This document shows positions 1 through 64,000 of a DNA stretch of 64,000 nucleotides, in pieces. A program made the translations under genes and the position numbers. Position 1 is the first letter of the stretch. Each line of letters opens with the position of its first letter. The DNA is from an uncultured bacterium (GTDB lineage Bacteria > Bacillota > Clostridia > Lachnospirales > Lachnospiraceae), in NCBI GenBank assembly GCA_947073545.1, contig CAMTMP010000001.1, positions 62,001-126,000 on the forward strand. The letters are read 5' to 3'. The notes beneath the pieces are model-generated. The model did no database searches. It saw nothing but the letters and a program-made list of their open reading frames with translations, and was not told the origin of the DNA.

Positions 1-1419
1 CGTATCGTCCTGAAAATCCTTTCTGTCCAGCACCCTGTTGTCATATCCCAGAAGCCGGTAAGCCTCCACCAGTTCCGGGTTAAACTCTACCTGCAGCTTT
101 ACATCCTTGCAGATCGTCAAAAGCGTTGCCGTCATTTCCTCCGAAAGCACTTTTTTTGCCTCCTGCATACAATCTATGTAAGCGTAGTTGCCATTCCCCT
201 TATCCGCCAGCGTTTCCATCTTATTGTCTTTGATATTATCTGTCCCAAAACCAAGCACGGACAGGAAAATCCCGGACTCTTTTTTCCCGGAAATCAGTTT
301 TTCCAGTTCCTCCTCGGTGGTCATGCCGATATTCAGATCACCGTCTGTCGCCAGAATCACACGGTTATTACCGCTTTTGATAAAATTGTCTTCCGCCAGT
401 GCGTAAGCCGTCTCAATTCCCCTGCTGCCCCAGGTGCCGCCGCCTGCTTTCAGACCGTTCAAAGCCTGCTTTATTTTCCGCTTCTCACTGCAGACTGCAC
501 CTTCGAGCACAATCGTATCCTCCGACGCGTAGGTCACAATAGATATCCTGTCCCTACTGCTGAGATGATCTGTGAGTTCCGCAAAAGCCTCCTGCAAAAG
601 AGGCAGCTTGTCAGGCTCGCCCATGGAGCCGGAGACGTCCAGCAGAAACACTAAGTTGGACGCGGGAGCCTGTTCATAACTGATATCCTCCGTCTTAAGG
701 CCGACCATCAGAAGCTCCGCCTCCTCATTCCACGGGCAGCGGCTAATCTGCGTCGTCACCCCAAAGGGTTCCTGTCCCACAGGTTCCTCATAGTCATAGG
801 AAAAATAGTTGAGCATCTCCTCGATCCTGACCGCGCCCTCCGGCAGACTCTCCAGATCATACCCCTCGCGGATCAGACGGCGCAAATTGCTGTAGGATGC
901 CGTATCTACATCTGCGGAAAAGGTGGAGAGCGGCTGCTCCATTACGGAAAAGAAACCCTGCTCTTCCCACTTGCTGTACTCCTCCTGATTGCTCCTGTTG
1001 TCAATCTCCTCGTCAAACTCATAGCAGGAACCGATATAACCGTCCGGCGTGCTGCCTTTGGCATACAAATCCTCCTCATCTGCCTCGGCTTTGCCTCTGC
1101 TATAACTGTTCTGCGGTGTTTTTGCAATGTCCGCGTATTTCTCTTCCTCTGCAGCTCCGGCTGTTGCATCTTCAATTAACGCGCCTTCTGACACATCCGA
1201 CGCACTTTCCCCGGCTGCGCTTTCTGACGGACTTTCCATCCCGCTGTCTGCCACTGCACCTCCTGCATTCCCGTATTCTGCCTCCGGCAGTTCCCACGCT
1301 GCTTCCGCCGGCGCTTCCTGACTCATCGTTCCATCCGTTTCCGCGTGCCCGCCGCACCCTGTGAGCAGAAGAGTTCCCGCCATTCCCAATGCCATCATTT
1401 TCCCCAAATTCTTTTTCAT
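1..1419 (-). CDS. von Willebrand factor type A domain lipoprotein (YfbK-like), C-terminus beyond left edge
   Basis: Manual reverse translation starts MKKNLGKMMALGMAGTLLLTGCGG (lipobox) and includes NLVFLLDVSGSMGEPDKLPLL (MIDAS motif) and TDGDLNIGMT; open through base 1. Confidence 0.85.
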   Translation of the reverse strand, partial: MKKNLGKMMALGMAGTLLLTGCGGHAETDGTMSQEAPAEAAWELPEAEYGNAGGAVADSGMESPSESAAGESASDVSEGALIEDATAGAAEEEKYADIAKTPQNSYSRGKAEADEEDLYAKGSTPDGYIGSCYEFDEEIDNRSNQEEYSKWEEQGFFSVMEQPLSTFSADVDTASYSNLRRLIREGYDLESLPEGAVRIEEMLNYFSYDYEEPVGQEPFGVTTQISRCPWNEEAELLMVGLKTEDISYEQAPASNLVFLLDVSGSMGEPDKLPLLQEAFAELTDHLSSRDRISIVTYASEDTIVLEGAVCSEKRKIKQALNGLKAGGGTWGSRGIETAYALAEDNFIKSGNNRVILATDGDLNIGMTTEEELEKLISGKKESGIFLSVLGFGTDNIKDNKMETLADKGNGNYAYIDCMQEAKKVLSEEMTATLLTICKDVKLQVEFNPELVEAYRLLGYDNRVLDRKDFQDDT

Positions 1420-1529
1420 ACCTTTCTCCTCCATTCCGGGCAGACTGCCCGCCCTGTTCCTCCCCGGACACTGATTTACTGTCCTTATATACTTAATACC
1501 CCTTATGGAAGAAAAAGGTTGCAAAAAAT

Positions 1530-1553
1530 GGGCTGAGAAAAATTTCCTCAGCC
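1530..1553 (-). terminator. intrinsic terminator after anti-sigma gene
   Basis: Minus strand GGGCTGAGGAAATTTTTCTCAGCCC followed by ATTTTTT. Confidence 0.65.
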
Positions 1554-1565
1554 CGCCAAACATCA

Positions 1566-2498
1566 TTATTGTTCCAAAAGTTTCTGATACCCCATCTCCA
1601 GAAACATTTCCAAGTCTTCCGCCTCCCCGCGGATCACATATTTACCTCCGTCCCCGGTCTCCGCATATGCCATCCAGCCGCTTCCTTCTTCTGCCACTTG
1701 GAATGTCTGTCCTTCAAAAACATGTTTTCCTGTGTCGGGGCTCCTACAGAAATCCGGCTTTTTCACCACCTTTTCTATGGTGATGCTCTCCGTTTCCGCC
1801 ACACCGCCGCTCTGGACGCCGCTTTCCGCCGGAACCGCGTCCTCCGCCATGTTTTTTTCCGTATCGCTAAATTTCCGCTGTCCTTCGTTTTTCCGGGCGT
1901 CTTCCGACTCCGCCTTCTCTACAGCAGTTTCTTGTACGCTTTCCGAAAATTCTGCCGTTTCAGATGCAGCATTTTCCACTGCTGACGCCGACTCGCTCAT
2001 GTCCTCCATTTGGGCTGCCGGAGCCGCCGCCATTTCCGCCTCTGCCAAAATCATCTCATCCGCGGGCGCATCCTCTGCCGTTTCCGCCGTGCCTTCAAAA
2101 TCCATCGCCGCCCCGGCTGCCATCATGCCGCCGTCCAGATCCGCGCCGCCGGACGTTTCCGAAGCCCCCATATCCATCGTCATATCCCCGGATTTCAGTC
2201 CTTTCATCATCAAGGACACAGACACCAGAATGAACAGCGCCGCTGCCGCCGTCAGCGGATAAGCCCATTTTCGGACGTTAAAGCCCTTCCCATAGTTCCT
2301 GCCACCGGCAGGAACCATCGCCGGACCGGCAACTGCTGATATCCCCCGGCTTTCCGTTCCCGCTCCCTGCAGCGCGGACTCCCGGCGGATTCGCGCCTCT
2401 TCTTCGCGCATCGCCGCCTTGGTTCTCGCAATCAGCTCTGCGGGCGCATGTATTTGTTCTGTTTCTTTTCTGTACTGCTCTTTATATTGATCCATCAT
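1566..2498 (-). CDS. putative anti-sigma factor (single TM, downstream of ECF sigma gene)
   Basis: ORF directly downstream of ECF sigma; cytosolic N-terminus, one TM segment (YPLTAAAALFILVSVSLMM), extracytoplasmic low-complexity region. Confidence 0.6.
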   Translation of the reverse strand: MMDQYKEQYRKETEQIHAPAELIARTKAAMREEEARIRRESALQGAGTESRGISAVAGPAMVPAGGRNYGKGFNVRKWAYPLTAAAALFILVSVSLMMKGLKSGDMTMDMGASETSGGADLDGGMMAAGAAMDFEGTAETAEDAPADEMILAEAEMAAAPAAQMEDMSESASAVENAASETAEFSESVQETAVEKAESEDARKNEGQRKFSDTEKNMAEDAVPAESGVQSGGVAETESITIEKVVKKPDFCRSPDTGKHVFEGQTFQVAEEGSGWMAYAETGDGGKYVIRGEAEDLEMFLEMGYQKLLEQ

Positions 2499-2547
2499 AT
2501 ATAAATTTCCTTTTTTGACGCTGTCCCGGTATTGCCGACAATTCTTT

Positions 2548-3081
2548 TTATCCCGAATCTTCCAACATTTCCCTCAGCATCTCTCTTGCCCGGTGGAGCT
2601 GTGATTTGACGGTGCCTTCTTTCTGCCCGGTCTGCTCGGCAATCTCCGCTACAGAGAGTTCTTCATAATAAAACAGGTGCACCGCCAGACGATACTTGGG
2701 CGGAAGCTTCGCCACCGCTTCTCTGACCGGCCCATCCTCCGGCGGCTCATAAGCCTCTTCTCCCCCGATCCGTTCTTCATCCTCTATATAGTCTACATTT
2801 TTGTTCCAATACAAGTCAAAATGTTTCTTCGCACAGTTGATCGTCACCCGGATCAGCCACGCCTTCACATGTTCCCATGATTCCAGTTTCTCCACATTGC
2901 TGACCAGACGGATAAAAACCTCCTGAAAGAGATCGTCCGCATCGGTTTTATTTTTCATCTGTGACAACGCCAGTCGATATACCATGTCTGCATAGCGGTC
3001 TATCGCAGCCTCCGCCGTTATCTGTCCCTCTTTTGTCATATATGACCTCTTTGCATCAACCTGCCTGCATGGAGCAGACAA
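2548..3081 (-). CDS. RNA polymerase sigma-70 factor, ECF subfamily
   Basis: YRLALSQMKNKTDADDLFQEVFIRL (region 2) and LSVAEIAEQTGQKEGTVKSQLHRAREMLREML (region 4); start probably at the internal Met (MTKEGQ). Confidence 0.9.
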   Translation of the reverse strand: MSAPCRQVDAKRSYMTKEGQITAEAAIDRYADMVYRLALSQMKNKTDADDLFQEVFIRLVSNVEKLESWEHVKAWLIRVTINCAKKHFDLYWNKNVDYIEDEERIGGEEAYEPPEDGPVREAVAKLPPKYRLAVHLFYYEELSVAEIAEQTGQKEGTVKSQLHRAREMLREMLEDSG

Positions 3082-3166
3082 AGTCCTCTACTCTTAATAC
3101 CTCTCATCTGCTGAATCGGTTTCACTGCATCCACGCAATTCTCTGTTCTTGCCGCAGCTAAAGGAT

Positions 3167-3996
3167 TTAAATCGTTTCCCCCTCTACCATCCGATATGGC
3201 AGTATCTTACAGGACGCAGGCTCCTCCCAGTTTTTACCCTCCTGCTTTCGCATGATCAATTCAAATAAAAGGGCAACTGCCGTCTCTGCTACTTCTGCCA
3301 CGGAATTTGAGATAGTCGTCAGACGCGGCGTCACATAATCGAGAATATCAATATTATCAAATCCGATGATTCCGTAATCCCTTCCCGCCCTTTTCCCGGA
3401 TTTTTTCAGCCGTTTCATAACCTCCAACGCAAATTCATCTGCAGAACATACAAAAGCCGTTTTCCGCGACTCGTCCAACACACTTTCGACATGCTCCCGA
3501 TAATTCCAATCCAGCAGATACGATATTTCTATTCCGCTATATTTTCTACGGTTTCTTTAAATCCTTTTAACCTCTCCCTATGTACATAAATATTTCGCTT
3601 TCCCGTATCTTCCATCGGCGGGCACACAAAAATCAGCTTTTCATACTTCTTCTCGATCACTTTCGCGGCCGCGTCCGTCATCGCCCGCCTCTGGTCAATT
3701 CCCACAAACGGAATCCCGTCAGCAATCTTATTGTCCACCGATACAATCGGAATATCCAGACCGCGCGCCAAAAGATCCGGCCGATAATCATTTTCTTTGG
3801 CAACCCTCAATATCATCTCCCTCGTATCCGGGTGAATGCGCCCGGCTCCGTCATGCAAAGCCCGATGCACCGTGGTTCCTGAGACGCCGCATATCTGCGC
3901 CAGATCTTTTGTCGTAATTCCCATAGCAATGCTCCCCTGTATCCGTAATCTGATAAAATTTATCATATACAGTGTAGCATTATTTATGGAAAACAT
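3167..3996 (-). pseudogene. LacI-family transcriptional regulator, frameshifted and apparently internally deleted
   Basis: N-terminal HTH (TTKDLAQICGVSGTTVHRAL) in one frame stops at 3529; the C-terminal ligand domain (SGIEISYLLDWNYREHVESVLDESRKTAFVCSADEF...) continues in another frame. Confidence 0.8.
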
Positions 3997-4001
3997 CTAT
4001 T

Positions 4002-5516
4002 TTATTTTTCTACTGCTATCCGGATCACCACAAAAGACAGAGGCGGAAGCTGAGCCGTCACACAATCATCCCGTAACAATACCGCTTCAAACTTCTCTGG
4101 TCTCACCGCATTATGGTCTATGTAATTCGTCATTTTTTTATCCTTTGCAAACAGACTGACCGCCCCGGCCACAGAAACGGGTGCCATCCCCTGCAGTTCT
4201 GTTTTTACCTCCTGACTGTCAGCCTCGCTCCTGTTGACCAAAAAAATCTCAACCTCTCTCCGCTCTGTGTTCCAGACAACAAGCTGATCCAGATAGGGAA
4301 CTTCGTTAAATCCCTCACATTCATACGATTCACACCGGCACTTACTCTGCATTACCACTCCTCTAGCATAGTTTGCAAAGTAATAAAAAGGATAATATAT
4401 CGTCTGCAGCCACATTTCCCCGTTTGTATCCGTCATAATGCAGGCACTTACATTTGTCAAAAGGGACTGACAGGCAATCTTAACCACATCCGCATTCCTG
4501 AGCATCGCCATCTGCATTCCCGCAAAAAGCAGGGCATCCTCCATCGTGTAGATCTGCTCGCTGATCGGTGCCGCCATCTGCCATGGATTGTTTTCTATTT
4601 CCCTATTCACAGAATTTCCGGGTACTGCCCAGACGCCCCACTCATCTATGCTGAGCCGGACATGTCTTGCGGAGCGCTTTTTTTGTCTGATTACCTGCAC
4701 CGCTGCACGAATTGTCCTGATATACTCTTCCATATCCAGTGTCTGTGCAAGGAATGCCGCCGTTCCCTTTTCCTGACCGCCGTAATACTGGTGTAACGCC
4801 AGATAATCTATCACATCGTAAGCCTGTTCCAGCACCTCCAGATCCCACGCCGGATAGGTCTCCATCGTGGAGAGAGAACTTCCACAGGCTATCAGCTCGA
4901 TTCCCGGATCTAACAGCTTCATTATTTTTCCTGTCTCCGCCGCCAGTCTTCCATACTCTCCGGCGCCCTTATGTCCCACCTGCCAGCTCCCGTCCATCTC
5001 ATTGCCAAGACACCAGAGCCGGACGCCGTAGGGATCCTCCACCCCGTGGCTTCTTCGCAGGTCGCTGTACATCGTCCCCGACGGGAAATTGCAGTATTCC
5101 AGATACTGCAGGGCTTCCTCCATCCCTCTGGTTCCCAGATTCACAGTAAAAATGGGCCGCACCTGCGCCTTCTTTGCCCAATGCATAAATTCGTCCGTCC
5201 CAAACTCATTTGTCTCAATTGCTTTCCATGCAAGGTCAATTTTTCGGGGACGCTTCCCGCGTGGTCCCACACCGTCCTCCCAATGGTAAGCCGACACAAA
5301 ATTTCCGCCCGGGTAACGCACCGCCGTAACGCCCATATTTCTGACCGCCTGCAGCACATCCGTCCTGAATCCCTCCTCGTCTGCGCAGACATGCCCCGGC
5401 TCATATACGCCGTGATAGATCACTCTCCCCATATGTTCCAAAAATGATCCGTACAGCCTTTCGTCGATTTTTCCCACTATAAAGTCTTTATTACATACAA
5501 TTTGTGACTCTAACAT
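4002..5516 (-). CDS. alpha-N-arabinofuranosidase, GH51
   Basis: 504 aa; GSFLEHMGRVIYHGVYEPGH, VRYPGGNFVSAYHWEDGVGP, WCLGNEMDG, SIDEWGVW typical of GH51. Confidence 0.92.
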   Translation of the reverse strand: MLESQIVCNKDFIVGKIDERLYGSFLEHMGRVIYHGVYEPGHVCADEEGFRTDVLQAVRNMGVTAVRYPGGNFVSAYHWEDGVGPRGKRPRKIDLAWKAIETNEFGTDEFMHWAKKAQVRPIFTVNLGTRGMEEALQYLEYCNFPSGTMYSDLRRSHGVEDPYGVRLWCLGNEMDGSWQVGHKGAGEYGRLAAETGKIMKLLDPGIELIACGSSLSTMETYPAWDLEVLEQAYDVIDYLALHQYYGGQEKGTAAFLAQTLDMEEYIRTIRAAVQVIRQKKRSARHVRLSIDEWGVWAVPGNSVNREIENNPWQMAAPISEQIYTMEDALLFAGMQMAMLRNADVVKIACQSLLTNVSACIMTDTNGEMWLQTIYYPFYYFANYARGVVMQSKCRCESYECEGFNEVPYLDQLVVWNTERREVEIFLVNRSEADSQEVKTELQGMAPVSVAGAVSLFAKDKKMTNYIDHNAVRPEKFEAVLLRDDCVTAQLPPLSFVVIRIAVEK

Positions 5517-5594
5517 AAATCCAGTCCTCTCTCAGCCATATTTGTTCGATGCCTCCGCTTATGCTTCTCAATCCGCCATGCTGAACGGTTATTC

Positions 5595-6440
5595 TCAACC
5601 CTTCAAACCCGAGCTTGCCATTCCTTCCACAAAATATTTCTGTCCGAAAATATAAAGAAGGAACATTGGCAATAACGAGATCAGCGCTCCTGCAAATGCC
5701 GCCCCGTACTCGATTGTGTTCTGCCCTATAAACAGTGCAAGCCCGTTAGCTAACGTCCTCATTTCCGTACTGCTGGTCACAATCATAGGCCACAGCAGAT
5801 CGTTCCATGAGCCGTTGACACTCAGTATCGTCAGCGTGATAATGGCGGGCTTTACCTGCGGCAGCATGATTTTCCTGAAAATCCCAAATTCCGACAGCCC
5901 GTCAATCCGCGCCGCCTCCGCAAGTTCCTTTGGCAGTCCTGTAAACGCTGCCCGCATCATAAAAATGGAGCCCGCGACTACGACCCGGGGAATGATAAGC
6001 CCCCAATAGGAATCATACATTCCCAGCTTGAACACCACCAGAAAAAGCGGCACCATAATAACCTGAAAGGGAACCATCATTGTGGCAAGCGTCAGCAAAA
6101 ATAATCCCGATTTCCCCTTAAAGTCATAAAAAGCGTATGCATAGCCAGCCATACTGTTGACAATTACTGCGAGCGCGGTTGTTCCTCCCGCATAAATCGC
6201 GGAGTTTAACATATAACGTAAAATATTGATCCTCTTTTGCACATCAACAAAATTCTGTCCCGTCAATACATGTGGAAAAAATGTGGGCGGCCATGAAATA
6301 ATTTCTTTTTCGGGTTTAAAGGCACTGAATGTCATCCAAATTACCGGTACGATAACAAGCAGCGCAAGTATGAGTAAAATAACAAAAACAGGAATCTCAC
6401 ATACTTTTTCTTTTATCCTTTTTTCTCTTTTAGACGACAA
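5595..6440 (-). CDS. carbohydrate ABC transporter permease (MalG-type)
   Basis: Six-TM permease with EAA motif ELAEAARIDGLSEFGIFRKIMLPQVKPA. Confidence 0.9.
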   Translation of the reverse strand: MSSKREKRIKEKVCEIPVFVILLILALLVIVPVIWMTFSAFKPEKEIISWPPTFFPHVLTGQNFVDVQKRINILRYMLNSAIYAGGTTALAVIVNSMAGYAYAFYDFKGKSGLFLLTLATMMVPFQVIMVPLFLVVFKLGMYDSYWGLIIPRVVVAGSIFMMRAAFTGLPKELAEAARIDGLSEFGIFRKIMLPQVKPAIITLTILSVNGSWNDLLWPMIVTSSTEMRTLANGLALFIGQNTIEYGAAFAGALISLLPMFLLYIFGQKYFVEGMASSGLKG

Positions 6441-6444
6441 TCTT

Positions 6445-7329
6445 TTAGTCCTCCTTATTCATTTTGCGGTACATAAACACCGTGACAGCCATAATAATCG
6501 CAAACAAAATTACCGACATCGCGGAGGCGTATCCCATGCTCGACGCGGAGGAAAAGGCGCGCGAATAAATGTAAGTAACCGTGGATTCCGTCGTGTAATT
6601 CGGTCCACCGTTGGTGGTGATGTAAATGATATCAAAAATCTGCAGCGCTCCGGCAAACCTCGTCATCAGAATATACCAGAACGTAGGACGTATCGACGGT
6701 ACCGTAATATGAAAAAACTGCTTTATTTTTCCCGCCCCGTCCATCTCTGCCGCTTCATATAAAGAAGCCGACACCTGCTGAATCGCCGTCACATAAATAA
6801 TTGCCGAAATACCGAAGCTTCTCCACAGGGAAATAAAGGAGACCACAAAAATTGTAAGACCGGGCGTGTTTAAAAAATTTATCTTTCCAAGCCCCATAGT
6901 CTGTAAAACCGCTGTGATAAATCCGATATTGGGATGCAGAATCATTTTCCACATAATACCTACCGCTGTCGCGGAACAGATCACAGGAAGAAAATAAATT
7001 GCCCGAAAAAGTTTGTTCCTGAAATTATTTTTGGTAAGTAACGCTGCGATTACCAACGCCCCAAAAACCTGAAGCGGCACTTCCAGGAGCGTAAACACAG
7101 CTGTCACTTTCAGGCTGTTAAGAAATCTTTCGTCATGGAATGCCTCTATGAAATTGGCAAGCCCGACAAAACTTGCGGTATTCATTGTGATCGGTACGTC
7201 AAACGGGCTCAGTCCGAACGCCGCCGCCAGCGGAATCACACTGAACAGTATCAAAAGAATTACGGATGGAGCCAAAAATAAGTAGGCGCATCTCGACGGC
7301 TTATTCCAATATTTTATGAATGCTTTCAT
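6445..7329 (-). CDS. carbohydrate ABC transporter permease (MalF/UgpA-type)
   Basis: LYEAAEMDGAGKIKQFFHITVPSIRPTFWY EAA motif; start taken at MKAFIKYW. Confidence 0.9.
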   Translation of the reverse strand: MKAFIKYWNKPSRCAYLFLAPSVILLILFSVIPLAAAFGLSPFDVPITMNTASFVGLANFIEAFHDERFLNSLKVTAVFTLLEVPLQVFGALVIAALLTKNNFRNKLFRAIYFLPVICSATAVGIMWKMILHPNIGFITAVLQTMGLGKINFLNTPGLTIFVVSFISLWRSFGISAIIYVTAIQQVSASLYEAAEMDGAGKIKQFFHITVPSIRPTFWYILMTRFAGALQIFDIIYITTNGGPNYTTESTVTYIYSRAFSSASSMGYASAMSVILFAIIMAVTVFMYRKMNKED

Positions 7330-7461
7330 TTCCACATCTCCCAATTTTCCACTTGTCAAAAAACCGTTATTATAATAGGGTGAAAAGAAGTTCTAGCCGC
7401 TCACAGCAATGGCTGTTTCGCGGAGAACTTCTAGATTTCTTTGCAAATCACTTTCACCAAA

Positions 7462-7488
7462 GAGAATGCCCAAAATACGGGCATTCTC
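7462..7488 (-). terminator. perfect 10-bp hairpin between SBP remnant and permease gene
   Basis: GAGAATGCCC-AAAATAC-GGGCATTCTC. Confidence 0.5.
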
Positions 7489-7501
7489 CGCCAAATACCA
7501 T

Positions 7502-7777
7502 TTAATAGTTCGCCGTAATCTTGTCCGCAGCCGCCTGCACCTTTGCCAGCGCCTCCTCCACGGAACTGCTGCCAAATGCCACCGAGTTGATCATTTCGGG
7601 GATTACATCCGTAATAATCGCATTGGTTCCCGGGAAACTGGAGTCCACGATAAAGTCTGTCGGCGCGTCAGGATTTGCCGCTGACATGGCACTCAGTTTC
7701 GCGTTTGCCTTATAAGCGTCCTTTTCCTGCACGGAATATGTATACGCCGGGAAGCCGTTTGCTACGGACCATTCCAA
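7502..7777 (-). pseudogene. C-terminal remnant of sugar ABC transporter substrate-binding protein
   Basis: About 90 aa ending in EEALAKVQAAADKITANY, typical of an SBP C-terminus; in-frame TAA two codons upstream; no signal peptide or N-domain. Confidence 0.75.
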
Positions 7778-7861
7778 ATTTTATGTTCACGGTTTTGTAT
7801 ATAGTGCACGAACATGCCGCCTGCCTCTGCCGCTTTCTGGCTCCGCTTATACGCACAAAAT

Positions 7862-7883
7862 GGGAGTGCCTTTCAGCACTCCC
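7862..7883 (-). terminator. intrinsic terminator overlapping the end of the MGMT-family gene
   Basis: GGGAGTGC-CTTTCA-GCACTCCC; on the minus strand followed by ATTTTG. Confidence 0.45.
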
Positions 7884-8229
7884 ACTGACATTTTCTCATA
7901 TCCACACACCCGTTCTCTTTAAAAATAACGCCTTCTTCCTCCAACAGCTCCCGCTGCCCCGACCAGTGCGGCGCTGTCCTTCCCGCATGATTGACTACTC
8001 TGTGGCACGGATAATTCCCGAAATACTCCGCGCGGCTTAAAATTTTCCCCACCAGCCTCGCGTTCCTCTCCCTGCCTGCCAGTCTGGCGATCTGCCCGTA
8101 AGAAGCCACTTTTCCCGGCGGAATTTCCTCTACCACGGAAAGGACTTCGTAAGCAAGCAGTCTCCGTTCCTCTTCGCTCTGCGCGAAACTGACGTCCCCT
8201 CGCCATACTGCGCCATCACTGAACCGCAT
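7873..8229 (-). CDS. MGMT family protein (6-O-methylguanine-DNA methyltransferase-like)
   Basis: IPPGKVASYGQIARLAG and PCHRVVN active-site motif. Confidence 0.85.
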   Translation of the reverse strand: MRFSDGAVWRGDVSFAQSEEERRLLAYEVLSVVEEIPPGKVASYGQIARLAGRERNARLVGKILSRAEYFGNYPCHRVVNHAGRTAPHWSGQRELLEEEGVIFKENGCVDMRKCQWEC

Positions 8230-9481
8230 ACCTTTGCCCCTCGCACTTCGGCAGATTCACCGACAGCTCCCGCCGCACATGGGTGTCCGCATAGGCCTCA
8301 TCTGTCTTATTAAAGTAGTCATACTGACCGCCTTCCGTGTCGTCCCATGTCACATCGACATTGTAATAGCCGTCATCCAGTCCGACGATGTTCCACGCAT
8401 GATCCGTCCCCGCATAGCCCGTGCAGTAAAAACACGGAATCCCCGTCCGCTGCATCAAATACTGATAAGCTCTGGCATATCCCGCGCACACGCTCTTTCC
8501 GTCCACCAGCGCACTGTAAGCGCTCTGGTTCTTATCCACGCCCTTGTCGTACTCCACCCGCTCGATCAGGATGTCATGCAGCCGTCTCTCTTTTTCATTC
8601 ACGCTCAGACCCTGTACCTGTGACAAGATCTCGTTTGTGATATTATAGAACGTCTTTGAGGAGACGGTAAGCTCTTCCAGCGTCATATTGAACTCCAACT
8701 CCAGCTCGGCGCATATTTTATTCTGGTCATATCTGCAGGTAAAAACTGTGTTGAGCCAGAAAAGCTCGGGGTGATCGTTATACACCGCCATGATCACATC
8801 TTTGAGTTCCGATACGGGTACCGCCTCAATGGGCACAAAAGCCGCGTTGTACGCGGCTGCATTGGCATATATCTGCCGATAGAGATGCTGACCTTTCGGA
8901 TCCAGCATCTGGTAATACGGGTAAAAAATGGAATCAAATGACAGGTTGTCGCCCGTCTCGCCATAGCCCAAATCGCTCGTATACTCGCCGCCCTCCGCAT
9001 CGGGCAGTTCTTCGGATTTCTCCGTAATGGGCTGATAGCCGGATTTACCGCTGACTGCCTCAGGGACGCTCACACCCGACTCTGACGGCGGCTCATAGCC
9101 GTTCATGCCCCTGACGCGCTCTCCGCTGCTCTCCGATCTGGAATAGTTTCTGTCCGGTTCCTCAGGCTGGCGCTGCACGGTCTGTCCGGAGCCCATCTCC
9201 TCGTCCTCCTCCGGCAACGTGGAATCGTCCGTCGGTTCTTCCTCTGTCTCAGACGGCATATCGGACAGTTCATCGGAAAATACCGGCTCTTCCTCATAAA
9301 AAGGTTCCACCTGCTCCTGCGCTGCCCCGGATTCTTCTTCCTGCGAAGGAAAACCCTCGCCTGAAAGCAGAGAGGAAAGCGTCTCCGTAATTCCCGGATT
9401 TACGGCAGAAAATATAATAAGCGCACACAATAACGCCGCCAAAATTCCTATGCCCGTTATGATATTCTTCAGTATCTTCAT
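8216..9481 (-). CDS. transglutaminase-like domain protein, membrane/secreted
   Basis: SVCAGYARAYQYLMQRTGIPCFYCTGYAGTDHAWNIVGLDDGYYNVDVTWDD (Cys-His-Asp triad); N-terminal TM. Confidence 0.85.
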   Translation of the reverse strand: MKILKNIITGIGILAALLCALIIFSAVNPGITETLSSLLSGEGFPSQEEESGAAQEQVEPFYEEEPVFSDELSDMPSETEEEPTDDSTLPEEDEEMGSGQTVQRQPEEPDRNYSRSESSGERVRGMNGYEPPSESGVSVPEAVSGKSGYQPITEKSEELPDAEGGEYTSDLGYGETGDNLSFDSIFYPYYQMLDPKGQHLYRQIYANAAAYNAAFVPIEAVPVSELKDVIMAVYNDHPELFWLNTVFTCRYDQNKICAELELEFNMTLEELTVSSKTFYNITNEILSQVQGLSVNEKERRLHDILIERVEYDKGVDKNQSAYSALVDGKSVCAGYARAYQYLMQRTGIPCFYCTGYAGTDHAWNIVGLDDGYYNVDVTWDDTEGGQYDYFNKTDEAYADTHVRRELSVNLPKCEGQRYAVQ

Positions 9482-9491
9482 ATCGCGCCCC

Positions 9492-11621
9492 TCAGCTAAA
9501 CTTTAAAAAATTCCGCTCCGCACGCATCTCGTACCGCAGGATAATGGCCGACGTTGCCGGCAAAACCACCCGAACCTTTCCGGAAATAACGGGATACTGC
9601 TTCGGCTCTGTGGAATAGCCATCCGCCGACGTAATCATCAGACAATTCAGCGCGCATTCCTTCGGAATACCCAGATACCACACCGACACTTCCTTTGTGA
9701 TCTCGTAATCGTTGTTATTGACAAGAATCACCGACTGCCCCTCTCTGTTAAATCTGCCATAACCGATCACGTTGTAGTCGGCGTCCAGATATTTGAGAGA
9801 ACCCGTCAGAAATTCCTGATGTGTCTTATGGATTCGGATAATCTCCTTGTGAAAGGCGATCAGTTCCTTATCCTCATGTCCCCATGGATAAGTCCGCCTG
9901 TTATCCGGGTCGGTGAACCCGCAGACGCCCGCTTCATCCCCATAATAGATCGTCGGCGCACCGGGCCATGTCATCTGGATCACCACCGCCTCGCGAAGCA
10001 CCGCTTTATTCACACCCTCGTCCGCCGCCTGCGGTCCCAGGGTATTCGTCCTGCCCACTTTGTGATTCGTCCTGGTAAGAAACCGGGAATGGTCATGGTT
10101 GGACAGTTCATTCATCGCCACCAAAATGGATGGCATGGTGAAAGCGGCACAGTGATGCCTCATTGCCCCCCAAAAATTATCGGCGTTACCCCGCATATCC
10201 TCCCTGTAGTCGTCGCTGTGCTTCTGCATCCCTGTCAGAAACCACGTCACCGGCTCCATAAAGGCATCATAGTTCATAACCGTATCCCACTCCTGACCCT
10301 GCAGCCAGTCTACGGGACTGCCGTAATGCTCCGCCAGAATAATCGCGTTCGGATTCGCCATTTTAACCGTCTTGCGAAATTCTTTCCAGAAGCTATGGTT
10401 AAACTCCGGGGTGTGCCCCAAGTCCGCCGCCACGTCCAGACGCCAGCCGTCCGCATTGTAAGGCGGAGATACCCATTTCCTGCCAATATACAGTACATAG
10501 TCCAAAAGCTGTCTGGAATTTTCATAATTCAGCTTCGGCAGCGTATCGTGTCCCCACCAGCCGTCATAGGAACCGTTATATGGAAATTTATGCTCGTCAT
10601 GGAAGCGGAAATAATCGTGGTAAGGACTGTCTTTATCAATATAAGCACCCTTTTCATAACCCGGTGCGTTCTCATAGATGCGCTCCCTGTCCAGCCATTT
10701 GTTGAAAGAACCGCAGTGATTGAACACGCCGTCGAGAATCACCTTCATGCCTCTTCTGTGCGCTTCTTTTACCACTTCCGCAAAAAGCTCGTTGCTTGCC
10801 TCCAGATTCTCCTTGTTGGAAATACGATCAATATACCGGGTGGCAAAACGGTTCTCCGTCTGGTCCGGTCTCAAAAGATCGCCCTCGTCATGCACAATCT
10901 TACCGAAATGAGGGTCAATATAATCATAATCCTGTATGTCGTACTTATGGTTAGAGGGCGACACAAACAGCGGATTGAAATAAATCACGTCCACGCCCAA
11001 ATCCTGCAGATAATCCATCTTATCAAGCACACCCTGCAGGTCGCCGCCGTAAAACTCACGCACGCCCATTGCCGCCGGATACTTATCCCAATCCTCCACT
11101 CTGACCGTCTTATCACCGATATACTGGTACTCGTTGGTCAACACGTCGTTGGTCGAATCGCCGTTGTAAAAGCGGTCTACGTAAATCTGGTAAAATACCG
11201 CTCCCTTCGCCCAGTCAGGCGTCTTAAATCCCGGAATGACATGAAAATGATAGTATTCGTTGGTATCCTTCGTGACACCCCGCCTGTCATAATAACAGGA
11301 GAGCCGTCCTGCATGTACCTCAAAATAATAACTCAGCTTCTCATCCTCCAGCTGAACCGTATGCGTATAGTAATCGAAGTACGCATCCGATTCCGTCCTG
11401 AACATGATATGCTTTTCATTCTTATGCACAAAAAACACTTTATCAATATTATTTTTCGCAGACCGGAAACGCACGGTAACTTCGCCGTAGGCGCTTGGCT
11501 CTGCCGGCGAAACATAGTCTTCAGTCATGTCCGTAAATAAGGCCTTTCTATTAAAAACCGGACGCATACCTGAAAAATACTGCTGATTCTTTTCTGCCTT
11601 TTGAAATTGATTGATATCCAT
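9492..11621 (-). CDS. GH13 alpha-amylase family protein (neopullulanase/cyclomaltodextrinase-like)
   Basis: VIYFNPLFVSPSNHKYD, GMKVILDGVFNHCG, GWRLDVAADLGH, AEHYG, ELSNHDHSRFL; start at MDINQFQK. Confidence 0.9.
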   Translation of the reverse strand: MDINQFQKAEKNQQYFSGMRPVFNRKALFTDMTEDYVSPAEPSAYGEVTVRFRSAKNNIDKVFFVHKNEKHIMFRTESDAYFDYYTHTVQLEDEKLSYYFEVHAGRLSCYYDRRGVTKDTNEYYHFHVIPGFKTPDWAKGAVFYQIYVDRFYNGDSTNDVLTNEYQYIGDKTVRVEDWDKYPAAMGVREFYGGDLQGVLDKMDYLQDLGVDVIYFNPLFVSPSNHKYDIQDYDYIDPHFGKIVHDEGDLLRPDQTENRFATRYIDRISNKENLEASNELFAEVVKEAHRRGMKVILDGVFNHCGSFNKWLDRERIYENAPGYEKGAYIDKDSPYHDYFRFHDEHKFPYNGSYDGWWGHDTLPKLNYENSRQLLDYVLYIGRKWVSPPYNADGWRLDVAADLGHTPEFNHSFWKEFRKTVKMANPNAIILAEHYGSPVDWLQGQEWDTVMNYDAFMEPVTWFLTGMQKHSDDYREDMRGNADNFWGAMRHHCAAFTMPSILVAMNELSNHDHSRFLTRTNHKVGRTNTLGPQAADEGVNKAVLREAVVIQMTWPGAPTIYYGDEAGVCGFTDPDNRRTYPWGHEDKELIAFHKEIIRIHKTHQEFLTGSLKYLDADYNVIGYGRFNREGQSVILVNNNDYEITKEVSVWYLGIPKECALNCLMITSADGYSTEPKQYPVISGKVRVVLPATSAIILRYEMRAERNFLKFS

Positions 11622-11720
11622 AATCAGCCTTTCCTTAAAAATAAGAACAATATACAATTATTTTATCCTATATATTGTGGATGCGCAACCCACAATTCTT
11701 ACACCAAACCATGACAAAGT

Positions 11721-11750
11721 AAAAAAGACAGCCGTTAAACTGTCTTTTTT
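11721..11750 (-). terminator. intrinsic terminator downstream of ftsH
   Basis: AAAAAAGACAG-CCGTTAAA-CTGTCTTTTTT. Confidence 0.7.
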
Positions 11751-11906
11751 AGAGAAGGTATTTCTTTCTTATGGGGTATAGCAAAAAACTATATAATGTA
11801 TTGGGGGGTTACAAGTAGTATATTAGCACACCCCCTGTCTGTCTACAATACCAAGGATTCACAAATATTACAATTTTGTATACTCATTTTTGTATATTAT
11901 GCACAA

Positions 11907-13766
11907 TTAATGCTGTCCTCCTACCCGCTCACCCGGTTCTTCTGGCTGGGGATAGTACGTATCAAAGAGGGATTCAAACTCCGTACGGTTGATCTTTTCC
12001 TTTTCCAGAAGGAGCTTCGCGCACTTATGCAGCACATCCTCATGCTCCATAATGATATCCTTCGCCTTCTGATAGCACTCATCGATAATCGTTTTTACTT
12101 CCCTGTCGATCTCCCCGGAGACAAGCTCGCTGTGATTTTTCGCATGAGCCAGATCCCTGCCGATAAACACTTCGTCGTCATCATCATCGTAGTTGATCAC
12201 ACCGATATTATCGGACATACCGTAACGGGTTACCATCCTGCGGGCTACCTTGGTAGCTTTCTTAATATCGCTGGACGCTCCCGTCGTGATATCGTCAAAG
12301 ATAATTTCCTCCGCGATACGGCCGCCCAAAGAAACCATAATATCCTCGAGCATCTTTCCCTTTGTGAGGAACATTTCATCCTTCTCGGGAAGCGGCATGG
12401 TGTAGCCTGCTGCCCCCAGCCCCGTAGGAATGATGGAAACGGTGTAAACCGGTCCCACATCCGGCAGCACATGGAAGAGAATCGCGTGGCCTGCCTCATG
12501 GTAAGCCGTGATCTTCTTTTCCTTCTCCGAAATGATGCGGCTCTTCTTCTCCGCACCGATTCCCACTTTGATAAACGCTCTCTTTATATCCTCCTGCCGC
12601 ACAAAAGCCCGCTTATCCATCGCCGCGTTGATTGCCGCCTCGTTCAACAGGTTCTCCAGATCCGCTCCGGTAAAACCCGCCGTAGTCTGGGCAATCTGCT
12701 GTAAATCCACATCATCGCCGAGAGGTTTATTCTTCGCATGTACCTTTAAGATATCCTCTCTGCCCCGCACATCCGGGGAAACCACGGTAATTTTTCTGTC
12801 AAAACGTCCCGGACGAAGGATTGCCGGATCTAAGATATCCACACGGTTTGTGGCTGCCATCACGATAATTCCCTCATTGACGCCGAAACCGTCCATCTCC
12901 ACCAAAAGCTGATTTAACGTCTGCTCCCTCTCATCATGGCCGCCGCCCATGCCGGTGCCTCGTCGTCTGGCCACCGCATCAATCTCATCGATAAAAATAA
13001 TACAGGGCGCATGGCGTTTCGCCTCCGCAAACATATCGCGCACACGGGACGCGCCCACGCCGACAAACATTTCCACAAAATCCGAACCGGAAATACTGAA
13101 AAAGGGCACATTCGCCTCGCCTGCAATCGCTTTGGCAAGAAGCGTCTTACCTGTACCGGGCGCACCCTCTAAAAGCACACCCTTTGGGATTCTCGCACCG
13201 ACCTTGGTAAATTTCCCCGGCTCTCTGAGAAACTCAACGATCTCCTGCAGTTCCTCCTTCTCTTCCTTTAAACCGGCCACATCTCCCAACGTGATTTTAT
13301 TTTCCGCTCCCACCGTGAGTCTGGCGCGGCTCTTCCCAAAGTTCATCATTTTGCCGCCGCCACCGCCCGCATTCTGGGAATTCATCATCACGAAGAAGAA
13401 AACGCAGACAACGACCACAATCAAAATCGGCAGGACACTGTTTAAAAACCAGCTCTCCTCCGGTACGCTCTCCACGGAACAGTCTATGCCATGCTGCCTG
13501 ACAATACTTTCCATCTCCGTCACGTCCGTCACATGGAGCACCTTCTCCTCGCCGCTCTTTAAAATCACCTTAAGCGACCCCGTAGGCGTATCCCTGTTTG
13601 GGCATACCGTCACGACCGCAACTTCATTCTTCTCCATCTGCCTTTCAAATTCGCCTCTGGTATAACCGCTGTTCGGCACACGCAGCGTACCCACCCACAC
13701 CGTAAACAGCAGCAGGCAGATGATAATTACAAAATACAGATAAAAACTTCTACCACTCTTGTTCAT
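11907..13766 (-). CDS. ftsH: ATP-dependent zinc metalloprotease FtsH
   Basis: [31 protein letters not shown] zinc site. Confidence 0.97.
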
Positions 13767-13832
13767 GCAGTAATTCCTCTACTCCGTCCTTCCTACAGCC
13801 TCGCAGTAAATGCGCCGGCCTGTGCGAAACAT

Positions 13833-14357
13833 TCAATCGAACTTTACGACTCCGATATAAGGCAGGTTGCGGTATTTCTGATCGTAGTCCAGACCGTATC
13901 CCACCACAAATTCATCCGGAATCTCAAATCCTGTGTAATCCACCTTCACATCTACCACGCGCCTGTCCGGCTTGTCTAAAAGCGTGCAGAGTCTCACATC
14001 CAGAGCCCCTCTGCTCCGCAGCATATCCAGCAGATAACTCAGCGTCCGTCCGGAATCCACAATATCCTCAACCACGATTACATGCTTGTCCTTTAGGGAC
14101 TCGTCCAGATCCTTCACAATCCTGACTACACCGCTTGACTTGGTGTCCCCGCCGTAGCTGGATACTGACATAAAATCAATGGACACAGGCACAGTGATCC
14201 GTTTAGCCAGTTCGCACATAAAAAAGCTGCCGCCCTTTAATACACACACCAAATGCACCTGTTTTCCGGCATAATCTTTGGAAATTTGATCGCCGATTTC
14301 CTGAATACGCCTGTCAACCTCTTCCTCAGTCAACAATACTTCTATCCGTTCCGCCAT
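13833..14357 (-). CDS. hpt: hypoxanthine phosphoribosyltransferase
   Basis: VLKGGSFFMCELAKRI and VIVVEDIVDSGRTLSYLLDML PRPP motif; genomic context. Confidence 0.95.
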   Translation of the reverse strand: MAERIEVLLTEEEVDRRIQEIGDQISKDYAGKQVHLVCVLKGGSFFMCELAKRITVPVSIDFMSVSSYGGDTKSSGVVRIVKDLDESLKDKHVIVVEDIVDSGRTLSYLLDMLRSRGALDVRLCTLLDKPDRRVVDVKVDYTGFEIPDEFVVGYGLDYDQKYRNLPYIGVVKFD

Positions 14358-15927
14358 GGTCTCCTCCTCTTAGGCGTACTTCCAAAATACGCCTTGTACT
14401 TTTTTCCACCTTATACTGTCTGCTTACGCGATGGCCGGGCACCCAGAGAATATGGGCACCGTCCGCCAGCAAATACATGCTGTCCCGTTTCGCCTTCGGG
14501 ATTTTTTCATTGATCATGTACTGTTTTACAGACTGGGTATGAAGCGCGTCGTCTATTGTAAGATAATCTCCCGGCCTTCTGGTCCGCAGGAGTAAAGACG
14601 TAGTTATTTTATCATAATCAAACCATTTCGTATATCTATTTTCTGGAATATTTTGTTCCTTTCTGTAGAAAAAGGACGCTGTCGGAAGAAATGCCGCCTC
14701 CCACAGAATTAAGGTGAAGCTTCCCCCGCCCGGCACATCGAACTGTGCCGCAGCACCCGTCGCCAGCGCAGATCCGGATATACAAATCTCCGTCAGTTCC
14801 CCCGGTGAAAACACCGAACCGTCAATTTCTGCCGCCTGCTGAGCCGAAACATCTTTTTCATCCGCTGCCACCTTTTCCCTCCGCCTCAAAAACAGCGTAT
14901 CGTACTCCTTGACGGCCCGGATTCCATATGGAAGAAAAAGTTCCTTACTGCCCTCTTTCTCTGTAAGTTCTATCAGCCCCGCAATGTGACGCGCGGTAAT
15001 ATCCCTCCGGTGCGGCGTTATTCTCTCCAGCGCCCGCAGCAATATGCGCTTTCGCATCACCACATCTTCTGTCCGGAAACCGGCCAGTCCAATCTCTATT
15101 TTCCCATAAAGACTGCCTGTTTCCCAAACCTTCTCTACAGCCATATGTCCGCCGGATCTTCTTTCCAAATCTTCCTTCACATATCTGTCGTAAAGCCTGT
15201 CCGTCTCCCGCATCAGGTAACTTTCCGTCTCCGCCAGCATATCCGCCAGCTCGCCCATATGGGAGACCGCGCCGCCGCAGATCTTTTGCCGCGCATAGGG
15301 CAGTATATGATGCCTTATTTTGTTGCGGACGTAAATGTCCTCCCTGTTGGTTGCGTCCTCCTTCCAGTCAAATCCTTCCGCCGTAAGCCAGGCTTCGACT
15401 TCTTCCCGGCTTGCACATAGAAGAGGGCGGATAATCGATTCCCTGACCGGACGAATGGACGAAAGGCCTTTTAATCCGCTGCCCCGGAACATATGAAAAA
15501 GCATGGTTTCCGCTCTGTCATCCGCATTGTGCGCCACTGCAATCCTGCCTCTGTCCCCGTCCCGGATTTCGCCAAGCACCTCCCGAAATGCCTGATACCG
15601 GAGCAGACGCCCGGCTTCCTCCGCCGACAGCCTATGGACTGCCGCATAGCCCGCCATATCCACTTTCCGCAAATAGAAAGGAATCCCCCACCGACTGCAC
15701 AGCCTTTCCACAAAAGCGGCGTCCTCCCCGGCTTCCGCACGGATTCCGTGATTTACATGCACCACCGCCAGCCGGAACGGAATCTCCTTTTGCAGCCGGA
15801 TCAGCAAATGCAGCATACAGATAGAATCGGCTCCCCCGGAAACACCGGCCGTGATACAATCTCCGGGTGCAATCATGCCGTGGATATTCATATATTGTTT
15901 TATTTTCTCGTAAAATTTATCCTTCAT
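14326..15927 (-). CDS. tilS: tRNA(Ile)-lysidine synthase
   Basis: ITAGVSGGADSICMLHLL (SGGxDS P-loop), VVHVNHGIRAEAGEDAAFVE. Confidence 0.95.
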   Translation of the reverse strand: MKDKFYEKIKQYMNIHGMIAPGDCITAGVSGGADSICMLHLLIRLQKEIPFRLAVVHVNHGIRAEAGEDAAFVERLCSRWGIPFYLRKVDMAGYAAVHRLSAEEAGRLLRYQAFREVLGEIRDGDRGRIAVAHNADDRAETMLFHMFRGSGLKGLSSIRPVRESIIRPLLCASREEVEAWLTAEGFDWKEDATNREDIYVRNKIRHHILPYARQKICGGAVSHMGELADMLAETESYLMRETDRLYDRYVKEDLERRSGGHMAVEKVWETGSLYGKIEIGLAGFRTEDVVMRKRILLRALERITPHRRDITARHIAGLIELTEKEGSKELFLPYGIRAVKEYDTLFLRRREKVAADEKDVSAQQAAEIDGSVFSPGELTEICISGSALATGAAAQFDVPGGGSFTLILWEAAFLPTASFFYRKEQNIPENRYTKWFDYDKITTSLLLRTRRPGDYLTIDDALHTQSVKQYMINEKIPKAKRDSMYLLADGAHILWVPGHRVSRQYKVEKSTRRILEVRLRGGDHGGTDRSIVD

Positions 15928-15955
15928 CCTTCGCCTGTCCGTCTGCTTTCCCCGG

Positions 15956-17191
15956 TTACAAAGAACCCTCCTGATCCCAAATTCCCGTTACAAGTACCGT
16001 CATGTCATCACGAATCCTCCCTCGGCTCTGTCCAATCGCACAGGCCAAAATCTGATTCGCGATCTCTCCCGGATTGCTGTATTCCATTCTGCCGATAATT
16101 TCCGGCAGCGCCTCCTCACCGATGCCTTCCGAAAGCGCGTCGAGCACCCCGTCCGAAAGCATGATCACGTAGTCTCCGCTTTGCAGCGTCCGATTCTGTA
16201 TTTCCGGCGTCGTCTGCCAGAAGACCCCCAGCGGCAGATTTCTCGAGGACAGCCTGTCCACCAGACGGCCTCTTTTAATATAAGTGCTGGCCGCTCCCAT
16301 TTTCACAAACGCGCAGTTTCCCGTGTAAAGATCAATGTCACAGACATCCAGCGTAGACATCGCCTGTTCCTGTCCTGCCGCCGCCATCGCCCCGTTTACC
16401 ATCTGCACGGCCGGTTCCTTATTAAATCCCGCTTCCAGAAGACGCTCCATCATGTCAATCACCCGGCACGACTCCCGGCGCGCTTCTTCTCCTGAACCGA
16501 CGCCGTCCGATAACAGGATCAGGAGTCTTCCCGTATCCGATTCGAAAAAGGAATAGCTGTCTCCCGACACTTTTTCCGTCTCCTTCACGGCCTTGGCATA
16601 ACCGGTCAGTAAATGATAAGACGGTTCCTCCAAAAAATAATAAGTATGATACTCCGCCGCAAGAAAGGCCGGCGTGTTTTTCGCTGCGCATAGCCTCCGG
16701 TTCATCGCCACCGATATGTAATCCGCCACATCCTCCGTAGAAATATACTCCGTCTCACCGAACCGTGCACGCCTACCCTCATCCTGTCTCATGACAAGGC
16801 TGATCTCCCTATGACCGTCTTCATACTCCAGCTCCAGCAAATCTTTCAATATAATACCGGATTCCCGAAGCATCGCCGCTATCTGCTTATGCCGCCGTTC
16901 TCCCATAGGACGGCAGCGGCAGGTTTCTCTGGCTGTCACCGCAAGGATATGTGCCATCTCCTTCAAATGTTCTGCCAGAAGTCCCTGACTTTCCTGCAGA
17001 CGCCGCCTGCACAGATACTCTTGTCTGTCCGCAGGCTCGTCACCGGAAGGCTCGTCCTTTGCCTGCATGTCTTCAAACAAATCCGCCAGATCCCGGAAAG
17101 AATCCGCATAAGCTAACAGCTTCTGTCTGCCATACTCCGGTATCATATCTATTCTGTCGTCTACTCCTATGTTTGTCCGTCTTTTCATCAC
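15956..17191 (-). CDS. SpoIIE-like PP2C serine phosphatase lacking the N-terminal membrane domain
   Basis: VSGDSYSFFESDTGRLLILLSDGVGSGEEARRES and DYVIMLSDGVLDAL; position upstream of tilS; only 411 aa. Confidence 0.8.
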   Translation of the reverse strand: MMKRRTNIGVDDRIDMIPEYGRQKLLAYADSFRDLADLFEDMQAKDEPSGDEPADRQEYLCRRRLQESQGLLAEHLKEMAHILAVTARETCRCRPMGERRHKQIAAMLRESGIILKDLLELEYEDGHREISLVMRQDEGRRARFGETEYISTEDVADYISVAMNRRLCAAKNTPAFLAAEYHTYYFLEEPSYHLLTGYAKAVKETEKVSGDSYSFFESDTGRLLILLSDGVGSGEEARRESCRVIDMMERLLEAGFNKEPAVQMVNGAMAAAGQEQAMSTLDVCDIDLYTGNCAFVKMGAASTYIKRGRLVDRLSSRNLPLGVFWQTTPEIQNRTLQSGDYVIMLSDGVLDALSEGIGEEALPEIIGRMEYSNPGEIANQILACAIGQSRGRIRDDMTVLVTGIWDQEGSL

Positions 17192-17297
17192 ACCGCCTCC
17201 ATATACATCAATACCGCCTGTCCGGGTGAAGCAAAAATGCCCGCAAAACCCGTCTTACACATATATATGAAAAGTTGATGCGTTTTATTCCAAAAAT

Positions 17298-17324
17298 CGA
17301 GTAGGAGAAAATTTCCCCTACTCG
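17298..17324 (-). terminator. terminator-like hairpin between divIC and the spoIIE-like gene
   Basis: CGAGTAGGAGAAAATTTCCCCTACTCG. Confidence 0.5.
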
Positions 17325-17402
17325 CCGTTTAAAACTAACCTATTTATATCCTATTTTGCTGCCCCGTCGGCCAAAATCTCCACCTGTATGAAACAGCCGA
17401 AT

Positions 17403-17708
17403 TTATTTCTCATCCTTAAATATGATTTCACCCTCATACACCAGACCCAGCTTCTCCTTCGCCACTTCCTCAACGAATTTCTTGGTCTGCGTATACTTTC
17501 CATACTCCTCAATTTCCAAGGATCTCGCCTCTTCCGCTTCTATTTCCTGAATCAGCGCTTCTTCCCTGCTCATATAAAACTGACGTTTCTCCCGCAGCTC
17601 CACACTCTTAAAAGTAACCACAAGCATCATCATTAACACTACGGTGGTAACTAAAAGCATGGCCAGCCTGTTCTGACGTCTTTTACGATATGCTGCTTTT
17701 CTTGCCAT
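17403..17708 (-). CDS. divIC: septum formation initiator family protein (DivIC/FtsB)
   Basis: Small TM plus coiled-coil protein ending VEEVAKEKLGLVYEGEIIFKDEK; yabP-yabQ-divIC context. Confidence 0.85.
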   Translation of the reverse strand: MARKAAYRKRRQNRLAMLLVTTVVLMMMLVVTFKSVELREKRQFYMSREEALIQEIEAEEARSLEIEEYGKYTQTKKFVEEVAKEKLGLVYEGEIIFKDEK

Positions 17709-17738
17709 GCCCTTAAACTTTCCCCTCTCCCCCCGCAG

Positions 17739-18227
17739 TTAGCGTTTACATAAAACCATTCTAATGGTTTTTATAAAACCCGTCAACCGTTTTTTAATAA
17801 AATTTTTACACTTTTTCAATTTCTTTCCCATGTAAAGAACAAACGTTTTCCCCGTATAAATCATGTGTTTCAGGGGTTTTAGCACAATTTGTAGGAAACG
17901 AAAAACAGACCACATGATCTTGTGTAGACACGTTGACATAACATTTACAAACACATCCCTGACGATCACCTTATAAAGAAACATACCGATTGTGGCACCG
18001 AGAACCGCAAACCATCGAAGCGTCCCATTGTTCTCTCTGTAAAGCATATAGAAAACACCGATCCCACAGGTCAACCAGAATAAAAAGTCTTCTATTGATA
18101 TGAAAGCTGTCCCGTGCCTGAAAAGCCTGCGAAGTACGCGAATCCAGTCGTAGATAAAGGTAATAACCAGCCCCATAATGACGGAATGTGTAAAAAAAGT
18201 AAGCTCCTGCACAATCTCACGGCTCAT
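17739..18227 (-). CDS. yabQ: spore cortex biosynthesis protein YabQ
   Basis: N-terminal VYDWIRVLRRLFRHG-like segment (FIYDWIRVLRRLFRHGTAFISIEDFLFWL), TM segments, context after yabP. Confidence 0.85.
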   Translation of the reverse strand: MSREIVQELTFFTHSVIMGLVITFIYDWIRVLRRLFRHGTAFISIEDFLFWLTCGIGVFYMLYRENNGTLRWFAVLGATIGMFLYKVIVRDVFVNVMSTCLHKIMWSVFRFLQIVLKPLKHMIYTGKTFVLYMGKKLKKCKNFIKKRLTGFIKTIRMVLCKR

Positions 18228-18257
18228 ATTTTAGGCATTTACCCCCTTAATCCCGTG

Positions 18258-18548
18258 CTATTTAAACAGTCTCGCCAACAGGGATTCGCCTTTTGCGCCA
18301 TACCCTGCGGTTTCCGAATACGTAAAGCTGTCAATCCGCCCGTCGATATCCACTTCGCCTTTATCAAGGGAAAGCCTGCTTACATGCAGCTCACCGCCCC
18401 GTATCATCAGCATTCCCTGCTCTGTCTCCAGCAGAATCTCGTTCACGTCAAAGGAAAGCACATCATTTACACCTGTCAGCGCACAGGTTCTTCTGCCCGT
18501 TAGCATCAGTTTATGCGGCCGTTTACCGCCATGATTCAGATCTTCCAT
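18258..18548 (-). CDS. yabP: sporulation protein YabP
   Basis: HKLMLTGRRTCALTGVNDVLSFDVNEILLETEQGMLMIRGGELHVSRLSLDKGEVDIDGRIDSFTY. Confidence 0.9.
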   Translation of the reverse strand: MEDLNHGGKRPHKLMLTGRRTCALTGVNDVLSFDVNEILLETEQGMLMIRGGELHVSRLSLDKGEVDIDGRIDSFTYSETAGYGAKGESLLARLFK

Positions 18549-18625
18549 ACACGCCCTCCTATACCATAAGTATGGTACTGATTCAGTGTATGTCTGCTCT
18601 TTCAAAAATATGTCTCTTTTATCCT

Positions 18626-18868
18626 TTATGTGAGATAGCGGAACAGTTCTTTCGCCTCCTCCTTGCGCACCGTCTCCTGCACGTCGAGAACTTCTACCTT
18701 CACCTCTTTGTTACCGAACTGTATTGTAATCACGTCTCCTGTCTTTACATTGGCGGACGCTTTTGCCGGTTTGTCATTAATAAGAACTCTGCCCGCATCA
18801 CAGGCCTCGTTGGCCACCGTGCGGCGTTTGATTAATCTTGACACTTTCAAATATTTATCCAGTCGCAT
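18626..18868 (-). CDS. rqcP: RNA-binding S4 domain protein (RqcP/YabO)
   Basis: MRLDKYLKVSRLIKRRTVANEACDAGRVLINDKPAKAS. Confidence 0.9.
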   Translation of the reverse strand: MRLDKYLKVSRLIKRRTVANEACDAGRVLINDKPAKASANVKTGDVITIQFGNKEVKVEVLDVQETVRKEEAKELFRYLT

Positions 18869-18919
18869 GTCTACCTCCTGTTTGTTCCGCTTTTTCACCG
18901 CGTTTTTTGTTCATATAGA

Positions 18920-18948
18920 AAGGCCCGTATGCAGAGCATACAGGCCTT
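18920..18948 (-). terminator. intrinsic terminator downstream of hup
   Basis: AAGGCCcGTATGC-AGA-GCATACaGGCCTT. Confidence 0.6.
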
Positions 18949-18969
18949 ATTTGTCTCCGAAAAATTCAA

Positions 18970-19245
18970 TTATGCGTTGAGCATATCCTTTAAAGCCTTA
19001 CCAGCCTTAAACTTAGGAGCCTTGGATGCTGCGATCTTCATAACGGCGCCGCTCTGAGGATTTCTGCCCTCTCTAGCCGCTCTCTTGGAAACTTCAAAAG
19101 TACCGAAGCCAACCAACTGCACCTTTCCGTCCTTCTTCAGTTCATCAGCAACCACATCCGTGAATGCCTTTAAAGCCTTTTCTGCGTCTTTCTTAGATAA
19201 GCCTGCCTGATCAGCCATTGCTGCAACTAACTCTGTCTTGTTCAT
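18970..19245 (-). CDS. hup: HU family DNA-binding protein
   Basis: MNKTELVAAMADQAGLSKKDAEKAL...VGFGTFEVSKRAAREGRNPQSG. Confidence 0.97.
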   Translation of the reverse strand: MNKTELVAAMADQAGLSKKDAEKALKAFTDVVADELKKDGKVQLVGFGTFEVSKRAAREGRNPQSGAVMKIAASKAPKFKAGKALKDMLNA

Positions 19246-19343
19246 TTGAACTCCTCCTCTTAAATGAGTTATCGTATTATTTTTAGCTCCCCTCGGAAGC
19301 GTCTATACATATTTATATCTGCTTTTACTCAGCGTGTCAAGAA

Positions 19344-19369
19344 AAAAATGCCTTTTTTACGGCATTTTT
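19344..19369 (-). terminator. intrinsic terminator downstream of mazG
   Basis: AAAAATGCC-TTTTTTAC-GGCATTTTT. Confidence 0.65.
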
Positions 19370-19439
19370 CGGGTTTACAGGCATCAAATTCCGATAGTTA
19401 ATTCTTTATTAATAAAATTATACCCTATTGTCAGAAAAT

Positions 19440-20144
19440 TTACTCGTATTTATCGATTAAATCTTCTATTCGGTCCGTCAATGCCTGTTCTTGTGGGATT
19501 TTCGCGATTCTGGCCACATCGCTTATCCGCAAAAGCAGATCAGATAAAAGCGATCCCACCTCTTTATTATCCGCCTGTGGCTCACAATTTTTTAACGCCT
19601 CCGCCAGTTCACAGATCGCCGCCGTATCCTGTTCAAAAGTGCTTCCCTTCTCATAGTGTTTATCTATTTTCTTCAAAACTTTAACCGCTCTCGTCAGGGA
19701 TGGCAATTCTTTTGGAATATCCTTTAAAGGCGATTCCATCCAATCCTTGTCTTTTTTCTCTTCCTTTTTAATCTCCTCCCAATTCACAAGCACTTCGTCG
19801 GGCGTATCTGCATTTCCCGTACCGAAAACGTGAGGATGCCGCCGCACCATTTTTCGGCTGACTTCATTTACCACGTCCTTCATGGTAAAAAGCCCCTCCT
19901 CGGAAGCAATCTGCGCATGCATAACGACCTGTAAAAGAACGTCTCCAAGCTCTTCTATCATATTTTCGGGGTTACCCGTCTTTTGATAAATGCGGATAGA
20001 GGCAAGCAGCTCAGCCGCCTCCTCCATCATACAGGGTTTTAAGCTGTCGTGTGTCTGCACCTTGTCCCAAGGGCAGCCGTTTTCGCCGCGAAGTGTGGCA
20101 ATGATTTGAAGAAATTCCTCGTATGTGTATTGTTTTTCGGACAT
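19440..20144 (-). CDS. mazG: nucleoside triphosphate pyrophosphohydrolase MazG
   Basis: GCPWDKVQTHDSLKPCMMEEAAELL, EELGDVLLQVVMHAQIA. Confidence 0.95.
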   Translation of the reverse strand: MSEKQYTYEEFLQIIATLRGENGCPWDKVQTHDSLKPCMMEEAAELLASIRIYQKTGNPENMIEELGDVLLQVVMHAQIASEEGLFTMKDVVNEVSRKMVRRHPHVFGTGNADTPDEVLVNWEEIKKEEKKDKDWMESPLKDIPKELPSLTRAVKVLKKIDKHYEKGSTFEQDTAAICELAEALKNCEPQADNKEVGSLLSDLLLRISDVARIAKIPQEQALTDRIEDLIDKYE

Positions 20145-20235
20145 GTGCGCTCCTTTATCAAAATGATGGTTTCTATGTGCCGGTACAAAGGTACAGCGCT
20201 CTTAAATAAGAGCGCCGGCCGCTTTATGTAATATT

Positions 20236-22314
20236 TTACTTTTTAAACAGCGAGGAAAGCCATTTCCGGATCGGATGGGCTTCCTTGGAAATCACAACCG
20301 TCTCCTCTGTCAGACCATCATCTGTATCGACGTTTTCTTCTCCGGTTCCATCGGTGTTTCCCGTGCCAGTGCCGCCTGTACTGCCACCGCCTCCAGTGTT
20401 GTCACCTGTGCCATCGCCCGGATTTCCGCTTCCTCCGGTATTACCTCCTGTACCGTCGCCCGGATTTCCGCTTCCTCCGGTATTACCTCCTGTGCCGTCG
20501 TCCGGATTTCCGCTTCCTCCGGTGTTATCTCCTGTGCCGTCATCCGGATTCACGGTTCCGCCGGTGTTATCTCCTGTGCCGTCATCTGGGTTCTTGTTAT
20601 CTTCGTCTTCACCTGGCTCCGGTTCCTTGCTCTTTTCCAGCGTAAAGCTGTAATCCGCGCTCTCAGCGGCTATCTCGATCTTCTCCGTTATCGTCTCATA
20701 GCCTTCCGCCGAAATGACCACCTCATATTCGTCGTAATCAAGCTCTACCGGTTCACTGATATCTACTTCCTTTCCGTCTATGCTGACTTTGGCTTCCGCG
20801 GGAGAAACCGAAAAATTCACCTTCCCGGCAGGCTTAGGCGGCGTTCCCAGCGATCCGCTGCCGGAATTATCATCGTCGTCATCGTCTTTATTATTATTGC
20901 TGCCGCTGCTTATTTTTTCCAGCTCGGAGAAGGAATATGTCTCATCCTGTTTGGTGTTTTCAAGATAAATCGTATAAGTCTTTGTCTTATAGCCGCTCTT
21001 TTTCAGGGTGATTTCATGTCTGCCCGTGGTCTTTGTAAACCTGACAGGCGCAATGCCCACATAATTTCCGTCCAGATATACCTCAACGCCCTTCGGAGAA
21101 TCAATGTACACTTTATTATTGCTGGAACTTCCCAGCGCATTTTCGCTTACGCTGGAATCAGTATCGCTGCCGGTGCTTGGTTTATTTTCTATGGAAGTCT
21201 CCAAAGTATCCTCCCATGGAACCCGCTCTGCAGTAGTAGAATTGCCGCTGATGGAATCGCTGCCGTCATCCTTACGGCTTTCCTCCAATTTAAAGGAAAT
21301 GGTCGCATACTCTGAACCTACCTGAATATGTCTGGTCAGGGTATCGTAACCGCTCGCTTCCGCCTGCACTTGATGAATCCCGTACTTTAACTCAACAACC
21401 TGACTGATATCCACAGGTTTGCCGTCCACACTGACCTTTGCGCTCTCCGGCTCCACCGTAAAAAGAATTTTCCCGACGGCGTCTTCCGCGATTTCCAAAT
21501 CGCTCACATCGAGCACGACTTCCTTATCCCGCTCTACCGTCACTTCTTTCACACAACCTATATTGTTGTTGGACAACACTACCTGATAACTGCCCTCGGG
21601 TACTGTTAAAAGCATGTCCTCTTTGATCTGGCGGATCACGCTGTTGCCCACCTCAATCCAGCCGCCTAAAAGGGGCTGGTCATTTTTCAGACGCAGATAT
21701 CCGTGTCCTTTATCCACACTTACACTGTAAATCTTATGATCGATGCCGGAGATCGTAACCACGTCCTGCGACACCACTTCGCCCGCCTCCACACGACGGC
21801 CCTCCGACAAAACAACGGCGCCGTCAGGCAGAGAATACATCTGGGAACCGATGCTGGCCGTTCTGTTCGCGCCCGCCAGATCATAGTTATTTATCTTATC
21901 ATAAACCCAGGCTTGCGGAGACCGCTGGATGCTGGCAATCTTTTTCTTTCCTTTTAAGAAAGTGACATCCACCACATCCCCCGCCTTAATCTGGGAAATG
22001 CTCATGGGGCCGTCGTATTTATCCTTCACATAGGTAGTACCGTCATAATAGAGGGTATACTGCTTGCCCGTATCCATATTGATGAGGGACACCGCTTTGT
22101 TATCCGTATCCGTAGACAGGACAACCGCCGTGTCCGCAGAATCATAACTTCCCACAGTGGAAAGCGTAAATCCGGTGTCAATCACATCCGGTTTTCCGTT
22201 TTTATCCTTGGCCTTTCCTATGTTGCTGGCCTCCGAAGTACAGCCTGTCAGGACAAGCGCCGCCAGTGTCAGCACCGTAACAGCCTTGGAAATTCTTCTG
22301 TGCATCCTAATCAT
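20236..22314 (-). CDS. PEGA domain lipoprotein with Gly/Asn/Asp-rich C-terminal repeats
   Basis: Lipobox VLTGCTS; repeated PEGA-like segments (VEVYLDGNYVGIAPVRFTKTTGRHEITLKKSGYKT; AKVSIDGKEVDISEPVELDYDEYEVVISAEGYET). Confidence 0.85.
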   Translation of the reverse strand: MIRMHRRISKAVTVLTLAALVLTGCTSEASNIGKAKDKNGKPDVIDTGFTLSTVGSYDSADTAVVLSTDTDNKAVSLINMDTGKQYTLYYDGTTYVKDKYDGPMSISQIKAGDVVDVTFLKGKKKIASIQRSPQAWVYDKINNYDLAGANRTASIGSQMYSLPDGAVVLSEGRRVEAGEVVSQDVVTISGIDHKIYSVSVDKGHGYLRLKNDQPLLGGWIEVGNSVIRQIKEDMLLTVPEGSYQVVLSNNNIGCVKEVTVERDKEVVLDVSDLEIAEDAVGKILFTVEPESAKVSVDGKPVDISQVVELKYGIHQVQAEASGYDTLTRHIQVGSEYATISFKLEESRKDDGSDSISGNSTTAERVPWEDTLETSIENKPSTGSDTDSSVSENALGSSSNNKVYIDSPKGVEVYLDGNYVGIAPVRFTKTTGRHEITLKKSGYKTKTYTIYLENTKQDETYSFSELEKISSGSNNNKDDDDDDNSGSGSLGTPPKPAGKVNFSVSPAEAKVSIDGKEVDISEPVELDYDEYEVVISAEGYETITEKIEIAAESADYSFTLEKSKEPEPGEDEDNKNPDDGTGDNTGGTVNPDDGTGDNTGGSGNPDDGTGGNTGGSGNPGDGTGGNTGGSGNPGDGTGDNTGGGGSTGGTGTGNTDGTGEENVDTDDGLTEETVVISKEAHPIRKWLSSLFKK
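20383..20592 (-). repeat. five tandem 42-bp (14-aa) repeats within the PEGA protein
   Basis: NPDDGTGDNTGGTV / NPDDGTGDNTGGSG / NPDDGTGGNTGGSG / NPGDGTGGNTGGSG / NPGDGTGDNTGGGG. Confidence 0.9.
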
Positions 22315-22341
22315 TTTCTACTCCATTTCTACGTCGATTTC

Positions 22342-23328
22342 TTACGACACACAGGACGGAAACGCACTCTTTAAAAAGAGCTGTTTTTCTCTCTCCTGTG
22401 CAAACAATTTCTCTGTTTTTTCCATGTTCCGCCCGGGAATCCATGCCTTGCCGCTGTTATAATAGAAGTTCGCGATTTTCCAGAACTTCTCCGGATAGGC
22501 AAAGCGAAAATAAAGCTGTCTGTAATCCCGTTCACTTAAAGGTCTCACTTCATTATACCCCGAAAGAAGCATATCACCAAGCGGCTGCGACCAGTTATTT
22601 TTTTCCAATAGCTTGCGCATAAACAGATACAGATCCCGAACGGGATAATCCCTGATGCACTTCTCAAAATTGACGAGTACACTACCCCTTTCGGTCTGTA
22701 TGATATTGTGATACTGGTAATCGCCGTGGCACACAACGGAGGCGGTATAAGAATCCTCCTCATAGGCATAATAACTCAAATCCCCTGTAATTTGCAAGGC
22801 AATATCCATAAAATAGTCATAATGTTTCATCAAATAGATCTCAAAATCGGTTTTCTGGCTCTTTTCCCGCAAAAATTTCCGCACCTTTTTCAACTCGCGG
22901 TTATGCTTTTCATACTCATTTTCCACATGAAAGACGGGCTGTTCCTCCAGAATTTCACAACCGGAAAGATCACAGACGCCGTGCAGGCGCGCCAGCGTAT
23001 CCACCGCATGACGGCATTCCTGCGGATTCCTGTGATCGCACTCCCTGCCCTCACAGTAAGTCTTTACAATATAGGCCGTCCTGTCCTGATCGCGGACAAT
23101 CAGCTCGTCTTCTTTTGTCCGCAGGATCGTCTCCGCCCGCACTACGCCGCTTTCCCGGATATGATTCAGCAAATAATCCTGAAAGCCGACCTTCTCCGCC
23201 GGACCGCTATATTCCTTCATAATGAGCAGACCCCGATCCGAATCGCAGAGAATCGCTCCACGGCCTTTCCATGTACGGCGCACCTCTATCTCATAATTCT
23301 CTAATAAACTGACAGCTCTGTCGTTCAC
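22342..23328 (-). CDS. CotS-family spore coat protein / APH-like kinase fold
   Basis: VVCHGDYQYHNIIQTERGSVLVNFEKCIRDYPVRDLYLFMRKLLEKNNW typical of CotS-like proteins. Confidence 0.75.
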   Translation of the reverse strand: MNDRAVSLLENYEIEVRRTWKGRGAILCDSDRGLLIMKEYSGPAEKVGFQDYLLNHIRESGVVRAETILRTKEDELIVRDQDRTAYIVKTYCEGRECDHRNPQECRHAVDTLARLHGVCDLSGCEILEEQPVFHVENEYEKHNRELKKVRKFLREKSQKTDFEIYLMKHYDYFMDIALQITGDLSYYAYEEDSYTASVVCHGDYQYHNIIQTERGSVLVNFEKCIRDYPVRDLYLFMRKLLEKNNWSQPLGDMLLSGYNEVRPLSERDYRQLYFRFAYPEKFWKIANFYYNSGKAWIPGRNMEKTEKLFAQEREKQLFLKSAFPSCVS

Positions 23329-23387
23329 AAAAAATACCCCCCGCCTGACTCTGACTGTTACATCTTATGAACGGCAGGGGATTTTCA

Positions 23388-24713
23388 TTACACTTCTTTA
23401 TACAGTTTTAAAAGATTCTCTCTCGTATTGAGAGACGGATCGTCAAGCACCCTTTCTAAAAGCGCGGACAGCGTCTCCCCGATCTGCCTTCCGGGCGGCA
23501 TCCCCTCGGCAATCAGGTCATTTCCGGAAATGGCCAGATCTTTGAGCGTAACCGCATCCTTTCGGGCCGTAATTTCCCTGTACAGCGCTTCTATGTAGGC
23601 TATTTTTTCCAGCTTTTCCTTTCGCATGTAATCGCTCTGGGCCGCGATATCGGCGCGCCGAACAATGAAAATCATAGCGAAAATATCTTCCCCCATGCGG
23701 TTGACGGCCCGTCTGACGCCAGCCTCTGTAGCCACAATATCGTAATCGTGGTATAATACCAGCTTTGTCACCTTGTCAATCGTATCGTTGTCAAACTTTA
23801 AACGCCGCATAACCTTTCTGGTAATTTTTTCTCCCTCGAAGGGATGCCTTTTATTATGGGTTGTCCCGTCCGGGTCAACAGTCAGAGTCTGCGGCTTTCC
23901 GATATCATGAAACAGCATGCCAAGCCGCAGCACTTTTTCCGGCTCCACGCCGAGCATGGAGTGCAGAATATGTTCCCCCACATTGTAGCAGTGATGCTTA
24001 TGTCTCTGCGGGGTTTTCATGCAGAGGTCAAATTCCGGCAAAATCTGTGCTGTAATACCAAGCTCGTAAGCGGTCCGCAGATAATCGGGATGGGGAGAAG
24101 TCACCAATTTCACAAGCTCCACCTGAATCCGTTCCGCGCTGATTTTCTGTAAATTCGGTGCAAGTGCCTTGATCGCCTCACCGGTAGATTCCTCAATCTG
24201 ATATCCGAGCTTTGCGGAAAACCGCACCGCCCTAAGCATACGCAGGGCGTCCTCCTCAAACCGCTCCTTCGCTTCCCCCACACAGCGGATCACCTGCTTT
24301 TCTATGTCCGCCAGTCCGCCGTATAGATCCGCCAGTCCGCTCCTGTCATTGTAAGCCATGGCGTTTATGGTAAAATCACGCCGCCGCAGATCTTCTTTTA
24401 AACTGGCGGTAAAAGTCACTTCCGTGGGATGCCTGCCATCCTCATAGGCGCCGTCGATACGGTAAGTGGTCACCTCAAAGCCTTCTCCTCCCAAAAGAAC
24501 CGTTACGGTCCCGTGCTTAATCCCCGTGTCAACGGTTCTTGTAAAAAGATGTTTTATTTCCTCCGGCTTTGCTGAAGTGGTAATATCCCAATCGTCCGGC
24601 ATCCTGCCGAGTACGCAGTCCCGAATACAACCGCCCACCGCGTACGCCTCATACCCCGCCTCTTCCAGCGTATTTATGATGTTATGCACTTTGGCAGGCA
24701 ATTGTATCCGCAT
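23388..24713 (-). CDS. cca: CCA tRNA nucleotidyltransferase
   Basis: YAVGGCIRDCVLGRMPDDWDITTSA, RRDFTINAMAYN, HD domain LGMLFHDIGKP. Confidence 0.92.
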   Translation of the reverse strand: MRIQLPAKVHNIINTLEEAGYEAYAVGGCIRDCVLGRMPDDWDITTSAKPEEIKHLFTRTVDTGIKHGTVTVLLGGEGFEVTTYRIDGAYEDGRHPTEVTFTASLKEDLRRRDFTINAMAYNDRSGLADLYGGLADIEKQVIRCVGEAKERFEEDALRMLRAVRFSAKLGYQIEESTGEAIKALAPNLQKISAERIQVELVKLVTSPHPDYLRTAYELGITAQILPEFDLCMKTPQRHKHHCYNVGEHILHSMLGVEPEKVLRLGMLFHDIGKPQTLTVDPDGTTHNKRHPFEGEKITRKVMRRLKFDNDTIDKVTKLVLYHDYDIVATEAGVRRAVNRMGEDIFAMIFIVRRADIAAQSDYMRKEKLEKIAYIEALYREITARKDAVTLKDLAISGNDLIAEGMPPGRQIGETLSALLERVLDDPSLNTRENLLKLYKEV

Positions 24714-24749
24714 AAGAAACTCCTTACTTACTTTTTCAAGGGCCTTGGT

Positions 24750-24986
24750 TTATCCGATACCCGGCCCTTTAAAAATCTGATTTACATCTTCGAGATGGAG
24801 ATCCGGTTCCTCGTCCTTAGCGAGCGAACTCACCAGATTGTCCATCTCTTTTTTCGACATGACGCTCCGGCTTCTCTCCACAAACTCCTTCTTCTCATCA
24901 TCGCTCATATCCGCAAAGCGGTCCATAGCCGCGCGGTTGGTCGCAAATGCTAACCCTAGCCCGACAGGCAACGTATTATAATCCAT
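24750..24986 (-). CDS. small conserved-looking hypothetical protein
   Basis: Intact short ORF MDYNTLPVGLGLAFATNRAAMDRFADMSDDEKKEFVERSRSVMSKKEMDNLVSSL. Confidence 0.65.
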   Translation of the reverse strand: MDYNTLPVGLGLAFATNRAAMDRFADMSDDEKKEFVERSRSVMSKKEMDNLVSSLAKDEEPDLHLEDVNQIFKGPGIG

Positions 24987-25126
24987 TTCTTCCACCCTTT
25001 CTACCTTTTGATCCAAACCATTTCGCCGAAATACCCTGTACCGGGCAATCTTTTCCGAACGAATCGTTCTACAACCAGCATGTACAGCAGAGTAGAGAAA
25101 TATGCAAATGATAAGCGGTTTTCACG

Positions 25127-27364
25127 TCAGTTAAGCGTCGCGATGCCCCGCAGTCTGATATCTTGGCAGGATGCACCTACCAAAATTTCATAGTCGCCCG
25201 CATCCGCAATAAATTTGTGTAACTGGACGTCGAAATGCATAAACGTTTCCTGCTTCAAAGTCAAAGAAACCTTTTTCAAACGCCCCGCTTCCAATTCTAC
25301 CTTGGCAAAGGCTTTCAATTCCTTATCCGGCCTGTCCACCTGTGCCGCAATGGGTGCAATATAGATCTGTACGATTTCCGCACCTGCCCGCTTTCCGACA
25401 TTTTTGACCGAAAAAGTCAACTTAACATCCTTCCCTTTCTCCGCCTTCAGCGTAAGTCCGCCGTACTCAAAATTCGTGTAGGAAAGCCCGTGTCCGAAGC
25501 AAAAAGCCGGTGTCAGATGCTGCCTGTCATAATGGCGGTAGCCACAGTATAAACCTTCCTCCAGTGTAATTTTATCCCATGCGCCTGACTGCCCGTTCTT
25601 TGCCGTCGCACAGTCTTCGTATTTTTGCGGGAAAGTTTCCGCCAATTTTCCGGACGGATTTACCTCGCCGAAAATAATGTTTGCAAACGCGTTTCCCGTC
25701 TCCATCCCCGCATAATAGCTCCACAAAATTGCCTGCGCTTTATCCCGCCAAGGCATTTCCACAGGGGAACCGCCCACAAAAGTGATAATGGTATCTTTCC
25801 TGACTTTTAAAAGTTCCTCAATCAAAAGATCCTGTTCGTAAGGCAGCTTCATGTCCGATCTGTCAAATCCCTCGCTGTCATAATCGTGATTCAAACCGCC
25901 CACGAAAATCACCGCATCGGCATCCTTAGCCAAAGCGATCGCCTGTTTAAACAGTTCCGGATTCTTTTCGTGAATCTCCGCCTTATCCCGCTCGATCTGC
26001 GTTAGCCTTTCCTGCTCGCCCTTGATATGTTCCTCGTTTTCACCCAATTCATTTCTGACCATCTGTCCCACCGTGTTGTTTTTCAGCTCATCCAGACTTG
26101 CCGCCTGCCAGTTCGTCTCAAACGTCTTCGGTTTTACCGGTACATAGTAGCCCGGCGCATACGCCACCTTTATGTTTCCTCCCAGATACATTTTCAGACC
26201 CGCCAGCGGGGAAATTTCGTAGAGAGCTTTGATCTCCGCACTGCCGCCGCCATCGGAATGCACTTTGGCCGCATTCACGCCAATCACCGCAAGTTTTTTA
26301 ATCTTTTTCGCATCCAAAGGCAGCGCATGATTCTCATTTTTCAGCAAAACCATGGACTCTTCCGCCGTGCGCCGGATCGCCTCACGGTGTTCCGGCAAAT
26401 TGTACGCGCCCTTCTCTCTCGTATCCTTCTTAGCGCCAATCATCTTCAAACGATACATCATGCGCAACAGATTTCTTACTTTGGCATCCACCGCGTCCTC
26501 GGATATCTCACCCTTTTTTATGGATTCCTTTAAAGGATTAGCCAGCTTGTACTCGTCAAAATCCGAGAATATCGACATTTCCAGATCCATGGAACACGCT
26601 GCAGCCTCTTTCGTGCTGTGCACGGCGCCCCAATCGCTGATCACTGTACCGTCAAATCCCCACTCCTCCCGCAAAATCCGATCTAAAAGGGTTTTGCTCT
26701 CACAGCAGTAGGCGCCGTTTATCTTATTGTAAGCGCCCATAACAGAGTAAGCGCAGCCCTCCTGCACCGCAGCCTTGAACGCAGGCAGATAAAGCTCGTA
26801 AAGCGTCCGCTCGTCGATCGTCTCATCCACAAACAGACGGCCCGTCTCCTGTACATTGGCTGCGAAATGTTTCACACATGCCGCCACGTCATTTTTCTGC
26901 ACACTCTGTATAAAAGGCACAACAAGCGCTGCCGTCAGCGCCGGGTCTTCGCTCATGTATTCAAAGTTCCGGCCGCAGAGTGGATCTCTCTTGATATTGA
27001 TGCCCGGCGCCAAAATCACATCCTTGCCACGCCCCCTGGCCTCCGCGCCGAGTACATGTCCCATTTTCCGGGCAAGATCCGTATTCCATGAAGAGGCCAG
27101 CGCGCTGTTGCTTGGAAGATAGGAAACCATATCATCCTGATTGCCCGCGGGAATCCATCTGTCGTCCATAAATTCCGCACGCACACCCATAGGCCCGTCC
27201 GAAGTTTCAATTGCCGGAATCCCCAGCCTCTCTACCGCACCGGAACGGAAAAGAGAAGCGCCGTGGATCATGGTGATTTTTTCATCCAGAGTAAGTTTCT
27301 TCACCAGATTATCGATCTCTTTCTCCCTCTTTTTTTCATTCTTCTTTTCGCTCTTTTTCAACAT
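25127..27364 (-). CDS. glycoside hydrolase family 3 beta-glucosidase-like protein
   Basis: GSAEIKALYEISPLAGLK, GTVISDWGAVHS (nucleophile region), C-terminal fibronectin III-like domain. Confidence 0.92.
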   Translation of the reverse strand: MLKKSEKKNEKKREKEIDNLVKKLTLDEKITMIHGASLFRSGAVERLGIPAIETSDGPMGVRAEFMDDRWIPAGNQDDMVSYLPSNSALASSWNTDLARKMGHVLGAEARGRGKDVILAPGINIKRDPLCGRNFEYMSEDPALTAALVVPFIQSVQKNDVAACVKHFAANVQETGRLFVDETIDERTLYELYLPAFKAAVQEGCAYSVMGAYNKINGAYCCESKTLLDRILREEWGFDGTVISDWGAVHSTKEAAACSMDLEMSIFSDFDEYKLANPLKESIKKGEISEDAVDAKVRNLLRMMYRLKMIGAKKDTREKGAYNLPEHREAIRRTAEESMVLLKNENHALPLDAKKIKKLAVIGVNAAKVHSDGGGSAEIKALYEISPLAGLKMYLGGNIKVAYAPGYYVPVKPKTFETNWQAASLDELKNNTVGQMVRNELGENEEHIKGEQERLTQIERDKAEIHEKNPELFKQAIALAKDADAVIFVGGLNHDYDSEGFDRSDMKLPYEQDLLIEELLKVRKDTIITFVGGSPVEMPWRDKAQAILWSYYAGMETGNAFANIIFGEVNPSGKLAETFPQKYEDCATAKNGQSGAWDKITLEEGLYCGYRHYDRQHLTPAFCFGHGLSYTNFEYGGLTLKAEKGKDVKLTFSVKNVGKRAGAEIVQIYIAPIAAQVDRPDKELKAFAKVELEAGRLKKVSLTLKQETFMHFDVQLHKFIADAGDYEILVGASCQDIRLRGIATLN

Positions 27365-27531
27365 ACCGTGGTATCCTCCTGTCTGTTTGCGCTAAAACAT
27401 CTACAAAAGCGGCGGCACATCCATATGGACATACCGCCTGTCTGCTCAACTTCCATATTAAGGTAAGTATAACGGGAAATTCCCCGAGTTACAATTCCCT
27501 TTTTGTACTTTATAACGCATTTCGGAACAAG

Positions 27532-28329
27532 TCATAAAATTCTATCTATCAGCCCATGCTCGACACAATAATGGTAAACTCCGTCTTCTGCCGCGTGACC
27601 GCATATATCATCCGCCACCGCTTTTAACTCCTCTGACCCGTTTGCCATCGCAACACCGGTTCCCACTGTCTGCAGCATATCTATATCGTTGTTGCCATCC
27701 CCGAAAGCCAGCGCCTCCTCCTTTTTCAGGTGATAATACGCAAGCACATGTTCAATTCCGACACCTTTTCCGCTGTCCGCCGGAATAATATCTACCGCCC
27801 GGTCCCACCAAGCCGCTATTTTCGCGTTTTTCACATCTTGCAGAAATGCCGGATACTCAATCTCAAGCCCTCCTGACATAATTTGGTATATCTCATTATT
27901 CTCTATCATTTCATCAAAATCATCGGATACTTCCACTTCCAGTTTCGCAAGAGAAAAATAATTCACCAAATCCGCATCTCTCCCGTTTGCCGCCAGTTTT
28001 TCCGGCGTAGCAGCAGACACGGGTCTGTTGATCGAAGCAGCATTTTTTACAATCCGCTTTGCGTCCTCCGTCGAGAGAGGATTTTTATAGATCACCTGCT
28101 GCCTGTTATAACAATACGAGCCGTTAAAAGTGAGATACACATCCGGCTCCCACCCCTCAAAACGAGGTACAGTCATCGGCGACCTTCCCGTAGACAGGCA
28201 GAGAATAAAATTTCGCTCCTTCAACCGGATCAGTGTCTTACGTGTTCTCTCCGATATCTTTCTGCTGTGAATATCGATCAGTGTACCGTCGATATCGAAA
28301 AAGATAATTTTAATCTTGTCCGGATTCAT
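27532..28329 (-). CDS. Cof-type HAD hydrolase
   Basis: IIFFDIDGTLIDIHSRKIS, AFGDGNNDIDMLQTVGTGVAMANG. Confidence 0.9.
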   Translation of the reverse strand: MNPDKIKIIFFDIDGTLIDIHSRKISERTRKTLIRLKERNFILCLSTGRSPMTVPRFEGWEPDVYLTFNGSYCYNRQQVIYKNPLSTEDAKRIVKNAASINRPVSAATPEKLAANGRDADLVNYFSLAKLEVEVSDDFDEMIENNEIYQIMSGGLEIEYPAFLQDVKNAKIAAWWDRAVDIIPADSGKGVGIEHVLAYYHLKKEEALAFGDGNNDIDMLQTVGTGVAMANGSEELKAVADDICGHAAEDGVYHYCVEHGLIDRIL

Positions 28330-28915
28330 ACCTAACTTCCTCCTCCAATGTACGGATAACTCTGCAAGGATTTCCCACCGCCACACAATTTGCGGGAATA
28401 GAATGATTCACAATACTTCCGGCCCCGATCACACTGTTCTCCCCGATCGTCACGCCCGGCAGAATGATACTGCCGCCGCCAATCCAGACGTTATCTTTGA
28501 TTTCTATTGGTCGTGCGTACGTTCTGAAAAATGTCGTCCCTTTTTCTTTCCGGTCCGGCACCAGACGCTCCTGCGGCAGAACCGGGTGTGAGCTCGTGTA
28601 AAACTGCACGTTTGACGCGATCAATACCCGATCGCCGATACGGATTTCGGCATTGTCAACAAAGGTACAGTTCATACCGATAATCACATCATTTCCCAGA
28701 AAGATATTGTTCCCGTGATCACAGTGAAACGGCGTGTCAATTTCCACATTATCACCTATACCGCCCAGCAGTTCCCGTAAAATAGCATCTCTCTTTTCCG
28801 TATCTTCATAATCCGAAAGATAATATTCCCGTGTCAGTTGTCTTGTACGGGCAATCAGCTTTAATATGTCGCTCCCTGCGGTTTCCAAAAAATCACTGTC
28901 TTTATACTCTGCCAT
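28310..28915 (-). CDS. sugar O-acetyltransferase (maltose/galactoside acetyltransferase family)
   Basis: Left-handed beta-helix repeats; VWIGGGSIILPGVTIGENSVIGAGSIV. Confidence 0.9.
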   Translation of the reverse strand: MAEYKDSDFLETAGSDILKLIARTRQLTREYYLSDYEDTEKRDAILRELLGGIGDNVEIDTPFHCDHGNNIFLGNDVIIGMNCTFVDNAEIRIGDRVLIASNVQFYTSSHPVLPQERLVPDRKEKGTTFFRTYARPIEIKDNVWIGGGSIILPGVTIGENSVIGAGSIVNHSIPANCVAVGNPCRVIRTLEEEVRYESGQD

Positions 28916-29000
28916 ATCGAACCTCCTCCATGAATGCATTTTGCTTTTACGATTATCATTTTAGTGCAGTTCGAATGGCAAAAATATTTAATTTCCGCCT

Positions 29001-29912
29001 CTATATATCACTATCCCGCCATTTTCTCCGGTATTCTAATGGAGTACACCCCGCATATTCCCGGAACACCTTTCCGAAATAACTGCTGCTCCCCAGACCG
29101 CAGGCATGACTGATCTCTGTTATTGGTTCCTCCCTCTTTGACAACATCTGACAAGCTTTCTGCAGCCGGTAGCTTTTGATGTATTCCACAGGAGTCATAT
29201 GCAGATAATCGTGGAACACCCGGAAGCACTCCCGCTCGCTGAGATATGCCGCTGCCGCCAGTTCCCGAATGGAAATTTTTTCCGAATAATGCTCGTGAAT
29301 ATAAACCATCATCAGCTTAATCTTATCATTATTCCTATTCGTCTCCCCTCCCTGATCCAGCATAGGCTGCGCCAGTTCAAACAATAACAGCCATATCTCA
29401 GATAAGGCATTGCGCATTTTCATTTCATATCCAAACCCGTCAATCGACAATTGAAAGGCTTTCAGAATAAGCTCTAAAATATGATCCTGCAGCGCATTTC
29501 CCGGAAAAACAGGGATAATTTCTATCCGTGAAGAGGTCACAACCGGAGCAATATACTGCCTGTCTATCTTGTTTCCCTGTTCTCCGGCAAGCAGAGAAGT
29601 GTCGAAAATATGAAGAACCTGATTGGTCTTTTGCGTCCGCGACATTACTTTTGTCATGTGGAGCACATTTGCGTTTACCATACCGCCGCTGCCGGCAGGA
29701 AACTCTATTTTTCCATGTGGCGTATGATATTCCAGACTGCCGCTCTCCATATAAAACAATTCCACCGCCCTATGCCAGTGCCATGGCACAAAGCGCCCTA
29801 TATATTTGTTAAGCTCGGCTCTGGTAGCAATATAAGGAAAGTCATCCGCAAAATCGGGAAGCAGTTCTTCCTTGCTGCCGGTATGAAATTCAATGTGCTG
29901 CACAGTTTTCAT
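29001..29912 (-). CDS. AraC family transcriptional regulator
   Basis: ISIRELAAAAYLSERECFRVFHDYLHMTPVEYIKSYRLQKACQML double HTH, N-terminal cupin. Confidence 0.9.
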   Translation of the reverse strand: MKTVQHIEFHTGSKEELLPDFADDFPYIATRAELNKYIGRFVPWHWHRAVELFYMESGSLEYHTPHGKIEFPAGSGGMVNANVLHMTKVMSRTQKTNQVLHIFDTSLLAGEQGNKIDRQYIAPVVTSSRIEIIPVFPGNALQDHILELILKAFQLSIDGFGYEMKMRNALSEIWLLLFELAQPMLDQGGETNRNNDKIKLMMVYIHEHYSEKISIRELAAAAYLSERECFRVFHDYLHMTPVEYIKSYRLQKACQMLSKREEPITEISHACGLGSSSYFGKVFREYAGCTPLEYRRKWRDSDI

Positions 29913-29973
29913 AATTTTTTCCTATTCACGCAAATAATTTTAAACCATCTTTCCAGGGCATTGATCTTATCTG

Positions 29974-30831
29974 TTATATCCCCGGAATATACGTTCTGCG
30001 GTACTCACCGGGCGGGCATCCCTGCTGCACGCGAAACACCTTGCTGAAATAGAACACATCCGAAAACCCTGTAAGCTGCGCGATCTCCGCGATTGGTTTA
30101 TCCGTCTCCTTCAACAACTGCTTCGCTTTCCGCAGTCGCAGCGTCCGCTGGTACTCCCGGATTGTCTGTCCCGTTTCTTCCTTAAAAAGCGTACCTGCGT
30201 ACTTATAGGAAAGACCACATATCGTTTCCACTTCCTTTGCCTCAAAACTCTCTATATAGTGCGCCTGAATATATTCCTGCAGCTTTTTGACATAACCGTT
30301 TTCTACAGCATCGCCCGATGCGTATTTTGCGCATTCCAGAAAAATCTGCCACAATCTGATCGAAGCCTGCGGAATGTTCCCGTGAACATGCGCCTCTATC
30401 ATTTTCTCAAAATCCTTCTGTATCTGCCTCATCTGTTCACAATTTGTCATCTTTGGCAACGTAATGTACTTTTCATTATCTTGTGGATTTAAGCAAACCT
30501 TCGTATCATAATACACATCACCGGGAAGCTCACCCATCCGGACATCCGGCTCCTTGCAGTAAAAATGCGCATAATACCAAGCCGATCCCTCCTCAAAAGG
30601 CTTCTCCCCCCAATGGTGAATCCCGCTCTTTAAGAAAAAGAGCCGATGCGGCAAAAGACTATGGTGTACGCCGTCCTCTACGATTTCCATGGAACCCCTG
30701 AGCAGATAGATCGCCACATGAAACGGCGCAGTCCGGTCTGCATGAATCGGTTTCCCAAGCGAAACACTGTAATCGGCTTCACAGATAAAAGGCATGGCGT
30801 TGCATGGAATTTTAAGCGCGTGTCTGTCCAC
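29974..30831 (-). CDS. AraC family transcriptional regulator
   Basis: IREYQRTLRLRKAKQLLKETDKPIAEIAQLTGFSDVFYFSKVFR. Confidence 0.9.
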   Translation of the reverse strand: MDRHALKIPCNAMPFICEADYSVSLGKPIHADRTAPFHVAIYLLRGSMEIVEDGVHHSLLPHRLFFLKSGIHHWGEKPFEEGSAWYYAHFYCKEPDVRMGELPGDVYYDTKVCLNPQDNEKYITLPKMTNCEQMRQIQKDFEKMIEAHVHGNIPQASIRLWQIFLECAKYASGDAVENGYVKKLQEYIQAHYIESFEAKEVETICGLSYKYAGTLFKEETGQTIREYQRTLRLRKAKQLLKETDKPIAEIAQLTGFSDVFYFSKVFRVQQGCPPGEYRRTYIPGI

Positions 30832-31028
30832 CGGTTTTTTCTCCCTAAAAACTCAAATTTGCTGCAATCATAAAAGCGCTGATCTTGCCGCTTATCATAG
30901 AAAAAAGTGATTTTATACAGTCTATCATAACATAAATCATTAAAAATGGGGGAATTTAGAAAAATTATTCGCCAAGAAACATTGACAATACCCTTAAGAA
31001 TGTTGTATTATCATAGTTGTTCACAAAG

Positions 31029-31102
31029 CGAAGCGTGGCTCAGTTTGGTAGAGCGCTGCGTTCGGGACGCAGAGGTCGCAGGTTCAAATCCTGTCGCTTC
31101 GA
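31029..31102 (+). tRNA. tRNA-Pro (anticodon CGG)
   Basis: CGAAGCG acceptor pairs CGCTTCG; anticodon stem CTGCG/CGCAG with loop TTCGGGA; T arm GCAGGTTCAAATCCTGT; no encoded CCA. Confidence 0.93.
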
Positions 31103-31114
31103 CTGAAAAAGGAT

Positions 31115-31155
31115 GAAAACACCGGATTTTTGAAAAGTCAGGTGTTTTCTTTTTG
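31115..31155 (+). terminator. terminator downstream of tRNA-Pro
   Basis: GAAAACACC...GGTGTTTTC followed by TTTTT. Confidence 0.6.
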
Positions 31156-31411
31156 CCTTGTAGGTATTGTTTTCTAACACTTTTCTAACATTTTCTATGT
31201 TCTCCTCATTTTATCATCTTTTCTTTTAGCTGGTGTTAATCACAGACGGCGTCAGATGCGCTATGTACCCGAACACAGGAACCGGAATTTTTTATTCATC
31301 GGGCTGTTCTGCCCTTTTTCGTCAAAATGTTGAAATGCTGCTTTCTTATCTCTTGTTTTTTCCTCATAAAAGGTGTATTCTTATGTAGCAAATTTTTGTT
31401 GGAGGTTTATT

Positions 31412-32584
31412 ATGGAAGCTTATGAAGTATTACGAGACTTGGCAATTATTATTTTTGCCGCAAAATTTTTTGGCATATTTGCCAGAAAATGCAAAGCGCC
31501 CCAGGTAGTCGGCCAGATTGTGGCCGGATTGTTAATCGGCCCCTGTGTGCTAGGCTGGGTTGCCCCATCCGACTTTATCACGCATATGGCGGAGATCGGT
31601 GTTGTCCTTTTAATGTTTGAGGTGGGGCTCGAAACGGATTTGAAAGAACTGGTCAAGACAGGACCGATCGCCCTTCTGATCGCCTGTGCGGGTGTGTTTG
31701 TACCGTTGGTGCTTGGCGCTCTTTTATATATGGGCTTTTACGGTGTTGCACCCTGGGGAAGCGAAGAATTTTTCAAAGCGGTCTTTATCGGTACGATTAT
31801 GACAGCCACCAGCGTGAGTATCACCGTGGCCGCCCTGCAGGAATTAGGCAAAATTAAAAGCAAGGTAGGTACAACGATTGTCAGCGCCGCCATCATAGAC
31901 GATGTGATCGGCATTATCGTGCTAACTTTTGTGATCGGATTTAAGTCCCCTGATTCTCACCCCGGCATGGTCATTTTAAAAACCATCATCTTCTTTGTTA
32001 TTGCAGTGACAGGCGGTTTCGTCGTGTTTAAGGTTTTTCTGGCTCTGGACAAACGCTATCCGCACACGAGGCGTATTCCTATTGTGGCCATGGCATTCTG
32101 CTTCGCCCTTTCCTATGTGGCGGAAAAATATTTTGGTATCGCTGATATCACAGGAGCGTACATAGCCGGTATTGTACTCTGTAACTTAGGCGACAATACA
32201 TATATAGAGCGAAAAGTGGACGTAAGTTCCTACATGCTTTTTGGTCCGTTGTTCTTCGCAAGTATCGGCCTGAAAACAAATTTCGACGCAATGGACTCCA
32301 CGCTGTTTATTTTCTGTATCTGTTTCGTGATCGTTGCGCTGATCGCCAAAATCATTGGCTGCGGGCTGGCCGCCAAACTCTGCCGCTACACCTTCTCCGA
32401 TTCCATAAAAATCGGCGTCGGTATGATGACCCGCGGAGAAGTGGCTCTGATTGTGGCACAGAAAGGACTGGCAGCGGATCTTTTGACATCAGACTATTTT
32501 ATGGCTGTGATTTTGCTGATCCTGTTCTCTTCGATTGCGACGCCGATTATATTGAAATTCCTGTATAATATAGAGGACAAATAA
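31412..32584 (+). CDS. cation:proton antiporter (CPA2/Kef-type)
   Basis: VVGQIVAGLLIGPCVLG, SAAIIDDVIGIIVLTFVIG, RGEVALIVAQKGL. Confidence 0.92.
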   Translation: MEAYEVLRDLAIIIFAAKFFGIFARKCKAPQVVGQIVAGLLIGPCVLGWVAPSDFITHMAEIGVVLLMFEVGLETDLKELVKTGPIALLIACAGVFVPLVLGALLYMGFYGVAPWGSEEFFKAVFIGTIMTATSVSITVAALQELGKIKSKVGTTIVSAAIIDDVIGIIVLTFVIGFKSPDSHPGMVILKTIIFFVIAVTGGFVVFKVFLALDKRYPHTRRIPIVAMAFCFALSYVAEKYFGIADITGAYIAGIVLCNLGDNTYIERKVDVSSYMLFGPLFFASIGLKTNFDAMDSTLFIFCICFVIVALIAKIIGCGLAAKLCRYTFSDSIKIGVGMMTRGEVALIVAQKGLAADLLTSDYFMAVILLILFSSIATPIILKFLYNIEDK

Positions 32585-32585
32585 T

Positions 32586-32777
32586 ATGGGAGCTTTTGGC
32601 ACATTCAATCCGAACCGTGACCCAATGCGTAATGCCGCTTTCAGCGCACAGTTTACGGATTATGAAAATAAGAGAAGCAATACGCCCGTATCACCCATAA
32701 AACGCAGGATTGCCTACGTTGTAATGTTCCTGTTGGCTGCTTTTCTGATTACTGTCATAGCGCTTTTTTTAATATGA
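32586..32777 (+). CDS. small single-TM hypothetical protein
   Basis: 63 aa immediately after the antiporter; C-terminal TM YVVMFLLAAFLITVIALFLI. Confidence 0.6.
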   Translation: MGAFGTFNPNRDPMRNAAFSAQFTDYENKRSNTPVSPIKRRIAYVVMFLLAAFLITVIALFLI

Positions 32778-32811
32778 AAAACGCAGACCCGGCAGTCTGA
32801 TTTAAAAAATT

Positions 32812-32848
32812 ATGTGCTGCAAAACACATGAAAAGTTTTGCAGCACAT
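32812..32848 (-). terminator. intrinsic terminator (bidirectional) between antiporter operon and trxA
   Basis: 14-bp perfect stem ATGTGCTGCAAAAC/GTTTTGCAGCACAT with T/A tracts. Confidence 0.75.
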
Positions 32849-32853
32849 TTATA

Positions 32854-33171
32854 TTACAGCACCTTCGCCAGTTCCGCCTCCAACGCCTCCGGCGGTACCG
32901 CTCCCACAATATTTCCGACAGGCTCTCCCTTGACAAAAATTTTCATATTGGGAATGTTCATCACACGGTACATTCTGGCAAGACCGTCATCCTCATCTAT
33001 ATTGCATTTTCCGATCTTTACCTTTCCGTCATACTTCTCTGCAAGCTGGGCAATGATGGGTGCCATCATCTTACAGGGGCCGCACCAGTCCGCATAGAAG
33101 TCCACCAATACAGGAACCTCCGATTCCAATACCTCACTCTCAAAATTTTCACTTGTAAATTTGTACTCCAT
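32854..33171 (-). CDS. trxA: thioredoxin
   Basis: VLVDFYADWCGPCKMMAPIIAQLAEKY. Confidence 0.95.
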   Translation of the reverse strand: MEYKFTSENFESEVLESEVPVLVDFYADWCGPCKMMAPIIAQLAEKYDGKVKIGKCNIDEDDGLARMYRVMNIPNMKIFVKGEPVGNIVGAVPPEALEAELAKVL

Positions 33172-33231
33172 CTGTTTTCCTCCTTATTCTTATGCTTTTA
33201 TCGTTTTATTTCAATAAACACGCGCCTTCAA

Positions 33232-33888
33232 TCAATCTGCCTCATCACGCGATCTTGCAATCACATATTTACAGATCGGATTCCCTTTCGAGGAAAACCG
33301 TTCCTCATACTCAGTCATCACGTTTCCTTCCATCATCTGCGAATTGTGGTGAAGATCCTCCGTCATCTGAAGAATTTTCCATCCCGCCGGTTCCAGTTCC
33401 TCCAGTGCAAACTGAAACAGATCATGGTTGTCCGTCTTAAATTCGATCACACCGTCTGGTACTAGTATCTCATCATACCGGCGCAAAAATTCACGCGAAG
33501 GAAGTCTGCGCTTCGCATGTCTGTCTTTCGGCCAGGGATCAGAAAAATTTAAATAAATACGGTCTGCCTCTCCCTGTGCAAAAACAGATGTAATCTCCTC
33601 CGCCTCCATTCGGATAAAGTAAAGATTTGGCAGAGGATCAGCCTCCAGTTTCTGTATGCCCCGGATCAGCACACTGGAATACTTCTCAATCCCTACATAG
33701 TTGATCTGTGGATTCATCCTTGCCAGATCCATAATAAAGCGCCCTTTTCCCATACCGATTTCAATGCGGATGGGACAATCATTCCCGAAAACTTTATGCC
33801 ATTTTCCCCGGCACTCCTGTGGATTATGTATCACATAATCACAGGCTGCAATCACTTCTCTTGATCCTGTAACGTTTCTTAATCTCAT
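33232..33888 (-). CDS. trmB: tRNA (guanosine(46)-N7)-methyltransferase
   Basis: IEIGMGKGRFIMDLA, YLNFSDPWPKDRHAKRRL. Confidence 0.95.
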   Translation of the reverse strand: MRLRNVTGSREVIAACDYVIHNPQECRGKWHKVFGNDCPIRIEIGMGKGRFIMDLARMNPQINYVGIEKYSSVLIRGIQKLEADPLPNLYFIRMEAEEITSVFAQGEADRIYLNFSDPWPKDRHAKRRLPSREFLRRYDEILVPDGVIEFKTDNHDLFQFALEELEPAGWKILQMTEDLHHNSQMMEGNVMTEYEERFSSKGNPICKYVIARSRDEAD

Positions 33889-34111
33889 GCTTTTACCTTA
33901 TTTTCATTGTTTTTGTGTCGCCTGTCTTTCTTACGCGCTGGATATATTTTAACTCATTTTGGATTTTTTGTGAATACACTACAGTTTTTCTTTCAAATAG
34001 TGTATGATAAGTAAAGGCTGACATAACTATTATTAGTATAGAACAGTTATGGACATACTCATAATTTATAGCATTTATCATATATTTGTTATCATAGAAA
34101 GGTTTTACTAC

Positions 34112-35623
34112 ATGTCATATATGAAAAAAAACAGGTTATTGCAGTCCGAACGGATCGCGGCTTTGTTTGTCGTTTTTCCGCTTGTCTTTGGCATTATATT
34201 TCCCGGTCGCGCGGTTATGGCCGCCGAACCTGCCACTTTTGAAGAGCTTCAGGAAGAAGCCGAGGCCCGGAAAGCCCTTCCCATCCAGTCAAATGAAATC
34301 GATAATTGGCCTGTAGGACCACAGGTGAGCGCACAAGCTGCTATCCTGATGGACGCAAATACAGGTGTTATTCTCTATTCTAAAAATATCCATGAGCGTC
34401 TCTACCCCGCCAGCACCACAAAAATTATGACTACACTTCTCGCTATGGAAAACGGAAATTTGGATGATATGGTGGAATTTAGCCACGATGCGGTTTTCAG
34501 CGTGCCCGCAGACGGTTCCAAAATGGGTATGGACGAAGGCGAATCGCTTTCTCTGGAAGATTGTCTCTATGGAATTATGGTAGCCTCCGCCAATGAAGCG
34601 GCCAATGCCGCAGGCGAATATGTTTCCGGTTCTATCGAAAATTTTGTGGCATTGATGAACGAGCGGGCGCAGGAAATTGGCTGCACCGATACGCATTTTA
34701 CCAATACCAACGGTCTCCATGATCCTGAGCATTATACAAGCGTCTATGATCTCGCCTTGATTTCAAGCCTGTTTTTCCGCAATGAAATGCTGTGTAAAAT
34801 AAGCAATACGCCGCGCTACCACTTTGAAGCTACCGCCACGCAGCCTGATGATTTTTATGTAAATAATAAACACAGACTGATCAACGGAGAAATTCCTTAT
34901 GAAGGTATTTTAGGCGGTAAAACAGGATATACAGACAGTTCCAGACAAACTCTTGTGACCTGTGCAGAACAAAATGGTATGCGTCTTGTCTGCATTGTCT
35001 TTAAGGAGGAAAAACCGGATCAGTTTACAGATACCGTAGAACTGTTTGACTATGGTTTCCACAATTTCCAAGTACTGAATATTTCAGAAAATGAAGAAAA
35101 ATATAATATTGAATCTACAGGCTTTTTACAGATCGGAAATGACGTTTTCGGCAGTTCAAAGCCCATTCTCTCCATAGATACCGAAAGTTATGTTATTATA
35201 CCCAACACCGTTTCTTTTCAAGATCTGGATTCGGAAATCGATTACAGCCAGTCGGATGAAAACCGTGTAGCCGGCATCGAGTACTTCTACAATGATATGT
35301 ATGTGGGAAACGCATATCTGAATCTTGTTACCAATAACGCTTCTTCTTATGAGTTTGACACGAAAATGACTTCTACTGACGTCAGTGTGGAAAAGATAGA
35401 AAACAAATCGGAAACAGAAGTTGAAACAAAGGATACCATCTTTATCAATATCAAAAAAGTATTGGTTATTATTCTGGTTGCTGCCGCCATCGTCATTACC
35501 ATTTTTATGATTCACGCATTAATTACGAACGGAAGAACAGCCAAGCGCAGAAACAACCGCATCAAGCGCAAGCAAAGAAGACGGTCGCGTATGCGCTCCG
35601 ATTTTGATGACTTTGATTTCTGA
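34112..35623 (+). CDS. D-alanyl-D-alanine carboxypeptidase (PBP5/DacA family)
   Basis: YPASTTKIMT (SxxK), SANEAANAAGEYV (SxN-type), GGKTGYTDSS (KTG); C-terminal TM and basic tail. Confidence 0.92.
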   Translation: MSYMKKNRLLQSERIAALFVVFPLVFGIIFPGRAVMAAEPATFEELQEEAEARKALPIQSNEIDNWPVGPQVSAQAAILMDANTGVILYSKNIHERLYPASTTKIMTTLLAMENGNLDDMVEFSHDAVFSVPADGSKMGMDEGESLSLEDCLYGIMVASANEAANAAGEYVSGSIENFVALMNERAQEIGCTDTHFTNTNGLHDPEHYTSVYDLALISSLFFRNEMLCKISNTPRYHFEATATQPDDFYVNNKHRLINGEIPYEGILGGKTGYTDSSRQTLVTCAEQNGMRLVCIVFKEEKPDQFTDTVELFDYGFHNFQVLNISENEEKYNIESTGFLQIGNDVFGSSKPILSIDTESYVIIPNTVSFQDLDSEIDYSQSDENRVAGIEYFYNDMYVGNAYLNLVTNNASSYEFDTKMTSTDVSVEKIENKSETEVETKDTIFINIKKVLVIILVAAAIVITIFMIHALITNGRTAKRRNNRIKRKQRRRSRMRSDFDDFDF

Positions 35624-35659
35624 AAAGTGCAAAAAATTATGAAAAACAAATAGAAACCC

Positions 35660-35690
35660 TTGACCTTATACTAACTATACCCCTTACACT
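35660..35690 (+). promoter_or_regulatory. MerR-type promoter with elongated 19-bp spacer
   Basis: TTGACC - TTATACTAACTATACCCCT (19 bp) - TACACT upstream of the MerR gene. Confidence 0.6.
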
Positions 35691-35725
35691 TAATGTAACG
35701 AACAGGGAAAGGAGGCACATTTTTA

Positions 35726-36565
35726 TTGAACATCAATGAATTGGAACGTCTGACCGGAATCACCAAACAGAATATCCGTTTCTATGAGAAGAAGACGTTA
35801 CTTCACCCGAACAGAAATCCTGAAAACAATTATCGGGAATATTCGGAAGAGGACGTAGCTACGCTCAAAACGATCAAACTTTTACGGAAACTGGATTTCT
35901 CAATTGAAGACATCCACAGCGTCCTGTCGGCTGAGATACCGCTTCACACATTGTTAGAGCAGCATCTCGGTGAATTGCAGTCACGTAAGCAAAAGCTGCA
36001 ATCCTGTATTGATGTTTGTCATGATCTGCTTCTAACGGACGTTTCGAAAATAGACGTGGAAAAGACATTGGAAAAAATGGATCGAATTGAACAAAATGGG
36101 GGTATGTTTATGTCAATTATCAAAGATTATAAAAAATATGCTGCTGCTCAGCATAAACGAGGTTTTTCTTTCCAGCCGGATACGATGGTAATGAATTCCG
36201 GAGAATTTTTGGAAGCTCTGTTCTTATACGCCAATGAAAATCATCAAAATCTGGAAATCATCAAAGAGGGGATGTATCCTGTTTTCTTGCTTGACGGCGT
36301 GGAATACAAGGCTCAACGCATCTTTGGACGCTTTGGCGCAACGATACAGTGTACGATGACCCATCCCGAAGAAAGCGGAGACGCAGATATCTCCGAGAAA
36401 AGAAAAATGTTTTACCGGCTAGTCAACGGGCCTTATATGCTGATTCTCATTGTCTTTCTCTTTATGGCAATCGACAGGCAGAGCATTGTCTGGGCGTCTG
36501 TGGCGGCACTCTATATCTTCCCGTATCTGATCTGGCTCGTCCGGATGCTTCCGAAAAACAGATAG
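35726..36565 (+). CDS. MerR family transcriptional regulator with C-terminal transmembrane segments
   Basis: NINELERLTGITKQNIRFYEKKTLLHPNRN...; C-terminus YMLILIVFLFMAIDRQSIVWASVAALYIFPYLIWLVRM. Track start is TTG. Confidence 0.85.
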   Translation: MNINELERLTGITKQNIRFYEKKTLLHPNRNPENNYREYSEEDVATLKTIKLLRKLDFSIEDIHSVLSAEIPLHTLLEQHLGELQSRKQKLQSCIDVCHDLLLTDVSKIDVEKTLEKMDRIEQNGGMFMSIIKDYKKYAAAQHKRGFSFQPDTMVMNSGEFLEALFLYANENHQNLEIIKEGMYPVFLLDGVEYKAQRIFGRFGATIQCTMTHPEESGDADISEKRKMFYRLVNGPYMLILIVFLFMAIDRQSIVWASVAALYIFPYLIWLVRMLPKNR

Positions 36566-36590
36566 ACAATCGCATAAATTTCCTGACAAA

Positions 36591-36625
36591 GAAAGCATTG
36601 AAAATACCAAGTTTTCAATGCTTTC
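36591..36625 (-). terminator. intrinsic terminator next to the tRNA-Arg 3' fragment
   Basis: 14-bp stem GAAAGCATTGAAAA/TTTTCAATGCTTTC. Confidence 0.7.
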
Positions 36626-36628
36626 TAA

Positions 36629-36669
36629 CGTTCCCTGCGGGAATCGAACCCACAACTGGGGCTTAGGAG
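36629..36669 (-). pseudogene. 3' half of tRNA-Arg(CCU): attachment-site remnant
   Basis: Minus strand CTCCTAAGCCCCAGTTGTGGGTTCGATTCCCGCAGGGAACG: anticodon loop CTCCTAA, 3' anticodon stem, T arm and 3' acceptor present; 5' half absent. Confidence 0.8.
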
Positions 36670-36917
36670 TTAAAAGGGCTACTTCCACGCAGATTTAGCT
36701 TAATCCTTGTGGTATCTCCAGGTCCAGTAAAATCAACACTTTTGAACCTTTCATTTCCACCTGAGAGCACCTGCGTCCACCTCAAAGCGGTATGATTTTC
36801 ATAGTCGTATTAGCAAAATATTAGCAGTTTTTCAATAAAGGTACAAGTGAAATTTTTACGTTCACTTTGCATTTTCGAACCTACCTGCTTATTTTGCCAT
36901 TTTAAAGGAGAAAAAAT

Positions 36918-38075
36918 ATGCAATCATACCAGTTAGAAATCAAACAGATCGTGGATTATCCACGCTGCCGGATCTACCGGCAATTTATTCAGAACTTAAT
37001 GGCAGACCGAAGCATCCGCACAAATGGAGGCTCCGGCCTTTTTTATTATACAGTGCTCTGCAACTATGCAAACTTCCGCACCTCTTATCTCCGCATAGAC
37101 GGTATTGGCTATACGGTATATCCCGGTGAGTGGATCTGTACCGTAAAGGAACTGTCTGCATGGTTCCGCACCTGTTTCCAGTACCAGGCAGTCTCTATCC
37201 TGGACGAGCTGCAGAAACGTCACCTGATCTCCTATCTCTTCCTTGACCGTGGGAAGGTAATCAAATATAAGATCCGTGACTGGAAAAAACAGAATACGGT
37301 ACTGGATTACAACTGCCCCTGTCAGAAAGATACGGGCTTTTTCTTTATGCCGGCTGTTGTTGCAACCGAACTGGTCAGCGCTGGCCGCTGTTCCGAAATG
37401 GATATCCTGCTGGATCTGTGGATGTCTGCTGTCTACAATGACAGCCAGGTGCAGGGTTCGGAGATTGGCCCGGTTGCCTACTTCCGCAATGGCACCGGCT
37501 CCCCGTTAGTAGCTTACAGTGAGATGGCTGTCCGCTGGGGTATCTCCAAAGCCACCACCGGGCGTGTGCTGAAAAAACTTGCTGACATGGATTATATTTC
37601 TCTCATGTCATTTCCGGGAAAGACAGGCAGCGTGATCTATCTGCGCAGCTATCTTTCCACCATGTTCCAGATATCAGATGTCCTTGTGGATAAAGAGGAG
37701 GTTGCCATGAGCCTGAAGATCAAGATCACTCTGCCGGATGAAAGAGAACCGCAGGAAGATTCTGCCCTCACAGAGCATGAAGTATGCGTTTCAGAAGAAT
37801 TATCCTGCGTTTCAAAATCGGATATTGATACAGTCATCAGAAAAATGGCGCAAGTCCTTGATGCACAGGGGATTTCCTGCTTCCGGTGTCCGAAATCCGT
37901 ATATAAGTTATATCCTTTATCAGACGCCTGCAGAGAAGAGTATATATGCCACATACCGAAGGCTGTCTCACGTTTTGGAATGGCGGTATGCTGCGGGGAG
38001 GATAAGCCGGTCTACACCTTTGAGCTGACCCTCTCCCCCGCTGAAAACGACAGGGAAGGAGAATGCAGGGCATGA
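36918..38075 (+). CDS. element-encoded winged-helix DNA-binding protein (replication/regulatory type)
   Basis: First ICE gene; wHTH-like segment AVRWGISKATTGRVLKKLADMDYISLMSF. Confidence 0.55.
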   Translation: MQSYQLEIKQIVDYPRCRIYRQFIQNLMADRSIRTNGGSGLFYYTVLCNYANFRTSYLRIDGIGYTVYPGEWICTVKELSAWFRTCFQYQAVSILDELQKRHLISYLFLDRGKVIKYKIRDWKKQNTVLDYNCPCQKDTGFFFMPAVVATELVSAGRCSEMDILLDLWMSAVYNDSQVQGSEIGPVAYFRNGTGSPLVAYSEMAVRWGISKATTGRVLKKLADMDYISLMSFPGKTGSVIYLRSYLSTMFQISDVLVDKEEVAMSLKIKITLPDEREPQEDSALTEHEVCVSEELSCVSKSDIDTVIRKMAQVLDAQGISCFRCPKSVYKLYPLSDACREEYICHIPKAVSRFGMAVCCGEDKPVYTFELTLSPAENDREGECRA

Positions 38076-38617
38076 AAAAGAATCAGGAAGAAATGAACAT
38101 TGCTGACAACCCGCTGTACCATGACACCTGGAAACTGCTGAAGAAATACAGGGATGTGGTGTGGAGCCTGGAGCTGTCCGTCCAGCAGGTACGGAGCCGG
38201 TTCGAGATTGAGTACGGCAGTTCTATTGAGGATTTTCTGGAGTCCGTCTATGTTGCCGGGATCGATCTGTCAGACCGCAGTATCGAGCATCATGCCAAAT
38301 GCATTGAACGGAGCCACCGGATGCTGAAGCTCCTGGACACTTCCATTGACCTGCTCCGCACCAAACACAAGAATGGGGAGAGCTATTACTGGCTGCTGTA
38401 TTACTCTTTCCTTTCTCCACAGCAGCTGCGGAATGTGGAGGAAATCATAGAGAAGCTGCGTCCCCATATCCGGGATATCAGTTTCCGCACCTATTACCGC
38501 AGAAGGCGGGAGGCGATTGACGCACTCAGTTCTATCCTGTGGGGATATACCTCTAAGGACAGTATTGATATCCTGGAGCAGTTCTTTCCGGAGAATAAGA
38601 ATGCTGGAGAGCAATAA
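38072..38617 (+). CDS. hypothetical protein with sigma-like/ArpU-like helical C-terminus
   Basis: Intact ORF overlapping the preceding gene; RTYYRRRREAIDALSSILWGY resembles ArpU-type phage regulators (weak). Confidence 0.5.
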   Translation: MKKNQEEMNIADNPLYHDTWKLLKKYRDVVWSLELSVQQVRSRFEIEYGSSIEDFLESVYVAGIDLSDRSIEHHAKCIERSHRMLKLLDTSIDLLRTKHKNGESYYWLLYYSFLSPQQLRNVEEIIEKLRPHIRDISFRTYYRRRREAIDALSSILWGYTSKDSIDILEQFFPENKNAGEQ

Positions 38618-38628
38618 CAGGCAGTTAC

Positions 38629-38991
38629 ATGGCATTTATGAGAAATAAAGATTGGAGGCAATATATGATAGCATTGACTGAGGATGAGAAAAGGATGGTC
38701 TTTCAGCTGGAGGGCTGCCGCCGATATGATGTGATACAGGAGATTGCTGTGTTGTGTCGGTATACCCGTGACCATGACAAAAAGGATGTGGCAGAAAATC
38801 TCTTAAAGAAGCTGCGTGAACTTTCGGAGGATGACTGCAGAGAGCTGATCTGTGATGTTCAGAGAAATTATCACTCGCCATGGAAAGCAAGAACCGTTGG
38901 GGAGATGATCGCTGTGGCCCGGCAGGAATCGGCGCCCGGAAACTGGAAGGGCATGATATTATGGCACTGGAACGCTTTGATCCGGAAGTAA
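38629..38991 (+). CDS. hypothetical protein
   Basis: Intact ORF in the same collinear operon. Confidence 0.5.
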   Translation: MAFMRNKDWRQYMIALTEDEKRMVFQLEGCRRYDVIQEIAVLCRYTRDHDKKDVAENLLKKLRELSEDDCRELICDVQRNYHSPWKARTVGEMIAVARQESAPGNWKGMILWHWNALIRK

Positions 38992-39188
38992 AGCATATGA
39001 TTGTGTTTGATGTACTCTCAGGAGAATCCCCGATAGGGGATAAAGGGAGCCGGATGAGGCTGTTTCTGACAGATGAAGGTTATCGAAAGGCATTGGAAAA
39101 TCAAAAACAGCAATATATACATATCAGGAACCATGCCAAAGTAATATCAGGAAATCTTCAATATGATTATCCTGCTGAGGATTTATAA
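38961..39188 (+). CDS. hypothetical protein
   Basis: MALERFDPEVKHMIVFDVLSGESPIGDKGSRMRLFLTDEGYRKALENQ; overlaps the previous stop. Confidence 0.5.
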   Translation: MALERFDPEVKHMIVFDVLSGESPIGDKGSRMRLFLTDEGYRKALENQKQQYIHIRNHAKVISGNLQYDYPAEDL

Positions 39189-39368
39189 CCATTACCTGTT
39201 TTCTGCAAAGAGGCAGCTATAATTATATGGCTGCTTCTTTGACTTTCCAAACAAGTATGTTATGGGCAATAGTAACTCACAAAAATCACGAATTTCACAT
39301 AAAAATATGGTAAAATGCAGGGAAATAGATTATACTGTATATAGCTTTACAATTAGGAGGAAGCACCG

Positions 39369-40484
39369 ATGAGATCCCCAATGGATGAAAACACGTTTAT
39401 GAATTTTTACAAAAACACCGTTCTTGGATATTCTAATAACCTGCAACGGCACATATGCAGGTCATTAGAGGAGCAGCACCGCATTACTTTTGAGGAACAA
39501 AGAAACTTACTGGATCCTGATAAAATCATATATTTTGAATCAAAAAAAGACTTACGGGGTATCCTTTCCCAGACAACTACAAACAAAGATTTCATCGGTT
39601 TTTATGAACACTGGGAATTTGTAAAGCTGTATAAATATTCCGTACCTTTGTTTTATCAGACAGATTCTTCTGAGAGTTTGATAGATATCCTTACAAAATG
39701 CGGAATTACTGAATTTAAGGAGGTATCGTTTGCACCCGAATTTATACTTAATACTTCCCTTCAAGATGCAAAACCTATTTATTTAGCAGAGCAGGATCGG
39801 ATATTTATTAAATTTATACTGCAGAAGACTTATTTTACATCTGATGCGTTTGAACAGACTGATTATCGGTATCCTATTGTATTATATTTTGATCTTCCGA
39901 ACCACTGCCTGGAGATACGCTATGATGCTATTAAATATACAGAGGCGTTTGATAGTGAAATTTACGAAAAGCTAGTGGCCAGCTGTATTGATTGGATAAA
40001 AAAGGAATTAGGTCTTTCTTTATATACATGTGAACATACAGATGCTATAAAAATTGTCAATGATAAACAAAATGAAGATGTAAAAATGTATAAGCAGATG
40101 ATGCAGATGAGTTCCGGAGGTGCCGCAGAACTGACTGCGGCAGAAGGTTCTGATTATGTATTACCTTTCATCGGTGAAATTCGAGAGCTTATTGATGAAA
40201 ACGAGGACTTATTTAATGAGGCTACAGAAATCAAACAATTATTAACGCAATACTTAAATGATAAAGAAGCGACAGCCAGTTATCCTTACATATATGTAAA
40301 ATGGGTAAAACCTGTAGAATCACAAAGTTACATAGTTAAAATAACTTTTGATTACCTGAGCCGTAGATACACTTTATTGCAACACATCACTGGAGGTTGT
40401 AAAGATTTAGGAATGGAGCGAATGAATGATGCAATCAAATATCTTTGCGAAAGCGGTTCCTTTGTTAAAGGAGAAAAAATTTAA
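39369..40484 (+). CDS. unknown protein, first gene of putative three-gene defence operon
   Basis: Intact 371-aa ORF preceded by AGGAGG-like SD (ttaggaggaagcaccgATG); AT-rich relative to flanking ICE genes. Confidence 0.65.
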   Translation: MRSPMDENTFMNFYKNTVLGYSNNLQRHICRSLEEQHRITFEEQRNLLDPDKIIYFESKKDLRGILSQTTTNKDFIGFYEHWEFVKLYKYSVPLFYQTDSSESLIDILTKCGITEFKEVSFAPEFILNTSLQDAKPIYLAEQDRIFIKFILQKTYFTSDAFEQTDYRYPIVLYFDLPNHCLEIRYDAIKYTEAFDSEIYEKLVASCIDWIKKELGLSLYTCEHTDAIKIVNDKQNEDVKMYKQMMQMSSGGAAELTAAEGSDYVLPFIGEIRELIDENEDLFNEATEIKQLLTQYLNDKEATASYPYIYVKWVKPVESQSYIVKITFDYLSRRYTLLQHITGGCKDLGMERMNDAIKYLCESGSFVKGEKI

Positions 40485-40788
40485 TATAGATTATGATGCA
40501 TTAGCTGAATTTCTTGAACGTTACAAGCAAAATGATTGGTTGTATCCAGATGCAATGCACCGTAATCTAAAAATCAGCATAAAAACCATTTATGAGATTT
40601 TAGAATTATGCGTCGAAATCGGGGTGTTGGATCAGTATCTACAGATATACTGTCCACATTGCCAAAAGTATACTGGCCAATATTATAAGACCATTGCAGA
40701 AATACCAGAAGAAATCAGCTGTCTGCATTGTGATTATGAAATACTGAACCCCTTAAACCACGCAATAATCATCTATAAGGTTTTATAA
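40426..40788 (+). CDS. winged-helix plus zinc-ribbon protein, second gene of putative defence operon
   Basis: LEFLERYKQNDWLYPDAMHRNLKISIKTIYEILELCVEIGVL (wHTH-like) and CPHC-x(n)-CLHC zinc ribbon; overlaps upstream and abuts downstream gene. Confidence 0.65.
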   Translation: MMQSNIFAKAVPLLKEKKFNIDYDALAEFLERYKQNDWLYPDAMHRNLKISIKTIYEILELCVEIGVLDQYLQIYCPHCQKYTGQYYKTIAEIPEEISCLHCDYEILNPLNHAIIIYKVL

Positions 40789-41499
40789 ATGGTAAACGAA
40801 TCTGAATTTGTAAAGAAATCAGAAGCCTTTCTGAATGATATCGGGATGACACCAACAGAATGGCTGCTGGCAATGGGAAAATATAATTCTCGCATTTTGC
40901 AGCTTGATAATACAGGCTATAAGAAATTCGCTGAGCTTTATGAAAAAATAGTCAGCAAAGACTTCAAGCTGAGCGATAAGGGAAAATTATTAGAGGACTT
41001 GTCAGCGATACTATTTTATCAAGGCTATCCAGGAATATTAGAGTGCCGGAGAAATCTTCGTACCAGCAGTAATGAGATTGATTTACAACTCTGCTGGACG
41101 GAAAATGCAAAAATGGCGGGAATAGATCGTGCTTTTCCGTTTTTGGAAGAATCTTTTTTGTGTGAATGCAAAAATTATAAAAAAAGCGTTGATGTAACAT
41201 ATGTTGGGAAGTTTTTTTCATTGCTCCATGTTGCTCGCTGTAAAACCGGTATCATGATTGCCTGGAACGGCATAGCAGGGCGTTCTAAATGGAGTGATGC
41301 AAATGGCCTGATCCGAAAAATTGCTTTAAGGGATAACACATATATTATTCCTATTGGAAAAGACGATTTTAAATCAATTTATGAGCAAAAAACTAATATT
41401 TTTTCTATTATACGGGATAAATATTTAGCATTACAAAACGAAATTGATTATTCTGAATATGTCCAGCATCATGAACTTGAATCAGATTTCAAAAAATAA
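40789..41499 (+). CDS. PD-(D/E)XK (Mrr-like) nuclease, third gene of putative defence operon
   Basis: SNEIDLQLCW...FLCECKNYKKSVDVTYVGKFFSLLHVARCKTGIMIAWNG: D-x(n)-E-x-K with downstream helix typical of Mrr-like restriction endonucleases. Confidence 0.7.
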   Translation: MVNESEFVKKSEAFLNDIGMTPTEWLLAMGKYNSRILQLDNTGYKKFAELYEKIVSKDFKLSDKGKLLEDLSAILFYQGYPGILECRRNLRTSSNEIDLQLCWTENAKMAGIDRAFPFLEESFLCECKNYKKSVDVTYVGKFFSLLHVARCKTGIMIAWNGIAGRSKWSDANGLIRKIALRDNTYIIPIGKDDFKSIYEQKTNIFSIIRDKYLALQNEIDYSEYVQHHELESDFKK

Positions 41500-41643
41500 T
41501 ATAGTTTTTTTAACCTTACCAGTTTATTGATTTACAGTGTAGTTAAATAGATACTGTCTAAGGATATGGGAGACTCGTTTAATGACAGACAGAGCTAATA
41601 AGCCGGGTCATTTTACCTGTCTCTTTTTTTGCTTTTATTTTCT

Positions 41644-41719
41644 GGCACAAAATTGGCACAATCCCGCACGAAATTGGCACGGTTCTGCTCTTTCCCCGTA
41701 AATAGAGATATGCTACACT
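41644..41719 (+). promoter_or_regulatory. ICE operon promoter with four phased GGCAC-type repeats and extended -10
   Basis: GGCAC at 41644, 41655, (cGCAC) 41665, 41676; 30-bp block 41673-41702 identical to 59791-59820; extended -10 TGCTACACT. Confidence 0.7.
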
Positions 41720-41763
41720 AAATATGCTTAAAACTGTATCCAGAAGCAATCCGGGCTGGCACG

Positions 41764-41790
41764 GCACCTTTCCTGAGAGGTGCTTTTTTT
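41764..41790 (+). terminator. intrinsic terminator in the operon leader (attenuator candidate)
   Basis: GCACCT-TTCCTGAG-AGGTGC-TTTTTTT, about 45 nt after the -10. Confidence 0.7.
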
Positions 41791-41844
41791 GCGCCTTTCA
41801 CCGCAATCCAGATTTTCTCACCCCTTCAGCCCGGAGGAAAGACA

Positions 41845-41874
41845 GCCATGCCCATCTGCGGCATGGCCTTTTCT
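41845..41874 (+). terminator. second leader hairpin
   Basis: GCCATGCC-CATCTGC-GGCATGGC followed by CTTTTCTTT. Confidence 0.5.
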
Positions 41875-41911
41875 TTCCACCACCAAATCTTATTTAAAGG
41901 AGGTCCAAACA

Positions 41912-42304
41912 TTGAGACTGAAAAACAAACTGCAGACGCCTGCCACGGCAGGAAAGAAACCAAAACCCAGGTTCTCCCCCACAAAGGCAGCTTATTATGC
42001 CTTCCTCAGTTCCATGATGTTCCTGATGTTTACCCAGCCGGCCTATGCCGCAGATGTATGGACAAAAGCCACGGAGATCATGAAGGATGTCTATAACCAG
42101 ATCGTGCTTATCTCTACCGTTGCCGCTATTGTCACAGCTTCCGTTGCCCTGCTGATGATGAACTTCTCCCGCTCCGGCCGCACGGTGGATGAGAGCCGCG
42201 CATGGCTGAAGCGTATCTGCATCACCTGGGCGATCTTAAATGGGCTTGGCTTCATCATGGCCTACATCACCCCGTTCTTTGCGGACGGCAAGTGGAACGG
42301 CTGA
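41912..42304 (+). CDS. small membrane protein, VirB2/TrbC pilin-like
   Basis: TTG start after AAAGGAGG; FTQPAYAADVWTKATEIMKDVYNQIVLISTVAAIVTASVALLMMNFSRSGRTVDESRAWLKRICITWAILNGLGFI. Confidence 0.6.
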   Translation: MRLKNKLQTPATAGKKPKPRFSPTKAAYYAFLSSMMFLMFTQPAYAADVWTKATEIMKDVYNQIVLISTVAAIVTASVALLMMNFSRSGRTVDESRAWLKRICITWAILNGLGFIMAYITPFFADGKWNG

Positions 42305-42326
42305 CACCGGAAAGGAGTGATCATTT

Positions 42327-43037
42327 ATGGGTATCTTAGACGGCATTGTGGAATGGATCGCCGAACAGGTGATGCACGGCCTTGACCTTATCACCACTTC
42401 AGTCCTGGGGGCGCTGGGCTGCGACATGACCGTGTTTCTCCGCTACTTTCCTGCTGCGGAGACCATGTATAAAGTCTTTGTGGCGCTGGCCATCGGCCTC
42501 ATCCTTTTAAACTGGGTATGGCAGCTGTTCAAAAACTTCGGGCTGGGAGCCGGCATTGAAGCAGAGGACCCGGTGCGCCTGAGCATCCGCTCCGTCCTCT
42601 TCATTTTGCTGGCCTACTTCTCGGACGGCATCGTGGACACGGTCTTAAAGATCGGCGGCACCCCATACCACTGGATCATGGATTCCGACCTGCCGGCATT
42701 AAGCTTTGCCGATTTCAATTCGGTCATGCTGGCCATCATCGGCGTCTGCGCCAACGGGGCTGTGGCCCTGATCGCCCTGATCGTTGTGCTGGTGCTGGCA
42801 TGGAACTACTTAAAGCTCCTTTTTGAAGCAGCAGAGCGGTATGTCCTCCTGGGGGTGCTGGTCTACACGGCACCCGTGGCTTTTTCCATGGGAGCCTCCC
42901 AGTCCACCTCGAACATCTTCAGGTCCTGGTGCCGGATGTTCGGCGGGCAGGTGTTCCTCCTGCTCATGAATGCCTGGTGCCTGCGCCTGTTCACAAGCAT
43001 GGTCGGGGCTTTCATTGCGAACCCGCTTTCATTATGA
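42327..43037 (+). CDS. conjugal transfer membrane protein, VirB6/TrbL-like
   Basis: Multiple TM helices; TrbL-like FMAPVAF segment (VYTAPVAFSMGASQSTSNIFRSWCRMFGGQVFLLLMNAWCLRLF). Confidence 0.7.
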   Translation: MGILDGIVEWIAEQVMHGLDLITTSVLGALGCDMTVFLRYFPAAETMYKVFVALAIGLILLNWVWQLFKNFGLGAGIEAEDPVRLSIRSVLFILLAYFSDGIVDTVLKIGGTPYHWIMDSDLPALSFADFNSVMLAIIGVCANGAVALIALIVVLVLAWNYLKLLFEAAERYVLLGVLVYTAPVAFSMGASQSTSNIFRSWCRMFGGQVFLLLMNAWCLRLFTSMVGAFIANPLSL

Positions 43038-43077
43038 AAAACGTGCGGAACTGAAATAGAAAGGAAAGATGATAACC

Positions 43078-44079
43078 ATGAAACGATATAAAAAAATATT
43101 GACTGCGGCCTTTCTGATGGCGCTCCTTTTCTGCCTGTCCTGCCAGACCGCCTTTGCCTTTTCGGAGAGCGATGCACAGGCCCAGGTAGATGCGGCAGGC
43201 CGGGAGGCGGTATCGGGGAATGTCCTGGTATGGTTCCTGTGTGCCATCGCATTTTTAAAGGTGTCCCAAAAGATCGACTCTTTCATGTCCAGCATGGGCG
43301 TCAACGTAGGGCATACGGGTGGTTCCATGATCGCGGAAGCCATGATCGCCGCAAGGGGTGTAGGCACAGTCCGGAACTTTTCCCGCCAGCATTTCAGTGG
43401 CGGCCACAGCAGCTCCTCCCATGTGAATACAGGCTCCGGCTCACCCGGCAGTCCGGGAGGATTCATGGCAGGCGGCCTTGCCGGGGTGGTCAGCCGCCAG
43501 GTCACAGACAGCGCCATCCGCACCGCCACTGCCCACACGGAAACCAACCGGCAGAGTGAACGGACTTCCAAAACCGGGATCGGCGGTCTCGCATCCGCCG
43601 TATCTGCCGGCATCGGCGGAAACATGTATGCGTCTTCCGTCGTGAAAGGCGGCGATTTTGCCAACAGCGTCATCGGCACGGTAGCAACGGGAAGCATGGC
43701 GTCTGTTGGTTCCATGACCGGAGAAAAGGCCGCCCAGGCCCTCCATTCCTACCTGGGCTATGCCGCCCTGGAAGAGGGCGCACAGCACGTACCGACCTTT
43801 ACCAATGTAGAGATCGGGGGCGGGCGCATCACCGGCACGGAGATCTCGGAGGAACATCCGGAGGGCATTTCCTTCGGCATGTACCATGCAGACCAGTACA
43901 CCCCGCCGGAAGGGGCATACGCTGCCGTGCAGGCCGTGGACGGCACTTCCTGGTATAAGCAGTACGCACAGGACGCTGTGGAGAAGTCACCTTATATGGC
44001 GGCAGACGGCTCTATCGCCTATAAAGAATCCATCGTAAAAAAGATGCCCCCGGCACCAAAGAGAAAGGACAGGTTATAA
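43078..44079 (+). CDS. mobile-element secreted/membrane protein
   Basis: Signal peptide MKRYKKILTAAFLMALLFCLSCQTAFA; Gly/Ala/Ser-rich; within conjugation operon. Confidence 0.6.
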   Translation: MKRYKKILTAAFLMALLFCLSCQTAFAFSESDAQAQVDAAGREAVSGNVLVWFLCAIAFLKVSQKIDSFMSSMGVNVGHTGGSMIAEAMIAARGVGTVRNFSRQHFSGGHSSSSHVNTGSGSPGSPGGFMAGGLAGVVSRQVTDSAIRTATAHTETNRQSERTSKTGIGGLASAVSAGIGGNMYASSVVKGGDFANSVIGTVATGSMASVGSMTGEKAAQALHSYLGYAALEEGAQHVPTFTNVEIGGGRITGTEISEEHPEGISFGMYHADQYTPPEGAYAAVQAVDGTSWYKQYAQDAVEKSPYMAADGSIAYKESIVKKMPPAPKRKDRL

Positions 44080-45456
44080 ATGGCAGAACAACAGAAAAAC
44101 GGGCTGGAGGAAGCCCTGGAGACCGGCGCATCCGCGGCACACCTCGCCAGGGGCGCCGTAAAAGCGGGAAAGGCAGTGTCCGGCGCGGCAAAAGGCGCGG
44201 CGGCAGGCGGTCCCTATGGCGCGGCAGCCGGGGCTTTATGGGAAGGACGCAGGTTTATTGGAAAGTTTGTGGCGGCGGCCGCTGTGTTACTGCTGCTTCC
44301 AGTGCTGTTTCTGCTTATGCTTCCCGGCCTGCTCTTTGACGGCTTTTCCTCCGCCTTCTCTCCGGCGGACCCGGAAACACCCATCCTGAACAGTGAAAAT
44401 ACTCTTATAGAGAATGCCAATACCATCACCTATACCATCAGCGCCATCCTGGGGGAAGGCATGGAGGATGTCATGAACCGGATCGAACGGGATTTTGCCG
44501 CCTCGGGCGGAGACGGAATGGAGGTCATCAACCCTTATGAGGCAGTCCCCGTATACAATGCAAATCTCTTTGTTTCCCAGTACTGTGCGGCGAAGGAAAA
44601 GGACTTTGCGGATATCTCCATTGCTGACATGGCGGCTGTCATGCGCCGGGGGAAATCCCACCTCTATTCCTACCAGCGGACAGAGGAAATACGGGAAAAA
44701 ACAGTAGAAGACCCGGATACCGGAGAAGAAACGACCATATCAGAGAAATGGATGATCTATACCATTTCCTATAATGGGGAAGCCTATTTTGCCGACCAGG
44801 TATTTGCCCTTACGGATGAGCAGAAAAGCCTTGCCTCGGATTATGCACAAAATTTAAGCCTTTTTCTGGGGGACGGGCTGATACAGAACCTGGAGGACTG
44901 GGAAGGAAACAGCATCCCTTCCCTGGGCGATGTCCGTTTCACGGACGGAGCCACGGAGGTTGTCTACTTCAACCAGCTGGATGAACGCTACGCCGGTAAG
45001 CCCTACGGCACCGACCATATCGGCGGCTACGGCTGCGGTCCAACATCCATGGCGATTGTGGTATCCTCCCTGGCGGGTGAGACCGTTGACCCGGAGCAGA
45101 TGGCCCGGTGGGCTTATGAGAACGGCTACTGGTGCAAAGGCAGCGGTTCCTACCATGCCCTGATCCCAGGGGCCGCTGCACACTGGGGACTTGCCGTTTC
45201 CGGCTGCTCCCCCTCGGAACCCCAGCGGATACTGGATGCCCTGGCAGACGGGAAACTGGTGGTGGCTATCATGTCAAAGGGACACTTTACAAGCGGCGGC
45301 CATTTTATCGTGCTGCGGGGCGTAAAGGACGGGAAGATCCTGGTGGCGGACCCCGCCAGCTACAGACGGAGCGGACAGCTCTGGGATCTTTCCATTATTT
45401 TAAACGAAGCCAGCAGGCGTGCCGGTGCGGGCGGCCCCTTCTGGATCATCGGCTGA
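44080..45456 (+). CDS. conjugation-associated C39-like cysteine peptidase with N-terminal TM
   Basis: YFNQLDERYAGKPYGTDHIGGYGCGPTSMAIVVSSL, GGHFIVLRGVKDGKILVADP (Cys/His/Asp). Confidence 0.75.
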   Translation: MAEQQKNGLEEALETGASAAHLARGAVKAGKAVSGAAKGAAAGGPYGAAAGALWEGRRFIGKFVAAAAVLLLLPVLFLLMLPGLLFDGFSSAFSPADPETPILNSENTLIENANTITYTISAILGEGMEDVMNRIERDFAASGGDGMEVINPYEAVPVYNANLFVSQYCAAKEKDFADISIADMAAVMRRGKSHLYSYQRTEEIREKTVEDPDTGEETTISEKWMIYTISYNGEAYFADQVFALTDEQKSLASDYAQNLSLFLGDGLIQNLEDWEGNSIPSLGDVRFTDGATEVVYFNQLDERYAGKPYGTDHIGGYGCGPTSMAIVVSSLAGETVDPEQMARWAYENGYWCKGSGSYHALIPGAAAHWGLAVSGCSPSEPQRILDALADGKLVVAIMSKGHFTSGGHFIVLRGVKDGKILVADPASYRRSGQLWDLSIILNEASRRAGAGGPFWIIG

Positions 45457-45559
45457 ACCGCCCTGCCGGAGTCCGGCCATGAAACCTGTTTACGGACGGT
45501 TCCGCTCTGCATCTGCCCATGGCCGGAACTGACACACTGCGAAAGAGAGGTACTACTAC

Positions 45560-48500
45560 ATGAACCATCAAAATGACCATGATACCTATATCATCCCGCC
45601 GAACTTTGTAGACACGGGCACATTTTTCGGCGGCATGTTCCGGGCAAGGAACGTGATCGAGGCCGGCATCCTTGCCGCCGTGACCGGGCTGCCGGTATTT
45701 TTATTCCTTCCCCTGAGCCTGACCGCGCGGATCATCGTGCTGTGCCTGACCACCTTGCCCCTTGTGCTGTTTGCCCTGATCGGCATATCGGGGGAAAGCC
45801 TGTCGTCTTTCCTAGTCATCTTCTTAAAGTATATGAAGAACCGCCGCATCGTGGGCGGCGAAGGACAGGAAGCCATACGGAAAGCCCCCCGTTCAAAAAA
45901 AGAGAGAAAAAAGCACCGGAAAGGAAAACACAGTAATGAGGAAATTACGGCATCAGAAGATGCCGCCCAAAGTACAAAGCCCGCCGGAAAAAACACTTCC
46001 GGTAAAAATGACAGGATTGGCGGCATATCCGGCTGGAAGCGCAAAGGGGAAGACGATTTTCCCGCAGAGTTCGACCAGGTGAAAGGATATGAGATACGGC
46101 AGAAGCTCCGGCCCAGCCAGACACAGAAAAAACAGCAGGCCGGAACGAAAGCGAAAAAATCTTCCAAAGGAAGTAAGAGGGCATCAGAAAAGATTTCCGG
46201 AAAAAGGACTTCACAAAAAACAGGCCGTCCGGATCGCAGGAACAGCCAGCATAAAAAGAACCGCTCCCCCAGAAAACCTCTGCACACGCCGGAACCCCAG
46301 TTTACCCACTTAAACCCGGTGTCGGACTACCTGCCCATCCGTAAGATAGAAAACGGCGTCATCTATACAAAAGACCACCGGTATGTCAAGGTGGTGGAGG
46401 TGATCCCCATCAACTTCCTGCTCCGGAGCGCCCGGGAACAGAGGAGCATTATCTATTCCTTTGTTTCCTATTTAAAAATAAGCCCCGTAAAGCTCCAGTT
46501 CAAGGTGCTGACCCGCCGGGCGGATATCGGGCGCCACATGGACACGGTGCGCCGGGAGATGGCACAGGAGACCAATGAGCAGTGCCGGCTCATGCAGGAG
46601 GATTACCTGCAGTTCATCCAGCAGATCTGCTCCCGTGAAGCGGTGACGCGCCGGTTTTTCCTGATCTTTGAATATGAACCCTGGGGGAACGCAAGGCGCA
46701 CGGACGAGGAAGGGGAGGCCATCGGTTCTTTGCAGTCCACCGTCCATACTGCATCCAATTATCTCCGCCAGTGCGGGAATGAAGTGGTTCTGCCGGATAA
46801 CGAGGACGAGTTTACCATAGATGTTCTCTATAATCTCCTGTGCCGGAAGGAAAGCGCCGCAAAGCCCCTCCCTGTCCGGGCAAAAGAAGTAGTGGCCCAG
46901 TACATGGCAAATGGAAGGGAGGCGGAAATCGACCATATCCCGGCCGGGGAATTTATCGCCCCCGCAGGCATTGACTTTACCCACGGAAGGTATCTGTGCA
47001 TTGACGGGCTTTATTATGCCTACCTGCTGATCCCCTCCGACGGCTATAAGACCCATGTGCCGGCCGGCTGGCTCAGCCTGATGGTCAACGCCGGGGACGG
47101 GATCGACCTGGACATGTTCCTCTCCCGCCAGCCCAAAGAGCGCATCATCCAGAAGGTGGGCCAGCAGCTCCGCATCAACCGTTCCCGGATCAAGGACGCC
47201 AGCGACACCAACACGGACTTTGACGATATCGACAGCGCCATCCGGAGCGGCTATTTCCTGAAGGACGGGCTGGCAAACAATGAAGACTTTTACTTTATGA
47301 ACCTGCTGATCACCATCACGGCTCCCAATGAAGAGGATCTGGAATGGAAGGTGAGCGAGATGAAGAAACTCCTGCTCTCCCAGGACATGCGGGTATCCTC
47401 CTGCCACTTCCGGGAAGAACAGGCATTCCTCACCGCCCTGCCCCTGGTGTCCGTAGATAAAGGGCTGTATGAGCGCAGCAAACGAAACCTCCTGACCGGG
47501 GGCGCGGCAAGCTGCTACCCTTTCACCAGCTATGAGATGTGCGATGACAACGGCATCCTTCTGGGGGTGAACAAATACAACAGCTCCCTGATCATCGTGG
47601 ATATCTTCAATTCCACCGTCTACAAAAACGCAAACATGGCGATCCTTGGGACCTCCGGTGCAGGCAAGACCTTTACCATGCAGCTTATGGCCTTACGGAT
47701 GAGAAGAAAAGGCATTCCCATTTTTATCATCGCACCGTTAAAAGGGCATGAGTTCCACCGGGCCTGCGCCAACGTGGGAGGCGAATTTATCCAGGTCTCA
47801 CCGGCAAGCCCCCACTGCATCAATGTAATGGAGATCCGGCAGGTGGACCGCACTGTGAACGAACTGCTGGACGGTCCCGGCATCCAGCTCTCGGAACTGG
47901 CAGAGAAGATCCAGCGGCTCCATATCTTTTTCAGCCTGCTGATCCCGGACATGAACCATGAGGAGCGCCAGCTTCTGGACGAAGCCCTGATCCATACCTA
48001 CAACAAAAAGGGCATCACCCATGACAACGCTTCCCTGGCAGATCCAAAAAATCCGGAACAATACCGTGAAATGCCGGTGCTGGGCGACCTTTATGAGATT
48101 TTAAAGAAATCCGCCGCCACCAGAAGGCTTGCAAATATCTTAAACCGCCTGGTGAACGGCTCCGCCAGCACCTTCAACCAGCAGACCAACGTATCTTTAG
48201 ACAATAAATATACCGTACTGGATATCTCTTCCCTGACCGGGGACCTGCTCACCGTGGGGATGTTTGTCGCACTGGATTTCGTCTGGGACCGTGCCAAGGA
48301 AGACCGTACCGAGGAAAAGACCATCTTTATTGACGAATGCTGGCAGCTCCTGTCCGGCGCCGGCGCCACGGGCACACGCCTTGCCGGGGATTTTGTCCTG
48401 GAGATCTTCAAGACCATCCGGGGATACGGCGGCTCTGCGGTCTGCGCCAGCCAGGACTTAAACGACTTTTTCAATCTGGATGAAGGCCGGTTTGGGAAAG

Positions 48501-48766
48501 GCATCATCAACAACTCCAAGACCAAGATCATCCTGAACCTGGAGGATGACGAGGCCATGCGCGTGCAGAGCGCCCTCCACCTCTCCGATGCGGAGATCAT
48601 GGAAGTCACCCACTTTGAACGGGGCAGCGGCCTGATCAGCACCAACAACAATAACATCATGGTGGAATTTAAGGCAAGCCCAGTGGAAAAAGACCTGATC
48701 ACCACGGACCGGAGGGAGCTGAAAGACATTGTGGAGCGGATGCGCCGGCAGAATGAAGCCGGATAG
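45560..48766 (+). CDS. VirB4-like conjugal transfer ATPase with fused PrgI-like N-terminus and basic linker
   Basis: ILGTSGAGKTFTMQLMALRM Walker A; TIFIDECWQLL Walker B; N-terminal two-TM PrgI-like region; Lys/Arg-rich insertion. Confidence 0.9.
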   Translation: MNHQNDHDTYIIPPNFVDTGTFFGGMFRARNVIEAGILAAVTGLPVFLFLPLSLTARIIVLCLTTLPLVLFALIGISGESLSSFLVIFLKYMKNRRIVGGEGQEAIRKAPRSKKERKKHRKGKHSNEEITASEDAAQSTKPAGKNTSGKNDRIGGISGWKRKGEDDFPAEFDQVKGYEIRQKLRPSQTQKKQQAGTKAKKSSKGSKRASEKISGKRTSQKTGRPDRRNSQHKKNRSPRKPLHTPEPQFTHLNPVSDYLPIRKIENGVIYTKDHRYVKVVEVIPINFLLRSAREQRSIIYSFVSYLKISPVKLQFKVLTRRADIGRHMDTVRREMAQETNEQCRLMQEDYLQFIQQICSREAVTRRFFLIFEYEPWGNARRTDEEGEAIGSLQSTVHTASNYLRQCGNEVVLPDNEDEFTIDVLYNLLCRKESAAKPLPVRAKEVVAQYMANGREAEIDHIPAGEFIAPAGIDFTHGRYLCIDGLYYAYLLIPSDGYKTHVPAGWLSLMVNAGDGIDLDMFLSRQPKERIIQKVGQQLRINRSRIKDASDTNTDFDDIDSAIRSGYFLKDGLANNEDFYFMNLLITITAPNEEDLEWKVSEMKKLLLSQDMRVSSCHFREEQAFLTALPLVSVDKGLYERSKRNLLTGGAASCYPFTSYEMCDDNGILLGVNKYNSSLIIVDIFNSTVYKNANMAILGTSGAGKTFTMQLMALRMRRKGIPIFIIAPLKGHEFHRACANVGGEFIQVSPASPHCINVMEIRQVDRTVNELLDGPGIQLSELAEKIQRLHIFFSLLIPDMNHEERQLLDEALIHTYNKKGITHDNASLADPKNPEQYREMPVLGDLYEILKKSAATRRLANILNRLVNGSASTFNQQTNVSLDNKYTVLDISSLTGDLLTVGMFVALDFVWDRAKEDRTEEKTIFIDECWQLLSGAGATGTRLAGDFVLEIFKTIRGYGGSAVCASQDLNDFFNLDEGRFGKGIINNSKTKIILNLEDDEAMRVQSALHLSDAEIMEVTHFERGSGLISTNNNNIMVEFKASPVEKDLITTDRRELKDIVERMRRQNEAG

Positions 48767-48878
48767 CATACAGGATTACGCACCGTATACGCACGGATTA
48801 CGCAATATGATTTTCATTACGTCCGTTATACGCACAGATTACGCATTTACAGAAAAACCAGAAAGGAAGGTGGCGCCA

Positions 48879-49406
48879 GTGAAGACAAGGGCAGACCTGT
48901 ACGGCCATGAGGCCACGGAGCTGCTCCGGATCATATCCATGTATCCGGGGCTTTCAGAAAAACAGTTATGCCGGTTCTACCCGGATAAGGAGGATGTCAC
49001 GAAAAACCTGCTCTCCCACTTATCCAGACAGGGACGCACCCGGCAGGCAGACACCGGGGGATATTTCCCATATGGGAACTGCCGGGCAGAAACGGATTCC
49101 GGCATGGTGCGGGCGGCATGGGTGCTGCTGGACTTTATCGACAGGGCGGAATACCACTCATCCAGTGAGTTCCCTGTGAAGATCGCTTTTTTCTCCGGCG
49201 GCGAGCTGTATGAGATCATCCATGCCGCTGCCGGACAGGAAGCCCTTGTCGCCCATGCCCTGCGCCAGAGCCGTGACAGCGGGAGCCGCCGCATCGTGCT
49301 GGTGGACAATCCGGAACAGATCCCTTTGCTGGAATTTCCGGGAATTACCGGGTTCTGTACGGCGGATGCCAGCGGAAACATAAACTACTATAAAAAAACA
49401 ACATAA
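48879..49406 (+). CDS. hypothetical conjugation-operon protein
   Basis: GTG start after GAAAGGAAGG; VKTRADLYGHEATELLRIISMYPGLSEKQLCRFYP (wHTH-like N-terminus). Confidence 0.65.
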   Translation: MKTRADLYGHEATELLRIISMYPGLSEKQLCRFYPDKEDVTKNLLSHLSRQGRTRQADTGGYFPYGNCRAETDSGMVRAAWVLLDFIDRAEYHSSSEFPVKIAFFSGGELYEIIHAAAGQEALVAHALRQSRDSGSRRIVLVDNPEQIPLLEFPGITGFCTADASGNINYYKKTT

Positions 49407-49425
49407 GAAGATTGGAGGGATGTAG

Positions 49426-50088
49426 GTGAACCGAAAAATCATCTCACGCCGGATCGCGGATATCCAGAACAGCCTTTCACGGCTGAACAGCCATATCTGC
49501 GCCATGGATTCCCTGGATATCCAGCGTTATCCGGAAAACTATGAAACCATGTCAACCGAAGCCGCCCTGCGGGCCGAAGAGACCGCCTGCCAGCTCAGGA
49601 ATCTCCTCTACGCTTCCACCTCTGTCCCAAAAGCAGAGTACCTTGTGAAAGCCGGGGAAGTACACGGCATTAAGATCAGCTATGAAAACGGCATCCTGGA
49701 GGTATCCCTTCCACGGCTGCTTCCAAAGAAAAAAATGCGGCAGAGCAGCCTGTTCCTGCTTGATCCTCTCCATGCAACTCTGGGACAGTATGCAAAAGAA
49801 CATCCCATGCCCCACTTCCGGGAATGCGTGGTATGCATCTCTCACGTATACGACCATGAACTGCCGGACTGGTGCCTTCTGGACTATGACAACCTGCAGC
49901 AGAAACAGATCCTGGATGCTATCGCCCTGTATGTGATGGCGGACGACAGCGGGCTTTTATGTGATGCCTACAATACCACGGAGCTTGGGGATCAGAACGG
50001 CACCCATATCTACATCATGGAAAAAAGCCGCTTTGCCGGATGGCTCTCCGGCAGGAAAAAGGAGCTGAAATCCATATCGGATTTTTAA
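49426..50088 (+). CDS. hypothetical conjugation-operon protein
   Basis: Intact ORF collinear with the operon. Confidence 0.6.
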   Translation: MNRKIISRRIADIQNSLSRLNSHICAMDSLDIQRYPENYETMSTEAALRAEETACQLRNLLYASTSVPKAEYLVKAGEVHGIKISYENGILEVSLPRLLPKKKMRQSSLFLLDPLHATLGQYAKEHPMPHFRECVVCISHVYDHELPDWCLLDYDNLQQKQILDAIALYVMADDSGLLCDAYNTTELGDQNGTHIYIMEKSRFAGWLSGRKKELKSISDF

Positions 50089-50230
50089 TGGTTTTTGGGC
50101 TTTCCTCACCCCATACAGCCAGAACCAGAAAAATATTGCATTTATTGGACTTTATCTGCGGCTGACGGAATTCTGTTTACCGAAGTCTTTAGCCGCCCCG
50201 GTAAAGAACCGGAAAAGGAGGTGATTTTTT

Positions 50231-51352
50231 ATGTCCCATAAGGACACATTTCCCAGGCAGGACACACTGGGCCGTTACCTGCTTGAACTGGCCGCTGTCT
50301 GCGGCGAGTTCCCGTCCAGCCTTCTCCCCCGCATCCCCGGCAGTCCCAGTTATAAGGAGGCGGTCATAACTTCACTGAAAAAAGAGGGGCTGCTGCGGGT
50401 ATTCTACAAAGACAGGCTGCGAGGTTTCCGCCTGGGACGGCGGACAAAGGGCATGCTTCTGGCAGAGAACCCCGAACGGTTTTCCTTTTACCTGACCGGG
50501 GATACGGACACCAACCGGATCAGGAGCGAAGTGACGAGAAGGATGAGGCTGCACCGGACAGCGGAGACTTATGCCGCCATGCTGAACGCAGGTGCGGCTG
50601 TCTTCCGGGACGAAAAGCCCCCTGTCTTTTTACCGGAGGCTGTTCCCATCCCCGTCCTGAAAACCCCTGCCTTTTACAGTTCCCGCGAGGTTAAGGAAAT
50701 GGGGATTGAGATGGTAAAGATCAGAAGTTCCCGTATGACCGGCGTGCTCCTTGCGCCGTCCGGCATCTTCCTTACCTATAACAGCGGCCCGTATATGGCC
50801 AAATGGGACTACCGGGCAGAACAGCGGGCACAGGTTTTATTAAGGATGGTCCTCTGCCACCAGCGGATGTCCTTCCAATATGCCAGGACGGAAGTTTCCG
50901 GCCTGCTGTTTTGCGACACCCTGGAACCTTTTTATCAGATTCTGGAAGAAAGCGACAGCCATACCCGCTGTTTCTTCCTTCTGGACGGGAACTATGAGCA
51001 TTTTTACTACCTGACCAACGACCATTACGGGGATACGCTGCTGAAACTCTTATGCGACCCGGTAAAAACAGTGGAACTTGACCACATGCTGATGCAGGGC
51101 CTTTGCCCAAAGGACGCGGGACTTCCCATAGAGCATGACGCCCTGGACGGGAACGGAAATCCGGTCCTGTTCGGCTATTTTCTGGATATCCCCCGCATCA
51201 ACCGTTTCCATACGGCGCTCCAGCTGCAGGAACGGACAGGAACCCTTATCTGCTTTGACTTCCAAAAGGAAGTTCTCCACCGCTCCTGCGGCGGGCAGGC
51301 AGAGTTTTCCACCATCAGCTTTGCAAAATTTGAAAGGAGGTTTTTCCCATAG
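50231..51352 (+). CDS. hypothetical protein, possible replication-relaxation/MobC-like role
   Basis: ORF directly upstream of virD4 with strong SD (AAAAGGAGG); function is inferred only from position and wHTH-like N-terminus. Confidence 0.55.
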   Translation: MSHKDTFPRQDTLGRYLLELAAVCGEFPSSLLPRIPGSPSYKEAVITSLKKEGLLRVFYKDRLRGFRLGRRTKGMLLAENPERFSFYLTGDTDTNRIRSEVTRRMRLHRTAETYAAMLNAGAAVFRDEKPPVFLPEAVPIPVLKTPAFYSSREVKEMGIEMVKIRSSRMTGVLLAPSGIFLTYNSGPYMAKWDYRAEQRAQVLLRMVLCHQRMSFQYARTEVSGLLFCDTLEPFYQILEESDSHTRCFFLLDGNYEHFYYLTNDHYGDTLLKLLCDPVKTVELDHMLMQGLCPKDAGLPIEHDALDGNGNPVLFGYFLDIPRINRFHTALQLQERTGTLICFDFQKEVLHRSCGGQAEFSTISFAKFERRFFP

Positions 51353-53370
51353 ACAAGAAAAAATTACTGAAAGGGCTGATCACTGCCCCCATCGCCGTCC
51401 TTGCCATCCTGTATGCGGGCGGCTATCTGGGGCAGTTCATCGGCAACTACGCCCTCTGGAAACAGGGCGGCGGCTATCCGGGGGACGGCACTTCCCCCCT
51501 GTCTCCCTCTCCCGTCCTGTCTGTCTGCCTCCGTGCGGCGGTGCATCCGCCATACGGGATCTACGGGATATTTATCTGCATCGGGCTTCTTGCGGTACTT
51601 CTGCTCCTTATCATGCGGATCGGATACAGCGATACCGGGGAATATGACGAAGACCGGAATTTCACCTATTCCGCCAAAGGCACCTACGGCACGTCCGGAT
51701 GGATGAGCCGTAAGGAAATGGCCGGCGTGCTGGAGCTGGTGTCCGATTTACACAAGTATCAGGGAATTGTTCTGGGCATGCTGGACCGGAAAGCAGTCTG
51801 TGTGCCGGAGAAAACAAGACTCAACAGCAACCTGGCAGTCTACGGCGCCAGCGGCTCCATGAAGACCCGTTCCTTCTGTATGAACCGCATCCTGCAGGGG
51901 GTATCCCGCGGGGAATCCCTGGTGATCTGTGATCCCAAATCGGAGTTATACGAAAAGTCCAGCGAATACCTGCGTGACAAAGGCTATACCGTCCGTGTGT
52001 TCAATCTGGTCAATCCCGAAAACTCGGATTCCTGGAACTGTCTTTCAGAAGTGGAGGGGCAGGAACTGATGGCACAGCTCTTTGTGGATGTCATCATCAG
52101 GAATACCACTGGCGGCGGCAAGGGAGACCATTTCTGGGATTCCGCAGAAATGAACCTGTTAAAAGCACTGGTGCTGTATGTGGACAAGGGCTACCCGCCG
52201 GAGAACCGGAACATGGGCCAGGTTTACCAGCTCATTACCCTCAATTCCGAAACAGCGCTGAACAGCCTGTTTGAAGTCCTGCCCATCAACCACCCGGCAA
52301 AAGCCCCTTACAGCCTTTTCAAGCAGGCATCCGATTCTGTGCGGAGCGGTGTTATCATCGGGCTGGGGAGCCGCCTGCAGGTATTCCAGTCGGAACTGAT
52401 CAAAAAGATCACGGCAAGGGATGAAATCGACCTGGAACTGCTGGGACAGAAACCCTGTGCCTATTTCCTTGTGACCAGCGACCAGGACAGCACCTTTGAT
52501 TTTCTGGCATCCCTGTTTTTATCCTTTGTGTTCATCAAGCTGGTGCGGTATGCGGATAAAAACTGTGAGGGCGGAAGGCTTCCTGTGCCCGTCCATGTAT
52601 TAGGGGAGGAGCTGACCGCCTGCGGAACCATCCCCGACCTCTCCCGGCGCCTGAGCGTGATCCGCTCCCGGAACATCTCCATGTCCTGCGTGTTCCAGAA
52701 CCTTGCGGGACTGCAGAACCGGTATCCGCTGAACCTCTGGCAGGAGATCTTAGGGAATTGTGATGTCCAGCTCTTTCTGGGATGCACTGACCCCCTGACT
52801 GCGGAATTTGTCTCCTCCCGTACCGGACTGGCAAGCGTGGCAGTCTCCAGCAAGTCCAAGCAGTTAGGAACCTGGCGGATCTCCAACTACACGCCGGAGT
52901 ACCGGGAGACCAGCGGTGTGGGAAAGCGGCCTGTGCTGACGCCTGATGAAGTGCTGCGCCTGTCCATTGATGAAGCTCTGGTCATCATCCGTGGAAAGAA
53001 GACCTTAAAGGTGGATAAGATGGATTATTCCAAACATCCGGAATATCCCCTGCTGCGCTCCTGCAAGGCATCCGCTCATATCCCGGAATGGAGACGGCTG
53101 GAAATGGAAACGGCTGCCCCACCGGAACCGGCCATAAAGCCCGCTCCACAAAAAGGAGTTACAACGCAGGCAGGAAAAACAGCTTCCAGACCCACCCCAA
53201 AGGCAGGGACGAAGCCCGTCACAAAAGGGAATGCAAAGACACCGGCACCGGATGCACAGCAGAAAGCATCCTCTTCTTCGGCAGCCATGCCGAAAAAGGA
53301 TTCCCCTGCCGCATCTTCCGGCACGCCTGCCGGGATCGTATCCACGGACAGGGATTCCATCATGTCCTGA
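51349..53370 (+). CDS. VirD4/TraG-type coupling protein
   Basis: AVYGASGSMKTRSFCMNRIL (Walker A variant), SLVICDPKSELYEKSSEYLRDKGYTVRVFNLVNPENSDSWN; open frame extends 64 codons upstream of the track's GTG to an ATA codon spaced from AAAGGAGG. Confidence 0.88.
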   Translation: MDKKKLLKGLITAPIAVLAILYAGGYLGQFIGNYALWKQGGGYPGDGTSPLSPSPVLSVCLRAAVHPPYGIYGIFICIGLLAVLLLLIMRIGYSDTGEYDEDRNFTYSAKGTYGTSGWMSRKEMAGVLELVSDLHKYQGIVLGMLDRKAVCVPEKTRLNSNLAVYGASGSMKTRSFCMNRILQGVSRGESLVICDPKSELYEKSSEYLRDKGYTVRVFNLVNPENSDSWNCLSEVEGQELMAQLFVDVIIRNTTGGGKGDHFWDSAEMNLLKALVLYVDKGYPPENRNMGQVYQLITLNSETALNSLFEVLPINHPAKAPYSLFKQASDSVRSGVIIGLGSRLQVFQSELIKKITARDEIDLELLGQKPCAYFLVTSDQDSTFDFLASLFLSFVFIKLVRYADKNCEGGRLPVPVHVLGEELTACGTIPDLSRRLSVIRSRNISMSCVFQNLAGLQNRYPLNLWQEILGNCDVQLFLGCTDPLTAEFVSSRTGLASVAVSSKSKQLGTWRISNYTPEYRETSGVGKRPVLTPDEVLRLSIDEALVIIRGKKTLKVDKMDYSKHPEYPLLRSCKASAHIPEWRRLEMETAAPPEPAIKPAPQKGVTTQAGKTASRPTPKAGTKPVTKGNAKTPAPDAQQKASSSSAAMPKKDSPAASSGTPAGIVSTDRDSIMS

Positions 53371-53440
53371 AACCAAAATGCTATGGAACAGCCCATTTCC
53401 GGGCTGTTATATAGAATAACAACACAATGGAGGTAAACAT

Positions 53441-55051
53441 ATGACAAGAAAAAAAGAAGTTATGGAACTGGAAAACCCTGCTATGGAAGGGAATACCCCT
53501 TTGGACGGAACGGACACAGAGGCCGGGGCTTCTCCCGCTGAAGGAGACAGCGCCCTGACGGAAACAGACGGGGACGGCATGGACTTAAATGAACTGCTGG
53601 GCAGCATGGACCAGGAAGCGTCTGCCGAGCCGGAGACAGAGTCCGGAATGCTCCCGGAGCTTACGGAGGATGAGATATTTGGGGAAATGCCGGAAGATAT
53701 GGATGGCTCTGATGCTGTACACGGCACGGACGAAGATGCCGGCGGCTCCGATGAAGCACAGCCGGGATCAGTATCCGCTCCTGAAACAGAAATTCCTGCT
53801 GCAAAAGGAAGACGCGCCACACGCAGAAAAAAAGAGGAATCCCCTGAAAAAGCTGACGGAGAAACACAAAAAATGGAAACCGAAATGCCGGGCCCCTCTG
53901 AAACGGTTTCTGACGATGTACCCCATTCCCCGGATGCTTCTGTCATTCCCGATACAGACGGGCCGGCAGAGCATGCCGCAGATGAAGCGGCAGAAACCGT
54001 TCCCCCGGAAGATATGGAACCCGCCAGGGCAGAGCCGGGAGAAACGGATCTCCCCTCCGGGGAAAACACAGCCACAGCTGTGGCCACACCCAGTCCCGCA
54101 TCTCCTCCCTCCCGGCGTTCCGCAGGCAGGGGAAGAACAGAGGATGTCCCTGTGCTGACATTGGAAGTACGGGGAGAAGTGGAAACGGAGGAGTCCCGTG
54201 AGGATACCATCTGGCATGAGATCCACAATGCCTACCGCACCAGGCGCATCCTTACCGGGCAGCTTGGCGGGATTGAGCAGACAGACAATGGCAAGACCAT
54301 TTCCATCGTAGACTATAAGGGATTCCGCATTGTGATTCCCTTAAAGGAAATGATGATCAATATCGGCCGCAGCCCCTCCGGACAGGAATATACGGAGCTG
54401 ATGCTGCGCCAGAACAAGATCCTCGGCAACATGCTTGGGGCAGAGATCGACTTTATCGTAAAAGGCATTGACTCCAAATCCCGCAGCGTGGTGGCAAGCC
54501 GGAAAGAGGCCATGCTCCGGAAACGGCAGATCTTCTATCTGGATACGGATGCTGCAGGGATGTACCGGATCTATGAAGGACGTATCGCCCAGGCCCGTGT
54601 GATCGCTGTGGCAGAGAAAGTCATCCGGGTGGAAGTTTTCGGAGTGGAATGCTCCATCATGGCCCGCGACCTTGCCTGGGAGTGGATCGGGGATGCCCAT
54701 GAACGTTTTTCTGTGGGTGACCAGGTGCTTGTACGCATCCTGAACGTGCGCCGTGACAGCCTGGAGGATATGGGGATCAAAGCTGATATCAAGAGCGTAT
54801 CCCAGAACACCAGCCACGACAACCTGAAAAAATGCCGCATCCAGAGCAAGTATGCCGGCAAGGTCACGGACGTACATAAAGGTGTGGTCTATATCCGGCT
54901 CTCCAACGGCGTCAATGCGGTGGCCCACTCCTGCTATGACTATCGGACTCCCGGCAAGAAGGATGATGTGAGCTTTGCCGTGACACGGCTGGATGAAGAA
55001 CGGGGCGTGGCCGTGGGGATTATTACACGGATTATTCGGCAGAACTTATAA
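53441..55051 (+). CDS. S1 RNA-binding domain protein with long acidic disordered N-terminus
   Basis: C-terminal S1-like repeats (FSVGDQVLVRILNVRRDSLEDMGIKADIKSVSQNTSHDNLKKC...YAGKVTDVHKGVVYIRLSNGVNAVAHS); about 230-aa Asp/Glu/Pro-rich N-terminus. Confidence 0.75.
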   Translation: MTRKKEVMELENPAMEGNTPLDGTDTEAGASPAEGDSALTETDGDGMDLNELLGSMDQEASAEPETESGMLPELTEDEIFGEMPEDMDGSDAVHGTDEDAGGSDEAQPGSVSAPETEIPAAKGRRATRRKKEESPEKADGETQKMETEMPGPSETVSDDVPHSPDASVIPDTDGPAEHAADEAAETVPPEDMEPARAEPGETDLPSGENTATAVATPSPASPPSRRSAGRGRTEDVPVLTLEVRGEVETEESREDTIWHEIHNAYRTRRILTGQLGGIEQTDNGKTISIVDYKGFRIVIPLKEMMINIGRSPSGQEYTELMLRQNKILGNMLGAEIDFIVKGIDSKSRSVVASRKEAMLRKRQIFYLDTDAAGMYRIYEGRIAQARVIAVAEKVIRVEVFGVECSIMARDLAWEWIGDAHERFSVGDQVLVRILNVRRDSLEDMGIKADIKSVSQNTSHDNLKKCRIQSKYAGKVTDVHKGVVYIRLSNGVNAVAHSCYDYRTPGKKDDVSFAVTRLDEERGVAVGIITRIIRQNL

Positions 55052-55106
55052 CTTTCTGAGAATAAAGCGGAGCCGCTATAGAATGGCGGCTCCATTTTAT
55101 CTTGAA

Positions 55107-58100
55107 TCATTCTTGATTATCAATCATATTAAATATAAATCGAATATCTTGATGATTCGCTTTATATAGACTATCCCATATATCAAGGCACATGTTTTTA
55201 ATATTAGAATTATTTTGCCCTTTATCAAATAAACGTATTATACAATGAATAAAATTATTCATATTTAAACTTTTCATTTGCTCTGGCTCCAGCAAGGGAA
55301 TTTTATCTCCAACAGTTTTTAAGATATCTGCAAATTGTACAATGTCCATAACCTTTTCATCCAGATATTTTAAAAAATCATTTATCAAGTATCCTCCTTG
55401 GTTGGAATTCATCAAACAAATTAAAAAACCTTTATCTCTTGGTAATTCAATTTCAGAAAAAATCCGTCTAAGGTCATTTATCTCATCTTTAAACTTATCA
55501 ATAAAATGTATTATGATCTTTTCACTCAGATTATGAAATTCCTCCTTATTAAATGAAGATATTGCTTGTTGACAGACTTTACTTACTTGCTCTATTGTAT
55601 ACTGATATGACATAACAAAATTCTGCATCTGAGTATCGTTAAAATATATTGCAATAGCACAGCTCTGTTTAGCTGCCTCATCTGCAAGTTCTTCAAAGTT
55701 TGACTTGCAAGCAGAAATTATCCTTTCTCGGTAGAACTCAGAATCATGAGAATAATCTCTACTTATGATATTCCATGTGGCAGGTATACCAAGAATACGT
55801 GAATCTTTCGAAACAATCTTCTTAAATATTCTAACAGAAAAATCGGAATCAATATCATAATAAACCAAAGCGCTCTGCATAACAGCCATGCGAATTAAAT
55901 CATGTGAACTTTCACTTGCACTTATAATAATCTGTTTAAATTTATTCCCAAATTCTGGATGATTTGAAATTATTGCAGCAATAGCCCATAACGCACAACC
56001 ATTTACATTGCTTATTGAAGCATTATATAAGTCTTGTGGTGAATAATTAAACGACTCCTTTTTATTTCTACTTTCATAAAGATTATATTCTGAATCAGAA
56101 AATTCTAATGCAAACCCATTTAAAATATCAAAAATATCCTGTGGCCATTCTTGATCTGCATATTTCTCTATTAAATTTGTAATTGCAATACCCACACTAT
56201 GGCTTGATGTGTGTTTATAATAACGTATCACTTCCATGACTAATTCCATATCAATGATACATTCTTCATTTGAATATTCCATAAGTGCATTTAATACACC
56301 ACAAATATACCCACTATAACACTCCTTAGGAAAAGATAATGAAAGTTTTGCAAAATGTAAAGGTTTCTTTTTAGCTTGCCTGGAAAATGTATTAGCAAAT
56401 GTAAAATGGGAGGCTTCTATATAACATTCATCAGTTTCTTTTCCTCTTGAAAAATCTTTCATTTTTTCATTTGGTGTTTTAATAATATTTAACCATGTCT
56501 TGTCACTCAATCTATCAGCATACATGCTAACTGGAGAAGAGACTGCCTTTATAGGACCTGATAAGATCCCAGAGCAATAATTTGCTGTTTGTATACAGTG
56601 GTTTCTATTCAAAACATTTAACAAGTTTTGTGCATATGAAGACAAACGTGCATTATCCATATAAGGGAGTAATTCCTTTTGAAAACGTCCCCAATATGTA
56701 TAATACATGGCATCGAGAGGATGTTCTTTATTCATTCTTAACCGACACCTATAAATTTCTACCGTTCTTTTGACATCATCTTTCCAAGAACATATCCTTT
56801 CTTCCAATTCTTGAAATAATTCCGTTCTACATACAGATGAAAATTTTTGAATGATATGTTTTGTATATTTTAAATTGTCTTTTTCGGATGTATACACAAA
56901 AACCCTATACCTGAAATCAGACAAAAGCCATTCAATAGCATCATCACTATACGTTATTGGAAGTTCACCTATAGCATACATAATTATTTCATTGCCAACT
57001 ACAGATTTAGGATAATCCTTATTCTTCAAAAATAACAGCATTCCTACAGGCTCTTTTTTTGCAAATTCTGCAAATGCCATTTTCATCAATTCCACAATTG
57101 TTCTGACACATGACTCTTGATGAAGCCTCGGAAACCAAGCCTTGTACTTATTCCAATATTCCAAACTTAGACGTTCAGCAGAAAATGCTGGCGTCTCTTT
57201 ACAAATTTCTATAAATAATTCATTGACAAATAGCATGTAATTAGAAGTAACAAAGAATTTTGTATCATTTTCATCTCGAAAGATGACATCTTGAAATTTG
57301 TGCGCTATTTTGTTTTGTATGATTATTTTCATAAGTTGAACTGCCCGAAGGGCAGGACAATTTTTTAGAAAGACAAGAGATTTAAAATCTCTAAATATTT
57401 CAGGTGAATGTTTAAGCAATTTTATTCGAAATTCAAACATTTTCTCGGAATCACCCTTTAAATCTCCACATAAAGTATTGAAGATTTTTTTATCATCATG
57501 CAAATTACTACATCCGTATGGATATAGTTTTTCTGTCACAAAATCGGGGTCTTGATATTGTATTGATTTCAGTAAAAATAATCCTTCGCTTCCAAACCAA
57601 TTATATGATGGTATCATATCTAACTGCTTGATAAATACAGGATGTCCATAATAAACGGTTTGGATAATATAATTGTGCCATTCTGCCTTTTCAAGATAGG
57701 ATTCTGTAAATACATGAATAGCTTTATTTGGTGCTTCACATTGACCAATCGTTTCAAAGATTGCACATTTAAAATAATGTCTTATAGTATCTGAAACAAG
57801 CATGGTTTCACATTGCTTTAAAAACATATTTTTATCAGAATCAAGCAATGTTTGTAATATAATTAAAAACTGATAACGCAATTTAGGAGTTTGATTATCT
57901 CTAACACCCAAAATATCTGTCAATTCTACTCCTGAATATATATCCCTCATAGCTTTATATGCAATAAAATAATCCAGAAAGCTTTGATGAGTAAATGCTA
58001 TTGTATTTTCATTCCTAACTAACAATCCCTCCGAAATCAATAAATTTATTACTTTCTGCTTATTTTCAAACAGCATATATGGAAGTACAAATACAGCATT

Positions 58101-59660
58101 ATCATTCATTTTTGTCACAATATCATTTTTGCATTCAGTTACTTCCGCTTCTGATAAATGATTATCTATAGTGCAATTTTCCAGTATCTGTTTCCACCAT
58201 GTTTGCATCAACTGGTTCACAGACGTAATCGAATTTTTTCTTTCCTGTTTATTTAAGTGCGACCATACATACAATGAAGACGGTGTTCGTAATAATACCT
58301 TTAACCTTGTTGATAATGTACTATAATCAGACCCAACTGCTGTTTTAACATCACTATCACAAAGCAGGCCAACTTCTACTTTTTTCCAAAAGTAATTGCT
58401 GTCATTTTTTATATTAGAAAATAGCGATTGCAAACCTCTATCAGTTTCAAGATCAAAAGTTCGTGATACAAATACCACTGATATTTTTCCATTTTCATAT
58501 TTGTTAATATCATTGGCCTGGGATATCATTTCTTTGCATACATCTAACGCTACTGCAGAATGCCTCCCTATCCAACGCAGAGCATCAAGTTGATCCAAAA
58601 TCAACACACAGTTTTTTCCTGCTGATAATGTATGCAGACAATATATTGGCGACTCTGGCAAACCCAGTTTTTGTCCAAATTCATCTGCAGATGTATCTGG
58701 TACAAATTTATCTAATTTTATCCCCAGATATAATATCTGCGACTTTTGTAAAAACTCCATAATTTCCTGAATACATCCACTTTTTCCAACGCCGGCCTTC
58801 CCATGTATAATAAGAGAATTGCCCTGCATAATCTGATTTATTGTAAAATCTGTTTCCTTTCTATGAATGAGTTGATTATTGATAGCTTTGAATGTTCCCC
58901 AATATATTTCATTTAAAGTAGTAATCCTGTTTAGCACTCTATTGTCATGATGATAATTACGAACAGATATACCATGTCTTTCAGTAATGTATGCAATAAC
59001 ATCATTTGCCGTTATTTTAATTCCAAAACTTCCAGTATCATTTGCGTATTGTTCAAGTAGATTTCTTATGGTAGATGTCTTACCTGTAAAAATTGTTCCT
59101 ATACGTCCTTCTAAATCTCGCCTTTCCTCTTCTCCAATCGAATAATGTTCAAAATAACAATGAGCAAGTATATAGATAAGATTCTTTAATTCCTGTGGAT
59201 TATTTCTGTCGAGGCTATAGTGTTTTTCGCATTTACTAAATACTGTTTCAATTTTAGGATTATTTATTTGATACGCCAAAAAGTCTTGTGCTGACGAATT
59301 TGTTCTTGCTCGTTTACAAAGTTCATCTAATTCACCATATTGCAATGGGGAAATAAAGTAATAATACTTTTTGTCTCCGCTTTCAATATGCCTCTTAGAT
59401 CGTTTAAAAACATCATGGCGTTGAAGATCAGACATTGTCCATGAACCGTGTGTTGTATTACTTGCTTTACATTGATAGTAATTTTGATTTCCATGTGCAT
59501 CTGTGCTTATAAACTCAACACCTTCCCCTTCAACACCTAACGGTTCTACTTCCACAGAAACAATTTCTTCGTTTATAAGTCTAAGTAAAAGTTTCGCCAA
59601 ATAGCGATTTTCATATTGATTTCCATACTTATCTGCTCGTCCTCCGCTTTCTAAACTCAT
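55107..59660 (-). CDS. Avs-like STAND NTPase with N-terminal PD-(D/E)XK (Cap4-like) nuclease region
   Basis: 1517 aa; N-term GNQYENRYLAKLLLRL...EGEGVEFISTDAHGNQNYYQCKAS; Walker A IIHGKAGVGKSGCIQE; Walker B CVLILDQLDALRW; sensor-like FVSRTFDLETD; long C-terminal region. Confidence 0.75.
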   Translation of the reverse strand: MSLESGGRADKYGNQYENRYLAKLLLRLINEEIVSVEVEPLGVEGEGVEFISTDAHGNQNYYQCKASNTTHGSWTMSDLQRHDVFKRSKRHIESGDKKYYYFISPLQYGELDELCKRARTNSSAQDFLAYQINNPKIETVFSKCEKHYSLDRNNPQELKNLIYILAHCYFEHYSIGEEERRDLEGRIGTIFTGKTSTIRNLLEQYANDTGSFGIKITANDVIAYITERHGISVRNYHHDNRVLNRITTLNEIYWGTFKAINNQLIHRKETDFTINQIMQGNSLIIHGKAGVGKSGCIQEIMEFLQKSQILYLGIKLDKFVPDTSADEFGQKLGLPESPIYCLHTLSAGKNCVLILDQLDALRWIGRHSAVALDVCKEMISQANDINKYENGKISVVFVSRTFDLETDRGLQSLFSNIKNDSNYFWKKVEVGLLCDSDVKTAVGSDYSTLSTRLKVLLRTPSSLYVWSHLNKQERKNSITSVNQLMQTWWKQILENCTIDNHLSEAEVTECKNDIVTKMNDNAVFVLPYMLFENKQKVINLLISEGLLVRNENTIAFTHQSFLDYFIAYKAMRDIYSGVELTDILGVRDNQTPKLRYQFLIILQTLLDSDKNMFLKQCETMLVSDTIRHYFKCAIFETIGQCEAPNKAIHVFTESYLEKAEWHNYIIQTVYYGHPVFIKQLDMIPSYNWFGSEGLFLLKSIQYQDPDFVTEKLYPYGCSNLHDDKKIFNTLCGDLKGDSEKMFEFRIKLLKHSPEIFRDFKSLVFLKNCPALRAVQLMKIIIQNKIAHKFQDVIFRDENDTKFFVTSNYMLFVNELFIEICKETPAFSAERLSLEYWNKYKAWFPRLHQESCVRTIVELMKMAFAEFAKKEPVGMLLFLKNKDYPKSVVGNEIIMYAIGELPITYSDDAIEWLLSDFRYRVFVYTSEKDNLKYTKHIIQKFSSVCRTELFQELEERICSWKDDVKRTVEIYRCRLRMNKEHPLDAMYYTYWGRFQKELLPYMDNARLSSYAQNLLNVLNRNHCIQTANYCSGILSGPIKAVSSPVSMYADRLSDKTWLNIIKTPNEKMKDFSRGKETDECYIEASHFTFANTFSRQAKKKPLHFAKLSLSFPKECYSGYICGVLNALMEYSNEECIIDMELVMEVIRYYKHTSSHSVGIAITNLIEKYADQEWPQDIFDILNGFALEFSDSEYNLYESRNKKESFNYSPQDLYNASISNVNGCALWAIAAIISNHPEFGNKFKQIIISASESSHDLIRMAVMQSALVYYDIDSDFSVRIFKKIVSKDSRILGIPATWNIISRDYSHDSEFYRERIISACKSNFEELADEAAKQSCAIAIYFNDTQMQNFVMSYQYTIEQVSKVCQQAISSFNKEEFHNLSEKIIIHFIDKFKDEINDLRRIFSEIELPRDKGFLICLMNSNQGGYLINDFLKYLDEKVMDIVQFADILKTVGDKIPLLEPEQMKSLNMNNFIHCIIRLFDKGQNNSNIKNMCLDIWDSLYKANHQDIRFIFNMIDNQE

Positions 59661-59782
59661 TGCTATCTCCTCTTATATAAATAATATCTTTAATGCAATT
59701 TCCAATATAATTGAATTTTATCACACGAACATTGATATTTCTACAAGGTTATCATGCTAAAAATATTTCATAAAAATAAATT

Positions 59783-59837
59783 GGCACAACATTGGCACGG
59801 TTCTGCTCTTTCCCCGTAAAGGCATCCATGCTATACT
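59783..59837 (+). promoter_or_regulatory. second copy of ICE operon promoter
   Basis: GGCAC at 59783 and 59794 (11-bp phase); 30-bp block 59791-59820 identical to 41673-41702; extended -10 TGCTATACT at the same 41-bp offset. Confidence 0.7.
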
Positions 59838-59861
59838 TGGTACAGTCAAAAATATGTAAAG

Positions 59862-59895
59862 CAGCCGTTTTCCATCCGGGGAGACGGCTGTTTTT
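59862..59895 (+). terminator. intrinsic terminator in the second operon leader
   Basis: CAGCCGT-TTTCCATCCGGGGAG-ACGGCTG-TTTTT. Confidence 0.7.
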
Positions 59896-59918
59896 ATCAG
59901 AAAGGCGGTGGTTTTACT

Positions 59919-60419
59919 TTGTCCCAAACAATGTCCAAAGCTCCCGGCAGAGCCTCTCCCTGTAAAGGCAGATCCTGCAGGAGTCCGACAGCCATACTGA
60001 AAAATGAGCGCGGGGATGTCAACTACTTCAGTACCGTGGTATTCATCTTCATTGCGGTGCTCCTGCTGGCTTTCATCCTGAACCTGTTCAGCATCATCTC
60101 CACCAAACAGGAGCTGGATCACTGTGCAGACCAGATGGTGAAACAGATCCAGCTCTCCGGAGGGATCAACGGGGAAACAGATCAGCTTTTTCAGTTCCTC
60201 TGTTCTCAGATCGAGGGGGCTGAAAATATCTCCTATACCATTGACACCTCCTACAAGTCGCCCACCCCGTCCGGCATGAGCCGGGCCATCCAGCTGGGCA
60301 CCCCTTTTTACATCACCATCACGGGCAGGGCAAAGCTGGGAGGCTTCTGGAACTTCAACCTGGTGAACATCACGGTTGTCTCCAGAGGGGCAGGCGTCAG
60401 TGAGCATTACTGGAAGTGA
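59919..60419 (+). CDS. TadE-like / DUF4320-type pseudopilin-like protein
   Basis: NERGDVNYFSTVVFIFIAVLLLAFILNLFSIISTKQELDHCADQMVKQIQLSG. Confidence 0.7.
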   Translation: MSQTMSKAPGRASPCKGRSCRSPTAILKNERGDVNYFSTVVFIFIAVLLLAFILNLFSIISTKQELDHCADQMVKQIQLSGGINGETDQLFQFLCSQIEGAENISYTIDTSYKSPTPSGMSRAIQLGTPFYITITGRAKLGGFWNFNLVNITVVSRGAGVSEHYWK

Positions 60420-60427
60420 GGTGGCCC

Positions 60428-60943
60428 ATGAAGAAACCGTTCCAATGGATGAAAAGAGGCACAGGCCGGAATCCCCTCGGAAATGACCGCGGGGATATTT
60501 CTGTCTTTACCTGCTTTTTTGTAGTGGGGATCGTGATGCTGGTCTCCTTCCTGCTGCTGTACGCCTCCATCCGCATCACCTGCATCAACATCCGTAACGG
60601 CGCAAAGATGGAGCTGAACAACCTGAGCGCCAGCATCTATGCAGATACCTACCGTTCCCAGAGGGAGACCAATTTCAGCGAATACTTAAATACCCTCTAC
60701 TCCAGCAGCGATTATACCGCCATGCTGGAAGACATGGTGACAGACGGCCTTGCAAACAAGATCCCTCTCTCCACGGATGACTACCGGGTAAGGGATATCC
60801 GACTTTCGTTCCATGTGACAGGCGACCGGGTGGAGTATGTGTTCACCTGCAATGTCGAGTTCTATGTCTACATGTTCGGCCACTCCTATCCTGCCATTAT
60901 CCGGCCCGTGGAGCTGACCGGCTACCACAACACCAAATTTTAG
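60428..60943 (+). CDS. TadE/F-like pseudopilin-like protein
   Basis: NDRGDISVFTCFFVVGIVMLVSFLLLYASIRITCINIRNGAKMELNNLSASIYADTY. Confidence 0.65.
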   Translation: MKKPFQWMKRGTGRNPLGNDRGDISVFTCFFVVGIVMLVSFLLLYASIRITCINIRNGAKMELNNLSASIYADTYRSQRETNFSEYLNTLYSSSDYTAMLEDMVTDGLANKIPLSTDDYRVRDIRLSFHVTGDRVEYVFTCNVEFYVYMFGHSYPAIIRPVELTGYHNTKF

Positions 60944-60985
60944 GCTGCGAAAGACAGCCGCCAGACATGAAAGGAGCTTATGCTT

Positions 60986-61102
60986 ATGAAAAAACTGTTT
61001 ACATCCAAAAAATTCATCCTTACCACCCTGTTCACCGCCCTTGCCGGTTTCCTGGCATTCCGCTTCATCGGACGCCGCAGGGCAGCAGGCAGCAGTTTAT
61101 GA
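60986..61102 (+). CDS. 38-aa single-TM small protein
   Basis: Manual translation MKKLFTSKKFILTTLFTALAGFLAFRFIGRRRAAGSSL* after AAGGAG; not in the supplied track (below length cut-off). Confidence 0.6.
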   Translation: MKKLFTSKKFILTTLFTALAGFLAFRFIGRRRAAGSSL

Positions 61103-61204
61103 CGGCCGGACTGACAATGCCTCATAAAATTTCATCTTCTGTTGAAAAACCTTACTTTAAAACCGTAAGGGATATACAGAAAGAAAAAAGGAGATGACTG
61201 CCAT

Positions 61205-61783
61205 ATGAAGAAAATTTTAAGATCCAGAGGATTCCTTGTCACAGTCCTTTCTGTTTCCTGTATCGCCATCCTCGCCGTCTGCTGGCTGGTGAGCCGGGAT
61301 ACAAAGACCGGCTTCCTGCCGGATGAACAGCCCCCGGAGACCGTCCAGGAGGAATGGAAGGATACCCCGGATGTCACGGATTCCGCTGGAGGTTCCCAGA
61401 ACCGTACAGATGCCGGGATCCCCGGCCAGAACAGCGCAGAGGAAAAGCTGGAGGGATACCCGAAGGTGGCGGAGGAATCCGGACAGGAGATCGTGATCGA
61501 CTTTGTTCCCGAAGAAACAAAGGATGAAACGCCTCCCCCGCCCCCGGAAGGCAGGACTGTCACGGCAGACCCTGGCGGGGAGCATCCTGTAAACCCGGCC
61601 CCGGAGACAGCCTCCGCACCTGCAGAGACCGGAAAAGAAGATCCCCCTGCCCCCGGCTCCACCAATGAAAACGGCGCCGTATACGATCCCGTATTCGGCT
61701 GGGTAGTTCCCGGACAGGTCAACCAGTCTTCCATAGACAGCAGCGGAGACCCCAGCAAGATGGTCGGGAACATGGGGAACTGA
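61205..61783 (+). CDS. single-TM Pro/Glu-rich conjugation-module protein
   Basis: N-terminal TM FLVTVLSVSCIAILAVCWLV then low-complexity extracytoplasmic tail. Confidence 0.65.
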   Translation: MKKILRSRGFLVTVLSVSCIAILAVCWLVSRDTKTGFLPDEQPPETVQEEWKDTPDVTDSAGGSQNRTDAGIPGQNSAEEKLEGYPKVAEESGQEIVIDFVPEETKDETPPPPPEGRTVTADPGGEHPVNPAPETASAPAETGKEDPPAPGSTNENGAVYDPVFGWVVPGQVNQSSIDSSGDPSKMVGNMGN

Positions 61784-61934
61784 TGATGCTCTGCAGAGTA
61801 TCACAGATACACAACTGAATACTGAAACCGGAAAACCGCCTCCCGATGGCGGTTTTCTTTTGTGCATCAATCCACAGAAAACACATCGGCAATACGTTTT
61901 TCTGTCACATAAAAAGATTGGAGTGTGATACTGT

Positions 61935-63662
61935 TTGAAACGCTTTTATGCCCTCCTCAGCACTGCCGCCCTTCTGCTCTGCCTGTGTTCCTCACAGGCT
62001 CTTGCTTCCGGACAGGGCAACCTTGATGGAGGAGGCGGCAACATGAACCAGGGCACTTCCACCAACTTCTGGTCTCCCGGAAATGACGGGGTAAGGGTAA
62101 CGGTGGTGGATGCCCAGTCCGGAGCTGCCGTGAGTACGCCGGTGGATTTCGCCAACCGAAGCCAGTCCTCCGCAATGCTTCATTTTGGCAAGGTGAACAA
62201 GATCCAGTACCGGGATGGGGCTTCGCTCTCCTTACAGTCCGGCGTACCCTATAACTGCCGCCAGCCCGCCTATTCCATGCCGGCCATCATAACCAGCAAC
62301 AGCCGGCCTGCCACCATTGAAGCCATCAAGCGCTATTTCTGTTCGGAGTATGCCTGCATGATGGTGGCGGATGCCGCAGGTGTCAGCTATGAGCGTATGC
62401 TGTCAGGAGAATATAAGATCCTTTTAGAACCCATTGCCTACGTCACTTTTAACGGGGCAAAATACGCCTTTACGGCAACGGAGGCGGCACTCTATGACCA
62501 GCTCTCCGGCGGCTCCCTGCGGAGTAAGCTGCCCTCGGTAGCGTTCCAGAATCTCCCCCTGGCCCTGTTCCTGGAATACAGCGACCTTGGATTTCCGGCC
62601 TGGGGCGGAAGCAGGCGGGGAATACAGTCCAATGCGGATATCATAAACGCCCTGGGAGTCGGCATTGTCTGGTTTGAAGAAACGGAAGAACCCGGCGGGG
62701 AGATCGAAGCGCCGGATGTGGAATACCGGGTGGATACAGATGTGATCACTGCCATCCGTCTGCAGACGAACGGGCGGCTGACTCCGGACAACCCGGCAAC
62801 GGTCACCTTCCATATCATGGGAAGGAGCTACACCGTCCGGAACATTGTCATACCAGCCCACGACTCTCAGCTGGTATGGGTGAAATGGCACACGCCCCCT
62901 GCACCCCAGACCATTACCATCACGGTGACGTTAAGCAGCGGCTTTACCGCCCAGGATACCTTTGTGGCGAAAATTGTGGACTTAAATGAAAAGATACCGC
63001 CTGACCCTTTGGCTACGGACATCAATCCCGGTTATTCTGTCCCTGCCCTCCCGGTGAACCCACAGAAACTCAGTGCAGGCTGGGGCGTCTGGAGCTGTCA
63101 CTGGGTTCCAAACTGGCAGTGGCATTCCCACGGATGCAGCAGCTCCTGTTCAGATGACTGCTCCGGAGGACATGGCGAATGGGTGGATGAAGGAGACTGG
63201 GAATATGACTATACCAGCTATTCTGCCTCCATCAGCGGCACCATGACTTTAATGCCGGATGATATCGTGCCGACAGCAAACGGGAAAGACATGAAGAGCG
63301 GGTACGGCGTCAAAACGGAAGTACGGGCCACACTGTCCACAAACTCGCCGGATGGGCACCACAGCAACCCGCAGACTGCCTTTTCCGTATTTCCGGAGTT
63401 TCAGTATAATACCTACCTGCGGCTCCTGCAGCGCGTTTCCAGCGGACGCAGTGCAAAATTTGCCTTCCAGCCCAATGAGTTTTCCACCTATGGGCGCACC
63501 GTGCATTTCACACCGGTATGGTTTCCGGACAGCACAAGCTATGTGGTATATACCCAGGTATGGGACGCATGGACACCGGACGGAATGCTCTCGGTCAACC
63601 TGAATGACTACATCACCATCCACCAGAGCGTGTTTGATGACTGGTATACCAACCGTGAATAG
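61935..63662 (+). CDS. large secreted protein with Trp/Cys/His-rich insert
   Basis: TTG start; signal peptide RFYALLSTAALLLCLCSSQALA; segment WSCHWVPNWQWHSHGCSSSCSDDCSGGHGEW. Confidence 0.65.
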   Translation: MKRFYALLSTAALLLCLCSSQALASGQGNLDGGGGNMNQGTSTNFWSPGNDGVRVTVVDAQSGAAVSTPVDFANRSQSSAMLHFGKVNKIQYRDGASLSLQSGVPYNCRQPAYSMPAIITSNSRPATIEAIKRYFCSEYACMMVADAAGVSYERMLSGEYKILLEPIAYVTFNGAKYAFTATEAALYDQLSGGSLRSKLPSVAFQNLPLALFLEYSDLGFPAWGGSRRGIQSNADIINALGVGIVWFEETEEPGGEIEAPDVEYRVDTDVITAIRLQTNGRLTPDNPATVTFHIMGRSYTVRNIVIPAHDSQLVWVKWHTPPAPQTITITVTLSSGFTAQDTFVAKIVDLNEKIPPDPLATDINPGYSVPALPVNPQKLSAGWGVWSCHWVPNWQWHSHGCSSSCSDDCSGGHGEWVDEGDWEYDYTSYSASISGTMTLMPDDIVPTANGKDMKSGYGVKTEVRATLSTNSPDGHHSNPQTAFSVFPEFQYNTYLRLLQRVSSGRSAKFAFQPNEFSTYGRTVHFTPVWFPDSTSYVVYTQVWDAWTPDGMLSVNLNDYITIHQSVFDDWYTNRE

Positions 63663-64000
63663 CCATATTCTTTTTGTTTATGAGCTGCTGGCCTTTGCGT
63701 GCATCGCTGGATTTGCCGCATACGACCTGAAAAAGAAGCGGGTGTCCGACCGGGTGCTCCTGCTTTTCCTTCCCTTTGCCCTTGCTGCGCCCATGATCCG
63801 CACAGGTGCATTCGGAACCGCCCTTCTGCCGCTTTTATTTTTATACTCTTTTATGGGGGCGGCAGCAGGCTTTGTGATCTTACTGACCGCCGCAATGCTG
63901 TCAAGGGAGGGCGCCGGCATCGGGGGCGGGGATATCAAGCTGGCAGCAGTCATGGGATTTATCTACGGCCCTGCCCGTATGCTGACTGTCCTGCTTATTG
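63655..64000 (+). CDS. A24 prepilin peptidase (TadV/CpaA-like), truncated by window edge
   Basis: Manual translation from GTG: VNSHILFVYELLAFACIAGFAAYDLKKKRVSDRVLL...GAGIGGGDIKLAAVMGFIYGPARM (GxGD motif); 8-nt overlap with upstream gene. Confidence 0.85.
   Translation, partial: MNSHILFVYELLAFACIAGFAAYDLKKKRVSDRVLLLFLPFALAAPMIRTGAFGTALLPLLFLYSFMGAAAGFVILLTAAMLSREGAGIGGGDIKLAAVMGFIYGPARMLTVLLI

Follow-up and report, generated by a model that had tools for sequence, protein, structure and literature searches.

A three-gene locus in an ICE cargo gap

The window, meaning the whole 64,000-nucleotide stretch of DNA that was analysed, carries three open reading frames on the + strand within positions 39369-41499, encoding proteins of 371, 120 and 236 amino acids (Table 1). 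The original prediction had described three tightly packed genes on one strand, AT-rich against GC-rich flanks, and this observation is confirmed: the G+C fraction of the trio is 0.34-0.37 (about 35%), compared with 0.44-0.52 upstream and 0.53-0.61 downstream. Gene 2 directly abuts gene 3 as predicted, and the overlap of genes 1 and 2, given as 58 bp, measures 59 nt. Ratios of nonsynonymous to synonymous substitution (dN/dS) of 0.03-0.14 for genes 1-3, among relatives of about 85-98% identity and with the gene 1/gene 2 overlap left out, indicate that all three genes are real and under purifying selection; for gene 1 the range among close relatives is 0.03-0.08. No RNA element was found by an Rfam search of positions 38800-42000, and a promoter scan at the locus gave no more sites than shuffled sequences.

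Table 1. Features of the three-gene locus and its surroundings (positions in the window).
Feature	Position	Strand	Basis
Ribosome-binding site AGGAGG of gene 1	39355..39360	+	Read in the sequence, 8 nt ahead of the ATG
Gene 1, 371 aa protein of phrog_17559, proposed sensor/gate	39369..40484	+	ORF, PHROG match, dN/dS
Gene 2, 120 aa protein with winged helix and CxxC...CxxC ribbon	40426..40788	+	ORF, AlphaFold2 model, profile matches
Predicted winged-helix core of gene 2, residues 23-64	40492..40617	+	Modelled helices 23-30, 41-48 and 52-64, then strand 68-75
Zinc-ribbon-like segment of gene 2, C76/C79/C99/C102	40651..40740	+	Four Cys kept in the relatives read, Staphylococcus phage version excepted
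Gene 3, 236 aa Mrr-like PD-(D/E)XK nuclease, proposed effector	40789..41499	+	Pfam PF04471 Mrr_cat, phrog_18586
Catalytic stretch of gene 3, K64-G65...E69...N95-E96-I97-D98...E126-C127-K128-N129	40978..41175	+	Alignment of ten sequences; motif in all intact loci
ICE cargo gap holding the trio, DUF5720 to first transfer-operon gene	39189..41779	.	Absent in related ICEs L053-L055

The trio was thought to be inserted between the early genes of an ICE and its transfer operon, and comparison with three related ICEs (L053-L055) agrees: in each of them the upstream orf184 runs straight into orf174, leaving the cargo gap empty. Upstream of the trio in the window are a weak TTRAP-like match and a DUF5720 gene, and since L053-L055 lack these as well, the segment that varies extends a little beyond the trio. 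In another related ICE (L056:3-2435), the stretch upstream of the transfer operon encodes a protein of nSTAND6 type, matched at E=1.1e-4 and so short of the Pfam cut-off.

Gene 1, in which no motif had been recognised originally, matches no family of Pfam, NCBIfam or PADLOC; its sole match is to phrog_17559, an unnamed phage family of unassigned function (E=1.4e-16, residues 6-359). Its predicted model is poor (pLDDT 55) and has no Foldseek match below E=0.001. Because of the low confidence of the query model, no fold is claimed for gene 1, and similarities to CENP-N (E=1e-3, TM 0.23) and RdgC (E=0.06, TM 0.22) were discarded. The role of sensor proposed for gene 1 is a guess.

The combination of a winged-helix region and a zinc ribbon predicted for gene 2 appears in a confident AlphaFold2 model (pLDDT 89), in which a winged helix precedes a ribbon of four cysteines (CPHC at residues 76-79 and CLHC at residues 99-102). 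Profile matches are to proteins of the winged helix-turn-helix (wHTH) type (eS25, LrpC and MarR-type), and the top Foldseek matches of the model, none of them below E=0.001, are winged helices of Fur, MarR-like proteins and CodY, which are consistent with a winged-helix fold and assign the protein to no family. The only match in PADLOC-DB 2.0.0 (2023) is Cas2 at E=0.057, and a search of genes 2 and 3 for the Mrr_N domain gave no match at E<=1. The ribbon is not universal: gene 2 of Staphylococcus phage Henu2 is homologous by profile comparison (E=2.5e-7) but has lost the cysteines, so the zinc ribbon is dispensable to the design of the system.

For gene 3, the PD-(D/E)XK signature that had been noted (NEID at residues 95-98, ECKN at 126-129) holds up at the level of sequence. 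The protein exceeds the cut-off for the Pfam Mrr catalytic domain (PF04471 Mrr_cat, E=1.7e-5, 25.4 bits against a cut-off of 21) and matches phrog_18586 (E=2.3e-22) as well as phrog_6350. Across ten sequences, down to 23% identity, residues G65, E69, I97, D98, E126, C127, K128 and N129 are invariant, and the putative catalytic residues E-(E/Q)ID-ECKN are kept in every intact relative that was read, as would be expected of an active nuclease of this superfamily. The Mrr_cat match together with invariant E69, D98, E126 and K128 places gene 3 among catalytic domains of the Mrr type; a profile search against solved structures returned coiled-coil noise only.

Linkage of the three genes across carriers

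Conserved co-occurrence of the three genes had been set as a test of the original prediction, and they do travel together. Near copies are present on six genome contigs, all six with the trio, and the linkage of genes 1, 2 and 3 extends over loci L001-L006, L010, L019, L020, L024 and L025 and the Staphylococcus phages. Wherever a relative of gene 1 was found, genes 2 and 3 lie beside it in unchanged order, with a few broken copies among them. A profile search with gene 1 through 397 genomes of the family yielded four new loci, in each of which genes 2 and 3 follow gene 1 directly; one locus retains the gene order at only 22-34% identity. Two of the four (L066 and L067, from the same genus) are near copies of each other, so the four represent three lineages. 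The distant carriers comprise a viral contig with phage-type genes upstream (L010), a recombinase-bearing element (L024), prophages (L025 and L029) and genome contigs (L019 and L020). The overlap of genes 1 and 2 is kept in three clades, at 59, 56 and 86 nt.

Damage was seen at several of these loci. Gene 3 of the prophage copy L010 (7418-8134) is frameshifted over three frames next to open genes 1 and 2. In gene 1 of L019 (3988-5076) a TAA codon interrupts the reading frame, genes 2 and 3 remaining open, and the match to gene 1 in L006 is divided between two frames. L029 has a truncated gene 3, and L067 a gene 1 that lacks the usual N-terminus. Between the window locus (39369-41499) and L002:1240-3373, synonymous divergence (dS) is 0.11 for gene 1, which is near-identical, and 2.1 for gene 3, near saturation, a contrast that suggests recombination that swapped the nuclease.

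Genes 1 and 3 are present in seven Staphylococcus phage records (Henu2, SAP71, vB_Q2 and others), and gene 1 of Henu2 is homologous to that of the window (hhalign E=1e-18). In the annotated records of Henu2 and SAP71 the trio sits between the endolysin and the integrase, the most diversified region and one that usually holds accessory genes (PMC12323379). Matches to gene 3 also occur in two Coprococcus phage records, in one of which, NatCom_10489 (L042), a single protein of 345 amino acids, encoded beside the terminase genes, combines genes 2 and 3; the same fusion is present in a bacterial genome (G126, locus L021). Profile comparison shows these fusions to be homologous to both proteins (E=7e-11 for the gene 2 part and E=4e-20 for the gene 3 part). 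Such natural fusions directly support a partnership of genes 2 and 3, and support the earlier reading of gene 2 as an adaptor to the nuclease. The first gene of the fused subtype was considered as a homologue of gene 1 and dropped, the similarity not being significant.

Recognised defence genes often lie near the trio. In L002, L004, L005 and L006 it is followed by a two-gene cargo, located in the same ICE gap in L002, L004 and L006; this cargo in L002, the locus covered by the profile scan, matches Olokun (OloB E=1e-77, OloA E=1e-16); the pairs of L004-L006 are close copies of it by reading. The Lamassu genes LmuA and LmuB adjoin the trio in L005 and L024, and the fusion in L021 has AbiGii and a KAP-type NTPase (PDC-S49) as neighbours. 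No recognised defence neighbour was found at L019, L066/L067 or L068.

Other partners of the nuclease module were found as well. A nuclease like gene 3 is encoded directly behind a TIR/CAP12-like protein on an Agrobacterium plasmid (L011:5133-6456) and directly behind a deoxyribosyltransferase-like protein on a Sphingomonas plasmid (L012:5057-6465); these are possibly other defence pairs. In Halorussus and several Firmicutes the Mrr-type module is joined to different N-terminal regions, and four loci (L022, L032, L037 and L038) have single ORFs of about 530-570 amino acids in which an uncharacterised N-terminus of about 400 amino acids is fused to this Mrr-type nuclease.

A probable mobile nuclease system and its alternatives

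Because the trio travels as a unit on mobile elements and phages, often beside anti-virus genes, it is probably an unnamed anti-virus system, and the interpretation offered by the original prediction is supported. The reading that we favour, and hold to be likely, is that of a mobile single-operon nuclease system, resembling a split Mrr enzyme and gated by gene 1, that defends its host or its carrier element against phages or competing mobile DNA. The defence activity is something we infer from the neighbourhood and the mobility of the genes. In the proposed mechanism, gene 1 would come first in translation, with the conserved long overlap coupling it to gene 2, and would sense or gate, holding the nuclease inactive until a sign of infection serves as trigger. 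Gene 2, through its winged helix and zinc ribbon, would bind nucleic acid and direct the nuclease of gene 3 to the DNA of an invading phage or plasmid, the two proteins together acting as a split Mrr enzyme. The nuclease may then cut only the DNA of the invader, amounting to restriction, or that of the whole cell, amounting to suicide; substrate, trigger, role of gene 1 and outcome are the parts of this scheme that we infer.

An addiction module is an improbable alternative, in which gene 3 would be toxic and held in check by gene 1 or gene 2, stabilisation of the element being the primary function and phage defence secondary. Such a module would be in keeping with co-translated overlapping genes carried by ICEs and temperate phages, and the nuclease motif of gene 3 would suit a toxin. 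Toxin-antitoxin pairs, however, rarely show a three-gene order in which the nuclease is fused to a protein of the DNA-binding type, and the stopped gene 1 of L019 beside an open nuclease gene is unexpected if gene 1 is the antitoxin. It is very unlikely that the trio serves its carrier directly, in ICE transfer or regulation or in the processing of phage DNA. The location in the window between ICE early genes and transfer operon would agree with this, as would the large terminase gene beside it in one Coprococcus phage, but the trio is also found at differing sites on unrelated phages and at places in the chromosome where ICE genes are absent. Empty sites in related ICEs and the presence of unrelated carriers, phages among them, largely refute a carrier function and are the grounds for rejecting a role in ICE transfer.

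We give equally little credence to a selfish element of the homing type, whose nuclease would spread its own operon by cutting empty sites. A nuclease operon in many unrelated places is what homing would produce, but the insertion contexts vary (after an endolysin, beside a terminase, in an ICE cargo gap, in the chromosome), and homing enzymes are not known to have Mrr-type catalytic domains.

A broader form of the favoured defence reading, to which we would give even odds, is that Firmicute ICEs and temperate phages share an unnamed three-protein immune system in which gene 1, as a sensor of a new type with no known fold, gates a split Mrr nuclease, and that the nuclease module of this system has been re-used with other partners, such as TIR-like or deoxyribosyltransferase-like proteins. 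If the defence reading is true, the trio is a compact, portable system against mobile genetic elements that occupies accessory-gene slots of ICEs and temperate phages, including phages of Staphylococcus aureus; it would account for three 'hypothetical proteins' annotated in phages such as Henu2 and SAP71, and would provide a directly testable example of a nuclease that is separated from its DNA-binding half and placed under the control of a third protein.

Comparison with known systems

The original prediction could not match this combination of genes to a named system, and the searches made here concur. Genes 1 and 3 have no match in PADLOC-DB 2.0.0 (2023), nor do gene 1 and gene 3 of the Staphylococcus phages, gene 1 of the Coprococcus phage or the L021 fusion; the trio matches no named system in NCBIfam; and no description of it was found in the open literature on Mrr, zinc ribbons, three-gene systems and Staphylococcus prophage defence. 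The novelty of the trio is provisional, the comparison covering PADLOC systems to 2023 by profile and newer ones by text search.

The closest likeness is to the type IV enzyme Mrr. Gene 3 belongs to the same catalytic family (Mrr_cat, PF04471), and a winged helix is paired with the catalytic unit in both. The domain order of Mrr is a wHTH followed by the nuclease, and this is also the order of the single polypeptides of L021 and L042. No methyltransferase was found by a Pfam scan of the eight genes flanking the trio in the window, as for a type IV enzyme, and none is annotated beside the trio in the Staphylococcus phages. In contrast to Mrr, in which Mrr_N is fused to the catalytic domain, the trio usually has its winged helix and its nuclease as separate genes, its gene 2 bears a zinc ribbon and no Mrr_N match, and it possesses an additional conserved protein, gene 1.

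Direct profile matches to phrog_17559 (gene 1) and to phrog_18586 and phrog_6350 (gene 3) mean that proteins of the trio had already been clustered earlier; these PHROG families are functionally unassigned, and nothing was found that describes them as defence or as members of a three-gene unit. Lamassu, Olokun and AbiGii share neighbourhoods with the trio and are neighbours only, as the trio proteins match none of their models. A parallel in lifestyle is offered by Tha (PMC11087260), a HEPN-domain defence protein from Staphylococcus aureus prophages that is switched on by tail proteins: temperate staphylococcal phages carry it, as Henu2 and SAP71 carry the trio.
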